From Zychaea mexicana (taxonomy: Eukaryota > Mucoromycota > Mucoromycetes > Mucorales > Lichtheimiaceae): a stretch of 64,000 nt of DNA. Each line of letters opens with the position of its first letter. The first letter of the stretch is position 1. Positions 1-64,000 of this stretch are shown here, piece after piece. The notes beneath the pieces were generated by a model. It ran no database searches. It saw only the letters and a list, made by a program, of their open reading frames with translations, and had not been told where the DNA came from. Made by a program: the position numbers and the translations under genes. Location of the stretch: contig NW_026516678.1 of assembly GCF_025766255.1 (NCBI RefSeq), positions 248,001-312,000 of the forward strand, written 5' to 3'.

Positions 1-2244
1 TCTGTCAGCAAAAAACATTGTCTTCTTTACCTTATCTTTTTACTTCAATATTAAGGGCAACAACTCACTTACAAACCGCCAAAAATTTGCTATTTGCACA
101 TACAAACAGCAGAATCCTAAAGTCGGTCAACGTGCTTTAGCACAATGGGCTAAGGATGAGTTCAAACTCGAGAAACCACCTGTCCAATCGACAATCTCGC
201 TTATTCTTAGAGAAAAAGAGAAGTATCTCGCTATGTCGGAAACCGAGCTTAATATGAAAAGAAAACGCGTACCAGCATTGCCAGAAGTCGAAAACGTTCT
301 TGCAGAATTCGTCATGGATATGGCATCTGTTGGGCAACCAGTCAACAGGGAAAGCATCATTCTCCAAGCAAAAATTCAAGCAAGACGCCTCAACATTGTT
401 GTTCCTGAAGGATTTCAGTATTCTGACGGCTGGGTCACCAAATTCATGAAACGTCACAGATTAAAATCACACGGTATCCATGGTGAGGCTGGCTCCGTTG
501 ACATCGACGATGAAAAGATCCAAAAGCAGCTCGAAGAAGTCAAGGCCAAATAGCCGAGTTTCCACCTGAATGCATCTATAACATTGATGAAACGGGACTT
601 TTTTACAAGCAAGTGCCACGTCGAACGATTTCGAACAAACCTATTGCCGGACGAAAAGTCGATAAAAGTCGTGTAACTGTTGTCCTTGTCACCAATGCAA
701 CTGGCTCGCATAAACTTGGCCCCTACTTCATTGGACGCTTTGCTGGAGGAAAAGATTTTGGATCAAAGCTGAGTAAGTTAATGTTAGTAAAACATGAAAA
801 AGAACGACAGCTGATTCAATACACCATAATAGTCAAGGACTGTTACAAGTATTACTTTGCGGGATACGGTCCAATTTTTGCTGGATGCGGTCCGGATACG
901 GTCCTTCAATTTTGCTGGATACGGTCCAATTTTGCTGGATACGGTCCAATTTTTGCTGGATGCGGTCCAATTTTGCGGGATACGGTCCAATTTTTGCTGG
1001 ATGCGGTCCAATTTTGCTGGATACGGTCCAATTTTGCTGGATACGGTCCAATTTTGCTGGATACGGTCCAATTTTTGCTGGATACGGTCCAATTTTTGCT
1101 GGATGCGGTCCAATTTTTGCTGGATGCGGTCCGGATACGGTCCTTCAATTTTGGATGCGGTCCAATTTTGGTGGATACGGTCCAATTTTGCTGGATACGG
1201 TCCAATTTTTGCCTGGATGCGGTCCAATTTTGCTGGATACGGTCCAATTTTTGCTGGATGCGGTCCAATTTTTGCTCTCTTATTGATGGATAATGCACCT
1301 TCGCATAAAAACTTGGAAATTCAGTTAAAAAATATCGAGTTGTGCATGCTTCCTCCAAATACCACATCCCACTACCAACCGCTTGATGCAGGAATCATTG
1401 CTTCGTTCAAAAAAAAGTATAGTACATTGTAAACAACAGGAGATTTAAGCAGACAAAGTGATTTATTTGGATGTTAAGAAAGCAGAACTTGTTGGGCCAA
1501 ATCTATTTTAGGAGCATCTTATTTCGCAGAGCAACAATTCGCCACAACAACAACGAGCTTCACGATCTTTACAACATTAAGTTCAAACAAGCCTTGGACT
1601 GGTCTATTATGGCCTGGGACCGTGTCTCGTCCGAAACAATTTCAAATTGTTTTCGACATACTGGCCTTATGTCAGTGGAAACCCTTACAGAAGTAATTGA
1701 ATCCGAAGAAGCTGTTGTTTTGCAGGAGGAGGAGGAACTGACCGTCGAACTTGACTCGTACCTAAGATCTGTCAGCAATGATCAAGATGATACGAACACA
1801 GTTTTCGTGATTCCAGATGACGAAGACGACGGGATCCATGAGATGTTGACGCTGGAAGAACGAACGGATCGTTTGGTGAATCAGAACGTTGAAGATGAAG
1901 GTACAGTAGGGACATCATACAAAGTAAGTGCATTGATGGATAAAATCCCCTCGTCTTTATAATAGGCGAGGAGGGAGAGACCGAAGAACAAAATGAAGAA
2001 GAAGATGATGCCGATGCGAATATTAGGGCAATTAAAGAAAAAAAGTGCCTCTACCAAAGTTTTATAGATAAACTTGACATCACACACAAATTGGATATGG
2101 ACATCTTGTATCTGGTAAAAAAAAGAGTTAGACTTTTGGAGTCAGAGGAGCGGCAATCAGTGAAGCTGACGCAATCCCACCTCATAGACTTTCTAAATTT
2201 AGTGAATAAATATATACTACGAATTTTTATTGGGAATACATGTT
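1..2244 (+). pseudogene. Tigger/pogo-like DDE transposase, broken
   Basis: The frame open from about 45 to 553 holds the two N-terminal DNA-binding helices, including a Tc5/CENP-B type helix-turn-helix around 320-475 (QPVNRESIIL, then YSDGWVTKFMKRH). A frameshift near 550 leads into the DDE domain. The first catalytic Asp is in YNIDETGLF (about 578-604), the second in LLMDNAPSH (about 1282-1308) and the third block is QPLDAGII (about 1378-1401). The roughly 70 residues expected between the first two blocks are replaced by a minisatellite. Coding resumes at 1471-1962 and, in another frame, at about 1964-2244 with an acidic stretch and a C-terminal tail. At least three frame breaks make it non-functional. 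The left end is cut by the window edge. Confidence 0.85.
858..1280 (+). repeat. Minisatellite inside transposase gene (~20-22 bp unit)
   Basis: The unit is GGATRCGGTCCAATTTTGCT with 4 or 5 T residues, repeated with about 21 copies of the CGGTCC core. A compound variant (GCGGTCCGGATACGGTCC then TTCAATTTT) occurs twice, near 891 and 1130, suggesting duplication of a larger block. The array sits exactly where the transposase should encode the sequence between its first and second catalytic aspartates. It is open in several frames on both strands, so it generates spurious ORFs with GYGPI and LDRIQQ repeats. Confidence 0.95.
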
Positions 2245-2403
2245 AACTCTGGACTCTGATGTATGATCCGACACTGATCGCTGGTTCGATTCCGCGTCAC
2301 TAAGCATTTCTATTGGTTTATACTTGTCGATATGTCACAGCCAAGTGATCGATGATCGAATTATCGATTTGTCGATATTTTACTGCTTACCAGCCTGGTC
2401 ATT

Positions 2404-2470
2404 TGAGAAAGTGATCGAATTATCGAAAATATCGAGTTATCGAGTATCGAATTATCGAGCGGGCACTGTA
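2404..2470. repeat. Right terminal inverted repeat and TA target site of Tigger-like element
   Basis: Short palindromic words of the ATCGAATTATCGA type are repeated up to GGGCACTG at 2461-2468, followed by TA at 2469-2470. Pogo/Tigger ends characteristically start CAGT and duplicate TA. The matching left end would lie upstream of this window. Confidence 0.6.
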
Positions 2471-4773
2471 CATCGCGTGAACGAGCTCGAGATAACCCCG
2501 ATGCTATGCTATGGTCCTTCTTCGATCAGTCTCGTGTTGAATCACTAGCGGACCGACATCGCATGGAATTCTGTAATCGCATTATCGTACGACCAGACAA
2601 GACCGTATCAATCGTTGGAATCATGAAGGAAGGCTGTGAGCCGTTGGTCTCTGCATATGAGGAACGTCAACGAAAGCGACGAAAGAAGGGAGGTCGGTCA
2701 GGAGCGTCAGCAACCATTGGGACGACCGATAAGACGCTTGAACAGTTACAAGCTGATGAAGAGCGGGCAACATCGAGCACAAAAGAGCTACAAAGAAGAC
2801 ATGGTGTTCTAAAGAAAAAATACCAGCAAACCGCCAAGGAACGCAAAATAGCCAGAAAACGTTTTCAGTTTTGCAACCAAACATGAAAGAATCGAAGCAA
2901 GTGCCGCACTATCGATACGTGTGCGTGAAAATCGGCAAGTTAGGCTCGCTATGCTGCTTAATCATCGTGATTTGAAGAATGAAAAGTCGTAGATACAAGA
3001 CCCAAAAGGTAATATTATCCTCTCTGGACTTCTTTAACACATGTACTGGTTGTTGATTGATACTTTCCCATTACTGTAGTTTATCGAGCAGGCGAAAAAC
3101 AACAAGAAAGACAATGCCGCTGCAACTACTGTCCCAGCAATAACACCGACTGTGCAAAAGCCTCAGTGCGAAGATACAGCTGCTAATATTGATCTGTCAA
3201 ATCATTGCCCATTGGGTCAAGTCTACGGTGGTACAGACTACGGTCATGTTACAATGTCCCAGACAACAGCCTTAACCAAACAAGATGTTCTTTTCCACGT
3301 CTCTCTCTACAACGCGCAGCAAATTCATCGGCAGCAGCCAAGATTAGCCGAAGCAGGTTCGCTTGGAGCAAATGTATCAATCAACCAAGCGTCCGACACG
3401 TCTTCACCCTCTGCCATCCCGCGACACGATGCCACACAAGCAAATATGAAGAGGGAAGGCATGGATTTAGAACCACCACCTCCAGCGAAGCGCCAGACGA
3501 CCTTTGATTTAAAAAATGCTGTCGGAAGTTCTGAATTGTACCTACAAGAACAGAGTGACGCCAAGCGGGAAGGATCTACATTGGAAGAGCAACAACCACC
3601 GGCTAAGCGGCAGTGTTTGCATAGTGATGCTACAACATCTCATCAAAGCCCGCCACCGCATATATCAAAAAAGGAAGCAATACATTGCAGCTGGGTCTTG
3701 AACCATGTTGAAAACGGATCCATCACAATGAGCCACAAAGGACGTATACGGATGTAAGGACAGAATATTCAGCAGATGCGGATTCTGTTGGACCGTGAGA
3801 TGAAAGCTTCACCGCAGCAAGAGCATCAGGACCAGCAACAGGACCAGCAGCTACAACAACAGCAGCAATATATTGATCTTGAAACGCTTACAGTCAAGGA
3901 CCTAAAACTACCCAAGCCATTCACAATCACACACGAACAGATCCATGAAGCGACGAAAACAAAAAAGTTCATGGTGAGGCAGGAGAACCGGCTGAAGAAG
4001 GTATGTTCATGTAAAATTGTTGTACGCATACGTGACAGTTTACATACTTAGCTTATCTTGCTTTAATGTTTATGAACAACTTTGATACACAGCCTGAGAA
4101 TGAAGAAGTGCGGAATGCTCTCCACGACTTACAAGAAAACTGCTTCGTTGGCATCTGCGATCCAGTGGAAACCTTCAAAAGGCAAAAAGTCAGGCTACAG
4201 CATGTCGACGTTCTACGCAAGTTTTATTATTCCAACGCTGCCCTCAATGAACACCGTCACCGCGAAATTGCTACAAGTCGTCTTTATACGCAACTTGCGA
4301 CAAAGGAACGCCAAAAACCTGCGTCCTGTCATGTGTGTTGGCCTTGCCAGCACAGGCGTAGGCTCCCATCTACGTGGGCGACCTCGGCGCGGCGGCCGCA
4401 AGATGCGCAATGAACATAGAATTTGTTGTCCGGTGGTATTGCAGGATGAATATTGAACTAGTCAAACCTGTCCTTCTGCTAATGTCCACTGGTGATGGCA
4501 ACGGCAACCAAGGCTACAAAAAACGGTAAAATCAAGGCAGTGAAGGTCCATGGCGCTCTCCAATGTGTCAACCCGGATTGCCCTGCGGTGCGTGTCGGGT
4601 ACACTACCTTTAGTCGTGATTCTCTCTCGAGTACGGCCATGATCTTCGCTGCTGTTACCCAGTTATTCTCCCCTACCAAGTCACCTCTTCCCCCTTTCGA
4701 TCCTACCAACCCAACACAAGCAAGTATTACATTTTCACCTGCCTTTTTGCAGCATCCATCATATCATCTATAG
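2469..4773 (+). pseudogene. Fanzor-like (eukaryotic TnpB/OMEGA) RNA-guided nuclease, decayed
   Basis: Split-RuvC motifs appear in the order expected for Fanzor/TnpB. The N-terminal region has RHRMEFCNRIIVRPDKTVSI (about 2557-2616). RuvC-I is GGTDYGHVTMS near 3227-3259. The pre-RuvC-II block TGVGSHLRGRPRRGGRK lies near 4354-4404. RuvC-II is LQDEY (4442-4453), followed by TSQTCPSA. A zinc-ribbon half CVNPDCP (about 4564-4584) and RuvC-III FSRDSLSS (about 4609-4632) close the gene. Lesions: a frameshift near 2880, an in-frame TAG at 2990, an in-frame TAA at 3755, a frameshift at about 4310-4340, a TGA at 4454 directly after the RuvC-II DEY, and a frameshift near 4487. One zinc-ribbon Cys is also missing (CPSA). 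Likely introns are 3009-3079 and 4001-4092. The 5' part is cut off by the Tigger-like element ending at 2468. Fanzors are established RNA-guided DNA nucleases in fungi; this copy is a relic. Assignment rests on motif recognition, not on a search. Confidence 0.82.
3440..3900 (+). other. Low-complexity insertion in the Fanzor-like gene
   Basis: Between RuvC-I and the downstream LKLPKPFTITHEQIH block there is a long unstructured stretch. It contains an internally duplicated segment (KREG...PPAKRQ at about 3448-3500 and again at about 3562-3614) and then a Gln-rich run encoded by CAG/CAA at about 3810-3870. The PPAKRQ tracts resemble basic nuclear localisation patches. This looks like lineage-specific expansion by replication slippage. 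Confidence 0.6.
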
Positions 4774-4957
4774 AAATGGTGCGCTTGTTGCTTCCATGGG
4801 TTTTCCTGGACCTGTTTACTGCGCGCTCCCCTTCTTTTCCCAAACATCGTTTGAGTGCCAATAAATTTTCGCTTTGACAAGCATATCCGAGAATTATTCA
4901 AGTGGCTCAAGTTCCTTGAAAAGCAACACTTTTTTTTGACATTGTACTGCAGTCACC

Positions 4958-5794
4958 ATGCGTCCTCTCACAAACGAAGAAACAACTACGCTTTTCGAGA
5001 AATTAGCAAAATAGTAAACGATCTCAAACGTTTTCGAAGTGATTGAAAAATATGCAAGTCTAATAGCTTGTCACTTATGTAGCATCGGATCGAACATTAA
5101 GCACTTGATTGATCGGCCAGATGAAACTTACTGCTTCCGTTTGCACAAAGATCGAGTATACTACCTCAGGTACTCTATAAAGGAAGGGTAGAACAAATAA
5201 AAGTACAACACATGGCAACATATACTCAACAAGAATCTATATATAGTGAGAGCATGGTACGCATAGCAACTTCTGTTGGTCGAGATCAGTTGGGATCTGC
5301 TGGTGTCTGCTTCGGCAAGTTCACCAAAACCGGAAAGTTTACGCTCCATGTCACCGCTTTGGATCACTTGGCACAATATGCAAAGGTAAACCGCTATATA
5401 TTGAAATGACATAGAAGCGGAAAACGGCTGATACATTCATATCGTATTAGCACAAGATCTGGATCAAGCCAAATGGTGAAATGACATATCTCTATGGCAA
5501 TAATGTTGTCAAGGCACATTTGGGTCGCATTACGGATGATACACCTGAACACACTGGTGTTGTTGTTTATTCCATGACAGACATGCCTTTGGTAAGTTTG
5601 TTTTTGCAACTATAGGAAGGGGGAGCAATTATGCATATAGCGGAGGATGGGTAAACTGACAAGAGTTCAATTAGGGTTTCGGTGTCACTGCTCGATCAAC
5701 AGCAGATATGAAGAAGCTTCAGCCAACGGATATCATTGTGTTCCATCAGGCAGATGTTGGAGAATACCTTCGCTCTGAAGATACTTTATTATAA
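4958..5794 (+). CDS. NIP7: 60S ribosome biogenesis protein NIP7
   Basis: The five exons are 4958-5013, 5083-5169, 5247-5385, 5451-5591 and 5675-5794. All have GT-AG introns and joined phases, giving 180 aa, the usual NIP7 length. The N-terminus [19 protein letters not shown] and the internal [19 protein letters not shown] are near-signature sequences for the family. NIP7 is a nucleolar factor for 27S pre-rRNA processing and 60S assembly. Its C-terminal PUA domain (exons 4-5, ending [13 protein letters not shown]) binds RNA. The start is fixed by the conserved MRPLT. The gene converges on the RRG7-like gene, whose stop lies 116 bp away on the other strand. No lesions are seen. Confidence 0.97.
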
Positions 5795-5910
5795 TTAATG
5801 TTTTCCCTTAAAGCTTTTATCATTGTAATATACTATATACATTCTTTTGCTTTCTTCTTTCATTTACAATATCACCAAAACGCATTACACAGAAAAAAAG
5901 TCTTGTTTTT

Positions 5911-6531
5911 TTATGAACAATTTCTATCTCGATCAACAATATCTCCATCATGCATCAATACGGGTGTTGAGTTGCCATTGGAATCGAATTGGGTTGCTAC
6001 TGTCAAACCTTGTAAAACTGTTTCTGCTGCAGGATTGAATAGAAGCGAGTCAAGTCGCACATCACATATTCTTGCCAAGGCCAACGGCATATGTGATTCC
6101 ATGAAATGCGAAATGACATCGGCTGTATATTTTTTGTTACTGCTTGTAGCCAACATTGCTATACTGGATTGAGGATCCAATGCGCCTGCTGAACCGACCA
6201 GTGCCCGCACATGATCAGGTGAACATCCAGCCTTGATACTCTTGCATTGAACGATGATGCTCGGTGCAATATCTATCCCAAAAGGTTGCTGTTGTTTATA
6301 AAGTGACAAGTCGCGTAATGGCCACGTGCCTCGTAAATCCACGCCACCGTCGCTTTTTCCACCTACGCGTCGTAGTCGCATCCCGAGTTCTTGCTCAAAG
6401 ACTTGATGCGTTTGCCATTCGAAAAGCGTTCCTCGATAGACAGTGGACGACGAATCAGAGGGTGGATGTCGTAGAAACGATTTGAGATCGTGGATCAAGG
6501 TTGATTTGGCACGATTAAGAGGGTTACGCAT
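5911..6531 (-). CDS. RRG7: RRG7-like mitochondrial protein, PD-(D/E)XK fold
   Basis: This is a single-exon gene of 206 aa. The segment YRGTLFEWQTHQVFEQELG, then KSDGGVDLRG and IIVQCK (about residues 33-95) gives the Glu, Asp and Gln-x-Lys spacing of the restriction-endonuclease-like fold. The family is DUF2034/RRG7 (required for respiratory growth 7), a mitochondrial protein needed for respiration in yeast, with an unknown biochemical role. The ATG at 6531 begins MRNPLNRAKSTL, a plausible short amphipathic presequence. It is convergent with NIP7. The subgroup assignment is by motif memory; another DUF2034 member is possible. Confidence 0.8.
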   Translation of the reverse strand: MRNPLNRAKSTLIHDLKSFLRHPPSDSSSTVYRGTLFEWQTHQVFEQELGMRLRRVGGKSDGGVDLRGTWPLRDLSLYKQQQPFGIDIAPSIIVQCKSIKAGCSPDHVRALVGSAGALDPQSSIAMLATSSNKKYTADVISHFMESHMPLALARICDVRLDSLLFNPAAETVLQGLTVATQFDSNGNSTPVLMHDGDIVDRDRNCS

Positions 6532-6654
6532 TGAAAGAAGGAGAGACAGATTTCTATATCCTTATTTAAATGAGCCAATCTCTTTTCTGAATCGTAGTTA
6601 CAACAAGATGAGCTTCGTTTCGATGAAGTACAGTATTTCCAATATGTGATGTCG

Positions 6655-6744
6655 CAGCCAATGAAAATCAATGTCGGGCCCGATGGAAATCAATGTCGTA
6701 GTCCAATGGAAATCAATGTCGCTAGCCAATGAAAATCAATTTCG
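6655..6744 (+). repeat. Four tandem 22-23 bp units
   Basis: The units are 6655-6676, 6677-6698, 6699-6721 and 6722-6744. Each contains GATGGAAATCAATGTCG or the close variant AATGAAAATCAATTTCG. It is non-coding as far as I can see and lies directly beside a dispersed repeat copy. Confidence 0.85.
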
Positions 6745-6749
6745 CATAG

Positions 6750-6930
6750 TTCAGCCATAGATCGTTTGCCGTTTCTCGCCATAGATCGTTCGCCAGTGCT
6801 GCAAGATACAGTAGTTTGCGTTGAAAATGTAGGCGTCGATATGGGATGTAGTTCTTTGATTCTGCGATGTAGGTTTGCCAAACACTTTGTAGTTTTGAAA
6901 CAGGCGATGTCATTTGTTTTTTGGATATTG
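6750..6930 (+). repeat. Dispersed repeat, copy A
   Basis: The segment from GATACAGTAGTTTGCGTTGA (6802) to GATGTCATTTG (about 6905-6915) matches, in reverse complement, the sequence at about 9690-9810. In both copies a CATAGATCG-like word precedes the GATACAGTAG core. On the minus strand both show a conserved KLLY peptide trace, so they may derive from a decayed coding element. Confidence 0.55.
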
Positions 6931-7695
6931 ATATAGCTAATTGCAACGGAACGTAAAGTGGAGCATGTGCCTGGAGGTTGGCATAAAGCTTCTTCCGCGA
7001 CACAGAAAGAAAATAGCCACACAGAATTTGTTACGGTCGGTAAGCCGAGGATGCTAAGAAGGGTTATATAAACATGTCAGATCTATTAGATGGGTAAGAT
7101 CGACTCGCCTGGATTGAGTAACTGGAGCTCACTCGATGATGTATGCAACAACCCCGTGTCGAGAAGGTGCTGAATCCAAGGCGTCACTAGCATGGCAAAA
7201 AGGAGGGAATACCAAAAAGAGGAACCAAAGTAGCATGCTATTCCCCGGATCAAAGCATCAGTAATCAAGGCAATTACGGGATCCAATATTGGATTTTTCC
7301 TAATGATTGGCGCTTAGTATTTCTCGTCCAATAAAGCATTTTGCATATCAAAATACACTGTGAGGTAAAGATGCAATTTGGCTGGGATGGATCATATCGT
7401 GTTGACGAAGAGCATGCAACAAATTTCCATTTAGCACTTGGTGACTATCGGCTTGGCCGAACCGCCGAAGATGTATTTTCCGTAACGTCTTATGTAGAAG
7501 CTGAAACTAGTTTTATTGGTGAAATCATATTTGACATACATATACTTTCGGTTGCCACCCTAATTACAAGAACAACGAGTGCAATTTTTTATTGATGCTG
7601 CAGGATGAGAGTTTTGGAGACCAAAAGTTGCTTAAATGTACAGTGTGGTGGTATAAAGGAGAAATGAGCGTGGAAGATTTTCCCAGCGAAAACAA

Positions 7696-8512
7696 TTAAT
7701 CACTATCATAGTATTCCTCAGCGTCATCACCATCGTCATTTTCAATGATGTCATTATCAATCAATCTACCATGCGCTTTTCTGGTAGGTGTCAAGTAAAT
7801 GTTTGGTGATCTGGGAATACTGGCATCATCGAACCCGCAGATGTTGGAGAGTTGTGCGGCTTGCTTTTGACTTCGGATGGCCGGGAGAACAATATCCTTG
7901 AGATTGCAGTGGTGTTGTCGCCAAGTATACAACCGATCCAGCGTATCAATGAATGAAGGTAGCTCGTCGAGATATGTAGGTATTACAAGTATTGAAAGAC
8001 GGCGAGAGACGTACACATCTCCGATGCGTTCACCGCAATCATATACCCCATCGGGCCGGTGAAGTCCATACCAATGATGGTATATACGTTATCCATGAGA
8101 TTGTCCTCAATGGGAAGACTCAGCAGATAGGAAAGGATGGCCTTATAATCCTAGTGTTCCTGGCCTGCTGGATCAGCGACTTTTGTGGCGATACTTTGAG
8201 TCTCTTCCATTCGCTCATAGATAGTTCCCCATTATGAGCAGAAAGAATCAGATCGATCTGGCGTCCAAATCCTTTGTTCAATGGAATGTTCGAACCAAAT
8301 ACCCTTTTATGCATTTTTGCGATCAATTTGGAGGCTTTACACATCGTCTCCCCATTAAAGATTTGCATCCTGCTACCGTTTAGCACCTCATCAAATATTT
8401 TCGTACACTTCCTGTAGCAAGTGAGTTCACTACTGTCGTTGTCATTAGGGGAGGCAGCGGGGTTGGTCAGGCAAGCCTTGGCCACAATTTCAAGGATATC
8501 CAATAATTGCAA
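7696..8512 (-). pseudogene. Mucorales-expanded protein family of unknown function, frameshifted
   Basis: There are two open segments on the minus strand. The first, 8512 to about 8155, includes YRKCTKIFDEVLNGSRMQIF and LSMSEWKRLKVSPQKSLIQQ. The second, about 8150 to 7696, includes MDFTGPMGYMIAVNASEMYV and FIDTLDRLYTWRQHHCNLK and ends in an acidic DDDAEE-like tail. A single missing base near 8150 separates them; reading across it gives a continuous, sensible chain. I recognise the SEWKR...ARN...GMD-G-GYM...LDRLYxWRxHH pattern as an expanded family in Mucorales genomes with no assigned function. No ATG with a good N-terminus is visible, so the 5' end is probably lost. It could be a transposon-borne gene; that is inference. 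Confidence 0.6.
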
Positions 8513-11372
8513 GTTGTGGTGGTGTCACCGGGACCTTCCTTGCCAACCGTATTAGCCCCGTAATTAGTAGAGTTGATGAATGTGAACGAATTATCTCCTT
8601 GGTGTAAGTGATATGTGTTCGACGAGACCGCTGGTGACGAAATGCCATTGTCGTTCTAATACGAAAAGATGAGGAAACGGTGATGTGGATCACTCTTATC
8701 TTGTTCATATCTCCTTTAACAACTTCTTTAGTTCTTGCTTGACGCTATTTGGTGTCGAGGAATCCTTCTGGATAGCGTCGAGACACCTCTGGTAGGAAGA
8801 TTCTAGCATGTTGGACGAAGGAGGATTGTGCATTATTTTTACAAATGATTTTTGAAAAAATAGAATCCCCAATCCTTAAGGCTATTTGCGGCAAAGAAGC
8901 GATGGTACTTGTCATTCTCGTTGTAGGTATCGCAATACTTGCTAAGGTGTATGTGTAATGCAAGTGAAGGCAGGCGAAAAAGTGTCGCGAGCATATTTTG
9001 CTGACGTCGGACTCTTACTTAAAAAGCCTATGACGTCGCCTGTGGGAATTGCCATCTCGAACAGACTTGATGTCGGGTATGAAGACGGGATGACAATAGG
9101 ACTACGTATGCCCTTGGGACAACTTATGGTGATGGCGTATGTCCCTGGTCAGCTTGATCTTTTTGGGAGCTCGCTCGGTTTCCCAATTACCGAAAACAAT
9201 AGCGCCCCGTGTGTTTTTCTTCACAACAACCAAACCATGGGCTGTGGCTCCCAGGGTCAATACTGTCTTTTGCTCTTCCAAGTGCTACCGGGGAATCGGT
9301 AAGTTACTTATATTTACGGTTCTAGACGAGTTTAGTGTACTAACTTTCTATACATTGCCAAATACCTCTTTGTCGAGTCATATTTGCCTAGGGACCAATG
9401 TTGATAAACGTCCTGTGGATGGATACCATAGTGCAAGCACCCCTTTGACTCTCTGTGAACATCTAAATGGATCACCTGGCCGACCCCCATTCATTTTTTT
9501 GCACGTTGCTTTATCCCACAAATGCATCTTTACTTTGTCTCTCAAGAGCTGCTCCTTTGTCTGATAATACTTCTTAATGCACGTATTTTGTCAGAATAGA
9601 CCACGTCAAATAAGCCGCGGGAGAACAGTAGCAATGCGTTAATTGACCCTGTGCGGCTATTTTGTTGTCAATGATACATCAGGCTCAAAGAAATGACATC
9701 GGCATTTTCCAAAGTACAATGTATTTGAAAAAATTACATCATACGATCTAAAATTTACACCTTGCTATCTCGATTTTTACATTTTCAAACGCAAACTACT
9801 GTATCATAAAGTGTTTTGCAATAGATCGTTTTGCTATAATTATGTACATATAAAGTAACAAATCTGATCTATGCATAGTAGGACTTCCAATTATTATCTA
9901 CATGCGAATAAGCAGGAGAGAACAACATACTCATATGGGTACAGTATATTATTGATGTCACAAAGATGCGCTGTTACGTTTTTTGTTAAATCAAGATGTA
10001 GTTTGAGCACTAAACGTGAAAAAGGAAGCATAAAAAGAGTTAACACAATGTACTAGTACTTTCCAGATATCATACGTGTGCGATAAGCAGGTGTATCATA
10101 CATATGGCAGTGTGGCATGGGTACAGAGTTAGGAGAAGGAAGGATACCTGATATCATTTTGCTATGCCTCTAAAGCTATGATACCCGATAGGTCATTTCT
10201 CTTTTGGAAAGATGCCTGAAAGAAATATCTCTGATGTATTCTGAAAGAAAAAACAACGACCTTAGTGTGCGTTTATATCTTTTTACTTGCTCCTGACGTT
10301 GCGCTAATGCCGAAAACAGGATGTCTGGCTTTCTATGTAGATGCATTGTAAGAGTAGTCAACCATGCATGTAGTAAATAATCTTGTAATCGCCTGTCATA
10401 CGCTCACCTTGCAAGCCTATAGTTGGATTCCCAAACCCGGCGTTTTACTGCTGCACTTATCTAGTAGGATGATGGTGTTGACAATAGAGATGACCCTAGA
10501 CTTTAGTAAAGATGATGACAATGATGGGTGGGTTGTATACTGCAACGCGGCTGACACCTTGGTATATTTTCGAGCGCATCAACAAAAAGATTATGCACAA
10601 TACGGTGATAATGAGCATGCCACCTATTATAATCGTTAACCTTTTGTGAAGTGTGATCACTGTTTCAAGAGTGTATCGATGTAACCACGGAAGCAAAGAG
10701 ACAAGGCGCTTCAATTTGTTGCTAGGATTTTAGGAAAACATAAACAAATGGTTTTTTGAAGAAAAAGAAGTGCATAAATGAGGGTAACATGACCCTGTTT
10801 TTTGACGTGGCACATAATACATACCCTGACCAGCAATGGCAAAAACAACAGTAGCAATAAACGACATGATATTACTATTATATAATCTACAGAAGTTAAT
10901 TTACATTTTGAGAAAAAAAACCATAGTTTGCTGTATGATAAAAAGAATCAGCTCTAATAGCGTATAGCCTGTATGAATTACAAGAAAATTAAACAGGTGT
11001 CATGATATTTTTCTTTTGGCAATACATCAACCCATAATCTCAGACATCCCAGCACTGTTTGTAAAACCTATAAAGAAGGGATATTGATTATCGTCATTGA
11101 TGAATAGTACAGATCCGACGACGATGATATGAGAATGTCGAACGCATCGCGTTGACAAAGCTGGTCTATACACGCTTAATCAGAACGGGGTATAGAGCTT
11201 AATTTGACATCACATCATTTGAAGAGGTATATCTGTATAGGAGTATATTTGGTACACAAAACATTATTTGCTATAGCCCGCATGGATGTGGGGCTAGATG
11301 GGAGCGGGAGAGGAAGAGAGGTGCAGGAAGCTTTTTGGAGGTGCAAGTGAGTGAGTGAGCGTACAACAGCAT
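8513..11372. other. Long region without recognisable genes
   Basis: ORFs of 60-141 codons occur on both strands (for example 8958-9302 plus and 9139-9564 plus) but overlap, lack family motifs and have no consistent splice structure. The minus strand of 8700-9300 may hold further decayed pieces upstream of the unknown-family pseudogene. A dispersed repeat copy lies at about 9690-9845. A minus-strand stretch at 10496-10714 encodes one hydrophobic helix (LTIIIGGMLIITVLCIIFLL) preceded by a separate ATG-led hydrophobic stretch near 10868, but the splice phases do not join. Confidence 0.6.
9690..9845 (-). repeat. Dispersed repeat, copy B (inverted relative to copy A)
   Basis: TTTTCAAACGCAAACTACTG at about 9783 is the reverse complement of the core of copy A at 6802, apart from one inserted base. 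Similarity continues to AAATGACATC near 9694. The two copies are about 2.9 kb apart in opposite orientation. Confidence 0.55.
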
Positions 11373-13015
11373 CTATTGGTAGTAGAAGGGGTGCGAGGAA
11401 AACTCGCAGTCTTTGCCGTCTTCTGTTACTGCCGTCAACCTAAAAAAGAAAATTAATTTCCGTAATTGGGTAAAAATGATCTACTTTTTTATGGAACCTT
11501 ACTTGTAAAAGAAAGGCTCATCATCGTCGGATGTGACACCTTGGTCGAGTGTATCCTTGAAGGTGAACAGCTCCGATGCTTCTGTCTTCTTGTCCCAAGA
11601 CTTATGAACAAGCTCGGCCTCTTTTGTGTCGGAATGGTACTTGTACAACTCGATTGACCGATATTCGCTCACTCCGGAAATAGGGTCGCGCTCTATTGAT
11701 TGTACGAGATGCGGTTTAGTAAGTTGTTGGGAATATATAGTACAACAGGCTCCGTTTGTTGTTTTTGTTGTTGCCAGGTAATTAACAGTAATTAGCGGAA
11801 AATAGAGAACGTACTGATATTGACTTTGATGGGGCCGTCACTTGCTTTGAGCTTTTTACCGATGGCAGGTGCGGTCAAATCGATACCGAAACAACCGCGA
11901 TCAATCTTGCCGTCCAGGCTCTGCATGGCGTACGAAGCGTCGTTGGTGTGCGATGCGGCAACTCGGAAGACCTGTACCATATCGATAACCATGGTGAGTT
12001 GATTTTCTAGAGCTACATCATGTTCGATAAGGGAGCGGAGGGAGCAGGGGCCCCGCCAAGTAGCTTACCTTGGACATCAAGGTACAATCGGGGCCTGGAA
12101 TTTTTGAGGGCGTTAATGATGCTAATATGTTAGTTACTGGAGCTTCCTTAAAGAAGTAATATCAACTATACCTTGTTCGTTTCTCACCCATACTCTACAT
12201 CCATCAATATAGTTTAGTGTCTGTTTGCTTCGGCACGAGGAGAAGATCCTTTGTATGTGTATGTACAGATATATTTTTCTATATTTACCGGAACCGGTAT
12301 TGTGTTGCAGCGTCGGTGCCTTCTACCTTGGTGATGTCGACAGGGAGCGAAGCCTTGGTGTTGAGGTTATAGATGTCCTCCCATGGTGTGCCGAGGTATT
12401 TTGGCGTTCCGTCATTTGAGATGGAGTAAATCTGGAATCCCCGCGCGCGCACATACGACGTACGTATAGTAACATGTCGTTGTTGTTGTTGGTTATTAGA
12501 AATTTAGGGAGACAGAGCGAAAAATGATAAAGAGGGCTTTGCTTTCCCCTTATTTTCGTTGTACAAAGAAATAAAAATAAAACCTACATCGACACCTCTC
12601 AAGGTCTTTGCTTGCTCGTCGGGTTGACGCTCTATATCGATGCAGTTGTTTAGACGATCGAACTTAACAATCCATCTGTATATCCTTTATTCTTACCAAC
12701 AGTGAGGCGTACTTGAGTGGGATCGGCGAACTGCTGACCTTGGGTGGGTGCAGTGACGGAAAGACCTAACAGACAGTTATACATATCACACCAGATTTGC
12801 TATTTAGTTATGTGTTTCACTTCTTTAACATATGTGATTTCTTACGAAACCACATTAAGAGAAAGGTCAGTAGCTGATCTTTGGCACACACCACTGCAGA
12901 ACTTTTGCTTTGCCTCAGCAATTTCTTGGTCAAGGCTTTCATCAGCTCGGGCGAACGGAACCGACGAAACAGCGAGCACGGCCAAAGCACCGGCAACAAT
13001 CGAAGACAGTCTCAT
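11373..13015 (-). CDS. Secreted protein with two tandem related domains
   Basis: The eight exons in transcript order are 13015-12892, 12765-12697, 12631-12588, 12431-12289, 12094-12069, 12006-11815, 11692-11503 and 11439-11373. All phases join and give 284 aa. An N-terminal signal peptide is clear (MRLSSIVAGALAVLAVSSVP, cut near ARA-DE). The mature protein contains two copies of one domain. The first starts FCSGLSVTAPTQGQQFADPT. The second starts RGCFGIDLTAPAIGKKLKAS. Each is followed by VRLTV or IKVNI strands, and the protein ends DCEFSSHPFYYQ. This resembles small beta-sandwich modules of fungal cell-surface proteins (Ser-Thr-rich, Kre9/Knh1-like or Ig-like), but I cannot assign a named family. 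It is probably cell wall or extracellular. A short 26-bp exon and an alternative donor at the end of exon 4 are the weakest points of the model. Confidence 0.8.
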
Positions 13016-14193
13016 GTTATCAGAAAGCGGGAGAGGGAGAGAGGGAGGGATAGGAAGCAAGAAAGGAAAGGAAGAGTTAAAAAAGAAAGGAAGAAAGAAA
13101 TACACAGACAGCAAAGGGAAAAAGAGGAAATAGTCTTTGTGCTTGTGAGCTTATGTGTGTGTTGCTGCTGTCCGATATAATTAGCAGCTTTTCTGCACTA
13201 AAACACAGCAGAACTCCGTTCGCGTTAACCGGAATCAACCATTTTAGCCCCTAAAAATTTATTATGCCTTGATCGTCGCTTCATTTCTGCTTTGAACGGA
13301 TTGCTTTTGCTCAGAAGCTGACGAGGCCCTATTCAGCTTCTAGTGTCATGAATATGCAGTGTATGGAATATATGTGGTTTATCGTCCGGTATTATCTCAA
13401 ATGACTTTTCGAATGCATCATTCCTAAGCTTTGTAGACATCGTAGTTGAAGCTGGCGACATGGTTGCGCTTATCAACGGACATCACAGATGGAGCGCTGT
13501 ACGGTTTTTTTAACCATCCATGTGCTGCTGCTTCTGGGCTCCTCGCTACTTGTTTTTCTCCATCTTGACAAAGCCTTATAATCATCATGGTAATCCATCT
13601 TCGTCAAACTTGGCCGTATATATCCCTTCTTTCTTAATTACATCAAAGTCGCTCTTTATCCCTTTCGTTGTATACTTCAATAATGTCCTAATTTCGCGAC
13701 ATCATAAAACGCGTTGCTGTAATAGATCTTCTTTGCAATATGGCCTCATCAAAGGCGAATCCAAAGTTGGCTGATTGTTATTATATCATTGGTTTCTATG
13801 ATTTTTCAGCTGATGTACCGGTGAACTTTGTACATACACCGTTTTTAACGTTTGACAAATATTGACGGGGCTGAATAGAAACAACATCGCAATAATCTTA
13901 AGGAAGACATGCCGTTGCAAGGGAAAGCATCCCGTGGTAGATTCGTATGTCTATTTCTCTATGTAATGATAAGCTCAAGATATAAATTTTTATTCTTACA
14001 GAATCTGTGCTTATTTAGTTGTCACGATATATCTTAATCAACCCATATATTTAGTTTCTAATAGCGGGGTCATACCCGATCTTCATCATTTACTGCTGAT
14101 GCTTGTGTATATTTATAGAAGGACAAAAAAACGGAGAGAGTGAAAAAGGGAGGGAGATCGAAGAAGACAGGTGCAAATTGAAAAACCCGTTTT
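13016..14193. other. Intergenic region, no gene seen
   Basis: The first 130 bp is a purine-rich 5' flank of the secreted-protein gene (AGAAAGGAAG-type runs on the plus strand, pyrimidine-rich on the transcribed strand). A possible third, weaker copy of the dispersed repeat lies at about 13610-13760 (CATCATAAAACGCGTTGCTG, then AATAGATC). The last ~100 bp would be the ARP3 3' UTR. No convincing ORF is present. Confidence 0.6.
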
Positions 14194-15934
14194 TTATAGC
14201 AAGCTACCAAATACACGGTTATGTCTACAGATACTAGGACCATATTCATCATATTCTGCCTTGGTGTGGCAGTAGTTATAGAATTCTGGTGTTGATGCCA
14301 GCAAACTGCCACCGAGCCATACAGCATGGCGCTGTTTCTTGTGAGAAATAACATTCACTTCCATAGGTGTAGCCTTCACAAAATGTATGGGTGTTGTGTG
14401 TGAGTATCATTATCTTAGTGCCGATAGGGAAGCATAATAAAAAAAGGGGGTCCCCTTACCCGAGCACCAGTGCCACTGAGTTGTTCACTAAGTTGAATAC
14501 GCTTGTCAACGGTTCTCTTAATATCACGTTGGAGACGCTTGTCGAAATCTTTGAACATGGTCGAGCCACCAGAAAGCACAATATTCTATAGAGAAACGAC
14601 TGAGTCCTCTTTGTTCTCATTATTTTAACCATAGATTTTGACTAAACATCAGCTTTACCTTGTAAAGACCCCGGCGCACATCAATAGGACTGGTCTGGAT
14701 AACGGTATCCACAACTTCGGGCAACGGCGTCAAAAAGTCAGAGCTTGCGATTTCGGGATTGAAGAAGATTTCAGGCGCAAGGAAACGTTCGAAACCGACA
14801 TCCACCGAGTATTCCTTTCCAGTCATGGTATGGATGCCATTGTACTTTTTGAAATACTTGCTTGGTTCCTGGTCATACTTTTTGAACTCCTTGACAATAT
14901 CCGGGCAGACATAAGAGTATTGCTCCTTGATGAGTTGAGCAACACGTAGGGAATCTTCGGGTGGAATGTTGGTCTCGCCGCGTTCACGGAGCAACGACTG
15001 GACAAACGATGTAATGTCACTGCCTGCAATAGGGACTGACTTGATAGAGCTGCCAATCACATAGCCTTCCGCCTAATAGCATTATGCGCATTAACTCATA
15101 AGTTTTGAACATATGTTGGGAAAGAGACATAAGCATTGTAGTACATTATTAAACTTACCACAGGAATAACGTGGGTCACACCATCACCCGAATCAATGAC
15201 CGTACCAGTCAACGTCTGCTCTTCCACCTTGTTGGACGTCCACGATGCAGCCAATGCAAGCACAGCTTGTACAGCAATATACAATCCTTTGATGTTGAAC
15301 GACTCGAACATGATTTCGGCGGTCATTTCACGATTTTCGGGTGGGTTTAGTGGTGGCTCGGTCTATCCGTGCAACATGCGGTGCACTATTAGTATATAGC
15401 GTATGTAACATGAATGGCCCTTTGTATAGCGATATTTTTACCAGTAAAAAGTGATGGTCCTCAGGCTCACATCTGAGGTATTTGAAGATCGACTGTTCCC
15501 AATACCGTTCCATATGATCCCAGTTATTAATTTGGCCGTGACGGATAGGATAGTTGATTGCCATAGTTTTGGCATTGGAGACAGCTTCATCGCCAATGTA
15601 AAAGTCAAGGTCTTCAATACCACGTTTAGACGCCAGGTTGTTGCTCAAGAATGAAGGCTTGCTAGGCACGCCGGGTCGGCCGGACGACGATGGAGCCTCA
15701 CGCGTCGAAATGGCCGTTGGGAATACAAACGATGGCTCATTGTTGCCGCTGAAACCGAGTTTGGAATACCTTTATACATTTAGTGTACAACTTTAACATT
15801 AGTAAACAAATCTTTACAATAAACACCCCCATTAAACTGCCGTGTCTCTCTTCACTTTCAAAAAAACATGGTTTTCTTGTTCTTCATCATTACCCGGTTC
15901 CATTATCCATAACTACGACAGGTAAATTCGTCAT
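14194..15934 (-). CDS. ARP3: Actin-related protein 3 (Arp2/3 complex)
   Basis: The six exons in transcript order are 15934-15894, 15769-15442, 15362-15159, 15072-14659, 14585-14460 and 14373-14194. Phases join to 430 aa, slightly longer than the usual ~420. The N-terminus [20 protein letters not shown] is the actin-fold phosphate-1 loop, followed by [12 protein letters not shown], typical of Arp3. [16 protein letters not shown] (exon 3) is phosphate loop 2, and [20 protein letters not shown] with the C-terminal [20 protein letters not shown] completes the fold. Arp3 nucleates branched actin at endocytic patches as part of the Arp2/3 complex. The first exon is only 41 bp and is split inside the DNGTGY motif. 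No lesions. Confidence 0.96.
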
Positions 15935-16820
15935 CTTGAAGAATTACTGCCCGTCTTTTTTCGTTATGATAGCTTTTGTAGGTGTTTTTGAGTTTTTAAA
16001 GTAGTTGCAATAGTAGAAAAGAAATAGTTTCGTTTCGCTCTTATTGCCAAGAAACCAAAAAGACGCTCGCTTTTTTTGGCGTTTGCAAAGGGTGGACTCG
16101 CCGAGCAAAGCGACGAAATGCGCGCCTTGCGAAAAGTACTAACGCACATTCAAACCCCGCCAATATTTCTATGCGTAGGGCTGCATGGGGTGAGGACGGT
16201 TAAGAAGGACCACTTTAGACACACATACTTCTTTACAAATCTTCTATGCTGTCCATGTCTTATTTTTTAAGCCTGCATATCCATGGGTTTAATGGTGAAG
16301 GACCAGCTTGCATTCTACGAAACAGATATCGAATTGACTGTTGTTATAGCCTCCTATCCCCTGAAGACTACGAAACACTAAGAGGTCAACGACTGATGCC
16401 TTTATTCGTTGAGTATGTCATACTTCGAGGAAAGTAAGCATATGCTCTAGCCATGTGTGTAAACAATTACTAGAAATGCTACTACATTATGCTGCTACCT
16501 TGATGTATCTGTCTGTTTGTTAAAGCCATCAAAGCCACAGCATGATAAACTCATCACTCATGTAAGAGAATAGGTTATAGAGAGAAGATATAACAATTAC
16601 GAAACGCACACAACACGTTGAAACAGACACTATGAGCTCCACTGGCTGCCGAAGTTGTCGAATTGCCATGGTTATAAGAGTTGCTAATGCTATGTACAGG
16701 CGTATTATCATTATGACTACCAGGCTGGTTCATCCACAGATAACAATAATACTCGCAGCTCTTTTATTTTCGTTTTTACTTTAAGAGACAGTAACATTGC
16801 TTATTCTTCTTTAATAATCT
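15935..16820. other. Intergenic region, ARP3 upstream flank
   Basis: This is sequence between the ARP3 start and the phosphate carrier stop. ORFs of 60-73 codons here have no recognisable content. It presumably contains the ARP3 promoter and the carrier 3' UTR. Confidence 0.5.
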
Positions 16821-18386
16821 CTATTTCTCTACTTTTGCAATCTCCACTCCTCCCGTGGCACCCAATGCTCTCTTGATGTCACCATAAATGGCACTATACG
16901 CGAAATAAGTATTGTATTAATAATGTGGAAGAATATCACACCACAATAGGTGTTCATCTCGAGCAAGGATGATACGTAACATCTTCCAAATAAAGCAAAC
17001 AGTAGAAGAAACTTACAATTGACCGGCAGTAAGAGTAGCAACCATGACAATACGAGGACCCAGGCCGACAAACAGACCCTTGGCGCCGAGCTGACCAGCC
17101 ATCTGAATAAGGCGAGAGGTGACCGACTGGCCTTCAACGCCTCTCTGTTTGTTGATTTTGGAGAGAAGTGTATCGGCGGGCTGAGAGATGATGGCAGCGG
17201 CAGTACCGGCAACAATACCAGCGCTGAGGTTCACAGCAGTCATAGTCGAAGGCGCCAATTGATCCTTGGGTGTTTTGATCGAACGCAAGATTTGCTCACT
17301 ATTGAATACGAGAGTTAAGTAACAGTGTTTTGGTAATGTGGTAGCATGTGTGTGCTTTTTGTTTATGTAAACAAAAACGTCCGATATTCTCTCTCTCTCT
17401 TTCTGTCCCAACCCTTACTTCTATGTATAATACTTACGCGGCACGTTCGTAGACGACAAACTTGGCCATGGTATAAGGAACTTGCTTGAAGAGGATGGGC
17501 GAGAAGCCAGAGTAGAAACCTCTCATGACACCTATCAGTACCGGTAATATCAATATTAACATCGAGCTTTTTCATGTAGCATATGTGGCAGTTTCATTTC
17601 TGTTTGTAATCAGTGATGGAAATTAATTTATCTGGCACAAACAGTACCTTCTTCTCGGAGCAAGCGAGTGAAACCGCTCACAAGACCAGAAGCGAAATCG
17701 GGCTGCGAGACCAACCGGATACGAGTAGCCTCCAAGGGACAGAGAGCAACATCAGCAAAAAATTCAGCAATGGCAGAGGAACCCAAATAAATGGCTGTTC
17801 GGTTGTCACTGGCCTTTTCGACGCCAATCATATCAATAAAGGTCTTCTTCCAGAACTCATAACCTCCAAACTTGAACGCGCCCTGCAAGAAGTAACCAGC
17901 GGCAGTGGGGCCAAAGCCAGTAAGAAGGGCACCGGCCCCTTCAGTCTGGATGACCTGGCGGAAGCCAGCAATCATGCCCTAGAAAAGAAACGATTTCGGT
18001 CAAGTAGTTTTAGCACGGTTTCTGTATATATTGTGCGTGTGTGTGAAAACCACAACGCTATGATGTCATTCACACAGAAAAAAAATATAGGCAGGGGGGG
18101 GGGGTGCACAAATACATCCTGTCTATATCGCGCAGGCACATCTACTTGTTCTTTTCTTTTTCGCTATCGTCGCTAGATCACTCACTCTGTTGTACTTTTC
18201 GGGTTCCAACTGGATTCTGGTCTTAACGACGTCGACCGGCGTCATGCCGCCGTGAGTGACCGCACAGCAGACAGCGCCGGCAAAAGCGAAGCGGGCGTAC
18301 AAATCCACACCAGTAGGAGCGGGCTTATCGGCGGCAACGGAGGGAACAAAGAAGTTCCTCTTCAGAGTGCTTTGTGATGGAAACAT
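16821..18386 (-). CDS. MIR1: Mitochondrial phosphate carrier (SLC25A3/Mir1 type)
   Basis: The five exons in transcript order are 18386-18186, 17978-17648, 17531-17438, 17298-17017 and 16893-16821, giving 326 aa. Three mitochondrial-carrier repeats are visible with signature helices [23 protein letters not shown] and [12 protein letters not shown]. The context [20 protein letters not shown] and [20 protein letters not shown] is specific to the phosphate carrier branch. The protein imports inorganic phosphate with protons across the inner membrane for ATP synthesis. The N-terminus [20 protein letters not shown] is a plausible targeting extension. It is transcribed away from holocytochrome-c synthase from a shared 242-bp upstream region. 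Intron 1 contains a run of about ten G residues near 18097. Confidence 0.95.
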
Positions 18387-18628
18387 AGTGACGCGTGCTC
18401 TTGTCTTATGTGCGTTCGCAACAACCAGACAAAAACGAAGAGAGAGAAGAAAAAAAAACAGAGAAAAAAAAGAAAGGAGGCGAAACTAGACTTTTTAAAA
18501 AATGGGAAACGAGCTTGCATCACTGCACAAACATGACTCTTCGGGACCCGAATTATTTTCGTTTTTTTCTAGAGCGTTTAAAACGACCAGCCTGACGCTT
18601 CAACTGTAAAAAAACAAAAACCTTGAAA
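18387..18628. promoter_or_regulatory. Shared divergent promoter region, phosphate carrier / cytochrome c haem lyase
   Basis: Only 242 bp separate the two start codons. A long purine-rich tract on the plus strand lies at about 18430-18480 ([17 protein letters not shown]). Both genes serve mitochondrial respiration, so joint control is plausible. No individual binding site is identified. Confidence 0.5.
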
Positions 18629-19712
18629 ATGTCAACTGAAAATAAATGCCCTGTCGACCACACCAACATGGAATCAGCACAACAACAACCAGCACAGTCT
18701 ACCACTGCTGATAATGCAAAGTGCCCTGTTGACCATACCCAATTCCAAAAACCCTCAGAAGAAACAAAGTGTCCTGTCGATCCAAGTGCTTATCAACATT
18801 TCTTACCTAAAGACCACCAACAGCAACAACAGTCTTCTGACACAGCAGAGAAATGTCCTGTCGACCATACCACATACAAACACTTTTTGCCACAGCAGCA
18901 GGAATCGTCTAAAAAAGCCGATGCAGACGGCTGCGATTCTGACGCGATCGATGCACGAAACAATATGCCTTCTGTCGCACAGCAAACACCGGTTCCCGGA
19001 CAAAAGATGCCACTAGGCGTTGAGCGTGAAATATCGACTATTCCACGCGCAGATGTTGAAGAGCAGAAATGGATCTATCCGTCAGAGCAAATGTTTTTCA
19101 ATGCGATGCGACGCAAGAATTGGAACCCGGAAGAGCGAGATATGTCAGTTGTGGTGCCTATCCACAATGCAGTCAACGAGATGGCATGGATGAAAATTCT
19201 CGAATGGGAAAAGATGCATCAAACGTAAAAAGCCTACTGTCTCTTTTCGAAACATTGGAGGTTATATCAAATTAAGGAAAAGAGGTACTGATCCTACTCT
19301 TGCTATTTAGTGAATGCAATCAGCCAAAGCTGGTAAAGTTTCAGGGACGACCCAAAGAAATCACGCCCAAGGCTCGATTATGGTCATGGTTTGGGTAAGC
19401 TTATCGTATACGAGAGGTTATGTTACGAGAGATTATGATTGGGAACTCCAGTGGATAGAAGCTGTGCTCTGTTTGATGAAATCAAACTAACTTTGTGTGC
19501 ACGCTAGCTACAAACTGCCATTCGATCGTCATGACTGGGTCGTTGATCGTTGCGGCGAGAAGGTCACCTATGTGATTGATTTCTACTCGGGCAAGCAGGA
19601 CCCCCGACGACCCGAGTCCATCAGCTTCTACCTTGATGTACGACCGGCTGTCTCGTTTGGTGGTGTTTGGGACCGCATGAGAATGTCGTTCAGAAAGGGA
19701 GAATTCATCTAA
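18629..19712 (+). CDS. CYC3: Holocytochrome-c synthase (cytochrome c haem lyase)
   Basis: The three exons are 18629-19224, 19311-19394 and 19508-19712, giving 294 aa. The N-terminal ~100 residues carry four Cys-Pro-Val haem-binding motifs (Cys at residues 7, 32, 48 and 76; three read CPVDH, one CPVDP), separated by Gln-rich linkers. The conserved core follows: [40 protein letters not shown], then [20 protein letters not shown] and [20 protein letters not shown]. The enzyme attaches haem to the CXXCH of apocytochrome c in the intermembrane space. The start [11 protein letters not shown] was chosen because it places the first CPV motif normally. Four motifs is on the high side for the family. 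No lesions. Confidence 0.96.
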
Positions 19713-19946
19713 AAACACTAGATTCCGTAATATGTAGATAGTATCTTTTGTATTGTAGTGCATGTAGTCAAGTCGTGTGTATGTATATCCAAAGCATTAA
19801 CTTGCATCGTTGCCAGTGTGGCTTGTCCGCAACCGGAAGGCCCGAATTTTTGAAAGGCTTACCCCGACGACTGCAAGTAAAAAAAAAGCATTATTGAAAT
19901 AGAGAACCTTTTTTTTTATTATTCTATCATTTAAATATATTCTCCA

Positions 19947-22105
19947 ATGGGCCAACCAAAAAGTAATAGTAATAATATCGATAAACCCACCACCAACAAC
20001 CCTGCATTGGCAGCGGCCGAAAAGAAATACCAGCGCGGCAAACCAGTTCCGTTCAAAGTAAATATAAAAGCTATATACAACAATAACGACGATCTCTTTT
20101 CAGAACGTCGACCGATCCCGATTCGATCCTCTAATCTTCTCCCTTGCTTTGCAACAGAGAGTCAGAAGTGGAAAACTTCGAGGAAAATTAGAACGACAAG
20201 AAGAAAAAATTCGCGATGCAGTGCAATCGGCTGCAAGAGCCGAGTTGCTGCTTGGTGAAGAGGCCGGTTTTCTGGAATCCGAGGGAATCGAAAAGACATA
20301 CAACTATAGACAGGAGCAGCTGTCAAAGGAAGTGGACATCAATACCTCACAAAAGGTTGGTATATACTACTTATTCTGGCTTTACTTGGTTAGCTATAGG
20401 GGAGGAACGATATATTAAAATTTGTATCTATTTTCAATAGATCTTCTCACTCGATTTACCCGATCATGGACCCTACAACGTCGATTATACTCGTAACGGC
20501 AGGTACGATCTTAGTTTTGTTTATATTATCACGTATCATGTGTGATTATCCATATACAATGCATATGATTAAACTAATATGGCCACGTTCATGTATAGAC
20601 ATTTGCTTATTGGTGGTAAAACTGGTCATTTGGCTGCATTTGACTGGCAAAGTGGCAAGCTGCACTTTGAGGTCCATGTCAATGAAGCTGTGCGCGACGT
20701 CAAGTATGTTTCACTAGCGCGACAAAAAAATCAAAGATGATATCAAATTTCTTTTTGCTCTACTAAAAGGTGGATTCCTGTAATGTAGATGGCTTCATAA
20801 CGAAACTATGTTTGCTGCAGCACAAAAGCAACACGTTTTCATTTACGACAACAGCGGTTTGGAAATTCATCGGTTAAAAAAGCACAGCGATGTCAACAAG
20901 CTCGAATTCTTGCCGTATCACTATCTGCTTGCTTCTGTTGTATGTATATGTTTTTCGATTCGGGAGGACGAGGAAGAGGAGGATCGCATCAGAAAACATG
21001 TATATTAACTGCAACATATCCTTTCAGGGCAACGCAGGTTATCTTAAATACCAGGATACATCTACGGGCCAATTAGTTTCTGAATTACGAACAAAGCTTG
21101 GTTCTTGTGGCACCATGGCACAAAACCCCTGGAACGCAATTATACATTTGGGCCATGCAAACGGTGCTGTCACATTATGGTCCCCCAATATGTCCAGTCC
21201 AGTGGTTAAAATGCAATGTCATCGAGGCAACGTGCAGGCACTAGCAATCGATCCTACAGGCCGATACATGTCTACGGCAGGTTTAGACGGTCAGTTAAAG
21301 ATCTGGGATGTCCGAAAATACGAAGTTTTACAAGAATATTACACACCACGACCGGCAACGTCATTATCTATATCTCAGCGAGGATTATTGGGTGTTGGTT
21401 GGAGTACACATGTGTCTGTAAGTTGGATTAATTTGTTGTGGGGAGCGATGTCTGAAGTTACTACGCAACAATAGCTAATGATTATATAGGTATGGAAAGA
21501 CGCATTTTTGACCAAACAAAATTCACCCTACATGAACCATATCCAACCATCATCAGCCATCCGTGACATACAATTTGTTCCATACGAAGATGTACTCGGT
21601 TTTGGTCACGCTAAGGGTGTTTCCAGTATTGTCGTGCCTGGTGCTGGTGAACCCAACTTTGACACGCTTGCTGCTAACCCATACCAGACCAAGAAACAAC
21701 GACAAGAGGCTGAAGTGCACGGTCTATTGGATAAATTGCAGCCAGACATGATCACATTGGATCCTACGAACATTGGTCGATTGACGCGCATGTCTAAGGA
21801 GGAAGTTATGCGTGTGCGCAAGAGCGAAAAGGAAGAAGATGAGGCTACTCGATACGAGAAGCTGCGGAAAAGAACGAAGAAACACCTTAAGCGTCATGAA
21901 AATGTTATTGAAGCCCGAAAGGTAAAGATTCTATAGAGAGAGGGAAGGCATCTGTCAGTGATAGATATGGGGTGTTCTGCCGAAAGGAAATCTAACCTCA
22001 TTGTATTAGATTGAAATTAGCGAAAAGTTCGAGCAGGAGAAGCAAAAACGCATTGCAGCAAAAGAAAAACCAAAGCCATTTACAGCATTGGACATATTCA
22101 AATAA
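19947..22105 (+). CDS. UTP7: U3 snoRNP component UTP7 (WDR46), WD40 protein
   Basis: The eight exons are 19947-20057, 20104-20355, 20441-20502, 20599-20703, 20789-20939, 21028-21417, 21490-21921 and 22010-22105, giving 532 aa. The N-terminal helical region ([20 protein letters not shown]) precedes WD40 repeats (for example [20 protein letters not shown] and [20 protein letters not shown]). The C-terminus has the BING4CT domain with [20 protein letters not shown] and [17 protein letters not shown]7 is part of the small-subunit processome for 18S rRNA maturation in the nucleolus. It lies 234 bp downstream of CYC3 in the same orientation. The first intron is very short (46 bp), which is the least certain junction. 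Confidence 0.95.
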
Positions 22106-23975
22106 ACTTGCAGCATACACTTTCCTCATCCAATGTTTTATAGACGCTGTCTATCCAGTGAAGAAAAGTGTTTATGATAGAGATAGACCTAGCTCAGATT
22201 GGAGTAGTTTTACTTTTATAAGTAATGGGAGACCAGAATATGTAGCGAAACTTCACATGTATGCCCTTCTTCTGCAAAGGTTGACTAACATGTAGGGGGA
22301 ACTATCAATCTTGGACGATGGGACACCTTGGATCTTGTAACATGCGTCAACACCACCAAGAGCTGAAAGATAAAACAATAAACTACAAGACCTTAGCGAA
22401 TGACAGTGCTTTCAACAGAAATTGCTATATTATTATCTGTGTGGCTGTCCGTTTAGATGAAGATCCATATCGGCTTGGAAAATGACAGTCGAGGTAAATG
22501 ACAGTCGAGGTGAAAATGGAGACCAAGCTCCATCTGCTCTGGTAACCATAATATGGACAACAATACTAGTTATATGGTGGCAGCTATAGGTCTTCCACGT
22601 GCTGTAGAAATTCTGTATGAGGTATCTAGTAGAACAGTGGGAAAGAAATTTCTTCAGAGACTGTTGAAATGAGATATGACAATCTGTTACGTGCTTGCTA
22701 CCTACAACGCGACCAAGAAAAAAAAACAAAGAAAGCTGAATGCCACCCTTTATCAATTGGTGAAACGTTCAATAACTAACGCTACTACTGTAGCGAGCCT
22801 GATCTTTTTTTTGCTTGCTCCTTTTTGTCGCACTATTTCATATGTCTACTCAATGGTATATTCTGATATGAACAACAGAGGGCTGGCAATAGAATTTGCG
22901 AGACTGAATTCCTATTATCCATCTCTCGTTTCACCAGATCCATGCCAAAAATTTTTGCAATAACCGTCTTGTGTAAGCTGATGTGATGATAGATGATACC
23001 ACCGCCGCCTTTTCGCTTGGAAAGGGACAAACAAGGTCACATCTCTTATTACCGATTACGCTCTGTAGTATAGTTATTAGTCAGGAAGTACGCCGTTACA
23101 CTATTTACTACAGAAAGACTACTATACGTGTAGAAATCCACATTAAAATAGGTGAAAACACACTTATTACACTTGGATTTAATAGATAAACTTACTTGAT
23201 TAAGCTCCAATGTGAAAGAAGCCTCATACCGTTTGAGTATTAGAATTGATTTGCAATTCTGTCAATGGGATAGTCGTAGGGTATAACTAGCAAGCTTTAA
23301 TCTTCTCAACCAGCAGTATACCCTTATGAACGTGTTAAGCAGGCAAATGTATCAACTAGACTAAATTAGAAACAGTGTCAGTAAACGCTGCTGCTTTAAA
23401 ATGATGGCAGTCCAAACGTCGGGACAGGGTCCTTTCCAATCGACGTAAGGGAAGCATGAAAACCCCCACGCACATGCAGAAAAAATGTTTGTTACTGTTG
23501 CCATACATGCGATAATGCCAACGTTGATGTTGAACAAAAAGTCTACTTTGCACGTTGCACAGTAAAACAACTCTATTATGATCCGCATTGATAGATACAA
23601 GTAAAAATTTTATTCGGATTTTGCAAAGCCGCTAACTTTAACACCGATAAATTTTAGGTTTTTTTTTTGTTTCGTATCCGCCTCATTGCAGAATCCCGGG
23701 ATTTAGCAGTGTTATTCTGGAATCATCAAAGCTTTTCGTAGGATTCGGGTGATACAATCTCGCAAGGAGAAAAAAGTTTGATGGTGTCAGTGGAATGGCC
23801 AAAGGATAACCACCTTAAAGACTCTATTGGAACTCGACACAACGACAATCCTTCACCGGATAGAAGGAGTGGCAAGTTTATTATGAAACAGAAGATCCAC
23901 AGATCTGAGTAACGTACCTTAATCAGAAAAGGGCCGCTATGGAACCCCGGGAATTCACGAAAAAAGGTGGTGTGT

Positions 23976-23986
23976 ACCTCTCAGGT
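23976..23986. promoter_or_regulatory. Candidate zinc-responsive element upstream of ZIP gene
   Basis: ACCTCTCAGGT keeps both ACCT and AGGT half-sites with the 3-bp spacing of the Zap1 consensus ACCTTNAAGGT (9 of 11 positions). It lies about 240 bp before the ATG. A second partial match, ACCTTAAAG, lies near 23812. This is by analogy with yeast; Mucorales factor specificity is not known to me. Confidence 0.3.
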
Positions 23987-24068
23987 TACCAGTGACCGTC
24001 AACACAGCAGAAATTTTTTGATGTGATTGGCCAATCCATCTGTGCTAGCGAGGACCTCCATGGTTACG

Positions 24069-24076
24069 TATATAAA
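24069..24076 (+). promoter_or_regulatory. TATA box of ZIP gene
   Basis: TATATAAA lies about 150 bp before the start codon and is followed by pyrimidine-rich sequence. Confidence 0.5.
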
Positions 24077-24224
24077 CCCGCCGCCCTCTCTGACCAACCA
24101 CACAAGACCCCCAGCACCATTAAATTTTAATTCAGGCTTGTCGCCAATCCTTTTCCCTTGTTCTTCTTCCAAACAAAAACAACTTGCGTCCCCCCCACTC
24201 CTCGCCATAACAACAACAACAACA

Positions 24225-25736
24225 ATGCTGAAAAAGATCTTGACTATTTTACTAGTCCTTACGACATATCTGGCACTTGCTATTGCCCAAGGTACGAAAA
24301 TATCCTGTTTATTCAAACTTTTTGAGGCAATAAAAACCCTCAACTAATCATTTTGTCACTGTCAATCTCTAATTAATAATAGAAGCCGAACACGATCACG
24401 ACCACGACCACGAAGGCCACGACCACGCACACGAAGATGAAGATAGCCACGCTGGTCATGACCATGCTGGACACGATCATGCTGGTCATAGTCATGGACC
24501 CACCTCGCTCGAAGACTGTGTTGCTATCACCGGTGACGAATATAACGTTGGACTCCGCGTTGGCGCCATTTTCATTATCATGGCTGCAACTGTTATCGGT
24601 AAAGTGTCTCGTGAAACGATCTAAATGTTATTAATTCTTACTAACTTGAATACGATTCGTTGTTTAGGTGTGTTTGCTCCTATTGTCCTTCATCGTATTC
24701 GTCCTTATTCCCAAGGCAGTGTCCGTCATTGGATTTTGACTGTCGGCAAGTTCTGTAAGTACAAAACCCTAATAGCTATTTCTTCAAAAAAATAATTGTT
24801 TTCTGCTAGCAACTAAAACAGAAAAACCTTTTGTGCTTTTCTAGTTGGTACTGGTATTATTCTCGGTGTCGCTTTCATCCACATGATACCCGAAGCTGTT
24901 GAGCGCTTCACAAGCCCTTGCATCACTAGTGGAAAATGGGGCGGTTACCACGGTTTTGTCGGTCTCTTTGCGTTGATTGCTGTGTTCTTTATTCAAATCG
25001 TCGAACTCGCCGTATATGCCCATGTCACGAAAAAGCAAAAAATGCAACAAGAGCACATCAACAGCAGCGCCAACAGCACTGAAAACAAGGATGTCGAAAA
25101 CAGCTCTGCCGTCAAGGGCGAAGAGGCTGTTGCATACCACCACGACGGTCACGCGCACATGATGATTGAGGACAGCAAGGATATGCGCGACGTCAGCACC
25201 ATTGTTTTGGAACTCGGCATCGTCATTCATTCCGTTATCATTGGTTTAACTCTCGGCTTCACCTCTGATGACGGTTTCAACGTTTTGCTGATTGCCCTTG
25301 TCTTCCATCAGGTAAATTGGAAAACTAGATAAGCATGCTCTGTATCTTTTCCACTTGCTAAACTTATAATTTAAATGTATAGTTCTTCGAAGGTATTGCA
25401 CTCGGCACCCGTATCAACGACATGGAGCACAAGTCTTTCATCAAACCATTCATTATGGGCTCAATCTTCAGCTTGACCACTCCAGTTGGTGTTGCTATCG
25501 GTATCGGCGTCAACATGACCGTCAACCCCTTTTCGCAGTCGTCCGTTTTGGGACAAGCCATTCTTGATTCTTTGGCAGCTGGTATTCTGCTTTACAACGC
25601 CTTCATCTCTCTTATTGCTGGCGAAATCAACCACAACATGTCTTTCCTTCGATCTAGCCTCTCATACAAGGCTATTTGCTTCATTGCCATGTACATTGGC
25701 GCTGCCGTGATGGCTATTCTGGGCAAGTGGGCCTAA
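24225..25736 (+). CDS. ZIP-family zinc transporter
   Basis: The five exons are 24225-24291, 24383-24598, 24668-24754, 24845-25311 and 25383-25736, giving 396 aa. There is a signal peptide (MLKKILTILLVLTTYLALAI), then a His/Asp-rich extracellular segment at residues 23-61 (repeated AGHDH). Eight likely membrane helices follow. Helix 4 has IVIHSVIIGLTLG and helix 5 HQFFEGIALG, the metal-coordinating pair of the ZIP family. The large loop between helices 3 and 4 has a His cluster (YHHDGHAHM). The protein ends in IGAAVMAILGKWA, typical of fungal Zrt1/Zrt2-type plasma membrane importers. The likely substrate is Zn2+, possibly Fe2+. Candidate zinc-response and TATA elements lie upstream. Confidence 0.95.
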
Positions 25737-26999
25737 AAGTATTGAAGTCTCTTTGCTTCATTATTATTCGTTTACTTTTCTCTCGCATACATCTCTTTCC
25801 TCTCTTTACAACTTTGCTATTATTCTACCCGCTATATTAGCTTTCTACTGTATTTTGATGCAATAATATCTCTGAATGCCTGCTTCTCCACTCCCTTTAT
25901 AATACTTTCTAATATATGTATAATATATCCTTTTCATCATTTCTTTTCTTCTTCATTAAATATACATCATTAATATATTATCGCAAACAGCATATAATAT
26001 CCTTTTCAACAATAAGTCTTTTTTTATGGATTTCTTTGATACCATCATTAATGCGATTCAAGGTGCTATTTAGCTGAATTCTGTAAATTATATCATACGT
26101 AATTTTAGAAGATAAAGACGTGTAATGATGCTTGGTATTTAGCTGACAAAGCAAGCGATCAACAATGTAACCGATTGATGATATAAACATGTGCTGTTCC
26201 AGCTACTCCTTGAGTATCCCTTCCTCGCGTGTGTTGCATCTGAGTTTGTAGAACGGAAACCATCCATTGAAACAAATGGCTCCTCCATCGATGTTAGCAC
26301 GTTTGCCGCCTCTTGTTCCTTGTTGGGGTACATTGGTCACAAACAGACATCATCGTGATGTTCTTGTATCAAACCGTGGTGGGGACTATATAAGGTCTCA
26401 TTAAGATACGGCGGATGTGAACACGTATGGCAGCTAACTACAAGTAAAAGGATTAGTGTAGCGCTTTTGTCTTTTCCAACTTTAGCTATGAAAAAGCGAT
26501 GAAAACAAAAAGAACAACACTGAACCGTTGCATACATTTAATCTCATTGATACATGAATTGATAAGGCCGATCTACCAACGTCCAGTACCTTTGACAAGA
26601 AAAACAGCAGACTAATAGCTACAGCAAGCAGTATAGTCAAAATAAATTCCAAGTTTTGTTTGAAGTAAACACCACTGCGAGAGTCATTACACTATGTGCT
26701 ATGATGATTTCTACTTTAGCGCTGTTTTTGACGCACACGCCGCGGTGAATCATCTAAAAGTCCGAATATCCGTTTGCTGGCAATCCTTGCTGTTTGTGGC
26801 CTTCCCGGCATCTAAAAACGGCCTATCAAGACACGAGAAGGTCATAAAAGACACGATAGGAGGATTAAGTACACAATGTAGTTTTTATTGAAGGCGTTTT
26901 CCCCTCGCAGTTGTTAGTGAGGAACAAAAGAAAGTGTATACAGCTGGAGGGGCTATAAGATAAAATTGCGACTTGATGACGAGGATGATCTTTATATTG
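25737..26999. other. Intergenic region, no gene seen
   Basis: The start is an AT- and pyrimidine-rich 3' UTR of the ZIP gene. Further on, short ORFs on both strands show no family resemblance. It ends where the protease pseudogene begins on the minus strand. Confidence 0.5.
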
Positions 27000-27655
27000 G
27001 TGTACAGGATAGTTGCTAGATGAGTTGACAGCAGCAGCAAATCCAAATTCATACTTAGCCATATCAAACACCAAATACATGCATCGTAAAACGGAATATT
27101 ATGCCCGACGAGCTGAGAGAGGTTGTGCTGCTACCTTCCCAAGACCCACACCAAACATGCAGGATTGAGCATCTTTAAATGAGTCCGAAGCCAATGGAAT
27201 GATAAGACCGCGCATAGAAGCGCTTATCCATATTGGGTGTGGTTCATGTGGTGGTGCAAAGCCAAATTCCAATCGTTGCGCAGTCGACAATGAATGTTCC
27301 CGACGAGGCATCTAAAATCTTGTCCGGCCATGACGAGGACAACGCATTCGGCCAATACCTGGTCCATATAGGTCAGTGTGGTTCCATAATCAATACTCAC
27401 AACGCACAGCCGTTCTCCAACGTCGAACAGTTCATTCAATACAATACGCTGCTGTTGCTAATACTGCTGTCCCCTCGATTACTGCCATTATAGCTATCAC
27501 CTAGAACGCGGACCAACTGGCCATATATCGCCCAGTAGGCATAGATTTCGGTTTCTGAGTTGCTACTGAGTCGAGCGACTGGAATTTACAGTAAATCACC
27601 TTTGTACTTGGTCGCATCAGTACAACCAAGTATTACTTCACCAGCCCAGTCACCA
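27000..27655 (-). pseudogene. Aspartic protease (A1 family) relic, C-terminal lobe
   Basis: Minus-strand peptides match the intact protease at 28442-30030 in order: GEVILGCTDATKYKGD (intact GEVIFGGTDDSKYTGQ), IDYGTTLTYMDQ (intact IDTGTTLTYFPD), LIIPLASDSFKDAQSCMFGV (intact LLIPLDALTVETATACMLGI) and YLVFDMAKYEFGFAAA (intact YLVFDMKENRIGFAAA). An in-frame stop follows KYKGDLL, several frameshifts separate the pieces, and the second active-site DTG reads DYG. The N-terminal lobe is missing. It lies about 0.8 kb from the intact gene, same strand, so it is most likely an old tandem duplicate. Confidence 0.8.
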
Positions 27656-28441
27656 CATTTTCTACAAAAAGGTATGATGGAAAAAGAAGTAGAAAAAAAG
27701 AAAAGATCGACTCTCCTTCTTACACTCCCTTAAGAATGTTAGGTTGGCTCAGTAAAATCCGACAGGCTCACTTTGTTAATGAGAATGATGGTATCATAAC
27801 AATGTCCAATTGATAAAGTAGCATAATTTCTCTTTTTTGTTATGTCATTTTTATATTATCGTGCTCTGTTTCACTGTTGTATGGTTACTTGCTTGATATA
27901 AAGTAAAATAGGTGTAAAGAGTCGACAGAAACGAAGCGATGCATGATATGAACTGCAGTTAATGGTTTTACTTTAGATTTTAGTGAGTTCCCTGACTGAC
28001 CATTCACAAGTACTCGTTCTTTTGTTGTTGTTGTTGAAGTAAACCCACTGCATATATTACCGTCATACCGAGTATTTGCCGATCTATCCTTGGCAGAAAG
28101 GGAAAGAAAGAAACGTATCATTCACTCATGCAAATAGAAGCATTTTCTACGACGCAGCAGGCGAGGGTCATTATATAATCGTTATATGCATGTGTGTATA
28201 AAGTACATGTAGGATCTTGCTGTTACTGGTTGGCTATCTACTTGTATAACTGTGTGGTGTGTATCGTCGTAGGTCATGGCAGAGGATGGGGTGGTTGGTG
28301 ATCAGCGGGTTCAAGTATACAAGGTCAACAATGTCAACCGAAATGCTTTGAGTATGTGCGTGTGTAATGTATGGGAAGATGTGAAGTAAGGGGAGGAGAT
28401 ACGATTGTGTACAGTGAGTTTATGCTTTCTTTTCTAACATT
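27656..28441. other. Spacer between protease gene and its relic
   Basis: No coding content recognised. It has short homopolymer and GTT runs (about 28021-28037). It presumably includes the 3' UTR of the intact protease. Confidence 0.5.
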
Positions 28442-30030
28442 TCACATGGGAGATGCAAGAACACCAGCGACAGCAGCCACGACAGCAAGCAGCATAGGAG
28501 TGGTTATCGGCAACACAACCGAAGCCGGCGACGAACCCACGCCGTTGACACTACCCGCAACATTATTTGCCGCTGCAAAGCCGATTCTGTTCTCCTTCAT
28601 GTCAAACACCAAATAGGCGCTGCGGAGCACCGAGTCACCAATCAGGAACATGGACGAGCTGCTGCTGCCGACTGGAGCAATGCCCAGCATACAGGCTGTA
28701 GCGGTCTCGACGGTCAGTGCGTCGAGAGGGATCAAAAGCTCTGAGACAGGAACAGATAAAACGACTGGATCGTTGCTTTTTTCATTGGACGTCGACATTT
28801 GCAATTGCAGTGTAGCTCCCGAATCTGCAGCGCTGCACGGGGCCAAAAATATTTGCGATTGTTGGTCCAGCTTGTAATTGCCTTCGCCAACCAATCCTGC
28901 TGCGACTTGGGCGGCCACGTTGTCTGGGAAATACGTCAGCGTAGTGCCCGTATCAATGATGAATGGCACTGCGGATGAGCCGAAAGTCATGTTGCTGACT
29001 TGGGACGATTGTGAGTTGCCGATGCCGATGCCCTGGCCATACACCATCCAGTAATAATATGCGTCGCTGGAGCTGCCTAAAAGCGAGTCTAGTGGATTGT
29101 TTGACGTGGCCAACTGCGCTACAGGCAAGTAGGTGATCTGGCCTGTGTATTTAGAGTCGTCGGTACCGCCAAAGATGACTTCACCCACCCAGCCTTCTTG
29201 GTCGGCATTGTTCATGTACACCGAAAAGACAGGGTTTTGGATCAGGTTCTGCTCCATCAGATTGAACACGAATGGATTGTATGCAGGTTCGCCTGCACTC
29301 GTGGCTGCTGTCAGTTTAGGATAGCCCAAGCCTAGGATGCCGTTACCGACCGGGCTGTCGCTTGACTGCGTTGCATTGTTGGCAGGCGTATCAGTTCCAC
29401 TTCCACCCAGAGTGGTTGGGTTTGTGAGGATATCAGCTGTTGTCGACGCCAGGCCAAACTGTTGATTCTGGACGGAAACGCCTGCGACAGTGACGGTATC
29501 GTAAACATAGGTGCCATTTACCGAGCCGATGCCGTAAGTGATGCCGAATGCCTCGGTTGATGAATTGAAGGTGGATGACTTTGATGAATCGAATCGGGTA
29601 TACGGACATTCGCTCGTCGGACAATCGGTGGAAGGAACCCAAAGATCGGCACTAAAAGCAGCATGTGTTGTTAATATTATCAATAATTCTCTCTCTTCCA
29701 GCGGAGTGATCAGAATGCTAAAGATAATTAGGGGTTGTCTGCCCAAATTAACGAGCTTTATTGGTGAGCTCTTTCTTACCTTCCCGTGTCGAGCGTTACT
29801 GTAAAGTTCTGTGCAGGCGAGCCAACGCCTACCTCAACGAGGTACTGCGAGCCACCATCGTTGTAGAGATTGGTTTGGAAGGGGTCACGCTTTTCAAAGG
29901 ATTTCCGTCGAGCATTGTGCACGTCGAGACCCTTTGCCGACCGTCGAAGTGGAAGACGAATGACAGAGTCTGAGGCACCACAAACAAATGCTGTGGATAG
30001 CAGCAGCAACGCAGATGTGGCAACACGCAT
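28442..30030 (-). CDS. Secreted or GPI-anchored aspartic protease (pepsin A1 family)
   Basis: The two exons in transcript order are 30030-29780 and 29651-28442, giving 486 aa. There is a signal peptide (MRVATSALLLLSTAFVCGAS), a propeptide with a Lys-Arg site at residues 47-48, then the mature lobe (YLVEVGVGSPAQNFTVTLDT). The catalytic Asp residues are D81 (LDTGS, split by the intron) and D317 (IIDTGTTLTY). A Ser/Thr/Asn-rich insertion (about 160-185) and a C-terminal hydrophobic tail after a Gly/Ser/Ala linker (VVLPITTPMLLAVVAAVAGV) suggest a GPI anchor, as in yapsin-like enzymes. An in-frame ATG 24 bp upstream exists, but the 30030 start gives the better signal peptide. The likely role is extracellular or wall-associated proteolysis. 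A decayed copy lies downstream. Confidence 0.93.
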
Positions 30031-31659
30031 TGTATGGTTTATTGAGCAAGACACAAGGAGGATGGAAAGGTTAAAGAAGGAGAAAGAGAGAGGAAAGAAG
30101 AAGAAGTGTTGAAGGGCCAGATTTGCTAAAATGCTGGCCGACCTGTTTATGGCTTACTTTTCGTCATGCCTTGTGCAACCTTGTTTTGCAGAAATTTATT
30201 TCGTTAGCTCTCTCTCTCTCTCTCTCGTATGAGAGAAAACCTTGGCAAAAAGAATACATCTTGGATTATTTTGTAACATGGCTTTCCTCCTTCTACTGCT
30301 CGTTTTGCTGACTGCTCCCGTGTCATTTGAGTGTGTACGAGCATAAATAAAAACTGTGTTGGCCAATGCCAAGAGCTCAGTGTCAGCTCCGATTTAGAAA
30401 CAAAGTGTCATACACGTCGTCGCATGCTGTTGCTGCTTCTAAAAGGACACTCACTGCCGCCTGCTGATACCCTATATGTCATGGATACATTACCAGAAAA
30501 GGCGCGCGGGAAAACATTGTGCAGTCCAAATGCAGTCAAATACACTTTATTTAGAATTATAATCGCCGCTGCTTTCTGATTATACATAATGTAAGAGCTG
30601 CAACGGTCTTCTCCTTCAGTCATTGGTCTAATGTGCGCGTTCCCCTTCACTACGTTAAACAATAACGATAAGGTTACGTTGGTAAATAACAATAAATATG
30701 CAGGCGAATACTTAGCGCACATTATACTGCATAACAGAACCACCATACTGTACATGCACTATGCTGTATCACACATATAGAGAAAATCATATAATAGTAA
30801 AACCAAAGTGTTGGATCACTTTATATCTACTTATTATGCAATTTGGTGCTATGGATGTCGTAATGCTTCTGTCTCACATCATGTTGTTTCGGCGTCCATC
30901 GGCGTTTTCGGCCATTCGGAAATGAAGAAGGCGGGAACATCTATTAAGCGCGTTATAACAATATGCACCTTCTCTTTGAGCAACTTTGACGAACAACTTC
31001 TTTTCTTATGAAGTTCTGAGATGTTCGTCTATGCTAAAAAGGAGGATTTGTGTAGTAGCGACTGATTTGGGCTACATGTTATTACCTACATGACAGATGC
31101 CACCTGGTGCCATGAAAGTTTAAAAGTAGCCGAGTGTTTGGCAGTAAGGCACAAGCAACAGTGTAGTAAAAGTTGAAGACTCTGAGAGCATTTCGAACGT
31201 GATTATTATTACTGCATTACTGTATTACTGTATCACCCGTTTTCGTCTTTTATACCAAGGAGCATAATAAGAGATTTCTCGTAGGCTCCTTTGTTTTCAT
31301 GTTAACATAATTTGGCAATGGCAAAATACGGAATACGTAAACCGATGTGATGTTATGTTTTGGAACGATTTAAGGATAGCCTTGTGTAGCAAAAACAAAC
31401 ACCTAGACCAGCTCTACTTCACAGGAGCACATGAGCACTTTTATTCATGCATGAGGAGACGCATTTTGCTCTAAGAACGTGAAAAAGGAAAGGATTATTT
31501 TTTTAATATGTAGTTAAATTATATTATTACTACTATCTTCTGTGCAGTTTCAGGGACTACAGAGTACAATTGTTGAAGCAAAAGCAGTAAATGAAGAACA
31601 AATGAGAGACACATAACAAAGGATATCACTTAGTACCCATTTCTCTTAACCAACACTAC
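30031..31659. other. Intergenic region, no gene recognised
   Basis: The upstream flank of the protease is purine-rich. A CT run lies at about 30208-30226. Minus-strand ORF 30408-30755 has two hydrophobic segments but no family motif and overlaps plus-strand ORFs. ATTACTGTATTACTGTAT near 31210 is a short direct repeat. Confidence 0.5.
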
Positions 31660-33717
31660 TCAAGATGCGCGGCAATCATTTTCGCACACTTGGGAAGGTA
31701 TTTGCCATCGCGCAGTGTGGCGAATCTGGCGTTAGAACCGCTGAAACATCGCGCAGACAAGAGAATAAACAATTCACCCGTGAAAAGATACGCCAAGTTT
31801 TTGCAGCTCATATTTCTGTACTCACCAAACTTTGTAAAAGCAACAACATATAGGGAGTATGCACAACAAGAGTCTCAAAGGGAGAATCCAGGCGAGATAT
31901 TTACGAGTTTGCCTCATGAAGTATTTACCTGCATTCTCTCTCAGTTATCATTGCGTGACCCCATACGGTGCTGTCGTGTTTTGCAAAACCTGGCGAACAT
32001 TCCTCTTGTCATCTTCCATAATGTGGCGCAATATAACAGGATGCAACATCACTTGCGATCTCGCTCTGTACGAAATCAACGGAAAATATGTTCGTGAGGT
32101 CGATATGCCAGGACAGGATCACGATGCCGCAAATCTTCTTGTTCATTGGGGCTGTTCAAAGATTTATACAAGTATAGTATTCTTTTTCTTTGGTGTACAC
32201 GCATAAACTTACGATGCATTATAGCTGTCGCATTGTATACTTAGTGGTAGATTGTCGTATCTTGATCTTTCGTATCTTATTCTTTTCTGTTCCAGTAAGA
32301 AACGCATACCGCCATGAGTATTTCGAAGATCTACTTTAGTTGACACACTAACAAGCTTGGAAGTTAGCGACGATCGGGACGCCGATGAATTTTTCAATTA
32401 CTTGCCCATACCTCACACGACTTCGTATTCCGGGATGCATCGCCCTCAAACGATTAGCAAATTAGCTACCAACAGCTCAGCTACCGCAGCAATGAAACGG
32501 ATCGTGCATTTGGAAGCGTCATTTCCGTAAATGGATCAAGACACACTCAAGCGGCTGCTCACGTTTTTCCCCCATTTATGGCACCTTTATTTGATGGGAC
32601 ACTTCCAAGGGAGCGGACTATTGGGCTGAATTAACGACAAAGCTCCATCGATACAAACTATTCGACTGGGTGGAAACAGCGATGTATGTCTGCAGCTTCA
32701 TATAATAGCACGACGACGAATCATAAAGCATTGGCATATGACTACGGATGTATCGATCAAGAGGCAGGCGTAGATCCATTTTTGAAAAACCACAAGGCGC
32801 TTAAGAATGCCTTTCATGCAAGGATTGCTTTTGCTTAGGGTGGGACTCAGTATGGTCAACCGGTTTTTGGATGCTGGTGTCGCGCAGCATCTTCGGTCGC
32901 TGATTATTCGCAGCTGCCGGATACCATTACTTGATGGCGACGAGGATGAACAACCCAGCTTAAATATTGATCCACTTTAGGTATCCCTTGCTTGGAGTAG
33001 CTCATCCTTGAACAGGTTGCTTCAAATTCAAAGTTGACTACAACAAGATCAACAGCCGCTTCTTCAACTACTACTACCACCGCCACTGCTGCTTCATTAT
33101 CACCCCGCAACGACAAAGAATCTAATTCTTCTTGCTCACTCAAAACCGTCTAGTTTTCCGGATGCCGTGGACTCGCAGAAGCTAGTTACACTTATCAACA
33201 ACCGATTCTCCACATGGATGGATACCGTATTTTCGACGGGCTATATGATTTATCAGATCTTGTACTGGGTGCTCTTTCGGAAAACGTGCAAGTTTTGTGC
33301 CGCTTAAGATTACGCCGTAGCAACCTGGATGATAAAACGGTCAAAAACATAATCGACTCTTGGTCCCGGAAGAAACTTGATACCCTAAATATCAGTGGGC
33401 TGAACCGAGTGAACGTCGCCGAGAGGTCTTACTACATACGTACGCACGTCAAAAGCTCTCTGATACTTGTGTGGAAATTGCCCTTTTCTTATGAGCCATT
33501 TTCCCATAACAGCGAATTTTTATCAAACACGGTTGAACGCTCACAATTAATGTGTATCTTCATCAAATTGGTATGTAGTATCTTGAATTGTGGTCGGCTT
33601 CCGCCAGAATATGATAGGGAAAAAAGATGTGTCTTTTGGCTTACCCTACATGGATACATATACACCCTTGTTTACTTGTGGACCAATGCTTTATTTCGTC
33701 CGCCTCCTGAGCAGTAA
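31660..33717 (+). pseudogene. F-box / leucine-rich-repeat protein, decayed
   Basis: The F-box core is readable near 31905-31990 (FTSLPHEVFTCILSQLSLRD) and continues as CKTWRTFLLSSSIMWRNI only after a one-base frame change near 31985. Upstream pieces (HFRTLGKVFAIAQCGES) suggest the TPR-like N-terminus found on many Mucorales F-box proteins. A likely intron runs from about 32173 to 32224. LRR-like fragments follow with stops and shifts: KRIVHLEASFP, FFPHLWHLYLMGHF, QHLRSLIIRSCRIPLLDGDE, then LRRSNLDDKTVKNIIDSWSR and LDTLNISGLNRVNV near 33310-33420. F-box/LRR proteins are substrate adaptors of SCF ubiquitin ligases. This copy cannot encode a full protein. Confidence 0.75.
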
Positions 33718-35386
33718 CAATGCTGCTATATGTCTAGGTGGAATGTACACATTATACGCGTAGATTTAATCATATTAACTGCATAATATTGATGCCATTT
33801 ATTCCTAACAAGCCTTACTTTAGTGTCAACAATAACATCTTGTCATGTTTAATCGGTACAGTTTCCCGACTACCAAGAAACAATTTGCACAGAGTTGCTG
33901 CTGACCGTGCGGATAAATTTTAGTGAAAACGCGACTAATACCTGCATTTTGTAAAACTCGTCCTTATTCCCTCCTCCATTTCCTATTTCCTAATAATCCT
34001 TCATTACGGACGATATGACGCACCATTCTCTTTGATAAATTACTACTGAATATCACAATCTCCAATGTACGTAGTATGATGTGTCAGCTCTCTTTTTCAT
34101 TCTCCCTCAACCTTATTATATCAGTAGCCGCTTCATCAGCGCTATGTCATCATCCAAGCCATCTGGTCGGCACACTGGTAATTTGTCTTAAAAATATATC
34201 CATATGTCAACCTTTTTATTAGTTCCTTCAACGAACCTTGAAAGTATTTATATAGTCCCCTCCGTAGCTTCCTTTTCCAAAACATGGGCGCTGTAATCAC
34301 ATATAAAGAAACAAAGACAAGTAGTTGTACACTTGTCCTATTGTTCTCTGTCGCCGCTAATCCCATTGGCTATACCATACATCAATGGCATGACTTAGGC
34401 TAGCAATTAGCAGTAAAATGATATTAGTGTTGTACAGTGTTAAATTGGACATGTCCTTAACTGACAAGCATACCTTTTCTTTTTTAAACAGCATAACTGC
34501 CGTCTTTTCTCCTCAAATACATGACGATGCAATCACTCTCTTATTTGCGCACAATGAAAGCGAGCTTACGCAACGAAGAAGGATACAGTATTACGTCGCT
34601 TGCAAGATCCTAGCCTCTTCTTCCAAAGCTGGTAAAACTTATCCATGGCCAGGCTCGTACGCTGGCAAGACAAATATGAAGCAAAGACTTAATTTTATCA
34701 ACACGAACCAACATGATAGGAAAACAGTGTAGCCTCTACTCGGCTCGTCTATGTAGTAGGCGCGGGTATCTACTACGTTGGGAACAGCGTGATATCGTCG
34801 GGCACACTTTAAACATCAGAATCAAACTTACAGCAGTGGCGACATGTAGTATATATGCTTTACTTTCCAAGTTCAAGAATGCAGGCAATGATAATAGTAA
34901 GAGCTGATCGCTGATTTGGTGCTTTTTTTAAAAAAAGTGAAGAGACTCTGCCCAAATCAGGCTCATCTTGCTACTGTTGTGTTGTATACATTTAAGTAGT
35001 AGTTATCAACAAATATAGATATAAGAATCAACAAAGTATAAAGGATTTTTTCTCCCCAGAAGCATGAGGTAGCCACAAGATCTGCAATTGAGTAGATACA
35101 AGTTTTCTGAAAATGTTGCTTTCTGCATAATCCTACCTTCGGTGTTTTTTTTACACAGGCACGATCGGGGAGAGTTGAACCGACCAATGTGCCTAAAATG
35201 GATTTTCTCGTCGGTTAAACTTTACCCTTGAGATCTGATTCGCGCGCAAACTCGGTCTGGAATGGTTTGACAAAAATGAAATCAAGATCCGTCATGAAGG
35301 CTATATATAAAGAGGACACTGTTACTAAAACCTTTGTTTTACGTTACTCTCTATCTGATACTTTGATTGCTGCCAAGATTAATATC
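33718..35386. other. Intergenic region, no gene recognised
   Basis: ORFs at 34142-34366 (minus) and 34418-34732 (plus) have ordinary composition and no motif I know. A short sequence at about 35158-35194 bounded by GGCAC and GTGCC can form a hairpin and contains GTTGAACC, recalling a tRNA T-arm, but it is too short for a tRNA. Confidence 0.5.
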
Positions 35387-36705
35387 ATGTCTTCTACTGC
35401 GGCTACGCATAATATTGTTATTGTTGGCGGTGGTTATGCCGGGGTCCGCCTAGCACAAGCACTCGAAAAACGGTTTTCTGGTAACGACGAATACCGGGTT
35501 TTACTCATTGACAAGGTACAATCAATAAAAGAAGGAAGCTTGGCAGAAATCAAGTAGCCATTACATGAATACATGGTGGAGAAAATCATTTAAATCTGTT
35601 TGATTTTCTAGAAATCCTACTTTTACCACATCATCGCTGGTCCTCGTGCTGCTGTAGAACACATCAACAACGTCATCCCTTACACGCATACATTCAAGGA
35701 CCAGGAAAAAAACCTTGTGGTACAAGCGATGGTCGTGCGCCTTGAAAAAGACAAGCTGTATCTTGATAAACGATTCGAAGGATCCACTGAATTACAGTTT
35801 GCTTATACAGTACTTGCTACCGGTATCCGTTACCCTACACCATCCATGCTTCGAGCACTCAACATCGACGACGCTGCACAAGAACAACGTGAAATTCAAA
35901 ATCTAGTCAAAGAAGCCCATTCGATTCTGATCATCGGTGGCGGGCCTACGGGTGTCGAAGTAGCAGGTGAAATCCGGGAAAAATACAGTGACAAGAAAAT
36001 CATATTGGCGCATGATCAAAAGCAGCTATTGAACGATGATATTCCCGCCTGGTCGCGCACACAAATGTTACACAAAGTTAAAAAGAACAATATAGAGGTC
36101 CTATTGGACGATCCGGTCATACTGCCTGCTGCTACATCTATCGAACAGACAATCTATAAGCCTGAAGAGCCGCTTACGACCCGTAAAGGTACTCGATTAC
36201 AAGTGGATCTAGTCATGTTGATGTTTGGTATGCGCGCAGAAACAGGATGGCTTGAGGACACATTGCCTTTGGCATCCAATGGCGGATTCATCAAGGTCAA
36301 GCCTACATTACAAGTGGATGCGCCCGGGTTCGACAATGTTTATGCTGCTGGCGATGTGGCGGATATTGATGAATACAAGCTGGCTGGAAGGAGTATGGGT
36401 CACACCCGTGTTATTTGTGCAAACATTATGAATTCAACAAAGGGCAAAGAACCATCCAGGACATACAAGGCGAACAACAAATTTTTAATGGGAATCACAT
36501 TCGGCAAAGTATGCTTTGATTCATTGTCTGCTAATGTTCAATAAGCACTGACGAAAGACTGCTTTGACACTTCTTCTAGAAACAAGGATTTGTCTTTACA
36601 CCATTCGGGTCATTGGGTGACTGGGCGATTTCTTTTGCCAAAGGCAAAAAGTTATCGACTAAACGTTTTTGGGGAATGCTAAATTTGACCGAGCCTTCCA
36701 AGTAA
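35387..36705 (+). CDS. AIF/FSP1-like FAD- and NAD(P)H-dependent oxidoreductase
   Basis: The three exons are 35387-35515, 35612-36508 and 36580-36705, giving 383 aa. The N-terminal FAD Rossmann motif is IVIVGGGYAGVRLAQALEKR (about residues 10-29). The second Rossmann motif for NAD(P)H is ILIIGGGPTGVEVAGEI. The FAD-binding C-terminal block is FDNVYAAGDVAD. This arrangement is that of the AIFM2/FSP1 (AMID) branch of the pyridine nucleotide-disulphide oxidoreductases. Members reduce quinones at membranes or in mitochondria. There is no clear presequence if the ATG at 35387 is used; an in-frame upstream ATG at 35276 would add 37 residues. The stop AAGTAAGC coincides with a splice-donor consensus; splicing there to the AG near 36779 would add only Leu before a stop. 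Confidence 0.9.
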
Positions 36706-39590
36706 GCTCTGTTTTTTCTTTTTGTGCCTATGTGGAGTCATACTGAATAAGAAAAAAAGAGAGATCTCACTGACATTCAGGCTGTAATGTTCATAGTCCA
36801 AACGACGAACAATCATCCAAGAATGGGCCTTCTTCTGTTGCCATAACTACCGTGACCCTAGCAGTCGCCGCTATAGCCGTTTATTATACCTCTACATCGA
36901 ATCGGCACTACTTCTTCTCTGCTTACCAATACTTATTATCCCTTACTTCGCCACCATCATCATAATCTTAAAGTTTTTTTTAAAAAAGCATGTTTCTTTA
37001 CATTGAAATGATACCACTACTACTTTAATCAATAGCATATCTATTTGCATACATTCTAGTATAATGCAAAGTCAAGGCATTGGTGAGCATTTTATACTTG
37101 GTGAAGGAAACCTTTGCTAAATCCTTTGATTTATTCCTTTGCAAAATCTACCTTCTTGGTGCTTTATCATCCAGATAAACAAATCCAATTCACCAGGCGT
37201 CACACCTTTCTTTGTATGACGTGCACTAATACAAAACTACATCATATCCATTTCGAGCTACCTAATAACATAGGAGGCTAGCTAGTATATAAAAGATACT
37301 TGTATTTACTGACTTACCTTCAGTTGCGTTGGTATAGGTACTATCGTTAAGCAGTGTACACCTTTAACCTTCTATGGTGCAAGACAGCTATAACCGTACT
37401 TTTCCCAAAAAACGGCCAAATTTCTTTATTTTAAACACCGAAAAATACTAGAAATAAGGGGATGCCGGCCTCCGAGCACACTGTCTCCGACGCCACCTTA
37501 CTATGCCTTCGTGGCCTTCATCTCAACAACCTCTATCATACAACCGCTCAGATTCTTTCAGGTATTCTAGTTGGAGTGTGGCGAGCCCATTGGCTTTATA
37601 TTTTCTTCTATCCCATTCCACCCTCAATCTGTCATCGGCTCTACCCACAAATTACGCATCACCTTCCGTCAGGAAGAAGCTCTTTTTCCTCATCAACCCC
37701 CATAATTTCCCTTTTATGCCTATGCCCTACTTATTTCACACATGAAAAAACTCTCCAGATATCTCCAGATTTTGAGACACACTAGTATGCACCATAAATC
37801 ACGGAAACATTATACTCGGATGATCCAGTTTATGTAAAACAACATCTGTACAGCAATGAACGCCTATGACCCGAATGGGTGGCGTGATATGATGTCGTTT
37901 GTAAGCTCTTGATGATTATTTACGGCTGATGATGCACTTGGAATGGTTGTCTTGTTACTAGTTATATTGCTGAATTATAATCCAAAAAAGGAAAAGTATC
38001 AGGAAAGAAGGGGATGGGGGATGGGGGAGATAGCGGATAGTGTTATGCAAGTTGGTTGTTATCTTATCAGCAGGATGACTGGGCGTGTATTAGATTGGGA
38101 TAGCGCAAAGGTCAGGCCAATGATCAAAGGGTCTCTGTACAGGGTTCGGGTCAATGTTGTTTATATTGAACATTAAATTGTTTGTTTGGGTTATGTTTGG
38201 AGTAAACATGTGCTGAACGCCGCAGCCAGCGTCTTCATGGGATCAGTGAGACATTGTAGAAAGTCTCGGCCATTGTTGTATCAACTGTCGTGGCGTGTGT
38301 AACGAAAATAAAAAACGCTCTCTTGTACGAGTATATGCGTACGGCAATTAACGATTGCTGATCCTCCAAGCCCGCAATGATGGATGTGGGCAGCTTAAAA
38401 TAAATTGTCAAAGCCAGATATAGAGCAGCATGGCTGTTTTCAGCATAGTATGCGCGTCATCCTAGAGCTACTATTATCCATACAGGCTGCTTCTTCAGGT
38501 TGTTTGGTTTGCTCGTTTTAACATCCTTTTCTATGAGGCTTGCTTTATAACTACGCTGCATAAGAAAGCTGCTTATTGCCATGGCATTCAGTAGTCATGA
38601 CAATCCATGTTCCTGAAAGCCGCTTGTTGCCAGGACAAGCATGTCAAAACACATTTTATTTTATTCGCGTCACCCATTTTGACCAATTCCGAGCGAAATG
38701 GCGGCTGCTCTTGCGAAGCGATTCGCAGCGCTTTTTTCACACAACCGCAACCAGCGCAATGGGCAGACTCGTAGCAACACGCACATACTCAACCCTTGTT
38801 TTTTCGAGGCTCTGAGGCCAAGTTACGATGTTTTTTGCGCAGGGTCTCCATTGTACTTTGCTGTCATGCTCGGCTTCTTCATGCGCAGACCTTCCGTGCT
38901 GGCCGTGAATAAAGTTGGGGGGTGGGGGGTTGGATGGGGGGATGGAACCAAAGTTGGGGGACGTCACTCGTCCAGGCGAAAACACTACACTGTATACGCT
39001 TATGGAGGTGTGGTTTTAGACTGCTTGTCGTCTTTAGTCTCGCATTGAGCTCGCTCCTCGGTGGTCAGCTTGGGCTCGCTCGGTGGTCAGCTTAACGAAC
39101 GATAATCGTAAGCTGGCAAGTGTGGTGGATGCAGAGAAAGGGATTCTTTTCAAGAAAAACAGCGTCGATCGTATATCCTATCTGTCTCCTTTTCCCAGGG
39201 TGCGCGTGAAGTATGATACATGTGAAAAAAGCAAACCAGATTGGCTCGGAACGTATCCTCCGAACTAACTTTTTTTCCTTTCCATTTTTCTCGCGAACTG
39301 AACTACGTGATGTGCATTGGAATAATAATAAAACTTTTTTCCTTTCCATTATTTTCGCGAACTGAACTACGCGAACACAGAAAGTAAAAAAAAAAGATAA
39401 AAAACAGTGCCAAAGTGTGATAATGCGCGTTGTGATCGTGTTACTGTCGTCTGTCATTGTTGTGCGCTTTGTTGAGCACGGAGCTTATCTTTGCCTATTT
39501 TAGTTTTTTGTACGCAAAAAAAAAGATACAGGAAAGGAAAAAAAAAGCAAGCGTGCCTTCAGAATCTCATTGAGCCCAGACCAGCGTTCT
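36706..39590. other. Intergenic region, no gene recognised
   Basis: Overlapping ORFs on both strands (for example 37462-37785 and 38698-39048) have no family features. Direct duplications occur: CGGTGGTCAGCTT near 39059 and 39082, and TTTCCTTTCCAT...TCGCGAACTGAACTACG at about 39272-39308 and 39336-39372. G-runs lie at about 38921-38942. Confidence 0.5.
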
Positions 39591-41310
39591 TTTTGGAAAT
39601 GAACTTTTGCCCATAAAAAGACACCCATTTTCCGCAGCGTGTTGCTTCCTCACTTTTTCTTTCTCTTTTCATTTTTCACTTTTTCACGATCACGTATGGT
39701 AAGTCCCTTTCTTTTTTTTGTGAGTGTCTGGGGAGGGAGTGGGGGCTAACGCGGGTTTTGTAGGTCGTGGGTGGGTGGGTGGGTGGGTGGTGGTGCTTGT
39801 TTTGTAGGCATGGGCGACGGAGGCGTAAGGTAGGTGGTTGAAGGTAAGTGGGTGTGTGGGTGGGTGGGTGGTGGTGCTTGTTTTGTAGGCATGGGCGACG
39901 GAGGCGTAAGGTAAGTGGGTGAAGGTAAGTGGGTGGGTGGGTGGGTGGGTGGTGGTGCTTGTTTTGTAGGCATGGGCGACGAAGGCGTAAGGTAAGTGGG
40001 TGAAGGTAAGTGGGTGAAGGTAAGTGGGTGTGTGGGTGGGTGGGTGGTGGTGCTTGTTTTGTAGGCATGGGCGACGGAGGCGTAAGGTAGGTGGTTGAAG
40101 GTAAGTGGGTGTGTGTGTGGGTGGTGGTGCTTGTTTTGTAGGCACGGGTGACGGAGGCGTAAGGTAAGTGGGTGAAGGTAAGTGGGTGAAGGTAAGTGGG
40201 TGTGTGGGTGGGTGGGTGGTGGTGCTTGTTTTGTAGGCATGGGCGACGGAGGCGTAAGGTAGGTGGTTGAAGGTAAGTGGGTGTGTGGGTGGGTAGGTGG
40301 TGGTGCTTGTTTTGTAGGCATGGGCGACGAAGGCGTAAGGTAGGTGGTTGAAGGTAAGTGTGTGTGTGGGTGGGTGGGTGGTGGTGCTTGTTTTGTAGGC
40401 ATGGGCGACGGAGGCGTAAGGTAAGTGGGTGAAGGTAAGTGGGTGAAGGTAAGTGGGTGTGTGGGTGGGTGGGTGGTGGTGCTTGTTTTGTAGGCATGGG
40501 CGACGGAGGCGTAAGGTAGGTGGTTGAAGGTAAGTGGGTGTGTGGGTGGGTAGGTGGTGGTGCTTGTTTTGTAGGCATGGGCGACGAAGGCGTAAGGTAA
40601 GTGGGTGAAGGTAAGTGGGTGAAGGTAAGTGGGTGTGTGGGTGGGTGGGTGGTGGTGCTTGTTTTGTAGGCATGGGCGACGGAGGCGTAAGGTAAGTGGG
40701 TGAAGGTAAGTGGGTGAAGGTAAGTGGGTGTGTGGGTGGGTGGGTGGTGGTGCTTGTTTTGTAGGCATGGGCGACGGAGGCGTAAGGTAGGTGGTTGAAG
40801 GTAAGTGGGTGTGTGGGTGGGTAGGTGGTGGTGCTTGTTTTGTAGGCATGGGCGACGAAGGCGTAAGGTAAGTGGGTGAAGGTAAGTGGGTGTGTGGGTG
40901 GGTGGGTGGTGGTGCTTGTTTTGTAGGCATGGGCGACGGAGGCGTAAGGTAAGTGGGTGAAGGTAAGTGGGTGTGTGGGTGGGTAGGTGGTGGTGCTTGT
41001 TTTGTAGGCATGGGCGACGGAGGCGTAAGGTAGGTGGTTGGTGGTAAGTGGGTGTGTGGGTGGGTGGTGGTGCTTTTTTTTTTGTAGCTTCGCGATTGGT
41101 GAGAGCGGACTGGGCATCTCAATACCAATCGACCTTTGATGATCCACAAAAAAGCGACCAAGACAAGACCCTAGCTTTGTGGGGAGAGGGTTACGGGAGC
41201 AGATGTCGATGGACCTTCTCGTGGTTGCTCCTGTCAGTACCTGCTTAAGAGCAGGGAAGCTAACACATCGACACCCTATTATTGATTAGTAGTATCATGT
41301 ATCAAATAAA
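39591..41310 (+). other. Possible transcription unit with a repeat-filled intron
   Basis: A pyrimidine-rich leader (39645-39690) leads to CACGTATG directly followed by GTAAGT at 39699. The next acceptor outside the repeat array is a T-run ending TTTTGTAG at 41087. An open stretch follows (41088-41248; WASQYQSTFDDPQKSDQDKT...) and an AATAAA at 41305-41310. Using the ATG before the donor gives a stop after four further residues (MLRDW), so the coding model is unresolved. This may be a non-coding or mis-assembled gene; the protein piece is not one I recognise. Confidence 0.3.
39755..41087 (+). repeat. Large minisatellite, ~15 units of 70-105 bp, each with splice sites
   Basis: Each unit reads TGCTTGTTTTGTAG, then a 22-bp block GCATGGGCGACGGAGGCG plus TAAG, then GTAAGTGGGTGAAG or GTAGGTGGTTGAAG, then GGGTG/TGTG runs. 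The TGCTTGTTTTGTAGG core occurs 15 times, with variant edges at 39753 and 41074. Sub-blocks (AAGTGGGTGAAGGT) are present once or twice per unit, explaining the length variation. On the minus strand the array is open in all three frames, giving long Pro/Thr/His-rich ORFs (up to 485 codons) that are almost certainly artefacts. Confidence 0.95.
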
Positions 41311-41794
41311 AAATGTTTTTTTTTCTCTTCCCGTTCGCTAAACTTGCTTGTGCGTGTTTTATATCAATTTACTTATATTGCCACCAATATAAGAGCTGCC
41401 TCCCCCCCCACAATTCAAATTTCTTTTCAAAGTCAGAGAGTCGATGACGTTGGTGGAGCGCGCTATAAAGAAAATTTCAGGAGAAAGAACAGTGTCTCCT
41501 CTTAATTTTGGCCAATACAGCAGTATAAAAAGCACGACGATATTTGACTGATTGGAGCGAAAGCAATTACGGCACAGTATTAACACTTTGCTTATTTCTA
41601 TGAATGGCCAAAAGTAGTGCAGTAAAGGGCAGTAGAATCGAGGGGCATTGCAACGAGTGAGTTTCTGTTCCTTTCTCTGTAGAGCTGCCAATTGCGACAT
41701 GCCACAAGGTCTTTGACGATTTCACGTACAAACAATTGAAGAATGCACATTTTAATCCACATGGACCTTCAGCAGCAGATTTAGTAGCAGCATA

Positions 41795-42256
41795 ATGGAA
41801 AAGAGAACAGTGCCTACAGGTACGTCGTATTGCAGAGGAGACAGTTGCAAACGCGGCTTTTTTTTTTTTTTGGCTTTGTCTGTTTTTTGACACAGCACAG
41901 CTAACAAGAACGCTACGCCATTTCGAATAGAATTGCCTGAACGATTGATGGAAGGATTGAGGGAAACGACTACTAATTGCAACGGCCTTGTTGAAGCAAG
42001 GATAAGGGTAATATTGACGGGTTTATATTGCTCACTTTTCGTGTGCTATTATGGCTTCTTTTGCGACCGCTGTTTGGCCATTACTATGCTACTACAGGGC
42101 TGCTCCATTCCACACACTGAGCGATTTCTACATGGCGTAATAACTGGGCAGAATGGGACCAACGCGATCAACAGCACAGCATGTAAAGTACGACTGTTTC
42201 AAGATGAGCAGCTGTGGGTGAAGTTGTTCTGCCTCCTCCACCAAACTCGTTGCTGA
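41795..42256 (+). CDS. Possible small spliced gene, function unknown
   Basis: Candidate exons 41795-41819, 41901-42007 and 42098-42256 join in phase with GT-AG introns to about 96 aa. The middle exon has good-looking protein sequence (ATPFRIELPERLMEGLRETT) with helix-like character, while the third exon is less convincing. The second acceptor requires use of CAGCACAG rather than the first AG. I do not recognise the family. A minus-strand ORF overlaps (41567-41982), so this could be chance. Confidence 0.3.
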
Positions 42257-45200
42257 TCTCTAGACTCCATTGTTACCACAACAAACATTCAACTGCCAAT
42301 GACAAACGCCGTTGCCATTGCCGCTCATGACGCGACTCTAGTGGAAACTACTCCTGCGACTCAGGCTTGCCGTCAGTCTTTTCCTCGAAGCATCCACACC
42401 TAGTCATTATTTCACACAGAAGCTAAAAATCGCGGTTGGATGGAACATGGCATAATTATGGACGTAAGTCAAAGCACAGTACTGTGGAATACGGTTATAA
42501 ATAGCAGAAGAGCTGGGTTATATGTTGGACTACTGGGTGAAACTGTATACGTATGATCGGGAGTATGATATCATGGTTGGTATGTGGAGAGAGAGTTTTA
42601 CTTCAATAAAGTTGATGTTTTGTTTATGCCTATATGTTCTATGTGTTGCCATTATATAGAGTGTGTCCTATATCAAAAAGCGAGATATGTCTGCTCGTGT
42701 CACCATGATATAAAACGTCGTTTCCTCCTTTTCCCTTTATTCGGTGAGCTAAAGTTTTTATCCATATTTCTCCTGGCAAACTCGACAATCAGTGGCGGTT
42801 ATAACGAACCATCGAACACGTCTTGACTGATTCTGTGGAACTAACTGGAAAAGCAATGGCTGTTACCCATTGTAATACAATTTGGGGGAAGATTTTCCCC
42901 CATTTTATTTGCTCCACTGACAATGTAGCACGGAAATGCATATTAAAAAAAACCGAGCTCAACTCCTGTTCAGTAACCCCACACACACACATAAAAGCAG
43001 AGGGGCGGGGGTGGGAAGAAACTTGTTTGTATTATGAGAACTGCCATATCTTCTTCAATATACCGTCTAAAGGGGATATAGAGTCACAATATGGGCCTTT
43101 TGGTTTCAACAAGCAAATAGCAGAAACGTTTAAAAGTAGTTTGTGGATAATCAGTGTCAAGATCTACAGCAAAAGTCTTTATGCAACAGCTCAAACTCCG
43201 GCATCATGACAGGATTGCCTAAATGGGTAAGCAAACCGCCTGTCTGGATTGGGGATGGACAATGGAATGACGCGGCATATGCTATTTTAGCAGATAAAAG
43301 AGCAGCGTGGTAAACCTTGAAATAATAAGAACGGTCGTAAACAGACGGTAGATTATATCTATTGCAGATGATCCATCAAGTCAGCTTTATTTTTTTATCA
43401 TTGATGTGTAACACACAATCTTTGCGGATATAGCGTGCCACAAGCTTTAGCATTCATTCGAATGGAGCTTTCGCGCGAAAACTGACATGAACAAGAAGAC
43501 AAGTTATCGTCGGGGCATCAAACAATGACCCCAGTCAGCTTCCTTCCCTTATCCTTTTTTTCCTCCATCTTGATGACCAGGCCCGCCTAGTAGACAGGCC
43601 CAAAGCAGACACGCAAGAATAACGACCGAGCCTCTCTACTCGTGCTTTACAGTACTGTAACTTATCGCTATGCTTCAAGAACATAATATCATTTCTTTCC
43701 GCGAGACTCGCCTCAGTGGTTAGCATGAAAATCGATTCCTTGCTATGGACCTAGTATGCTAAGGAAAAAAGAGAAAAACACCTGTCGATAAGGGTTTTTG
43801 TGGGGGAGGGTGTCGTCGGGGGGTGTGCTGCATAGACGAAGAAAGATGTGGGGTTATTCACAACTGGTGAGATACACGCACATAGCCCTAAAAAAATTAA
43901 AAAGTCTATTGTTATCAATGCTAGCAGCGGCGTGTTTTTTGGTTATTAGCGGATGTGTGGGGTGGGGGTGGATCACTGTTCAGAAAGTATGTTGAGAACC
44001 AATCACTGGTTACCCAGTAACGAGTTTCTTCAAGTAGAAATTGTCCCACCTATTAGCAGTCATCGCTACTGCTATTGATAGCTTCCACATTTCAAAAGGG
44101 GGTGCATTATTGTGGACCACCACGGTGAATGGATTGCCAATTCAACGTCACTGACGCATATTACGTATTATGTGAAACCTTGTTGACGCTTGAACTCCTG
44201 CTAACGCTCCTCAAAAGCCAAGTTTTTTTTTCTCCCGAACATATGTCGTGCTTCCTTGCTGTGGACGAATGAACGAATCATCTGCGTTGTACGTAGGCTT
44301 CTTCTCTCTCATTTTTCTTTGAAGCGGGCATTTTGTTCGCAAAAACACAAACTGGATGATGCAAGTTAAACTTTAGCTCGCTTGGATGCAGGAGGTTAAC
44401 CTCGACCGAGTACGAGCTGAGCGTGCGAGAGAGAGAGAGAGAAAGTACCTTCGGATAATAGAACAGCAGTAGATACTCTCTTTCGTTCCACGTTCTCTGC
44501 CTTTGCAAAAATTTCCATAACAAAGTTTTGTTCTTTAGTGGCATTATTCAATGCTAAGCCTAGGCATAATGATGATGATTTGCTCGAATCTTCTTTTTAG
44601 CCACACAAAATCATGAAATGCTGTTGTACAACAGAAGAAATAAAGCCCCGTGAATCAGGTACCTTTTTTCTGTACCACGCTCCAGATTCAATGTTTTAAT
44701 ACACATATTCACTCTTCTGTGCGAGATCCTTAATTGTGGAACCTCTGCTTCTCTCTCAGTAGCATACGCGTACAATTTTGAACCCCTATCTTTTTTTTTA
44801 TCTAAAAACAGGCTTTGACCCTAGGCTACTTGATTTGCCGTGCGCACATATCGTTATTAAAAAAAAGAAAAACATCTAAAAGTATTACTCGTTCCTGAAA
44901 GCTTTTATTTGGCATGTAATAGTTGAGAGATAGCATAAAACTTGGCTTTGATAGACTAGATTAGGTAATGAAATACTGCAACGCGACTGATCCTCTCTGT
45001 GGGACTTTGTGACGGGTCTGATTTAATTTGTCTGTTAAGGTTAAAAGATGTATTTGTATGAATTACTATCGAGACAACGGGTAATCACAGCAAGTAGGTA
45101 GTCTGGGGACTCACTGATAGAATTTTATTGTTTTTTTTTGTGGATCAGCAACACAAAGACATTTTGGCGGGAGTGTCCTCTTCTTTACTATGGCATTTTG

Positions 45201-45913
45201 TGACAAAATGATTGGCATGTTGCAGCTGGGGTGATCATGAATCCAGTTGTCATGCCGCCAAAACTCCGTTTCCATAGCAACCCGATAAGCTAAAATGGCA
45301 AGGTACCTCGTACCTGAGAAAAATCAGAAAGCTACTCTTATACTAGGCGCATAATGGTACAACATATACTTGAGGTTTGTTGATGCACACATTTCAGTTG
45401 TGGGACAGAGGCAACTTTTCCTCTCTGTTGTATGGATGGATGAATGGATGTGTTTACCTGAACAAAGTCGAGACTTGTTCATTTTCAAGCGCCGTTTGCC
45501 TTGTTTCACAAATGCGGCAATTGTCCGGGGCTGCGATTATTTTATTTTGTTGTCAACAAGGATCCACAGGGGGGGGGGGAGGGAGGGGAAACTGTCGATG
45601 TAGTAGAAAATTCCGTCAATGCCCCAAAATCCCATTATGCAGCCTTACGACTAGGCTACTGCCGTAGACTTTGAACAACAACAAATGACATTTATCTTTA
45701 TCAGCACATTTGCTTCTTTATCATTTTGAAAAGCAACTTGTTAGATGTGATGATGATGTATCAAAGAATCAGGTCAGTGTATCTTATTTTGGAACTCAGG
45801 TTAGCATCAGTAAAAATCTTGACAGTCCCAATTTTTTTTTTTTTGTTCTCTCTTTCTGTTTATTCAACCCAACTTGTTTTTTCCAAGTGAAAGCGCGTCC
45901 AACCTCCCCCACA
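42257..45913. other. Long intergenic region, no gene recognised
   Basis: ORFs up to 128 codons on both strands lack motifs. Simple sequence includes AC at about 42981, GA at about 44429-44442, and G-runs at 43802-43820 and 45570-45580. The last ~300 bp, ending in a T-run at 45832-45844 and a pyrimidine tract, is the upstream region of the GTP/GDP carrier. Confidence 0.5.
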
Positions 45914-47385
45914 ATGTCTCCTCCGATCGCTTCTGGAAAGTCTGAATCAGGTACCGCCCGTTTCTTGGGCAGTGCCAGCTCTGGTGTTATGGAATTGTTG
46001 ATTTTCCACCCTGTCGATACTGTTGCCAAGCGTCTCATGAGCAACCAGAGTAGAGTAAGTTCACTCTCCCCCTCCCCCCCCTTGATAGTTGTTTTAGCAT
46101 ATACAATAAAGTTTGAAAGAGAAAACTCATTTAACTCCCCCCCCCCTTTCTCTACGCAATTAGATCTTTGGTGACGGTAAGAGTACTGCGGAGAGCAGAG
46201 CAGCCTTGAGCAAGGTTGTCTTTAAGGTACCGGTCTGCTATTTTTAAAAATATCCATGAAGGAGGAGAGGAGGGGGACCCTGTCTTTCATAAGGAAGGGG
46301 GGGGGGAGATCAAGAGATGTACAAGGGGTAGAGGCCCCTTTTTGTGTGGGGCAAAGAGATGGAAAAAAAAAGGGCGGGTTCTATGTGCTATCAGGAAACA
46401 CTGAAACACCCACTTGTTTATAGGACGCTGCCAACGAGGCTTTCATGAAAAAGTACGCTTCGCTTTTCCCTGGTCTTGGTTTCGCTGCCGGCTACAAGAT
46501 CGCTCAGCGTGTGTACAAGTTTGGTGGTCAGCCTTTCGTCAAGGATTACTTGAACACCCACCATAAGGCAGTCTTCACCAACACCTTTGGTGAAAAGACC
46601 GGCAAGACGATCATGCACGCCACTGCTGGCAGGTACGGATTTGATATAAAGTCAATACGAGTGCTGTTTTACTGATCTTTTTGTTCTAGTTTGGTTGGCA
46701 TTGGTGAGATTGCTCTGCTTCCCTTGGATGTTTTGAAGATCAAGCGTCAAACCAACCCCGAGGCCTTCCGTGGCCGTAGTTTCGTCACGATCATCAAGGA
46801 TGAAGGCATGGGCTTGTACCGGTACGTGATTTACAATGGACGACACACGAGGGGGGGGTGGGGAAAGAGGAATCATGCAAAATAGATATGCTGACATTTT
46901 TAAAAAGTGGTGCCGGCTGGACTGCTGCTCGTAACGCTCCTGGTTCGTTCGCCTTGTTCGGTGGCTCTGCCTTTGTCAAGGAATACATGTTTAGTCTTCA
47001 GGACTACAACAAGGCCACCTTCTTCCAGAACTTTTGCGCTTCGATCGGTGGTGCTGTGGCTTCGATCACCGTTGCCGCTCCCTTGGACGTCGTCAAGACG
47101 CGTATCCAGAACCGTAACTTTGACAACCCCGAGTCTGGCTTAAACATCATCAAGGATCTCGTCAAGAAGGAAGGCTTTGGCGGTTTCTTCAAGGGCTTGA
47201 CGCCCAAGATCCTTGTGGTAAGTTGTATAAACATCATTGGCCGTTGTATAAAGTAGCTCTATGCGAATGCCAGTTCACTCACCTGTGCCGTCTGTCCTTG
47301 TTTCTAGGTTGGTCCCAAGCTGATCTTCTCCTTCACTGTTGCCCAGCAACTCATTCCTGTGTTCGACAGTGCCCTCAAGAAGTAA
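45914..47385 (+). CDS. GGC1: Mitochondrial GTP/GDP carrier (Ggc1 type)
   Basis: The six exons are 45914-46054, 46164-46226, 46424-46632, 46690-46821, 46908-47217 and 47308-47385, giving 310 aa. Three carrier signatures are readable: HPVDTVAKRLMSNQ, LPLDVLKIKRQTNP and [13 protein letters not shown]. The N-terminus SGTARFLGSASSGVMELLIF and the segment FPGLGFAAGYKIAQRVYKFG are those of the Ggc1/Yhm1 branch rather than other SLC25 carriers. It exchanges cytosolic GTP for matrix GDP and affects mitochondrial iron handling in yeast. Introns 1, 2 and 4 carry C- or G-runs (for example 46138-46146 and 46303-46310). No lesions. Confidence 0.94.
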
Positions 47386-48581
47386 ACATGGGGGTATATA
47401 CGCTTTGTCTTCTTATACAATCTAATTCATGTGCATATTAAAAAAAAGAAAAGACATCTGCACCCTCATCTCTCTCTCTCTCGCCCCCTCCCTCCTCGTT
47501 TCTTATTTTTTCAACACTTTCGATAGATACAGCATCTTTTATACATCCTTTTTTTCTTTTCATTTTGTGCTTTTATTTTATTTTTATTTCTGTTTATATA
47601 TCTGTATAGTCCTGGTGTTTTTTTTTCTCAGCCTTTTGTGTTTATATATGTATATATATTATAATAAAGGGAAGAAAACGGACGTATCAAAAAAAGTTTC
47701 ATTGAAATCTCTGCTGTAAAAGTTGTGCTGACTATCCCAGGGTTTTCCCACCTAAAACAGTCAGGGGGAAATGGATAGGTGGTATTTATCTGTCAAATCA
47801 GGAAACCAAAAGAATAATAGTCTATGCCCGTGCTGTGTTTTCAGCAGGGAAACAAAAGCCAAAATGGTTTACGGTGAAATGCAATGCATGCACAAAAAAA
47901 AGAAAAGGGTTGCCAAGAAGGATCGAGAGTGGGTGGCAGTTAATGTAGTGTAGGTACATGCATAATGCACAGCGAAACGTGGTTATAAAAATAGATTATT
48001 GCGATCCTGGCTAATCAGTAGCAGTGCACGGCCTGATCCAGTTATTGGGGATTGGGAACATCCAAGGGGTGGGGGGGGGGGCGCGAGAGAGAGAGAGAGA
48101 GGTACTACGTAGACTATACTATTACTTGGCGGTTGAGCGAAAATAAACAAAAGGGAGCTGGGGTGTATTTCAATCTGACGATGACGATGACGATGACGAC
48201 GATGGTGTTTGATGGTTGGATGGATGGTAGGATGGATTGAGCATTGACTGGGCAGGGACGAATAGAAAATAATCCCCAGGGGAGGGAAAAAGGCACCAAT
48301 GAAAAGTTACGCAGCTTTCTTTTTCAGTTCTGACAGGAGGCGCTATCCGAATAGAGCGACATGTGTTACCACATATTTCATCATGCAGCGCGTCTTTTGG
48401 GGGAGGGGGGGGGAGGAGACAAAAGGAGAGAAGGAGGGCAAAGGGGGTGGGGTTGCATAAAGTGTATAAAAAGCACCCATAACAAAGGTGCAGAAGAGAC
48501 ATTCACAAACAGAAACCTTCTTTTACTCTCTTTCTGTGTCCTCTTTACTATACACACATCTACTTTTTTGAAACACTAACA
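47386..48581. other. Intergenic region
   Basis: It begins with a T-rich 3' UTR of GGC1 and an AATAAA near 47661. Simple repeats include GA at about 48085-48102 and GATGAC-type units at about 48178-48202. A TATA box for the next gene lies at 48465. No ORF of interest. Confidence 0.55.
48465..48471 (+). promoter_or_regulatory. TATA box of coiled-coil gene A
   Basis: TATAAAA lies about 115 bp before the ATG at 48582, followed by a pyrimidine-rich leader. Confidence 0.55.
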
Positions 48582-49028
48582 ATGATGCGAATCAAATGGC
48601 AAAACCCTCAACAACAAGGTCGCGTGCACAAACGATCAAGAACAGCAACAACAACAGCAGAAAAGCAACAATACTATAAGAAGCGCAGACTGTACAACAA
48701 GAACAAGACCAATGGGAGCAGCAGCAGCAGCAGCAGCAAGGACTTGAACGAGCTCGAGAACAAAGTGACCTACTCTTTGGATTCCCTGGCCACAATCACA
48801 GTCATGTATAACAGTCTCAAACACGCCTACGACAACTCCAAGCCTGAGCTGGATCAGACGAGCACGGCCACGCGATTGGGTGAAATGGAGAGAGAGCTTT
48901 TGACGGCCTACGATGATCTCGGATTACAAGTCAGACATTTGGCACGGGACATGAGCAAGCTCGAGAAACAGATTAAGGAAATCAGCAATGGTGGTGCTGC
49001 TGCTACTGTTGCCATGACGACTGTTGTC

Positions 49029-49059
<31 letters not shown>

Positions 49060-49382
49060 GTAACTGTGGAAACCACAGTAATGGCACGCCGTCGCCTGGT
49101 ACGCCCCCCTTGGTGCTCGATGACGGCAATTATTCGCCTCCCTTGGCATTGCCTTTCGAAGCAACCCCTCCACCTGTCTATTATGTTCCCGCAGCAGCAG
49201 CAGCAGCAGCACCGTCATTACAGTCAACAACGGCAACAGCCGTGCCAGAAGCGTGGTCCTGTGACCCGGTTTATGGTTGCTTTCCAGCGCCACCGCTTAT
49301 CACCCACAACAACGCACCGTGCGCTTGTGCAGAATGCAGCAGCTGCAACAATGCTTGTTGGACGGGTCCTTCCTTGTTGTAA
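48582..49382 (+). CDS. Uncharacterised coiled-coil protein, paralog A
   Basis: This is a single exon of 266 aa starting MMRIKW. The N-terminal motif KWQNPQQQGRVHKR (residues 5-18) is shared with the paralog at 54107-54985. A heptad-rich helical domain at residues 54-134 includes ATITVMYNSLKHAY and ELLTAYDDLGLQVRHL. The rest is low complexity: Ser run 46-52, Asn run encoded by AAC repeats (49028-49060), Ala run encoded by GCA repeats (49192-49210), and a short Cys-rich C-terminus (CACAECSSCNNAC). Basic patches such as KKRRLYNKNK suggest nuclear location (inference). It has no known domain that I recognise. A TATA box upstream suggests regulated expression. Confidence 0.85.
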
Positions 49383-50328
49383 CAGCAACAAACTCTATCT
49401 CTCTTCACCTTTTGTACAGTTCACTCTTTCTATCTATGTCGTGATGATGATACCCTATCCACTCTACTTGTTCTCACTCTATACGCCGCTCTCTTCTCTT
49501 TTCATGATGATCCAATGTTCTTTACACCCTACTCACTATTTGTAATATCTTTTTTTTTCTTTGTCAGCCTCCTCCACACACTATCTTTTCTTCATTGTTC
49601 TTATCACATATTGCTGTTATTTAACTTTCACTATACCCTCATTCTTCTTCTTCTTTTACCATTGTATGCCCCCTCTTTATATTCTTTGTATGTTCTCGCC
49701 AAATACCTTCTATGTTATCGTTAATGTTGTTGTTGTTGTTGTTGTGAATAGTGACCGTGTATGCAAATAAAATGTACTATTACCCATTATCATGATGTAT
49801 GTGGACAACTCATGTAATAGTGTGCTACAGTGACAAAAGAAGATGGCAACTGCGGTGCAACACATATACGCATATGCACCCTATTAAAAAACCCGAGAAC
49901 TTGGTGGGGGGGGGAATAATACAATACAATAAAAAGTTCAATCCCGCCCCCCCTGGCTGCTGTTGGCCTCGAACCGGTGTGTAACCATGGGGTTCTTTTG
50001 CACGGTAAGATAATGATGTGCAGCCTCTATTACGCGTCCCTCTCATGTCGTGTGTTCCATCAACAACAACCCCAAGTCCTTTTTGTTCTTTATGTCATTT
50101 CGCGCGAAAAAGAGTCTTTCCTTTTCGAGAATTGCTTTCGATCCAAATCAAACAAAAAGATTTCATGCAACCTTCTTCTCTATGATTTTTTGCTTATTTT
50201 GGGAACTCTTTTTTTTTTTTTTTTTTGTGAGAGCGGTGATCCGCACTGTGCAGCAGCACCCTGTTGCCCTTTCTATACTTTGGTTCAGTCGTGTCGTTGT
50301 TTATTTGGCCATGTTGAATTTGTTTTGT
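49383..50328. other. Intergenic region, with a tRNA-like hairpin
   Basis: A pyrimidine-rich 3' UTR of paralog A is followed by a GTT run at about 49725-49745 and AATAAA at 49767. At 49955-50025 the minus strand has a 71-nt segment with a GGCTGC/GCAGCC closing stem and a perfect B-box GGTTCGAGGCC, but the D and T stems do not pair, so it is at most a tRNA relic. Confidence 0.4.
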
Positions 50329-51441
50329 TCATCGAAACACGTCAGTGTTACAAAAGCTTGAATTGTCCTTTAACGAATCATTGTGCGTTTTATACTCCAT
50401 CGTGGTATCCTGCGGTAGACTGAGCACTTTTTTGATTGTGTCCCTATATAGACCACCGGTCACAACAGAAGATATATTTAGTCTCTCCATCTCTGTCTTT
50501 CACTCTCCCCCCCCTCTCTCTCTCTCTTCCCCATCCACCTTGTACCTTATCTTCAGATTAATTCGTCCTTTCGATGCTGTTCGGTTCCATACAGAAATGA
50601 TGTCTTCTGAATTACGAATCGATAACACGGCGCCGCAGATCTCGCCCTGCACGTCGAATTGCTCTCCAATAATAGCAAGAACCTGCCCCGCCCCACCCAT
50701 CCCCGTGTTACTTTAGTATTCTTGATCCGAACAAAAAACATGTGTCTCTCTCTCTCTTCTCTTGTTTCAAAAAAGTGAACTTTACCAGCTGCTCCCAATA
50801 TCGACTTGCCAAACCCTTCTTCAATCGTACAATCCATTTACCCCCGTGAATGTTTGCTTCATCCTAATAGGAATATATATATACCGACCGTCAGTATTTT
50901 TCTTTTCCCTCCACGCCCAAGTGCTTTGAGAGACATACCTCCCATACAGGCCGTACTCCCATTTTAAATAAGTGATAGTCGCTAATGTTTGGTAAATCGC
51001 TTGGTCGACGTAAATGACTGTACACTGCCCAAAACTCCTCAATCTATACAAAATAAATAGGGTGTCATTATTCTTTTTCTTTCTTTCCCACAAAAAATAC
51101 CAGTGTGTGATAGATCCGAGTCAAGAGTAACCTACCGAGGAGAATGCTGCAATGCGCTTCATGCTTCCTTCATAATCCTTAATTTTGGCTTTTGGAAGAC
51201 GATGCATGAACCAAAACACCCAGGTATAATGCAATGGGTGCTCGTCCTGCTGTGTTTGTGCTGCTGAAGGTACGGCTGCTAATGCTGTAAAGTTAAGAAT
51301 TTAACAGTTTTTTTTTTAGAATCAATTTTCTCAAACACGCACACACACACACACACTCTCTCTCTCTCTTCACAGTGCAGTTGATACTTTACCTGTATTA
51401 ATTGACTGTATTGACAGGGAGCTTTCGGTGCTCGCGTTCAT
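50329..51441 (-). CDS. eIF4E class II (4EHP/eIF4E2-like) cap-binding protein
   Basis: The six exons in transcript order are 51441-51393, 51284-51136, 51043-50939, 50863-50786, 50682-50546 and 50443-50329, giving 210 aa. The eIF4E fold is clear: HPLHYTWVFWFMHR, IEEFWAVYSHLRRPSDLPNI, then RPVWEDEANIHGGKWIVRLK and IIGEQFDVQGEICGAVLSIR. The second cap-stacking Trp (PVWEDE) and the cap-contacting Glu are kept. The first stacking position, which is Trp in canonical eIF4E (W56 in human), falls on Tyr in KDYEGSMKRI, as in class II/4EHP proteins. Class II members bind the cap more weakly and often repress translation. It is transcribed away from the HSL-type esterase. No lesions. Confidence 0.93.
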
Positions 51442-52171
51442 TGTTGTTTATATTTATGTAAAGATAATTTTTTTAAAATACTAAAGAGTACAGGCGAATA
51501 GCAGTAGGAATTAAAAAAGGGAGAACTATAACAAGAGTGAGTTAATTTAACAGAGTTGGAGTAGCATTGTCAGAGAAGAAGGAAAAAAAAAAGGTTACCT
51601 TTGCTTGTTTAAATCGTGGTGGAATTTAGAGTTGCAACTAAAAAAATATAAAAAAGTTCGAGAGAAGGGGGACGCAAGTGCAAAAAATTAAAAAAAAAAG
51701 TCCAAAGAGGTGACTTTTTCCCAGCTGCTGAACAAAATCACTTGCTAAGCTGTCAAACAAACATAAAGCAGAGTCGAGTACAGATGGTATTAGCCTTTGC
51801 AACGAGCATAAACACCGAGAAAGTAGCCTCACACAGTACACTATCCACACGTGAAAAACAAAGGGCCGATCTGTATAACAAAGTAGTAGTAACTGTAGTT
51901 ATTATTCTACCCTGCAGTATGTAATGCCGATAGGCTCTTTTTCTCTCTCTTTGCGTGTCTGACGATTTACTTGGTTTTGCTAGTAGCGAGCCATTCTGGA
52001 TAAGCAAGGACGACATGCAAATAAGCTCGTCACAAGACAAGGAAAAAGGAGGAGGAGGAGTAGCCCCCCCCCCTCCCTGACACTTTCTATTTGCATATTT
52101 AGAAAAAGACAAAAAAGATGGGCGTATATTTTTTTTAATTCTCTCTTTTTCTTTTTTTCCCAAGTGTCAAT
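51442..52171. promoter_or_regulatory. Divergent intergenic region, eIF4E2 / esterase
   Basis: This 730-bp region holds both promoters. It contains A-runs near 51580 and 51689, a C-run at about 52063-52072 and a T-rich leader just before the esterase ATG. Small ORFs on both strands are unremarkable. Confidence 0.45.
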
Positions 52172-53472
52172 ATGACTGTTTCTCTCAACGATGAGTATAA
52201 ACGTCTCCATCCAGTTTATGTAGCAGCCGCCAAAGCATTCGCTGCCAATCCACCCAACCATGAGAACATTCCCTTACCACAGCTACGAGCTGCCATAGAT
52301 GGGCAATGTTTGCAACTTCGCGGTACGGTTCCCAAAGTTGCTGTCGAGGATAAGATGGTGCCCTACAGCATGGATAACAACAAAGAGGTACAAGTTCGTA
52401 TCGTCAGGCCACCGGGCACGGAAGCAAAAGATCTTCCGGGCGTCATCTTTTTGTGAGCAAAAAGGGTTTCTTGTCTCATATGCACACACACACACACACA
52501 CAAAGTGAAACTGATATTGACTTTTCATCCAGGCACGGAGGAGGTTGGATCTTTGGTGACAAGGATACTTATTTAAAGACCACTGCGGATGTACGTAAGG
52601 AAGGAAAAAAGGGATCATCCTAGCATCAGGAATAAAAACAAAAAAGACAGTCGTTAAACTGGTGGGGGGGGGAATGCATGATAGCTTGCGATACGCACAC
52701 AAACCGTGGTAATCTATGTCGAGTATGCCAAGAGCCCGGAAGCACAGTATCCCAAAGCCCTGGAACAAGCATTTGGGGTTGCGCGATGGCTACACACGCA
52801 CGGTGGCTCAATCCATGTCCACGCTGACCAACTTGCCACGTGCGGCGACTCGGCTGGTGGGAATTTAGCCACGGCGGTTTGTTGTAAGTACGGTAGTAAT
52901 GTGTCTTATCTCTGAACCGCTGCTACGTAGTTATGTAACTCTAAAACGGGGGGGGCGAACCCATAGTACTGGCAAAGAAGCGGGGTTATGCCGACATGAT
53001 CAAGACACAGATTTTACTCTACCCTACAGTCTCTGGCAGCCACGAGCAACGATCCGAGTTGGAAAGCGTTCAACGCTTTGGCAGTACAAACGACTTTGGT
53101 CTTTCGTGGAGCCATGTCGACTTGGCATTGAATGCCTATTGCGGCACGACAGAGGTCACAACAACAACAACAACAACAATAAAACAAGATGACATCAAGT
53201 TGATTGCACCTCTTTCGGCCTCAGCGCAAGAGCTGCAAGGACTGCCGCCGTGTTTGATGATTCTTGCCGAGTGTGATGTGGTCAGGACCGAGGGTGAGCT
53301 GTATGCAAACAAGCTCATGTCGGCAGGCGTGGAGACGGTAGCGATCCAGATTCTGGGAACCATCCATGGATTTTTCCAGATGCCCCTGCCCATTGATACG
53401 CCACAGTATCACAAGACTATGTCCATGATCGCTGCTCACTTGACGGATGTTTTTTTTTCTGCAAGGAAATAA
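52172..53472 (+). CDS. HSL-family alpha/beta hydrolase (carboxylesterase/lipase)
   Basis: The four exons are 52172-52452, 52533-52590, 52685-52883 and 52967-53472, giving 347 aa. The oxyanion-hole motif HGGGW is at residues 95-99 and the nucleophile elbow GDSAGG has Ser169. Asp283 (AECDVVRTEG) and His313 (GTIHGFF) complete the catalytic triad. This is the alpha/beta hydrolase-3, hormone-sensitive-lipase family; the substrate is a short-chain or other ester that cannot be told from sequence. There is no signal peptide, so it is probably cytosolic. A Thr run (about residues 244-250, encoded by ACA repeats near 53158-53178) sits in a variable loop near the cap region. Intron 1 has an AC repeat and intron 3 a G-run. 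Confidence 0.93.
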
Positions 53473-54106
53473 GGGTCTCTTCATAATAAATTTCCACGAA
53501 ATGACGACATGTAAGGAGTTGTTGCAAAGAGGGATGATTGTATATGCACTATTTAGTGTGTACTGCGCACATGAGGAGGGCGTTCCCCATGTATCAGCAA
53601 GAGTATCCCTGCGTACTATGATATCATGACTTTGCAGGACAACCCTCCTATCATCGTACATAGAGCGTCATGATCCACCCCTATTCTTATTTTTAGCCTC
53701 TTTTTTATGTTGCTACTCACCAAGAATTTTGCCGCCCATTTTCATCATCCACATCGCACTATGTTGTTAGTCCAGTCCACATTTTAAATAAAGCATTTCT
53801 GTCAATTTATGATGCAATTGTCAAACTTTTTTTTGTTGATTTTTAATTATTGGAAATAGAATCAAATGCGGGGTATATCTGCATAAAGGGAAATAAAACT
53901 TTTTGTACAATTTTAGACAAACTATGAAATTAAGTAGGGTATCTTGGAGGAGGATGTTATATGTAGAATGCGTGATGATGAGAAATGAAGATGAAGATGA
54001 TGGTTATGGTGGGAAGGGGGGCTATGTGCTTAAAAGAAAAGATGGAGGAATGATGCTGCATATAAAAATTGGGATATGAAATGAATGCATAAAGTAATGG
54101 AGACGC
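53473..54106. other. Intergenic region between convergent genes
   Basis: 3' UTRs of the esterase (plus) and coiled-coil paralog B (minus) face each other here. AATAAA-like sequences lie near 53788 (plus). GATGAA/GATGAT-type simple repeats lie at about 53975-54002. No gene. Confidence 0.5.
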
Positions 54107-54985
54107 TTAGAATTGTTGCATGGGCCAGCCAGGAGCAGCTACGTTGGTGTTGTAGTAGTATGGGTCATTGACGACAGTTGCCATCGAGACAAAGTTGTCC
54201 ATAGGAACGTATTGCTGCTGCTGCTGCTGTTGCTGTGATGGCTGCTGTGGAGGAACCATGGCAAAGTCGCAAAAGAGCGAAGGGTCTTGTACGACGTAGG
54301 GTGTGGGCTGGTTGCTGACTGGTGGCGAGGGGTAGAAGCTGTTGACGTCGTCGCTAAAGTAGTCGGTTGAAGGGGGATAGCACAGGCGAATGGGAGAGCC
54401 GGTAGGTGAAGGCATAGCCAGATCGGGTGTGGTCATCATGTCAAAAGCAATGGCGGCAGACTTTGCTGCTTCTTCTTCTTTTTCTTCAACGAAAACGGGT
54501 GCTTGTGCTTGTGGTTGTGGTTGTTGTGGCTGAGCAGGAACAGAAGCCGGAGTTGGAGCAGGTGATGCGGATCGGAGTTCAGCCAATCGTTTTTCGAGCT
54601 TGACGACATGGCGTTCCAAGTGCACGACCTGCAAACCAAGATCGTCGTAGGCGGCCAACAACTCTTTTTCCTTTTCGGAGAGTCGGGTTTCACTGCGTGC
54701 TCGGTCCATCTCGGCCTTGCTGCTTGCATAGGCGTGCTGGAGACTGTCAAACATGACGGAGACGGTGGCAAAGGCGTCGTATGTGAAGGTGATTTCGGAC
54801 TCTAAGCGGGCAATTTCATTGGTTGCGGATGAGGCTGGTTTCTTGGAGAGGGTGGAAGAGGCGCGGGAGGAGGAGGAGGATGCATTGGAGCCCGTGCGCT
54901 TGTGCACGCGACCTGATTTGACGCGTTGCTGTGATGCCCACTTGAAGGTCTTGTTGCACTGTGAGGATGCGATGGTTGAAGGCAT
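54107..54985 (-). CDS. Uncharacterised coiled-coil protein, paralog B
   Basis: This is a single exon of 292 aa starting MPSTIASSQ (ATG at 54985-54983). The N-terminal KWASQQRVKSGRVHKR (residues 15-30) and the helical domain at 56-138 (ATVSVMFDSLQHAY, then KELLAAYDDLGLQVVHLERH) match paralog A at 48582-49382, with many identical positions through the heptads. The C-terminal half is Pro/Gln/Ala-rich with short motifs (MPSPTGSP, FYPSPPVS) and a CAG-encoded Gln run (about 54216-54236). It is open further upstream in frame, but the TATA box at 55142 and the paralog's start support this ATG. Function is unknown. The basic N-terminus and disordered tail would fit a nuclear or RNA-associated regulator, which is inference. 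Confidence 0.85.
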   Translation of the reverse strand: MPSTIASSQCNKTFKWASQQRVKSGRVHKRTGSNASSSSSRASSTLSKKPASSATNEIARLESEITFTYDAFATVSVMFDSLQHAYASSKAEMDRARSETRLSEKEKELLAAYDDLGLQVVHLERHVVKLEKRLAELRSASPAPTPASVPAQPQQPQPQAQAPVFVEEKEEEAAKSAAIAFDMMTTPDLAMPSPTGSPIRLCYPPSTDYFSDDVNSFYPSPPVSNQPTPYVVQDPSLFCDFAMVPPQQPSQQQQQQQQYVPMDNFVSMATVVNDPYYYNTNVAAPGWPMQQF

Positions 54986-57420
54986 GTTGTGTGATGATGC
55001 GATGATAATGATGATGCTGATGATGATGTGTTGATGGGATGTTGGATGAAGACTGTGTGAGAGCAAAAGCGAAAAGCAGTGGAAAAGATGCGTGATGCGA
55101 TGTGAGTGAAGAAGTGGGGGAAATGTGGAAAACACGGCGGGTATATATATGCCTGGGAGCAAGGGCGGTGGGACAAAGAAAGGAGTACCAAAAAATAGCC
55201 GCTTTCCTTTTCGGGACGGTGACGCTTTTTGTGCAACGATGATACAGGGGAGCTAAATTTGGAATTGGTTTTACGTCGTTGTGCATTGCACACTCTGCGG
55301 ATCCCACCCCACCCCTCTGCTGTTCCTGACACCCTGCATACATACTCTATCTCCCAACCACCCACTGTGCAGTGTTCATTTGCCCCTACACGCACTTGCC
55401 CACCTTCCCCCTTCTCCTCACTGTACAGCTCGAAACATCAAAAGTACAAAGAAAAGACAAGGTGTATAGCAAAAAAGACGCGTGTCGCACCACACCATGG
55501 CCATGTTCCGTTTGTGACACCCTGGACTCGGGACGGTGCCGCCGAGTTGAGCCGACACCGTTGGAATTGAGCGATCTCATTGGTGTGTGTGTGTGTGTGC
55601 GTGTGTTTCCGAAATAACGCTGGAGTGACCCTGTGACTCGGACAGCAAAACGCGAGGTGCCTGTGCACCCACCACCACCACCACCACCACCACTGCAAAT
55701 GCGCTTTGTTTTGAAAAAGGCAAGTTTGTGCAAGGAACCCCCCCAAAAAAAAGAAAAAAGAAAAAAAAGAGGACAACACGGGCTGCTATTTTAAAATTTT
55801 AGCTTGCATATCGGCTCGGTTTGTTGCCTTTTGTAATCGCCTTGTGTGCCGGCAGCACGGGACACACACACACACACACACACCTGGTATTGGCTACTGC
55901 TGTCTACATTGAGGAAAGGAGAGAGGGCCTAGTGTTGCTGTTATTGTTGTTGTTGTTGCTGCTGGCTTGGGATGCGATCGATCGAGGTCCTTTTTTCCTT
56001 CCACACGTGCTGCTGGATTCCAGACCCTCTTGCTCTGACAAGACCTTTTCAGAATCCCCAAAAAAGATATAAAAAGGCCCTCTACTTCTTGTCCCGTTTT
56101 CCTTTTTCTTCTTTCCACTTTTTTTTTTCATTTTTGTTTCCATTGCTCGCTTTGACCACCCATTTTGTTTTTCCTTACCCGGTCTTTTTTTTATTCGACC
56201 GGCGCACTTTTAACACACCCCACTCGCTAGCCCCAACTGATGAGAACTGGTTGGAGTGAGAGGCATTACGCCAAGGCCACATTGACACAAAAAAGTAACA
56301 GAAGACGACACATCCTTCTTCCGTGCACGAATGAACGATAACGAACTTTGATCATACCATGCTTTGAGAAGCAGAAGGGCGTTTCCTTCCTTCCTTCCGC
56401 CGTTATATGCACAATGACATCATAGGCATTGCCAATTATGGCCCTTGTGGGGAAAAACGTTCGTCATAGCATTGGAATGTCACACATGACATCATAGCTT
56501 TACTTTTATGGGAAAAACCTTGCTTCACAAAAGAGAAAACGTGCGTTGGTGTTGGCATTGCAAATGGTGCCATATCGTCATCGTCCCCAAAACTTTAACC
56601 CAACAACGCGCTTTGACCATCTCACAGTTGCCTTTTATGTCGTCGTCGTCGTCGTCGTCACTTTTGCTCCTTCGCTCTGTCTTTGCGGTTGCTTACATTC
56701 TTTCTTGTGAAACAGACGAAGTCTAATTTTCCGTTATGCTTTTCTTCTTCTCTTCCTGATACTTATTTCAAGGACCTACTTGTCTTTGATTATTCACAAT
56801 AAACGGCCAACAGTAATATTACAAAAAACCAGGTGTGGCGGTAGTCGCTCAAGTCTCCACCATACCACACATAGTAGTTGCACGAATTTAACACCTTTGC
56901 TGAAATGGGATATGAAAAAAGCAAAAAAAAAAAAATATAAAGAAAAGTAAATGAAAGGATTGCCGCCCCGCCTCTCGTCTCATCATCATCATGCAATGAC
57001 GTAATGACGTAATTGTACATCGTTGATGACACTCTCCCCTTAATTTTCTGCTCATCTTGGTACTTGACCTCCTGTTTTGATTTGAGTTTTGTACCGGCCT
57101 ATTGTAAACGAAATGCCAAAGCGCCAAGTGGTTTAGCGTGTTGTGCTGACGACGCGTTGTTTCCGAATAACTGAAAAAAGTAGATAGTCAAACGCGATTG
57201 GTTCTCAGTGCTCGCTGCACAGGCCCGTCCCTTCCGAGAAACTGGTTGGTTCAAGCCCCTGTTGCCTTTGTTACACACACACACGAGCTGGGATCATCTG
57301 AGTATGTGAGCGATCTTTTTCAGCCACAGCATTGCATTGTCAACAACGCTGGCTTTCTCGAGTCGGAAAAATAAACAGCCTGTTCACCTATTCCTCCCAT
57401 AACTTTTGTATCACGCGACT
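54986..57420. other. Upstream flank of paralog B and gene-poor DNA
   Basis: It is rich in simple sequence: GATGAT units near 55000-55030, CCA repeats at about 55667-55693, GT at 55581-55602, AC at about 55862-55883, GTT at about 55933-55956, GTC at 56640-56660 and CTTC near 56386-56400. At about 57115-57265 there are A-box-like (GCGCCAAGTGG) and B-box-like (GGTTCAAGCCC) words, but they do not fold into a tRNA. No protein-coding gene is recognised. Confidence 0.5.
55142..55150 (-). promoter_or_regulatory. TATA box of coiled-coil gene B
   Basis: TATATATAT lies about 160 bp upstream of the ATG on the minus strand. Its placement resembles that of the paralog A TATA box. Confidence 0.5.
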
Positions 57421-60400
57421 TTAGCGCTCAATGTTACTTGGCAAAATAATCATATCACTTATTATTATCATCACTGAACGCGGATATTACTCAATCTTAT
57501 CGATCTCAAAGTTTACTTTTTACTCATTTTCATGTGATTCTTTTCTTGGCACGTCGTACAACATGGCGCATATTGAATTATTAGATTGGCGGTTTAGACG
57601 GATTCGATCTTCTTTGAACTGGTATAATTTATGTACAGTATTTACCGTGGCGTCTATCAAGCCATAATGACACATTATGGATTTCGAAATAGCGGCTTAC
57701 TATCCTGCCGGGATTCGTATTTTCGCAAGCGAGGAGCAGTGCCAAATAACAATTATTATCGCAGGTCTGCACAAGTATAAAAAGATGATGCATCTAATGA
57801 CCGAGACTACTGCTGAAAAAAGCGGCGGAGAATGGTGCAATGCTGGATGCAGACAAAGAGCAGATGAGGAGCCTATCGAATTTCTACTTTGTTGCTATAG
57901 TAATGATATCCAAACTCGGACTTGTATGCTCCAATGCCAAAAAAAAGAGGAATTGACGTTCCTGCTATTGAAGTCTTAATTATACAACGACGAAAAAAAA
58001 TGACTTCTATGTGGGTGTGTGCCTATCGGATACAGTAGATACAAGCGGGTTAGTTAAATACTGAACGAAAAACGTTCATCTCTCTCTCTCTCTCTCTCAC
58101 TCAAAAACGATCGAGTATGCTCTTTTTCTATCGTATCTATGATTCATAATTCCGAGGGAATACATGTGAAATACATCTTATACGTAACAGCATAGAATAC
58201 CCATCATCGCTACTACTAGTACGTACTCAATCTTACAGTGGGTCGCAAACTTTTTAACCCAAAATATTTAAAGTTTTAATTAAATGACCTGCTGCAAGTA
58301 AGTCTCAGTTTTAATGATTAAGAGATGCTACCAAACGCACTAAATGTACGTTCGGGGACAACCAGCATATTTTTCACAGTTAGAGATACTATATACTGAG
58401 TTGCTGACGGGAGTGCCCATCCCTGTACCGTACACAAATGAATAGTAAACCGTAGACTTTTAGTACAAAAAATATCTTTCAATGAATCCATTGCTGGATT
58501 GGGATACGCAGAACAGACCATGCGGAATTAAAACTCTTTAATGACATACTGTATAGTGTCGTTCAATTAACTAATGAAGAGAAAAACGAGCTTGTTATGA
58601 ACTTTGATTAGAATGAATTTTGTTGATAATGTTAGTTACATGGGGAAAGGACAGTGCTTACGTGATTATTTACAGCGGCTTTCCATTAAGATTACCGTCA
58701 GCCATGTCGATCCTTTTGATGCTACCATAAGAAATAAGAAAGCAAATAGATTCAAATGTAAAACCCACCTTCACTTTTTCTAGTCAATTCCAGATTCCAT
58801 CACGCTCCTGAAATCAGTGTTTTTACCTTCATTATCCTCATCGTGCCCCATCGGCCATTTTACTTTGCACAACTCCATCTGCCTTGTATGCTTATCGCTC
58901 AGTAACTAGTTATCTAGAATCTTTCGGGATAGCCAGAGTGAATGCAACGCCTCTTTGCCCGGTATCAACGCAGCGTTATGTAATTGTAAAGCAGCTACAG
59001 CTGCCCGAATTGCTGGATGCAGGAGGTGACAACAAAGTTCACTGACGATAAACATCCCAGGAACCAATCAAAATTTCATTCAGTCAATGAGTAAAATGTG
59101 ATAAGCATACAGCGATTCGTTATACTACCTATGAAGCAAGAAGCATGTCTTGCAAGACGAATGCTTTGGTTTTCGAGTCGAGGGAGCAGCAACTTTGGCA
59201 ATGAATGGGCTCTCTCTTCCATAGTTGTTACGTTTTTCTATTCAAACCATGCGCCGCTTACATTTCATGCATAGCAAATACTCATGCTCATATGTGAAGT
59301 TCGTTACTCACAGCCTCAAGTACATTTCCGATGTACTCCGAGAAAAGACTTTTTAGACTGCCTTGATCACGCTAATTGATGCTGGCCTCATTCAACTCCT
59401 TATATTCTTGGCGCAGCATCTCTGGCTTTGCCGATCTCTCTTCTCAACAGGTGATGATGCTGTACCGTTTAAGACTATTTCATATATCTTCAGATGATAA
59501 TTTTGTAAACGACAAGTCGATGTAATCCGCATTTTGTACTTGTAAAGAAAGTTAGCATTATTCTGTCGCGCTTCATTGAAAAAACAATCTTTGAGAGCGC
59601 CGCTTCTTTATGAGCTTTTAATTAAGTTTGAAGACTAAGCCGTTAATCGTTGTTACTATGCTCTCGTTACACGGTTTTCTCTCACAGCAAAAAAAAATAA
59701 TGATAGGGTGGGGTTTCTTTGTCTTGCTGAATTCACATTGGTGTTCTCTCTGGGCTTCAGATCCGGCTTGTGAATGAAGGGTCCTGTTTTGATGGTGAGA
59801 AACATTGCATGTTCGATTTGCTTTCAAGCGTTCCATTCATGCTTTGGCGAGAAACCATCTTGGAAAATGCTATGTGCTGCTAAGCTACTTGTATAACAAT
59901 GCTTACAGGGATCACAATAAAAGCTGGTCAGGCATTTACTAAAAATTTATATTGCAATGAAAGAGGTGTACTTGGATGCATCTGCGGGTCTTTTTTTAAG
60001 CAGGTTTTTATTACAACACTCGTGGCGGCGAATTGATACACTTCATTATAAAATGACTATGGCTATTGTAGCTGCACCACTTGTATCTAGGGTAATATAC
60101 GTGCGTCCACCACTCTGTTTCAATACAAATAATTGCCTTGAGTATACTCATACACGACCACTATACGCTGAAAAGTTTGGTGCTGTATCGTGGCAAGTGT
60201 AATAATTTATTTTTGCTGTTACATCAAGTACCAAGTGTAGTGTATGCCCCCGGATTACATTTTTCACCTGCTGTATTTGATCTATGGAAGCAACTCTTGC
60301 ATCGAACGACAACCCAAAAACCTTCGCTAGTTTGCTTTGCATTAGTCGGATGCACTTGTGTCTGCCGTTTATGATAGAGCGTAACTCATTAATTTTGCCA

Positions 60401-61288
60401 CCAAACTGCTTTACACGGTTATTGTCCGTGCCTGCTTCACTGCTACTAGAGACAACTTGCTACTATGAGACAATATTTCATTCTGTAGATAGAGACGCTG
60501 TTAACCTTGCTGGTGCCACTATCTTTGTTTCTCGCATGCATGATTTAAGTCTCGCTCCGGTTGCATATTATAATGATAGTTGGTATCAATTAAAGTACAT
60601 AGTAGTGGCACATGCAAACAACAACGAAGACTGCCAGTAATATTGGCAATTAACAAAACAACGACCGCAGCATTTTCTCCCTATGAGTCTGTATATCGTG
60701 AGCAAGATGCGCTAGATGTCGCTCAGATGTCGATCAGATGTCGATCGAAGAGAACCAGCAAGCAACAACATTCGTACATATTCTTATCGGAACACTTAAC
60801 TGCAGCACATCAGTTTACTTTCAAAAAAAGCAAGTAGTTGACCACGTGTAGATACATGATGACCTTGTTCTCGCTGCAGCCGCAACAACCACACAGTGGC
60901 AGCGATTGATGAGTAAAAAACATAGACAGTCTGTTCCCAAGTTGTAACTATAATGTCTTGTGTATCAGCGCAAGAGTTGCTTTAACTTGTTACTGAGTAG
61001 GAAGCCAGAAGGGTCCGCATAGGCCATATTCAAGCTGCTAAGAGAAGATTGAGCGTTGCTGAAATGGAAAAGCGCTCGCTTTAGCATAAGAGTATGCAGG
61101 GCAACAAGATGTATCGTGCATCATGAACATTCTTTATCTTAAATATATCTTTTACATACTTCCTACATTATACAACTTGCTACAAAAAAGAGCTATCCTG
61201 CTGGAGTCAAAGAACTCGAATCTCCGAAACGGTCTTCTCTTGCTTTTCCCCCTCTTGTTTACAGCTCAAGAACCACCAACACTATATT
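57421..61288. other. Gene-poor region with possible transposon relics
   Basis: ORFs of 60-118 codons show no convincing family. On the minus strand at about 58318-58521 the peptide ends VVPERTFSAFGSIS, which recalls the C-terminal dimerisation motif of hAT transposases (ERxFSxxG). Stretches upstream on that strand to about 59400 give broken peptides with many stops. Simple TC repeat at 58079-58098. Confidence 0.4.
58318..58521 (-). pseudogene. Possible hAT transposase C-terminal relic
   Basis: A 67-codon open stretch ends with NMLVVPERTFSAFG. hAT-family transposases end with a dimerisation region containing S-x-E-R-x-F-S-x-x-G. Only this short motif supports the call, and no terminal repeats or target duplications were found. 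Confidence 0.25.
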
Positions 61289-61637
61289 ATGCCATTGTCC
61301 AAACCACCACCACCGCCACCCAAACCTACATTTGACGAGTTTTCGACTCCCAATGATTTCAATGACAAATTTAAACGAAAAGAAACGACAAAGTACATGA
61401 ATCCCTGTGCTCTGGAAGAAAAACAAAGCATGAAGTGCCTGGACCAAAACAACTATGACAAAAGCAAATGCGATTACTTTTTCCTACAGTACAGGGAATG
61501 CAAGAAGAAATGGGTAACTGATATTTCCAAAAAAAAAAAGATACATACTTATATAACTACAGTGATTCCTTTAACTAATTATTATGCCTAATTAGTTGGA
61601 GGAACGTCGTCAATTACGCAAAGCGGGTCAATTGTAA
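61289..61637 (+). CDS. COX23: COX23-like twin CX9C mitochondrial protein
   Basis: The two exons are 61289-61513 and 61596-61637, giving 88 aa. The Cys pattern is exact twin CX9C: C-ALEEKQSMK-C and C-DYFFLQYRE-C, preceded by KFKRKETTKYMNPC and followed by KKKWLEERRQLRKAG. NNYDKSKC between the two pairs is typical of COX23/CHCHD7. These small proteins are imported into the intermembrane space by the Mia40 disulphide relay and support cytochrome c oxidase assembly. The N-terminus has a Pro run (SKPPPPPPKP). It fits the mitochondrial content of the neighbourhood. CHCHD7-type and other CX9C relatives are hard to separate from sequence alone. Confidence 0.88.
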
Positions 61638-62343
61638 TAAACAAGCTTTATTTAAAAGAAATATATGAATAAGTCAAAAGGAAAAACAGATGGAGGGTGA
61701 AAAATGAGGAAGGGAAGGAGAGGAAGACTACCATGGTTTGAATTGGAGTGTTGTATAACCACTTGGTGGTCCTTCTGAGTATAATTAATCCAAGCATATT
61801 ATTTAGCTTGGACAAGGGCATTTACAAACAAAATGACACCGTTACCACACGTCTTAGAATTCTTCATTCTGTAGCTTCTTGTTTCAATATATCCAAAAGC
61901 TACATTTCATTCATGAAATTTGTCAGTAAGTGAAGGTTACCAGCTTCTATCTCAGTAGTTAATATTCGACACACTTCAATAAGTGCATTAAGATGTAAGC
62001 CATCATCTGTTCCAGACATGCTTAGAGCATCATACTGGCACTAAATAACCGTCGCTAGGGGGCATCCCTCTGCTTTCAAGCAAGCCATTCCTCAATGTTC
62101 CCGAACACCACATTTTCACATAACAGCCATATTCTTATCCCGGGCACCATACATTCAGTAACCATATCGATCGAAAATCACTACGATCCAAAAGCAATGA
62201 CCTGGTCCACTAGCCCATCCATCTTTTCCAAACGAAAGAGCACATGCATTCTAAACAAGTTTCGACGTAAAGAGTCTGATATGTTGTTGGTTTAACAAGA
62301 TGATGGGTGTTTTTTAATCGTAGAAACAATCTTGACTACATGT
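61638..62343. other. Intergenic region between convergent genes
   Basis: AT-rich 3' flanks of COX23 (AATAAA-like near 61637) and RPP1. ORFs of 61-66 codons here are featureless. Confidence 0.5.
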
Positions 62344-62945
62344 TTAGTCGAAAAGACCTATAAAAAATGACACGTGTAAGTTTTTTCAAAGATACAACAA
62401 TCCATGCAACTTATAATTTGACGAGTCGTGACAAGCAGTTATGTCAAAACTTACCGAAGCCCATGTCTTCATCAGACTCTTCCTTCTCTTCTTCCTTCTT
62501 TTCTTCTTCGGCAGCGGCCTCCTCACCGGCACCACCAGCAGCAGCAGCGGGACCAGCGGCAGCGGCACCAGCACCAGCGCCAACGTTGAAGATGAGTTCC
62601 TTAAGGTCCTGACCCTCAAGAGCCTTGGCGTAGAGGTTGAACCAGATAGGCTCGATTTCGGTCAAACCAGCAGCCTTGGTAAGAGTCTGGAGCTTGTCAG
62701 CCTAAGTAAATTTAAAAAAAAAATAGGCAATCGTGGGCGCATGGTAAGCATTTTGTTTACATCGTCTAGTTGCTTCCGTATAGACAAGCCGTGCGAAAGA
62801 AAGTATGTTCCAAAGAGAGTGACGTGAAATGTCTCCACAAGTGCAAAATTAGGAAAAAAAAGATAATAATTTAACTTACAGAGATTTCGACGTTGTCATC
62901 CTTGAGGATGAGGGCAGCGTAGACGATGGCAAGATCCGAAGACAT
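62344..62945 (-). CDS. RPP1: 60S acidic ribosomal protein P1
   Basis: The three exons in transcript order are 62945-62880, 62701-62455 and 62357-62344, giving 108 aa. The N-terminal dimerisation helices begin [20 protein letters not shown]. The Ala/Gly/Glu-rich hinge follows, and the universal C-terminal tail is [13 protein letters not shown], whose last four residues are split onto a 14-bp final exon. P1 pairs with P2 on uL10 to form the ribosomal stalk that recruits elongation factors. The P1 assignment, rather than P2, rests on the [17 protein letters not shown]-terminus. The tiny last exon is well supported because it restores the conserved tail exactly. Confidence 0.95.
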
Positions 62946-64000
62946 GCTGTTTAAAGAAATATTGGTAAGAGAATTCAATTGTCAATACGCTATTGCCATA
63001 GATGTAACGGATGGATGGATGGATGGATGGATTTTTGATGGGGTGGATGGCTTCATGTGTTGGACCTACGTACGCGATATGGCAAAAAGAGGCTGTTCCT
63101 TGGATTCAAGGCTTGGGTAATTTTGTGTATAGTGCTCGTCAACCCCGCCAATCAGAAAGCGGAATTTTCATGTCGTCTACTGAAGCCTATACATCCTCTG
63201 GCAGCAAAACATGATCATATTAGGAAAAACGTATTTGGCAGATATACAGTAAAAATGCAAGTATATGAATAATCATTATGCATCTAAGCTGTATATCCTC
63301 CAAGTACTTTGCTTAGATACTTTCAAATTCTTTATACAGTTTTGCAATTTTCAAATTAAACCAACTTTGGTGTTTGAGTATTAACATGTAATGTTTTCTA
63401 TTGAATTTTTCGAAGGTGGATTTTCGTTTACGTTACTCTTTTATTTTTACTAGAAACTCAATATTTTGTAATATATCATATAAGATTAATTATGCTATAA
63501 TGTGCGCTACAACAAGGCCGCATACATGATACGTACTTGTTCACTTTTTATAGTAAATATTTAGGCAAGAATGTCATAGATCTATATCTGATAGGTAAGA
63601 GTTACTAGAAGGATGATACTGTACCAGCAAAATCGATAGCTCAATGCAATATACTATGTTAAGTGAGTTGCTTGCTCTAGTGAAATAAACACTGTGAATT
63701 ATATTGCTAATAGCAGAACATGTAACTATGTAAACCAGATACAAACAGCCAGATCTTATACGCGTCTTTGGAAATTTAAAGCTGTATAGAATGTGTCGGT
63801 AGGGTGTGTGTAGCAGACATTTGTTGAAAATCCTGTTGAAAAAAACCGTGTCTATGTACACTATTATGTAGCTACTGTATGCACTCGCGACAAGATTAGA
63901 GGATGCCATGACCAACAGCTTTCTTTTAAATGGTTGAAATCACAAGGTGTGGTTCTGAGAAGCAGCGAAATACAATAATGTGCTACAGAGACAATGTGTT
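62946..64000. other. Upstream flank of RPP1 and AT-rich DNA
   Basis: A GGAT tetranucleotide run lies at about 63010-63032. The remainder is AT-rich with short, unremarkable ORFs to the window end. Confidence 0.5.

Follow-up and report, generated by a model that had tools for sequence, protein, structure and literature searches.

A probable dead Fanzor1 element in Zychaea mexicana and its dispersed relatives

The locus analyzed here raises the question of whether a series of nuclease motifs spread over a broken reading frame constitutes the remains of a gene and, if so, to which family that gene belonged. The window, a stretch of 64,000 nucleotides (C57:248001-312000) from the 50.3 Mb, 305-contig genome of Zychaea mexicana (Mucorales, Lichtheimiaceae), had been described in a first-pass annotation as carrying, at 2469..4773, a decayed Fanzor-like nuclease gene, and the suggestion of a Mucorales fungus as the host group was correct. 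Fanzors are eukaryotic RNA-guided DNA nucleases that mobile elements carry. The public gene model of the locus, P0003, describes a hypothetical protein of 274 amino acids. The evidence presented below indicates, with a probability of about 0.88, that the interval holds what is left of a mobile element of Z. mexicana that carried a Fanzor1 gene, the copy being dead.

The search of the genome with window DNA 2407-4773 identified near-complete siblings on C13, C68, C190 and C201, with 92.6-96.3% nucleotide identity to the window over 2469-4867, and a partial one on C243 (93.4% over the 3' 1.4 kb). Additional pieces, shorter or further diverged, are present on C262, C50, C233, C234, C24 and C113, and a 308 bp query from the 3' end returned 12 matches genome-wide. 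The anticipated existence of relatives elsewhere in the genome was thus borne out by better-preserved loci. As judged from these comparisons, a chance origin of the window motifs is excluded, because nucleotide identity of 92.6-96.3% extends over 1.4-2.4 kb at five other loci. The copy at C201:240774-253709 is split by an insertion of ~7.5 kb, with match parts that overlap by 6 bp; its reading as a 5'-truncated copy was rejected, its 5' part lying ~7.5 kb away, past the insertion.

The C13 copy, which is 96% identical to the window over 2.4 kb, provides a reference gene. Once five phase-0 GT-AG introns (71-98 nt each) are removed, it reads without interruption for 1399 residues, and the encoded protein presents the RuvC-I aspartate at residue 904, the alternative RuvC-II glutamate at 1292 and the RuvC-III aspartate at 1349. 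Twice within its N-terminal part, C13 is one base longer or shorter than its siblings; at the second of these sites C201 has the same length as C13, unlike C68 and C190. For this reason the C13 copy is not called proven intact. In-frame stops were detected in C68 (two), C190 (one), C201 (three) and C243 (one). The D904 codon (GTDYG) is kept in all five close copies that cover it, and the E1292 and D1349 codons are kept in six of six.

Alignment to the open C13 copy, which was used to place the window codons and lesions listed in Table 1, located the RuvC-I, GVGS, RuvC-II and RuvC-III motifs in the places and order originally claimed. The window copy spans about residues 672-1399 of the C13 protein and represents the 3' ~40% of a repeat whose length is 6.1 kb or more. 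All three catalytic codons are kept despite four indels and three in-frame stops, in agreement with the earlier observation that the catalytic acidic residues survive and the frame does not. The indels and stops behind the reported frame breaks are real, but the apparent breaks at 3009-3079 and 4001-4092 are GT-AG introns, as the comparison with C13 revealed. The reported zinc-ribbon half was recovered as CVNPDC, the second half of the ribbon, in the 4483-4773 frame; the first CxxC has been lost through a frame break. Fanzor similarity begins at 2469 because a 2636-bp transposon ends at 2468, so that the left limit of the first-pass annotation holds, but the right end of the element is at 4867 and not at 4773. 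Decay was likewise confirmed, but the loss of the 5' half had been missed: no match to the Fanzor repeat was found in the 2.8 kb left of the transposon, and the first half of the gene is hence absent from the locus.

Table 1. Features of the Fanzor1 locus and the adjoining transposon (window coordinates)
Feature	Position	Strand	Remarks
Pogo-like transposon, right part	1..2468	+	Whole element 2636 bp; inverted ends CAGTGCCCGCTCGATAATTCGA; TA on both sides
Probable Fanzor1 element copy, decayed	2469..4867	+	Bounded by the inserted transposon and the fixed 3' end, ..GAGTGCCAATAAATT
Exon 4 remnant, directly before RuvC	2469..3008	+	Indels near 2868 and 2984
Intron 4	3009..3079	+	GT-AG, phase 0, 71 nt; same splice in C13; P0003 joins across it
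Exon 5	3080..4000	+	RuvC-I GGTDYG, D codon 3236; stop at 3755
Exon 5 RuvC insertion	within 3080..4000	+	Long, low-complexity, with two PAKRQ repeats
Intron 5	4001..4092	+	GT-AG, phase 0, 92 nt; same splice in C13
Exon 6	4093..4773	+	GVGS block, glycine 4376; RuvC-II alternative glutamate of DEY, 4448
Exon 6, continued	4093..4773	+	Zinc ribbon; RuvC-III RD, D codon 4618
Exon 6 lesions	near 4314; near 4472; 4454, 4480		44-nt deletion; 1-nt deletion; stops
Conserved non-coding 3' end	4774..4867	+	Candidate omega-RNA scaffold; alignment of 12 copies

The distribution of substitutions among codon positions outlined two phases in the history of the family. C13 was compared with a pool of diverged copies, namely C234, C233, C50, C24 and C113, which did not include C262 or an overlapping second locus on C234. 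Differences were counted at 366/1316 third positions and at 538/2649 first and second positions (chi-square P 1.4e-7). The greater divergence of third positions indicates that selection acted on the protein during the divergence of the subfamilies. Changes private to individual copies among the six close ones are flat over the three codon positions (61:58:50, P 0.55), those of the window copy being 9:7:5, and this indicates that recent copies decay freely.

The pogo-like transposon that adjoins the remnant has a broken gene of its own, the two pieces of which yield weak, collinear DDE_1 matches below the Pfam cut-off. A minisatellite with units of 20-41 bp occupies window positions 862-1276, inside this broken DDE_1 transposase gene; it is present in transposon copies L027 and L030, and in copies L026, L032, L038 and L039 the match covers its two flanks without extending across it. 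Downstream of the remnant, window 4958-5800 contains a gene reading, by its domain, as NIP7 (ribosome biogenesis), followed on the reverse strand (5914-6561) by an RRG7-like gene, for which the Mrr restriction-endonuclease model gives a match as well. The apparent NIP7 start at 4958, judged by eye, lies ~90 bp past the Fanzor 3' end, which places the Fanzor remnant in the NIP7 promoter or 5' leader. A remnant ending so close to the putative start could serve as a promoter, and public annotation does place a protein at the locus, so that a living, shortened gene corresponding to the 274-aa P0003 model, or a piece co-opted by the host, had to be weighed. However, the P0003 model stops before the RuvC-II glutamate and the RuvC-III aspartate and omits the exon stretch holding the stop at 3755, and the private changes of the window copy are flat. 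Retained function at this locus is therefore regarded as highly improbable, and the preferred interpretation is that of a dead element copy.

The family assignment stems from comparisons with proteins of solved structure. At E<=10, the C-terminal exon of C13 presented a single PDB match, the Spizellomyces punctatus Fanzor SpuFz1 (E 5.1e-4), spanning the DEY motif, the zinc ribbon and the RD motif and aligning DEYRTSQTC of C13 with DEYKTSSVC of SpuFz1. A ten-sequence profile, built from the C13 exon, one public Zychaea protein, the Benniella and Rhizopus microsporus proteins, one further protein and five Zychaea loci, matched SpuFz1 (1.2e-8) and the Parasitella PpFz1 (2.3e-5) and no other PDB sequence at E<=1; both of the two solved relatives closest to the family are Fanzor1 proteins. 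In the ten-row alignment (A3) the RuvC-II glutamate (10/10) and the first zinc-ribbon CxxC are invariant, and the remaining two ribbon cysteines and the RuvC-III aspartate are at least 90% conserved. The repositioned RuvC-II glutamate, CCCC zinc ribbon and RuvC-III aspartate of Fanzor1 are all present in the family. The RuvC-I region had no PDB match of its own, and the putative RuvC-I assignment rests on its motif, its position and its recurrence in the paralogues on C260 and C236.

Against 5.8 billion proteins, the exon query returned six matches at E<=0.01 (three from Zychaea, one from Benniella sp., one from Rhizopus microsporus and one further protein), and nothing was returned at this threshold by the 1399-residue protein or by a 548-residue query scored on residues 300-548. 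No Pfam domain scored above cut-off in C13 residues 1-415 or exon 4, and the TnpB models of Pfam and NCBIfam did not match the family; since these collections do not recognise it, a missing domain name is no argument here. The mean pLDDT of two AlphaFold predictions was 38.1 and 44.6, too low for a meaningful fold comparison. The profile check proposed in the first-pass annotation thus succeeded with a model of the family itself, which finds SpuFz1 and PpFz1, but general TnpB models were silent. The Fanzor name is correct: both the exon and the profile match PDB entries of Fanzor1 only, and the earlier interpretation of the locus as a Fanzor gene is supported.

The same order of RuvC motifs and the zinc ribbon are found in other RuvC families, and a Fanzor2-like family is present elsewhere in the Zychaea genome. 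This second family (L001-L004, at C57:109681, C246:152963, C79:331865 and C295:351135) presents a Cas12f1-like_TNB domain above the Pfam cut-off and a DPG motif, and it is considered Fanzor2-like because its zinc ribbon is nearest to that of mimivirus L79 (PDB 9b0l, E 6e-9). The possibility that the window gene is itself a Fanzor2, TnpB or Cas12 relative is nonetheless very slight: only Fanzor1 appeared among its PDB matches, the TnpB models of Pfam and NCBIfam miss its family yet match pieces of the second one, and the serine recombinase model PF00239 had no match in the genome at E<=1e-3. Of the Fanzor2/IS607 TnpB traits, both similarity to TnpB models and a serine recombinase in the genome are hence absent, and we retain the assignment to Fanzor1.

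A single search of the genome with the C-terminal exon produced 40 matches at E<=1, of which 37 had E<=1e-3 and defined 30 Fanzor1 loci, including that of the window. Eighteen of these 30 lie outside the 12 copies introduced earlier, and seven of the 18 were inspected (L081-L087, on C260, C236, C54, C252, C224, C264 and C157). RuvC-I is visible in six of the seven, as GTDYG on C260, SDYG on C236 and DPG on C54, C252, C224 and C264; on the seventh, C157, every frame fell short of the filter applied. On C54, C224 and C264 one open frame of 289-297 residues runs from RuvC-I to RuvC-III; on C252 a frame change removes the last part. The N-terminal region of C13 recurs upstream of the RuvC part on C260, in a 794-aa open frame (E 6e-6). 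Weak N-terminal matches upstream of the RuvC parts on C224 (E 0.013), C252 (0.025) and C278 (0.58) are only suggestive, and equally weak ones, on C273 (0.017) and at C112:557564 (0.027), lie near no Fanzor locus of the exon search. The available part of the survey by Bao and Jurka gives at most 13 Fanzor1 families per species, and 10 in Mucor circinelloides, counting families and not loci. The Zychaea Fanzor1 family appears exceptional in size and its proteins in length, but the dead window copy is ordinary.

The conserved non-coding segment predicted to adjoin the 3' ends of relatives corresponds to the last ~94 bases of the element, which show 79% mean column identity over 12 aligned copies; beyond the element end, in the flank, these copies diverge entirely. 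Among the five diverged copies, 77/437 sites of this segment differ, versus 103/412 in introns (P 0.009), the intron figure deriving from the three copies with introns aligned (C113, C233 and C234). Restricted to those three copies, the segment differs at 47/260 sites versus 103/412 (P 0.037). The effect is carried by C113 (13% in the segment vs 27% in the intron); it is not significant in C233 (21% vs 25%) and is reversed in C234 (20% vs 18%, intron 12/67). The segment is more conserved than third codon positions (P 1.5e-5) and not clearly more so than second positions (254/1321). Its conservation is what a guide-RNA scaffold would display, making it a candidate for this role, with a small margin over introns.

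Structural analyses gave this segment no decisive support. Folding z-scores against shuffles ranged from -2.28 to +1.13 in seven copies, RNAalifold detected zero compensatory pairs in the 12 copies, and a hand-written stem pairing GCGCGCTC with the 3' end GAGTGCC had covariation no better than that of shuffles. The model derived from that stem recovered, among 14 sources, the window 3' end used to build it and one match at chance level (E 0.81), and the element 3' end had no Rfam match. Conserved ends are a requirement of any mobile element, and the close copies terminate in AATAAATT. Together with the uneven conservation excess over introns and the lack of covariation support for an RNA stem, this makes a transposase-binding terminus, or a transcript end (AATAAA), a plausible, if somewhat improbable, alternative to a guide RNA. 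On the other side, the available parts of the relevant sources describe Fanzor1 guide RNAs as 75-150 nt long (PMC11423790) and located at the element end, with a scaffold that includes that end (PMC10711439), and the segment fits these in both length and position. The segment is hence kept as a candidate guide-RNA scaffold.

Turning to mobility, the copies are dispersed with a fixed 3' end, the right end being identical in close copies and nearly so in diverged ones. A left end, TGTATATACATCC, is common to C68 and C190. The left end of C13 is an LTR of ~620 bp, and C201 begins 128 bp before that LTR; the piece preceding the LTR encodes a chromodomain. A search with the first 501 bp of the LTR produced at least 46 match rows in the genome, a lower bound given that 40 of 110 candidates were scored, including at least four pairs ~5.6 kb apart. 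These rows were the basis for dropping the idea that the repeat is an LTR retrotransposon, which was rejected as the Fanzor copies show the LTR on the 5' side only. No terminal inverted repeats were found in three copies and no target duplications in six, in which the longest shared words had 4-6 nt, a length that many shuffles reach as well. The scanned frames showed no transposase.

A broader interpretation of these features can be advanced only tentatively, and we deem it rather unlikely as a whole. It posits that Zychaea harbors a branch of giant Fanzor1 nucleases, ~1,000-1,450 residues in length, that combine an extended N-terminal lobe with a large low-complexity insertion in RuvC. One subfamily would have spread with the captured LTR of a chromodomain retrotransposon as its 5' region, through a one-ended process that keeps the 3' end fixed and leaves target sites unduplicated.

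Under the preferred interpretation, that of a dead Fanzor1 element copy, the gene when alive encoded a protein of ~1,400 residues, the RuvC domain of which (D904, E1292 and D1349 in C13) would cut DNA. The last ~94 non-coding bases and the adjoining flank would be transcribed as a guide (omega) RNA, the guide of the window copy corresponding to the flank from 4868, and each insertion would thereby aim the nuclease at its own empty site, aiding persistence of the element. The window copy can no longer act in this way: it has lost its 5' half, the pogo-like transposon occupies the break, and indels and stops have accumulated in the absence of selection.

Fanzor1 elements in Mucorales with variable 5' and fixed 3' ends are already in print. 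In the available part of their description, the MCi-2 elements of Mucor circinelloides have variable 5' regions and a constant 3' region of 6 kb (PMC3627910). The Zychaea elements, also from the Mucorales, resemble them in a constant 3' part of several kb that contains the Fanzor gene, in differing 5' regions, in the lack of recognisable terminal inverted repeats and in an unassigned class. As far as that description extends, they differ in that MCi-2 has target duplications of 11-12 bp, ATAATTNNNN(N), and a partial Crypton transposase, whereas six Zychaea copies showed no duplication and the scanned frames no Crypton domain, and in that the Zychaea 5' part consists of the ~620 bp LTR and the chromodomain piece, unlike MCi-2.

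At the protein level, SpuFz1 (PDB 8gkh) is the best solved match of the Zychaea family and shares with it the DEY-TS glutamate motif, the zinc ribbon and the RD motif, in this order. According to the portions available of the respective sources, the D-to-E spacing is 388 residues in C13 versus 158 in SpuFz1 (D383, E541; PMC10432273), and the C13 protein has at least 1399 residues versus 600-700 for most Fanzor1 (PMC11423790). PpFz1 (Parasitella parasitica, PDB 9cf0), also from the Mucorales, likewise has a RuvC insertion, described in the same part of PMC11423790 as the FRI domain of ~100 residues; that of Zychaea is larger and low-complexity. Exon 5, which holds it, had no PDB match at E<=10, and cyclophilin binding is therefore not implied for the Zychaea insertion. 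A search of part of the literature found no paper on Zychaea mexicana and none that links Fanzor with Mucoromycota by name.

Taken alone, the window copy only adds a further dead member to a kind already known. The features unusual in Zychaea are the protein length, the large RuvC insertion and the number of loci, and these are points that a Fanzor specialist might pursue. With ~30 Fanzor1 loci in one genome, in varied states of decay and with a common 3' end and different flanks (the would-be guides), the Zychaea loci, which include several long open RuvC frames, constitute a natural series for the co-evolution of guide, target and element end.
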